Positions 1 through 9,298 of a stretch of 9,298 nt of DNA are shown one piece after another. The stretch covers positions 1-9,298 of the forward strand of contig JAICIL010000172.1 of NCBI GenBank assembly GCA_025924435.1, written 5' to 3'. Every line of letters starts with the position of its first letter. Positions within the stretch are counted from its first letter, which is position 1. The DNA comes from Chloroflexia bacterium (lineage in GTDB: Bacteria > Chloroflexota > Chloroflexia > Thermomicrobiales > JALYUS01). The position numbers were made by a program, and so were the translations under genes. The notes under the pieces were generated by a model. It had not been told where the DNA came from. It saw nothing but the letters and a program-made list of their open reading frames with translations, and did not search any database.

Positions 1-105
1 CCCCCCAACACCCCGGGGGTGGGGGGGGGGGCGGCCCGCCCGCCCTCGCGGCGGGGGGCCCGCCTCCCCCCCGCCACCACCGAGATGTTCAAAAGGATCG
101 GCGCG
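1..105. other. Low-complexity G/C tract, no gene
   Basis: The first ~80 bases are almost only C and G, with long homopolymer runs (an 11-12 G run near position 20-31 and several C runs). No coding frame here resembles a known protein, and the neighbouring oxidoreductase ends at 106. The tract could be a real GC-rich intergenic stretch, but its composition is unlike the rest of the window and also looks like poor sequence at a contig edge. I see no terminator, RNA gene or repeat copy that can be supported in it. Confidence 0.5.
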
Positions 106-1308
106 TCACGCCCCGGCCAGTGGCGCGATAGGCGCGCGACACCCTTGCTCGGAGGACGCGACAATCGCGTCGCAGATCACCGCCGCCTGGTAGCCGTCCG
201 CGAAGGTCGCGCCGATCGGCGCGACCTCGTTCGCGCCCGTCACCGCGCCGAGGAAGTGCGCGACTTCGTGGACGAAGAGATTTTCCCAGCCGATCATATG
301 CCCCTGCGGCCACCAGTATTTCCAGTACGGGTGCGACGCCTCGCTGACGAGGACGGTCGTGAACCCCGTCGAGTTCTCCGGCTGTTGGTCGGGCAGATGG
401 ACTTCCAATTCGTTGAGCCGTTCGAGGTTGAAGGCGATGCTGCCGTGCTCGCCGTTGATCTCAAAGACGTTGTGATTCTTCCGGCCAAGCGCGAAGCGGG
501 AGGCTTCCAATGTGCCGAGCGCGCCATTCTCGAACTCGACGACCGCCGCGAAGGCGTCGTCCACGTCCACGCGCCGCCGCTTCCCCTCGCTATCCGTCCG
601 CTCCGGGATGAAGGTGCGCGTCACGGCGGTGACGGCCGCCATCTCGCCGACGAGGAAACGACCGAGGTCAATGATGTGCGCGCCGAGGTCTCCGAGCACG
701 CCGCTCCCCGCGACATCCTTCTGGAGCCGCCAGACCATCGGGAAATTGGGGTCGAGGATCCACTCCTGCAAGTACCGGGCGCGAAAGTGATAGATGCGGC
801 CCAGCGCGCCGGATTGGATGAGGTCGCGCGCGTGGAGCACGGCGGGCACGAAGCGGTAGTTGAAGGCGCAGAGATGCTTGACGCCCGCCTTGTTCACCGC
901 GTCGAGCATCTGCTTCGCCTCGCCGGCGCTGCGGCCGAGCGGCTTCTCGCAAATGACATGCTTGCCCGCCTCGGCGGCGGCGATGGACGGCTCGGCGTGG
1001 AGGTTGTTCGGGCCGCAGTTGTCGAAAACCTGCACCTCCGGGTCGTCCACAACCGCGCGCCAGTCCGTCACGGCGCGGGCGAAGCCGTAGCGCGCGGCGG
1101 CCGTCCGCACCGGCTCCTCGGAACGCCCGGCGATGCTCACCAATTTCGGCAGGGCGGGCGGCGGCCAGAAGATGTACGGCATCTGCTTGTAGCCGTTCGC
1201 GTGCGCCTTCCCCATGAACGCGTAGCCGAGCATGCCGATGCCGATCTCCGGCACGTCGCGCATCTCCGCCGCGTTGCCCATCGTCACGAACCCGACATCT
1301 TTCGGCAT
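106..1308 (-). CDS. Gfo/Idh/MocA family NAD(P)-dependent oxidoreductase
   Basis: A 400-residue cytoplasmic dehydrogenase of the glucose-fructose oxidoreductase / inositol dehydrogenase / MocA type. The N-terminal Rossmann fold shows the dinucleotide loop GIGMLG (residues 23-28, then AFMGKAH). The family signature CEKPLG is at 120-125, with Lys122 the expected catalytic lysine. NYRFVPAV (150-157) and DLGAHIIDLGRFLVGE (207-222, the DxGxHxxDL pattern with the usual His) mark the substrate-binding C-terminal domain. Length is normal for the family. The start at 1308 is chosen because GGAGGGAG lies 6 nt upstream; Met16 (at 1263) would also leave the fold intact but has GGAG too close to it. The substrate cannot be read from sequence: members act on inositols, sugars and sugar derivatives. 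The gene follows pccA on the same strand after a 200-bp repeat-bearing gap and has no obvious metabolic link to it, so it is probably its own unit. A TAGAAT box lies upstream (1354-1359) without a convincing -35. Confidence 0.9.
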   Translation of the reverse strand: MPKDVGFVTMGNAAEMRDVPEIGIGMLGYAFMGKAHANGYKQMPYIFWPPPALPKLVSIAGRSEEPVRTAAARYGFARAVTDWRAVVDDPEVQVFDNCGPNNLHAEPSIAAAEAGKHVICEKPLGRSAGEAKQMLDAVNKAGVKHLCAFNYRFVPAVLHARDLIQSGALGRIYHFRARYLQEWILDPNFPMVWRLQKDVAGSGVLGDLGAHIIDLGRFLVGEMAAVTAVTRTFIPERTDSEGKRRRVDVDDAFAAVVEFENGALGTLEASRFALGRKNHNVFEINGEHGSIAFNLERLNELEVHLPDQQPENSTGFTTVLVSEASHPYWKYWWPQGHMIGWENLFVHEVAHFLGAVTGANEVAPIGATFADGYQAAVICDAIVASSEQGCRAPIAPLAGA

Positions 1309-1380
1309 CGCCCACTCCCTCCCGCGTCATGGCGTCTCGCACGATTGCGAGGCATTCTACCGCATGACGGACACACGGTT

Positions 1381-1491
1381 TGAACCACAGAGACACAGAG
1401 GACACGGAGGGGGAAGGAGGGAGGATGCAGATATTGCTTCCCCTCTCACATCTCTTCTCTTTCTCTGTGTCCTCTGTGTCTCTGTGGTTCA
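1381..1491. repeat. Interspersed inverted repeat (CACAGAGACACAGAGG type)
   Basis: The left arm (1381-1409, beginning TGAACCACAGAGACACAGAG) and right arm (1463-1491, ending CTCTGTGTCTCTGTGGTTCA) are reverse complements over 29 bases with one mismatch (position 26 of the arm). The 53-bp loop contains a smaller pair, GGGGAAG (1410-1416) and CTTCCCC (1437-1443). The arm belongs to a repeat type I recognise from many environmental bacterial genomes, where it is often mistranslated as a peptide beginning NHRDTEDTE. Here it fills the space between the pccA stop (17 nt away) and the oxidoreductase. The RNA would fold into a long hairpin that might act as a 3' end signal for pccA, but there is no U-tract, so terminator function is only inference. 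Confidence 0.9.
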
Positions 1492-1508
1492 GTTCTCCGG
1501 CACCGAGG

Positions 1509-3260
1509 CTATTCGGCGAAGGTGACGAGGGGTGCGCCGAGTTGCACGGTCGCGCCGGGTTCGACGTGGACGGCCTGGACGACGCCGTCCCGGTCCGCCT
1601 GCACCTCGTTTTCCATCTTCATCGCCTCGATGACGGCGATCACCGACCCGGCGGTGACGGCCTGCCCGGCGGCGACCGGCATGCGGACGAGGACGCCCTG
1701 AATCGGGCTGGCAATCGTCCCGTTCCCGCCCGCGCCGCCATTCCGCGTCCGATCCAGCCGGGGCGACGGGCGGCGGGCGGATTGAGGAGCATTCACCAAT
1801 GCAGATTCAAGGCCGTAGACGCGCACGCGCCGTCGCTCACCCGCGATCTCCGCCGTCACGAGGCGGCCCGGATCCGGCGGCGGCGCGGGCACCGGGTCCG
1901 GCTGCGGCGCGAGCGCGGCGAGCACATCGGTCGCCTCGATGAACTGCGTCGTCGCGGCCCCGTCGCGGAAGACCGGCGCGGCGAGCGCCGCCCGGTGGAA
2001 GGGGATCGTCGTCGGCACACCGGCGATCTCGTAGGCGGCGAGCGCCGCCTCCATGCGCGCGATGGCCGCCGCGCGGTCCGCGCCGTGCGCGATCAGTTTC
2101 GCGACGAGCGAGTCGTACTGCGTGGGGATCGCATCGCCCGCGCGGTAGCCGCCGTCCACGCGGACACCGTCGCCCGTCGGCTCGCGATAGCGCGTCAGGA
2201 GGCCGGGCAGGGGCTGGAAGCGGCGGGCGGGGTCCTCTGCGACGATGCGGCACTCGATGGCGTGCCCGGTGGCGGTGATGTCACCTTGCGCGAGCGTCAG
2301 CGGTTCGCCGAGCGCGATCCGCAACTGCCACTGGACGATGTCCACACCCGTGACCATTTCCGTGACGGGGTGCTCGACCTGGACGCGCGTGTTCATTTCG
2401 AGGAAGGAGACCTCGCCGCCCTGCTCGATGAACTCGACCGTCCCCGCGCTGACGTAGCCGACGCTGCGCGCGAGGGCGACGGCCGCTTCGGTGATCCGGT
2501 CGCGCGCCTCCGGGGTGATGCCGGGCGCAGGCGATTCCTCGATCAGTTTCTGGTGCCGCCGCTGCACCGAACAATCGCGCTCGCCGAGATGGACGGCGTT
2601 GCCGTGCGCGTCCGCGAGCACCTGCACTTCGATGTGCCGGGGCGTCGGGAAGTATCGTTCGAGATAGACCGCCGCATTGCCGAACGACCGCGCGCCCTCC
2701 CGCGCCGCCCCCTCCAATGCCGCCGCCAAATCCTCGGCGCGCTCGACGACGCGGAAGCCGCGCCCGCCGCCGCCGCCCGCCGCCTTCACCGCGAGCGGGT
2801 AGCCGTGTTCACCCGCCCACGCGCGCGCGACCGCGATGTCGCTCACAGCATCCGCCGTGCCGGGCACGATCGGCACGCCCGCATCGGCGGCGATCCGGCG
2901 CGCGGCCACTTTGTCGCCCATCGCGCGGATCACCTCGGCGCGCGGCCCGACGAAGGCGATCCCCGCCGCCGCGCACGCCTCGGCGAGCGCCGGGTTCTCG
3001 GAGAGGAAGCCGTAGCCGGGGTGGAGGAGCGTCGCGCCGGATCGCCGCGCCGCGCCGATCAGCGCCGGGATGTCGAGATACGGGAGCGCGGCGGTCGTCG
3101 CCTCGATGCGGAAGGCGCGATCCGCCATCTCGACGTGCAGCGCGTCCTGCTCGCCGGGGCCGTAGACGGCGACGCTCGTCAGGCCGAGCGCGCGGCACGC
3201 CCGGATAATCCGGCACGCGATCTCGCCGCGATTTGCAATGAGGACGGTCGCCACACTCAC
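1509..3260 (-). CDS. pccA: Acyl-CoA (propionyl-CoA) carboxylase alpha subunit: biotin carboxylase + biotin carrier
   Basis: A 583-residue subunit that carboxylates its own biotin with ATP and bicarbonate and passes it to the beta carboxyltransferase. The biotin carboxylase domain spans residues 1-~447. The visible key residues fall at the same numbers as remembered for E. coli AccC: Lys159 in KAAGGGGGRGF (159-169), Lys238 in HQKLIEE, Glu276, Glu288/Asn290/Arg292 in EMNTRVQVEHP, and Arg338 in ECRIVAED. A Pro/Ala-rich linker (~450-465) and a short region follow. The C-terminal biotinyl domain (~516-583) carries EAMKMEN with the biotinylated Lys548 (codon 1617-1619). The total length suits compact bacterial alpha chains (AccA3-like), shorter than mitochondrial PccA. 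The start is GTG at 3260: AAAGGAG lies 9 nt upstream and the protein then begins MSVATVLIANRGEIA, as in the family; an upstream ATG (3311) would add 17 unrelated residues. The partner gene pccB lies upstream beyond the disrupted gene and mobile element. Acetyl-CoA or mixed acyl-CoA use cannot be excluded; propionyl is inferred from the mutase neighbour. Confidence 0.93.
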   Translation of the reverse strand: MSVATVLIANRGEIACRIIRACRALGLTSVAVYGPGEQDALHVEMADRAFRIEATTAALPYLDIPALIGAARRSGATLLHPGYGFLSENPALAEACAAAGIAFVGPRAEVIRAMGDKVAARRIAADAGVPIVPGTADAVSDIAVARAWAGEHGYPLAVKAAGGGGGRGFRVVERAEDLAAALEGAAREGARSFGNAAVYLERYFPTPRHIEVQVLADAHGNAVHLGERDCSVQRRHQKLIEESPAPGITPEARDRITEAAVALARSVGYVSAGTVEFIEQGGEVSFLEMNTRVQVEHPVTEMVTGVDIVQWQLRIALGEPLTLAQGDITATGHAIECRIVAEDPARRFQPLPGLLTRYREPTGDGVRVDGGYRAGDAIPTQYDSLVAKLIAHGADRAAAIARMEAALAAYEIAGVPTTIPFHRAALAAPVFRDGAATTQFIEATDVLAALAPQPDPVPAPPPDPGRLVTAEIAGERRRVRVYGLESALVNAPQSARRPSPRLDRTRNGGAGGNGTIASPIQGVLVRMPVAAGQAVTAGSVIAVIEAMKMENEVQADRDGVVQAVHVEPGATVQLGAPLVTFAE

Positions 3261-3281
3261 CCTGCTCCACTCCTTTGGGCG

Positions 3282-3311
3282 ATTATGGCGCATCGAAGCG
3301 CGTGCGGGCAA
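3282..3311 (-). promoter_or_regulatory. Candidate promoter for pccA
   Basis: On the minus strand TTGCCC (3306-3311) is followed after 18 nt by CATAAT (3282-3287), 4/6 and 5/6 matches to the sigma-70 consensus. Initiation would fall near 3275, just at the AGGAG ribosome site (3270-3274), which is uncomfortably close. It matters because the mobile element now separates pccA from its upstream operon. This is a by-eye match only. Confidence 0.22.
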
Positions 3312-3373
3312 ATATCAGGAGACGATTACGGCAGATTCCGGGTGTCGTGCTCGATGTGACTATCCCGTGCTAC

Positions 3374-3515
3374 TTAGCTGGACGAGACAGTATGCTCTTC
3401 GCCTGTTGTCAGGAGCACGATTGTAACATTCGGAATTTGCGCGGCGTACTTCCCTGCCATCAGCCGAAATGCTGTTTGATCGGCGAGAAAGAAGAATTTG
3501 TAACCGGCCTGAGCA
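3374..3515 (-). pseudogene. 3' fragment of the interrupted nuclease-like gene
   Basis: The last 44 codons of the disrupted gene, reading AGYKFFFLADQTAFRLMAGK onward to a TAA stop at 3374-3376, plus the 8-bp target duplication at its upstream edge. It has no start of its own: an open frame does run into it from inside the element, but those extra residues are terminal-repeat sequence. Joined across the element, the reading continues in frame from the 5' fragment: ...KLRNAQ then AGYKFFF. The stretch alternates hydrophobic segments (KFFFLAD, NVTIVLL) as in the later strands of a nuclease-type alpha/beta fold. Base composition is clearly lower in GC than pccA, 113 bp downstream. Confidence 0.88.
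3508..3515. repeat. Target site duplication, left copy (CCTGAGCA)
   Basis: The octamer CCTGAGCA directly flanks the left end of the element and recurs directly outside the right end (5993-6000). Eight bases is the usual duplication length for IS256-family insertion. Only one copy is needed to restore the interrupted reading frame. Confidence 0.92.
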
Positions 3516-3538
3516 GGTAGTGTCCACGGGTTTCTGTA
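3516..3538 (+). repeat. Left terminal inverted repeat of the element
   Basis: Begins GGTAGTGTCCACGGG and ends TTTCTGTA. Against the reverse complement of the right end it matches at 19 of 23 positions: position 4 and positions 14-16 differ. The shared blocks GTGTCCACG and TTCTGTA are the likely transposase contacts (inference). Confidence 0.9.
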
Positions 3539-3617
3539 ATTAGCGGTGCCGCTTTGCCAGGCGGCCATCGTCCTCCACGATCGGTGTGGCAACGAACCGA
3601 CGCGAAGGAGGAAGACG

Positions 3618-4832
3618 ATGGCTTATCGACAGCGTACCGGCGTGGCGTCAGCAACACAATCCATCCTGACCGACTATCCCGATTTCTTGCGGTCACTTGT
3701 GGAGCGGGTGGTGCAGGCGGTCCTCGAAGCCGAGATGACCGCACACTTGCGTGCCGAGCCCTATGAGCGCAGCCCCGAACGGCGGGGTTACCGCAACGGC
3801 TACAAGCCGCGCCAACTCAACACCCGCGTCGGCACGCTCTCCCTGCAACTTCCACAAGACCGGGACGGCACGTTCTCGACGCAACTGTTCGCGCGCTACC
3901 AACGCAACGAGAAGGCGCTCGTCCTGGCACTCATGGAGATGTACGTCGAAGGCGTCTCGACCCGCAAAGTGCGCGAGATCACCGAAGTGCTGTGCGGCAC
4001 GACGTTCTCCAAGAGCCTCGTGTCGGAGTTGGCGGGACAGTTGGACGCGGAGTTGGAGGCGTGGCGCAACCGTCGGCTCATCGAGACGACCTATCCCTAC
4101 CTCAGTGTGGATGCCCGCTATGAGCATGTGCGGCAGGGCGGCCAGATCGTCAGCCAAGGCGTGCTCATCGTCGCGGGCGTGCGCGCGGACGGGCATCGCG
4201 AGGTCCTTGCCGTCGAAGTTGCCGATACCGAGAGCGAGGGGACGTATCACCAGCTCTTTCGGGATCTCAAATCACGTGGCCTCAACGGGGTGCGGCTGGT
4301 GACGAGCGACGACCACCGGGGGCTGAAGGCGGCGATCGACCGGCATTTCCACGGCGCGAGTTGGCAACGGTGCCAGGTGCACTTCGCTCGTGATCTCGTC
4401 AAGCTGGTCGGTGCGGGACGACGCGGAGACCTTGCGGCCGATTTGCGCGAGATCTTCGCGGCGACGACGCGGGAGCAGGCGATGGCGCTGGCGGAAGTGG
4501 TGGCGGCACGCTGGGAATCGAGCCATCCCGCGGTCGCGCGGCTCGTGGAGGAAGGGATTGAGGATTGCCTCGCCTGTCTCGCGTTCCCCTTGGCGCATCG
4601 GGCGCGTATCCGCACCACGAACGGCTTGGAGCGATTGCACGAAGAAATCAAGCGGCGGACACAGGTGGTGCGCATCTTCCCCAACACTGCGGCTTGTTTG
4701 CGGCTGGTGACGGCGTTGTGCGTCGAGCAATCGGAGGAGTGGGTCAGTGGGCGGCGCTGCCTCGACATGACTCCGTCGGAGACACCGCTCGGAAAGGATG
4801 GGGGGCACGCGCATCAATCCGCTCCATACTAG
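3618..4832 (+). CDS. IS256-family (mutator-type) DDE transposase
   Basis: A 404-residue transposase that would bind the element's terminal repeats and catalyse cut/copy-out transposition. The N-terminal region (1-~90) includes the family's RGYRNGYKPRQL stretch (56-67). The RNase-H-like catalytic core shows Asp165 in YLSVDARYEHVR (161-172), Asp231 in LVTSDDHRGLKAA (227-239) and Glu338 in TTNGLERLHEEIKRR (333-347). The C-x2-H signature RCQVHFARDL is at 251-260, and VVRIFPN follows the last catalytic residue as usual. Length is normal (about 390-420). The start is ATG 3618, because GAAGGAGG lies 6 nt upstream; the longer in-frame ATG at 3546 sits close to the terminal repeat without such a site. 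No frameshift or internal stop is present, so it is probably functional. The last ~15 residues (rich in Gly, His, Pro) do not resemble the family's usual tail and may be read-through into cargo-side sequence. Confidence 0.95.
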   Translation: MAYRQRTGVASATQSILTDYPDFLRSLVERVVQAVLEAEMTAHLRAEPYERSPERRGYRNGYKPRQLNTRVGTLSLQLPQDRDGTFSTQLFARYQRNEKALVLALMEMYVEGVSTRKVREITEVLCGTTFSKSLVSELAGQLDAELEAWRNRRLIETTYPYLSVDARYEHVRQGGQIVSQGVLIVAGVRADGHREVLAVEVADTESEGTYHQLFRDLKSRGLNGVRLVTSDDHRGLKAAIDRHFHGASWQRCQVHFARDLVKLVGAGRRGDLAADLREIFAATTREQAMALAEVVAARWESSHPAVARLVEEGIEDCLACLAFPLAHRARIRTTNGLERLHEEIKRRTQVVRIFPNTAACLRLVTALCVEQSEEWVSGRRCLDMTPSETPLGKDGGHAHQSAPY

Positions 4833-4844
4833 CGCAAAAACGGT

Positions 4845-4873
4845 TTGCATCCTCACTCGCGTGCAAGTATCAT
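4845..4873 (+). promoter_or_regulatory. Candidate promoter in the gap before the methyltransferase
   Basis: TTGCAT (4845-4850), a 17-nt spacer, then TATCAT (4868-4873). The -10 is 5/6 to consensus, the -35 only 3/6. It lies 13 bp after the transposase stop and about 195 bp before the methyltransferase start, inside the 235-bp gap (4833-5067), which otherwise holds no gene I can support. A small inverted repeat, TTGCA / TGCAA (4845-4849 and 4862-4866), overlaps the spacer and could be an operator or chance. Confidence 0.28.
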
Positions 4874-5067
4874 GCGGTCACTGCGTAACCAGGGCGATAG
4901 GCCTCGTCGCGGCACGAAGTAAGGCCCTTCCGGTCGCATCGGGACGGATTCGCGGCCCCCGCCGTGCGCGGAAGTATCGGATTATCTTCCGTGGATCGGC
5001 GGCATTGGATGGCTGCGTTGCGCTCCCCGTGCGCATCAGGACGGCAATGCAGGAACGGAGGTGCTCC

Positions 5068-5928
5068 ATGGACACAGGAACGCCGGACATGCACGCGTCT
5101 TCGACGGGACAGACGTTCACGGACGCCGCCTGGCTCGACGACCACTTCGAGGCGGCCCGGCCGGAGTACGAGGCGCAGCTGCGCGCGGTCGGCATCCGAC
5201 CCGGCTGGCATGTCCTCGACGCCGCCTGCGGCTCCGGTTCCTTCCTCCCCTGGCTCGCGGACCTGGTCGGCCCGACCGGTCACCTCGCCGCGCTCGACCT
5301 CGCGCCCGACAACGTCGCGGTCGCGGAGCAGCGGGTGGCCGCGGCGGCGCCGCCCTGCCCGGTGGAGGCGCGCGGCGGCACGGTCCTCGCCCTGCCGTAT
5401 GCGGACGGCAGCCTCGACGCCGTCTGGTTCGCCAACACCGCGCAGTACCTGACCGATGCGGAGCTGGTGACGGCGCTGGCGGAGTTCCGCCGGGTGGTGC
5501 GGCCGGGGGGCCTCGTCGCGGTCAAGGAGGCTGATCTAGCCTCCCAGTCCATCGCACCCGCGCCGCCCGGACTCTTCCTGCGGCTCACGGAGGAAGCGGC
5601 GCGGCACGGCGTGGTGCAGGCGGTGGGGACGCTGCGCACCCCGCTGCTCGGCGGCTGGCTGCGGCGGGCGGGGCTGGTGGAGGTCTGGCGGCGCGCGACG
5701 CTGATCGAGCGCTCCCCGCCCCTGGATGCGACGACGCGCCGATTCTGGCGGAACACCCTGACCCTCTTCGCGGCGACCGCCGCGGGGTGGGACGTGCCCG
5801 AAGCGGACCGCGAGGCGTGGGAGGGGCTGCGCGACCCGGACGGACTGGACCGCTTCCTGGACGACCCGGACACATGCCTGATCGATGCGAATGTGCTGGC
5901 GGTCGGCCGCGTGCCCGCGGTAGGCTGA
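5068..5928 (+). CDS. Class I SAM-dependent methyltransferase (passenger gene)
   Basis: A 286-residue cytoplasmic methyltransferase of the UbiE / Methyltransf_11 type. Motif I is VLDAACGSGSF (49-59), the acidic SAM-ribose residue is Asp77 in ALDLAP, and LPYADGSLDAVWFANTAQYL (109-128) and VVRPGGLVAVKE (143-154) match the family's later motifs. The C-terminal ~130 residues form an own substrate region with no motif I can name. It resembles small-molecule methyltransferases; there is no DPPY/NPPY-type motif of amino DNA methyltransferases and no Cys-loop (PCQ) of C5 enzymes. The start is ATG 5068, with GGAGG 6 nt upstream; an upstream in-frame ATG (5047) lacks this. It lies inside the inverted repeats of the IS256-type element, same strand as the transposase, 64 bp from the right end, so it moves with the element. 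The substrate, and whether it serves host, element or resistance, is unknown. Confidence 0.9.
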   Translation: MDTGTPDMHASSTGQTFTDAAWLDDHFEAARPEYEAQLRAVGIRPGWHVLDAACGSGSFLPWLADLVGPTGHLAALDLAPDNVAVAEQRVAAAAPPCPVEARGGTVLALPYADGSLDAVWFANTAQYLTDAELVTALAEFRRVVRPGGLVAVKEADLASQSIAPAPPGLFLRLTEEAARHGVVQAVGTLRTPLLGGWLRRAGLVEVWRRATLIERSPPLDATTRRFWRNTLTLFAATAAGWDVPEADREAWEGLRDPDGLDRFLDDPDTCLIDANVLAVGRVPAVG

Positions 5929-5969
5929 GGGGATACGGGTCCTGAGAAGTCGAACGATGTGGAGGAATC

Positions 5970-5992
5970 TACAGAACTTCGTGGACACAACC
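5970..5992 (-). repeat. Right terminal inverted repeat of the element
   Basis: Read on the minus strand from 5992 it begins GGTTGTGTCCACGAAG and ends TTCTGTA, matching the left end at 19 of 23 positions. It lies 41 bp past the methyltransferase stop, which places that gene inside the element. Confidence 0.9.
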
Positions 5993-6000
5993 CCTGAGCA
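5993..6000. repeat. Target site duplication, right copy (CCTGAGCA)
   Basis: Perfect copy of the octamer at 3508-3515, directly outside the right terminal repeat. Confidence 0.92.
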
Positions 6001-6403
6001 TTGCGGAGTTTCTCGAAATCCTTCATGAATGTCGTCCATTGTTGTGAGCCAAAATCGTTGCCCTTGTACGGAGTAGTCGTCTTAATCTCACCGATTATGC
6101 GTTGCCCGTCTAATGTCCGTTCATCAATATCCAACCCGGGCGCTCCCTGCGCTTTCGCGGCAATGTCGAATGGGCGCATACGGAACTTCTGAGATAAATA
6201 GTCCTTTGCCATTAGACCCGCGACAAAGCTCATGCCATTACTCGCATTACCAGAAATCTCCTTCATTGCGAGGAGAAATTGATACCAGTCCCTGATTGGC
6301 GCGCCGAGGTCCGGGATGCTTTCGCTATCGAGATGCCTCTTAAGTGGTCAAGCCGTTGCCTGATAGATTCCAAATACTGCTGCTCACCGAGCGTTTGCAC
6401 CAT
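5993..6403 (-). pseudogene. 5' part of a small PD-(D/E)XK-like nuclease gene, interrupted by the element and frameshifted
   Basis: The reconstructed product is about 181 residues: roughly 137 from here and 44 from the fragment at 3374-3507. The start is ATG 6403 (MVQTLGEQQYLESIRQRLDHL), with GAAGGAG 7 nt upstream and only 34 nt after the pccB stop. The frame then shifts near 6335-6346: a different frame continues as KRHLDSESIPDLGAPIRDWYQFLLAMKEISG, and one extra base in the TTAA run would join them. The core, PGLDIDERTLDGQRIIGEIKTT, offers D92/D94, E106 and K108, a D-X(n)-E-X-K arrangement typical of PD-(D/E)XK nucleases; the later FFFLAD strand fits such a fold. I infer a restriction-enzyme-like or related nuclease but cannot name a family, and no partner DNA methyltransferase is seen in the window. 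GC is visibly lower than in pccB or pccA, suggesting horizontal origin. Confidence 0.82.
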
Positions 6404-6437
6404 TGGTTAACTCCTTCGGCCATTTCGTCTCGGCATC

Positions 6438-7991
6438 TCACAACGGAATGTTGCCGTGCCGACGTTCCGGCCACGGGCGTTGCTTGTTCCGCAGGAGGGC
6501 GAGGGCCTGGATGAGCCGGAAGCGCGTCTCGCGGGGCTGGATCACGTCGTCCACGTAGCCGCGGGCGGCGACGGCGAAGGGGTTGGCGAATCGCTCCTCG
6601 TAGTCCGCGACGAGTTCGGCGCGTTTCTCCGCCGGGTCGGACGCCGCCGCGATCTCGCGCCGCGCGATCACCGCGACCGCCGCGTCCGGCCCCATCACGG
6701 CGACCTCCGCCGTCGGCCAGGCGAGATTGAGGTCCGCGCCGACGCTCTTGGAGCACATCACAACGTACGCGCCGCCGTACGCCTTGCGCGTGATCACCGT
6801 CACCTTCGGTACCGTCGCCTCGCAGTAGGCGTAGAGCAATTTGGAGCCGTGCCGGATGATGCCGCCGTACTCCTGGTCGGTGCCGGGGAGGAAGCCGGGC
6901 ACGTCCTCGAAGGTGACGAGCGGCACGTTGAAGGCGTCGCAGAGGCGGACGAAGCGCGCCGCTTTCTCCGAGGCGAGGATGTCCAGCGTGCCCGCCAGAT
7001 GCATCGGCTGGTTGGCGACGACGCCGACCGAGTAGCCATCGAGCCGCGCGAAGCCGGTGAGGATGTTCGGCGCGAACTCCGGCTGCAACTCGAAGAACGA
7101 GTCCACGTCCACAACGCGGCGGATGACGCCGCGCATGTCGTACGGCTTCGTCCGCTGCTCCGGCACGAGATCGTCCAATTCGGGGTCGGCGCGGTGCGGG
7201 TCATCGGTCGGCGCGACGCGCGGCGGCTGCTCCTTGTTGTTCGAAGGCAGATAGGAGAGGAAAGCGCGGACGAGATCAACGCTGTGATCCTCGTCCACCG
7301 CGACGAGTTGCGCGACGCCGCTCTCCGTCGCGTGCGTGTGCGCGCCGCCGAGCGATTCGTGCGTCACGTCTTCGCCGGTGACGGTCTTAATCACGTCCGG
7401 CCCCGTGATGAACATCTGCGAGATGCCGTCCACCATCACGACGAGGTCGGTCATCGCGGGAGAATAGACGGCGCCGCCCGCGCACGGCCCGGCGATGATA
7501 GAGACCTGCGGGATGATGCCGGAGCATTGCACGTTGCGATAGAAGACCTCGCCGTACCCCTCCAATCCCTCGACGCCCTCCTGGATGCGCGCGCCCGCGC
7601 TGTCGTTGATGCCGATCATCGGCACGCCCGCCGCCCGCGCCTTGTCCATGATCTTGACGACCTTCTCCGCGAAGACCTCGCCCAGGGAGCCGCCATAGAC
7701 GGTGAAATCCTGCGAGAAGACGCAGACGGGCCGCCCGTCGAGCAGCCCGAAGCCCGTCACGACGCCGTCGCCGAGCGGGTGCCGCTCCGGCATCGTGAAG
7801 TGCTCCGAGCGATGCACCGCGTACGGGTCGAGTTCGCTGAAGGTGCCCTCGTCGAGCAGCGCGAGCACGCGCTCGCGCGCCGTGCGCTTGCCGCGCGCGT
7901 GCTGCTTCCGCTGCGCCTCGTCCTCCTCGCGCTGCCGCTGCGATTGCAACCGCGCGATTCGCTCCGCGTGGGGGTGGTTATTCGTTGCCAT
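6438..7991 (-). CDS. pccB: Propionyl-CoA carboxylase beta subunit (biotin-dependent carboxyltransferase)
   Basis: A 517-residue carboxyltransferase with two crotonase-like halves that moves CO2 from biotin on PccA to propionyl-CoA, giving methylmalonyl-CoA. N-terminal half: [20 protein letters not shown] (32-51), [32 protein letters not shown] (127-146), [15 protein letters not shown] (168-182) and [20 protein letters not shown] (211-230). C-terminal half: [21 protein letters not shown] (314-334 region), [27 protein letters not shown] (401-412) and [17 protein letters not shown] (418-434). The glycine pairs in GPCAGG and AYGGAY form the usual oxyanion holes. Asp420 lies close to where actinobacterial PccB has its acyl-specificity residue (Asp422, from memory), which would favour propionyl over acetyl. 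The length is normal. Start ATG 7991 has GGGAG 4 nt upstream and overlaps the preceding gene by 14 nt, implying translational coupling. A methylmalonyl-CoA decarboxylase alpha role is possible by homology but unlikely beside a biotin carboxylase. Confidence 0.94.
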
Positions 7992-8418
7992 GCCGCTCCC
8001 GAAATTCGGTGATGTCCGACAGATTATCCGGGTCGGGATAGGTCGGCGGCAAGCCGTGATCGAAGAGGATCGCCGTCGCGACCTGCCGCAGATACGAGAG
8101 GTCGGGCGTGAAGATGACGCCCTGGCCGTGGAAGAGATTCCCTTCCGTCAGCAGTTCCCACGTCCGCTCGTCCACGCCGACATCCGTCCGCGCCATCTCC
8201 TCGGAGAGCCAGACATCGAGAATTGTGAACGCGCTATCCGCGACCCACGCGCCCATCGAGCCGCGCTCCACCAGGTCCGCGCAGCGCAAAGCCATCCGCG
8301 CAATCGTGATGTCCGCGCCGTCGCGGTCGCGCCGCTCGATCCGCTCAAGAATCGGCCGCACCATCGCCACCGCTTCCGGCGGCGCGTGATACTCTTCCGC
8401 GATTGTTTCGAGGCTCAT
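7978..8418 (-). CDS. Unrecognised 146-residue protein in the propionate operon
   Basis: I do not recognise the family. The protein is acidic overall, soluble (no signal peptide or membrane segment), and mostly helical-looking in the first 75 residues ([20 protein letters not shown]..., [20 protein letters not shown]). The later part, [21 protein letters not shown] (~89-109), is richer in Gly/Pro and may be a binding surface. Coding reality is supported by the 14-nt overlap of its stop with the pccB start, the same strand and GC pattern as its neighbours, and the absence of a comparable reading on the other strand. The start is ATG 8418; its only ribosome-site candidate, AGGGGG 6 nt upstream, is part of an interspersed repeat that directly abuts the start. 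Earlier in-frame codons translate the repeat itself and are unlikely to be genuine. Position between mutase and pccB suggests a role linked to methylmalonyl-CoA metabolism, but that is inference only. Confidence 0.72.
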
Positions 8419-8431
8419 ACCTAACCCCCTG

Positions 8432-8454
8432 CCCCTTCCCCACGGGGGAAGGGG
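8432..8454. repeat. Short perfect hairpin repeat
   Basis: CCCCTTCCCC (8432-8441) and GGGGAAGGGG (8445-8454) form a 10-bp perfect stem with a 3-base loop. The unit, with flanking CCTAACCCCCTG, resembles interspersed hairpins scattered through many high-GC environmental genomes (from memory). It abuts the start of the 146-residue gene. Confidence 0.85.
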
Positions 8455-8506
8455 TGACTCATGCGGATACCGTGCCGCTTCCCCGAACATCCCGATCACG
8501 AGGAGG

Positions 8507-8575
8507 CTCACCCCCCGACCCCCTCTCCTTTGCCGTGGGGCAAAGGCTCCGTACGAGAGGGGGTCGGGGGGTGAG
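8507..8575. repeat. Nested inverted repeat, 21-bp perfect arms
   Basis: The arms 8507-8527 (CTCACCCCCCGACCCCC then TCTC) and 8555-8575 are perfect reverse complements over 21 bases. Inside lies a second stem, CCTTTGCC (8527-8534) and GGCAAAGG (8539-8546), with loop GTGG. The structure begins 6 bp past the mutase stop (8582), so transcripts leaving that gene would carry a very stable hairpin. This could end or protect the mutase mRNA, but no T-run follows, and the sequence is of a dispersed repeat type. Together with the hairpin at 8432-8454 it fills most of the 163-bp gap. Confidence 0.92.
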
Positions 8576-8581
8576 GTTTCC

Positions 8582-9298
8582 CTACACCGGCCGCGCCGCC
8601 CGATACGTCCCCCAGATGTCGCGGAGGGCGGTGCAGATTTCGCCCAGCGTCGCGCCCGCGAGGAGCGCGGCGCGCATCGGGCCGAGCAGTTCCGCGCTCC
8701 CCTGCGCGGCGGTGCGGACGACGCCGAGCGCCGACTCGCAGGCGATGGTATTGCGGCTCGCACGATGCGCCGCGAGGCGGGCGGCCTGCTTCCGCTCCGC
8801 GTCCGGGTCGGGCCGGAGGATCGGCACATCAATCTCCTCCCGCTCCTGATAGCGGTTGACGCCGACGACGACGCGCTCGCCCGTCTCCTGCCCCATCTCC
8901 TGCCGGTAGGCGTGCTCGGCAATCGCCCCGGCGATGAAGCCGCTCTCCGTCGCCGCGACTGCCCCGCCGCGCTCCGCCACGCGCTCCATCCAGCGGCGCG
9001 CCTCGTGCTCCACGCCGTCGGTCAGCGCCTCGATGTAGTACGAGCCGCCGAGCGGGTCCGCCGTCGCCGTGACGCCGCTCTCCTCCGCGATCACCTGCTG
9101 CGTGCGGAGCGCAAGGGTCGCGGAGTGCTCCGTCGGCAGGCCGAGCGCTTCGTCGAAGGAGTTGGTGTGCAAGCTCTGCGTCCCGCCCAGGACGGCGGCG
9201 AGAGCCTGCAAGGCGACGCGCACGACATTGTTGTGCGGCTGCTGCGCGGTCAGCGTGCAACCGCATGTCTGCGTGTGGAATCGGAGGAGCATGGACCG
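8582..9298 (-). CDS. mcmA1: Methylmalonyl-CoA mutase, catalytic (large) subunit, C-terminal part
   Basis: The last 238 residues of the adenosylcobalamin-dependent mutase that converts (R)-methylmalonyl-CoA to succinyl-CoA; the 5' part lies beyond the right edge (the frame is open through 9298). Visible family stretches in order: LLRFHTQTCGCTLTAQQPHN, GGTQSLHTNSFDEALGLPTE, LRTQQVIAEESGVTATADPLGGSYYIEALTD, NRYQ, then a helical C-terminal region ending LRDIWGTYRAARPV. The stop comes at the end of the TIM-barrel/linker part, so there is no fused B12-binding domain with its DxHxxG motif. This suits the split mutases known from archaea and some bacteria, whose cobalamin subunit is a separate ~140-residue protein; that partner is not in the window. 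Isobutyryl-CoA or related mutases share this architecture, but the pccA/pccB neighbours favour methylmalonyl-CoA. It probably heads or lies within the operon continuing to the 146-residue gene and pccB, with a repeat-filled 163-bp gap between. Confidence 0.92.
   Translation of the reverse strand, partial: RSMLLRFHTQTCGCTLTAQQPHNNVVRVALQALAAVLGGTQSLHTNSFDEALGLPTEHSATLALRTQQVIAEESGVTATADPLGGSYYIEALTDGVEHEARRWMERVAERGGAVAATESGFIAGAIAEHAYRQEMGQETGERVVVGVNRYQEREEIDVPILRPDPDAERKQAARLAAHRASRNTIACESALGVVRTAAQGSAELLGPMRAALLAGATLGEICTALRDIWGTYRAARPV

Follow-up and report, generated by a model that had tools for sequence, protein, structure and literature searches.

The window, a 9,298-nt stretch of Chloroflexia DNA, probably carries at positions 3516–5992 a cargo-carrying "transporter" insertion sequence (IS) of the IS256 family, which belongs to a cargo-exchanging clade and has broken a nuclease-like gene. 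The element is 2,477 bp long and is bounded by imperfect terminal inverted repeats and by an 8-bp target-site duplication (TSD), CCTGAGCA, present at 3508–3515 on the left and at 5993–6000 on the right. The inverted repeats lie directly inside the TSD copies and match at 19 of 24 or 21 of 30 positions. The left repeat (24 nt scored, 3516–3539, plus strand) follows a consensus common to the sibling elements described below, and the right repeat (5969–5992) is part of a conserved right terminus (5952–5992, minus strand) whose 41 bp are 87.8% identical to the right end of one sibling, G001:C532. None of 500 first-order random windows combined a 19/24 match with an exact 8-bp repeat; the inverted-repeat score alone is strong only at its top, since random windows reach 18 matches and 122 of the 500 have at least 14.

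An open frame of 404 aa encodes the transposase (3618–4832, plus strand, opposite to the interrupted gene), which matches PF00872 (E = 1.7e-125) and scores 369.6 bits against NF033543 (curated cut-off 150). Motif strings that may form the DDE catalytic triad were located in this protein. IS256-family elements have imperfect terminal inverted repeats and duplicate 8–9 bp of their target, and the 19/24 repeats and the 8-bp duplication observed here, together with a transposase above its profile cut-off, agree with that description. The sequence-only reading, which had proposed an IS256-type element with a target duplication inside a gene, is thus supported by the ends, the duplication and the profile matches; it overlooked a second gene of the element, which is no simple IS. 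This gene encodes a 286-aa SAM-dependent methyltransferase (5068–5928, plus strand; PF13649, 2.6e-19; PF08241, 2.2e-17) positioned between the transposase and the conserved right terminus of about 34–41 bp. A passenger unrelated to transposition therefore lies within the inverted repeats, as other passengers do in the siblings. A composite transposon with two IS copies was considered and rejected, as no second transposase was recognised among the ORFs of the window.

The interrupted gene and its surroundings

The element lies inside a single minus-strand gene. When the two halves were searched separately, the right-flank piece aligned gap-free with residues 21–136 of the protein P0002 (86% identity over 116 aa) and the left-flank piece with residues 136–180 (82% over 45 aa). 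Both belong to one unnamed family of about 180 aa and meet without a gap at the TSD, which rules out an origin from two different genes. Homologues continue through the breakpoint and have no natural end there, so that neither observation that would speak against a single gene (homologues ending at the breakpoint, or halves in different families) was made. The junction codons given in the sequence-only reading are correct, and the false chimeric ORFs that it expected are present at 5280–6266 (minus strand, 328 aa) and 3374–3592 (minus strand, 72 aa).

Its further claim, that removal of the element exactly restores the frame of a product of about 181 aa, fails. The 3′ part of the gene, with the C-terminus and stop (3374–3507, minus strand), and the middle part, with the D-X-D and E-X-K motifs (6001–6347, minus strand), are accompanied by an N-terminal coding piece in another frame (6341–6403, minus strand; 82% identity over 22 aa to P0002 residues 1–22). 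The ATG at 6403 is out of frame with the rest of the gene and its frame reaches a stop at 6265–6263. This second lesion, a frame change near 6338–6350 where P0002 is read in a single frame, may be an assembly error; as it stands, the gene would still be broken after loss of the element, and a plain interruption with exact restoration is ruled out.

The product of the interrupted gene is probably a putative nuclease of the PD-(D/E)XK type, and its family looks like one of stand-alone PD-(D/E)XK nucleases. The residues of the D-X(n)-E-X-K arrangement pointed out from the sequence proved to be conserved columns in an alignment of 63 of the 88 family members, with D92, D94 and E106 invariant and K108 present in at least 90%, and fold matches of the predicted structure include the restriction endonucleases EcoO109I (top in Foldseek), SdaI (top in VIA), HindIII and R.BspD6I2; both observations make it unlikely that a conserved protein with some other function shows this arrangement by chance. 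The family shares with EcoO109I, SdaI and HindIII a D...D plus E-X-K motif in a predicted α/β core and differs from them in being a small stand-alone gene without sequence relationship to a named family. It had no match in PADLOC or in phage records as a defence system or phage family, a single weak match, by a relative, in PHROGs (E = 0.15) and one relative (35.5%) in 72,556 plasmid records, and no methylase partner was recognised by eye at three loci. A sequence search of solved structures returned three matches, to a C-type lectin (1.4e-5), an azurin and a deacetylase, none of them a nuclease and all considered irrelevant. Family members occur in 3 of the 61 genomes of the order, adjoining other genes. 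The closest relative, P0002, comes from a metagenome contig.

The flanking genes encode a pccA-like biotin carboxylase/carrier protein (1512–3272, minus strand; domain and profile matches) and a pccB-like carboxyl transferase (6438–7991, minus strand; PF01039, 3.6e-194). An empty site with an intact gene between pccB and pccA, as anticipated from the sequence, was found neither in L001 nor in the 61 genomes of the order. In the sister Chloroflexia MAG G001, the pccB–pccA interval holds a Uma2 and a hydrolase gene. The nuclease-like target, a low-GC gene, was probably acquired horizontally.

Sibling elements and the origin of the cargo

The sister MAG contains siblings with like ends, their own 8-bp duplications and different cargo in the same slot. 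G001:C532 (3,894 bp, TSD GGCTTTCT) has a transposase with one internal TAG and two glycosyltransferases, and G001:C151 (1,958 bp, TSD GAAGTCTG) a transposase and a GNAT acetyltransferase. G001:C536 is cut by its contig, which excludes the transposase, and is assigned to the clade through its right end and the glycosyltransferase upstream of it. In G001:C443 the contig ends inside the transposase. Cargo is thus present in all four copies with a visible slot (the window, C532, C151 and C536), a sample of one window and one MAG. The presence of other cargo in the same place suggests that this small family acquires and swaps genes.

A passenger segment of the window element at 4894–5928 (plus strand), which includes non-coding DNA upstream of the methyltransferase, is also found at G001:C156 without recognisable IS ends (84.5% identity over 1,030 columns, to position 5918). 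At E 1e-3, 59 of the order's 61 genomes have methyltransferase relatives, most of them distant; the top relative, in G001, is 85% identical and the second by E-value 64%. Between the window and the stand-alone G001 locus, dS of the methyltransferase is 0.249 (0.183–0.328). Four host orthologues lie above it at 0.39–0.52, with one overlapping interval, and the transposase pairs far above it at 0.870 and 1.003. Acquisition of the methyltransferase therefore probably postdates the split of the transposase lineages. GC3 is 0.88–0.97 in the passengers versus 0.75–0.79 in the transposases. The stand-alone G001 methyltransferase, with a GC3 of 0.917 versus 0.64–0.87 in 14 other sampled G001 genes, may itself be an import, and transfer could have run in either direction.

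An alternative to exchange is that each IS lineage has long kept its own passenger, with no ongoing exchange or capture. The age of the transposase lineages (dS 0.87–1.0) agrees with such stable inheritance, and the glycosyltransferases of C532 and C536, two of the four cargo copies, are 85% identical, so that cargo is partly inherited; in G055:C56, a decayed copy from a different genome, what is left of the transposase likewise lies next to a glycosyltransferase. Stable inheritance throughout is nevertheless improbable, as the methyltransferase shares a much younger ancestry with a locus outside any IS than the transposases share with one another. That the methyltransferase is not cargo at all, with a plain IS beside an unrelated gene and a coincidental right inverted repeat and 8-bp repeat, would fit its presence at an apparently IS-free locus of the sister MAG but is highly implausible, mainly because the interrupted gene is contiguous across the full 2,477 bp with its halves joining exactly at the TSD, and also because the right terminus is common to a sibling in another genome and two siblings with their own TSDs have the same arrangement.

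Under the preferred reading, that of a cargo-exchanging clade, the DDE transposase would have recognised the two ends and transferred everything between them to the PD-(D/E)XK-type nuclease gene between pccB and pccA, thereby breaking it. The clade would have gained and exchanged its passengers by a capture step that is itself unobserved. Most simply, two copies could have come to surround a gene and the second been reduced to its right end; recombination between copies with a common 5′ part and right end could have had the same outcome. After acquisition the element would travel as one unit. In the 61 genomes of the order, the GNAT gene has a single match at E 1e-15, the element itself; neither for it nor for the second glycosyltransferase, whose best match outside the elements is 56%, was a close stand-alone source found. 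The methyltransferase, two glycosyltransferases and the GNAT, the set scanned with the C536 gene left out, reached no curated NCBIfam cut-off among the families listed, and a resistance function is therefore not claimed.

Relation to known elements and distribution

Bounded copies outside the clade comprise eight loci with a TSD (1,319–1,389 bp), although some of these calls score 14–15/24, a level frequent in random sequence. Five of the eight are 1,324-bp copies in viral contigs, and two further copies have ends without a TSD (1,369 and 1,322 bp). At L078 and L081 another end/TSD pair ties with the one chosen, and the pairs at L062, L063 and L076, with ends off the consensus, were discarded as spurious. 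These distant relatives are plain IS of about 1.3–1.4 kb with no room for cargo. The window element and its siblings share with plain IS256 elements the transposase family, the end consensus and the 8-bp duplication; what sets them apart is a further 0.6–2.5 kb of cargo that separates the transposase from the right terminus. The order, class and phylum genome sets searched yielded neither a plain member of this subclade nor a composite intermediate.

Pack-MULEs are non-autonomous, lacking a transposase of their own, and their cargo consists of gene fragments. Unlike them, the element described here combines a transposase, its frame open over 404 aa, with whole genes. PMC3942029 mentions Pack-MULEs, gene-carrying Mutator relatives of plants. 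The likeness lies in ends of the Mutator/IS256 superfamily with cellular genes between them. We consider it possible, if doubtful, that the Chloroflexia clade plays among bacteria the part of Pack-type Mutator elements: it would repeatedly capture complete host genes whose products modify small molecules (methyl-, glycosyl- and acetyltransferases) into one fixed slot adjoining a short right terminus and carry them between related species, all without an integrase, a recombination site or another copy of the IS. Transporter IS (tIS) are treated as a class in the portions of PMC3129680 and PMC9330008 that we consulted, and the examples in the corresponding portion of PMC10132070 (ISKpn21, ISKpn65 and ISRel10) belong to the IS1202 family. 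As described there, tIS likewise have their own transposase and ends with a gene unrelated to transposition in between; the present elements differ from the three examples in being of the IS256 family, in having three kinds of enzyme cargo in four copies of one clade and in that one cargo gene also stands alone at low synonymous divergence. Within the available text of these three papers, PMC3942029 and PMC7371123 (open PMC literature, with subscription papers and ISfinder outside its scope), cargo-swapping IS256 elements are not described.

Annotation usually treats elements with a single transposase gene as simple IS and the genes that they carry as part of the ordinary chromosome. Like ends with different cargo in one clade provide a tractable case of a minimal transposon gaining and changing genes, and since the cargo families are of a kind that includes antibiotic-modifying enzymes, this route could matter for the mobility of such enzymes in environmental bacteria.

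Transposase relatives occur in 9 of the 61 genomes of the order (E 1e-3), 6 of 158 of the class (1e-80) and 3 of 400 of the phylum (1e-100, at most four candidates scored per genome), G001 being counted each time. They were also found at 12 loci in viral contigs (39–54% identity) and in at least 5,000 plasmid records, where the best among the matches listed is about 50%. A search of the class with the end pattern gave matches in 12 of 158 genomes, many of which may be background, since 6 genomes had a match to the reversed pattern that served as a control. One match, in G155, lies close to a piece of a transposase, and those in G091, G118 and G126 are mutually similar.

IS256-type elements with passenger genes

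An IS256-type element of 2,477 bp occupies 3516–5992 and has CCTGAGCA on each side; its inverted ends agree in 19 of 24 positions. It was delimited by scanning for complementary ends flanked by 8-bp direct repeats, with the transposase location as sole input. These ends formed the top-scoring pair (runner-up 12), and a score of 19 was reached by none of 500 random control windows, of which the best gave 18 and 122 gave at least 14. The element encodes an IS256-family transposase, whose gene is followed on its own strand by one for a SAM-dependent methyltransferase (286 aa).

Close transposases (85% and 82%, plus a 91% fragment) are encoded in a sister Chloroflexia MAG, GZL_HY_2_bin.18, where the same boundary test delimits two copies. 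The copy on contig C532 spans 3,894 bp with TSD GGCTTTCT and carries two EryCIII-like/MGT glycosyltransferases (395 aa); that on C151 spans 1,958 bp with TSD GAAGTCTG and carries a GNAT (161 aa). A contig end cuts the C536 copy, which retains the right end and an upstream glycosyltransferase that shares 85% identity with the second one in C532, and in C443 the contig end falls inside the transposase. The elements agree over much of the leftmost ~100 bp and the rightmost 34–41 bp, and diverge between the transposase stop and the right terminus. The C532 transposase contains one in-frame TAG, though the ends are recognisable and the TSD exact; its low-GC target may be coding sequence. DNA adjoining the elements is AT-richer than the host in five copies (window, C532, and loci L056, L058 and L059; GC 0.44–0.58, 119–500-bp flanks), and the 500-bp flanks of C151 and C536 reach GC 0.60–0.66. 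Target preference or insertion into foreign DNA may account for these AT-rich flanks.

Outside this clade, the bounded relatives are plain IS: eight TSD-bounded loci measure 1,319–1,389 bp (transposases 39–49% identical), five of them being 1,324-bp copies on viral contigs, and in two further relatives (transposases 63–67%) the ends are separated by 1,369 and 1,322 bp, without TSD. Of the other outside loci examined, many are overlapping fragments or lie at contig ends; they yielded either no boundary or an end pair that departs from the consensus, and such pairs were discarded. A decayed copy in a genome of the same order (G055, contig C56; locus L063, 2799–4428) hints at a cargo habit wider than the clade, with a possible IS256 left end followed by an 88-aa transposase remnant and, immediately after that, a glycosyltransferase. 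That left end lies 102 bp ahead of the transposase start, like the window's, and scores 12/17, which is common by chance (77 in 100 kb of random sequence).

The structure, ends, duplication and cargo diversity of the clade are directly evident from these copies, and the transposase would be expected to mobilise the entire unit, cargo included. Capture could proceed through two copies flanking a gene, the second then shrinking to its right end, or through recombination between copies. The right termini probably derive from the IS family itself rather than from chance sequence, because they are similar among the cargo elements and to that of a plain relative (G046). Transporter IS, which carry passenger genes, are already known (PMC3129680, PMC9330008, PMC10132070). 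Searches of the open PMC library, which does not take in ISfinder, gave no description of one in the IS256 family, so the present case is apparently new within that scope.

Origin of the methyltransferase

Window positions 4894–5918 align with contig C156 of the sister MAG at 84.5% identity over 1,030 columns. The methyltransferase there lies between diacylglycerol-kinase-like and AMP-ligase-like genes (named by eye from translations), and the 16 kb scanned contain no IS ends at the chosen threshold. Upstream non-coding DNA aligns over ~116 bp at 72%, and past the stop codon there is no significant alignment between the two.

The passenger is probably a late addition to this transposase lineage and may have moved between lineages after the host split. 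Its dS between the two genomes is 0.249 (bootstrap 0.183–0.328). Four host orthologues give higher values of 0.470, 0.458, 0.394 and 0.523, although the interval for one of them, a 146-aa hypothetical gene, is 0.260–0.566 and overlaps that of the methyltransferase; transposase pairs stand at 0.870 and 1.003. A slower synonymous rate of the gene could also produce the low dS. The methyltransferase is less constrained, given its dN/dS of 0.39 against 0.03–0.16 for host genes and 0.11–0.12 for transposases. With regard to transfer between lineages, the stand-alone copy of the sister MAG may be the import, because its GC3 (0.917) exceeds that of all 14 other sampled genes there (0.64–0.87) and resembles that of five window-host genes (0.82–0.92).

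The interrupted nuclease-like gene

The sequence-only reading held that the element splits a single nuclease-like gene whose frame is exactly restored on its removal. With the flanks searched as separate, unjoined pieces, the right-flank piece (118 aa) matched 88 of 93 candidate proteins at E ≤0.01 (best 86% identity), and the left-flank piece (46 aa) matched 75 of those 88 at E ≤1 and 71 at 1e-3. Both pieces match the same family, and P0002, the closest intact relative, aligns gaplessly with the right flank at residues 21–136 and is the best match of the left (82% over residues 136–180), so one gene is indeed split. This gene also includes the ATG at 6403 (82% over 22 aa), which however lies in a different frame, ending at 6265–6263, with the change near 6338–6350. 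The gene therefore bears two lesions, insertion and frame change, and removing the element would not restore the frame; the frame change could stem from an assembly error.

The interval between pccB and pccA

The minus-strand genes of the window encode a Gfo/Idh/MocA oxidoreductase, a biotin carboxylase/carrier (pccA-like), a carboxyl transferase (pccB-like), the 146-aa hypothetical protein and a partial methylmalonyl-CoA mutase. Among 43 pattern-matching stretches in the genome collection, only that of the sister MAG (L001) encodes a relative of the 146-aa protein (88% identity), and its gene order from mutase to pccA is the window's, except in the pccB–pccA interval. The proposed empty site, an intact gene between pccB and pccA, is absent from the sister MAG, where a Uma2 gene (PF05685, "putative restriction endonuclease", GC3 0.64) and an alpha/beta-hydrolase-like gene, named by eye, occupy the interval. 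Since the interrupted gene is of low GC (~50%, GC3 0.57) among neighbours of 68–73% and the sister MAG holds these other genes, the interval (window 3273–6437; L001 5649–7135) appears to be a variable slot filled by acquired genes. In both genomes it includes a small nuclease-like singleton, PD-(D/E)XK-like in the window and Uma2 in the sister MAG.

Elsewhere in the window, long C and G runs at 1–70 are possibly an assembly edge artefact. A perfect 24-nt inverted repeat between two genes (1382–1405/1467–1490, GAACCACAGAGACACAGAGGACAC) is a possible hairpin, and a perfect 21-nt GC-rich inverted repeat (8507–8527/8555–8575) lies between the 146-aa and mutase genes.
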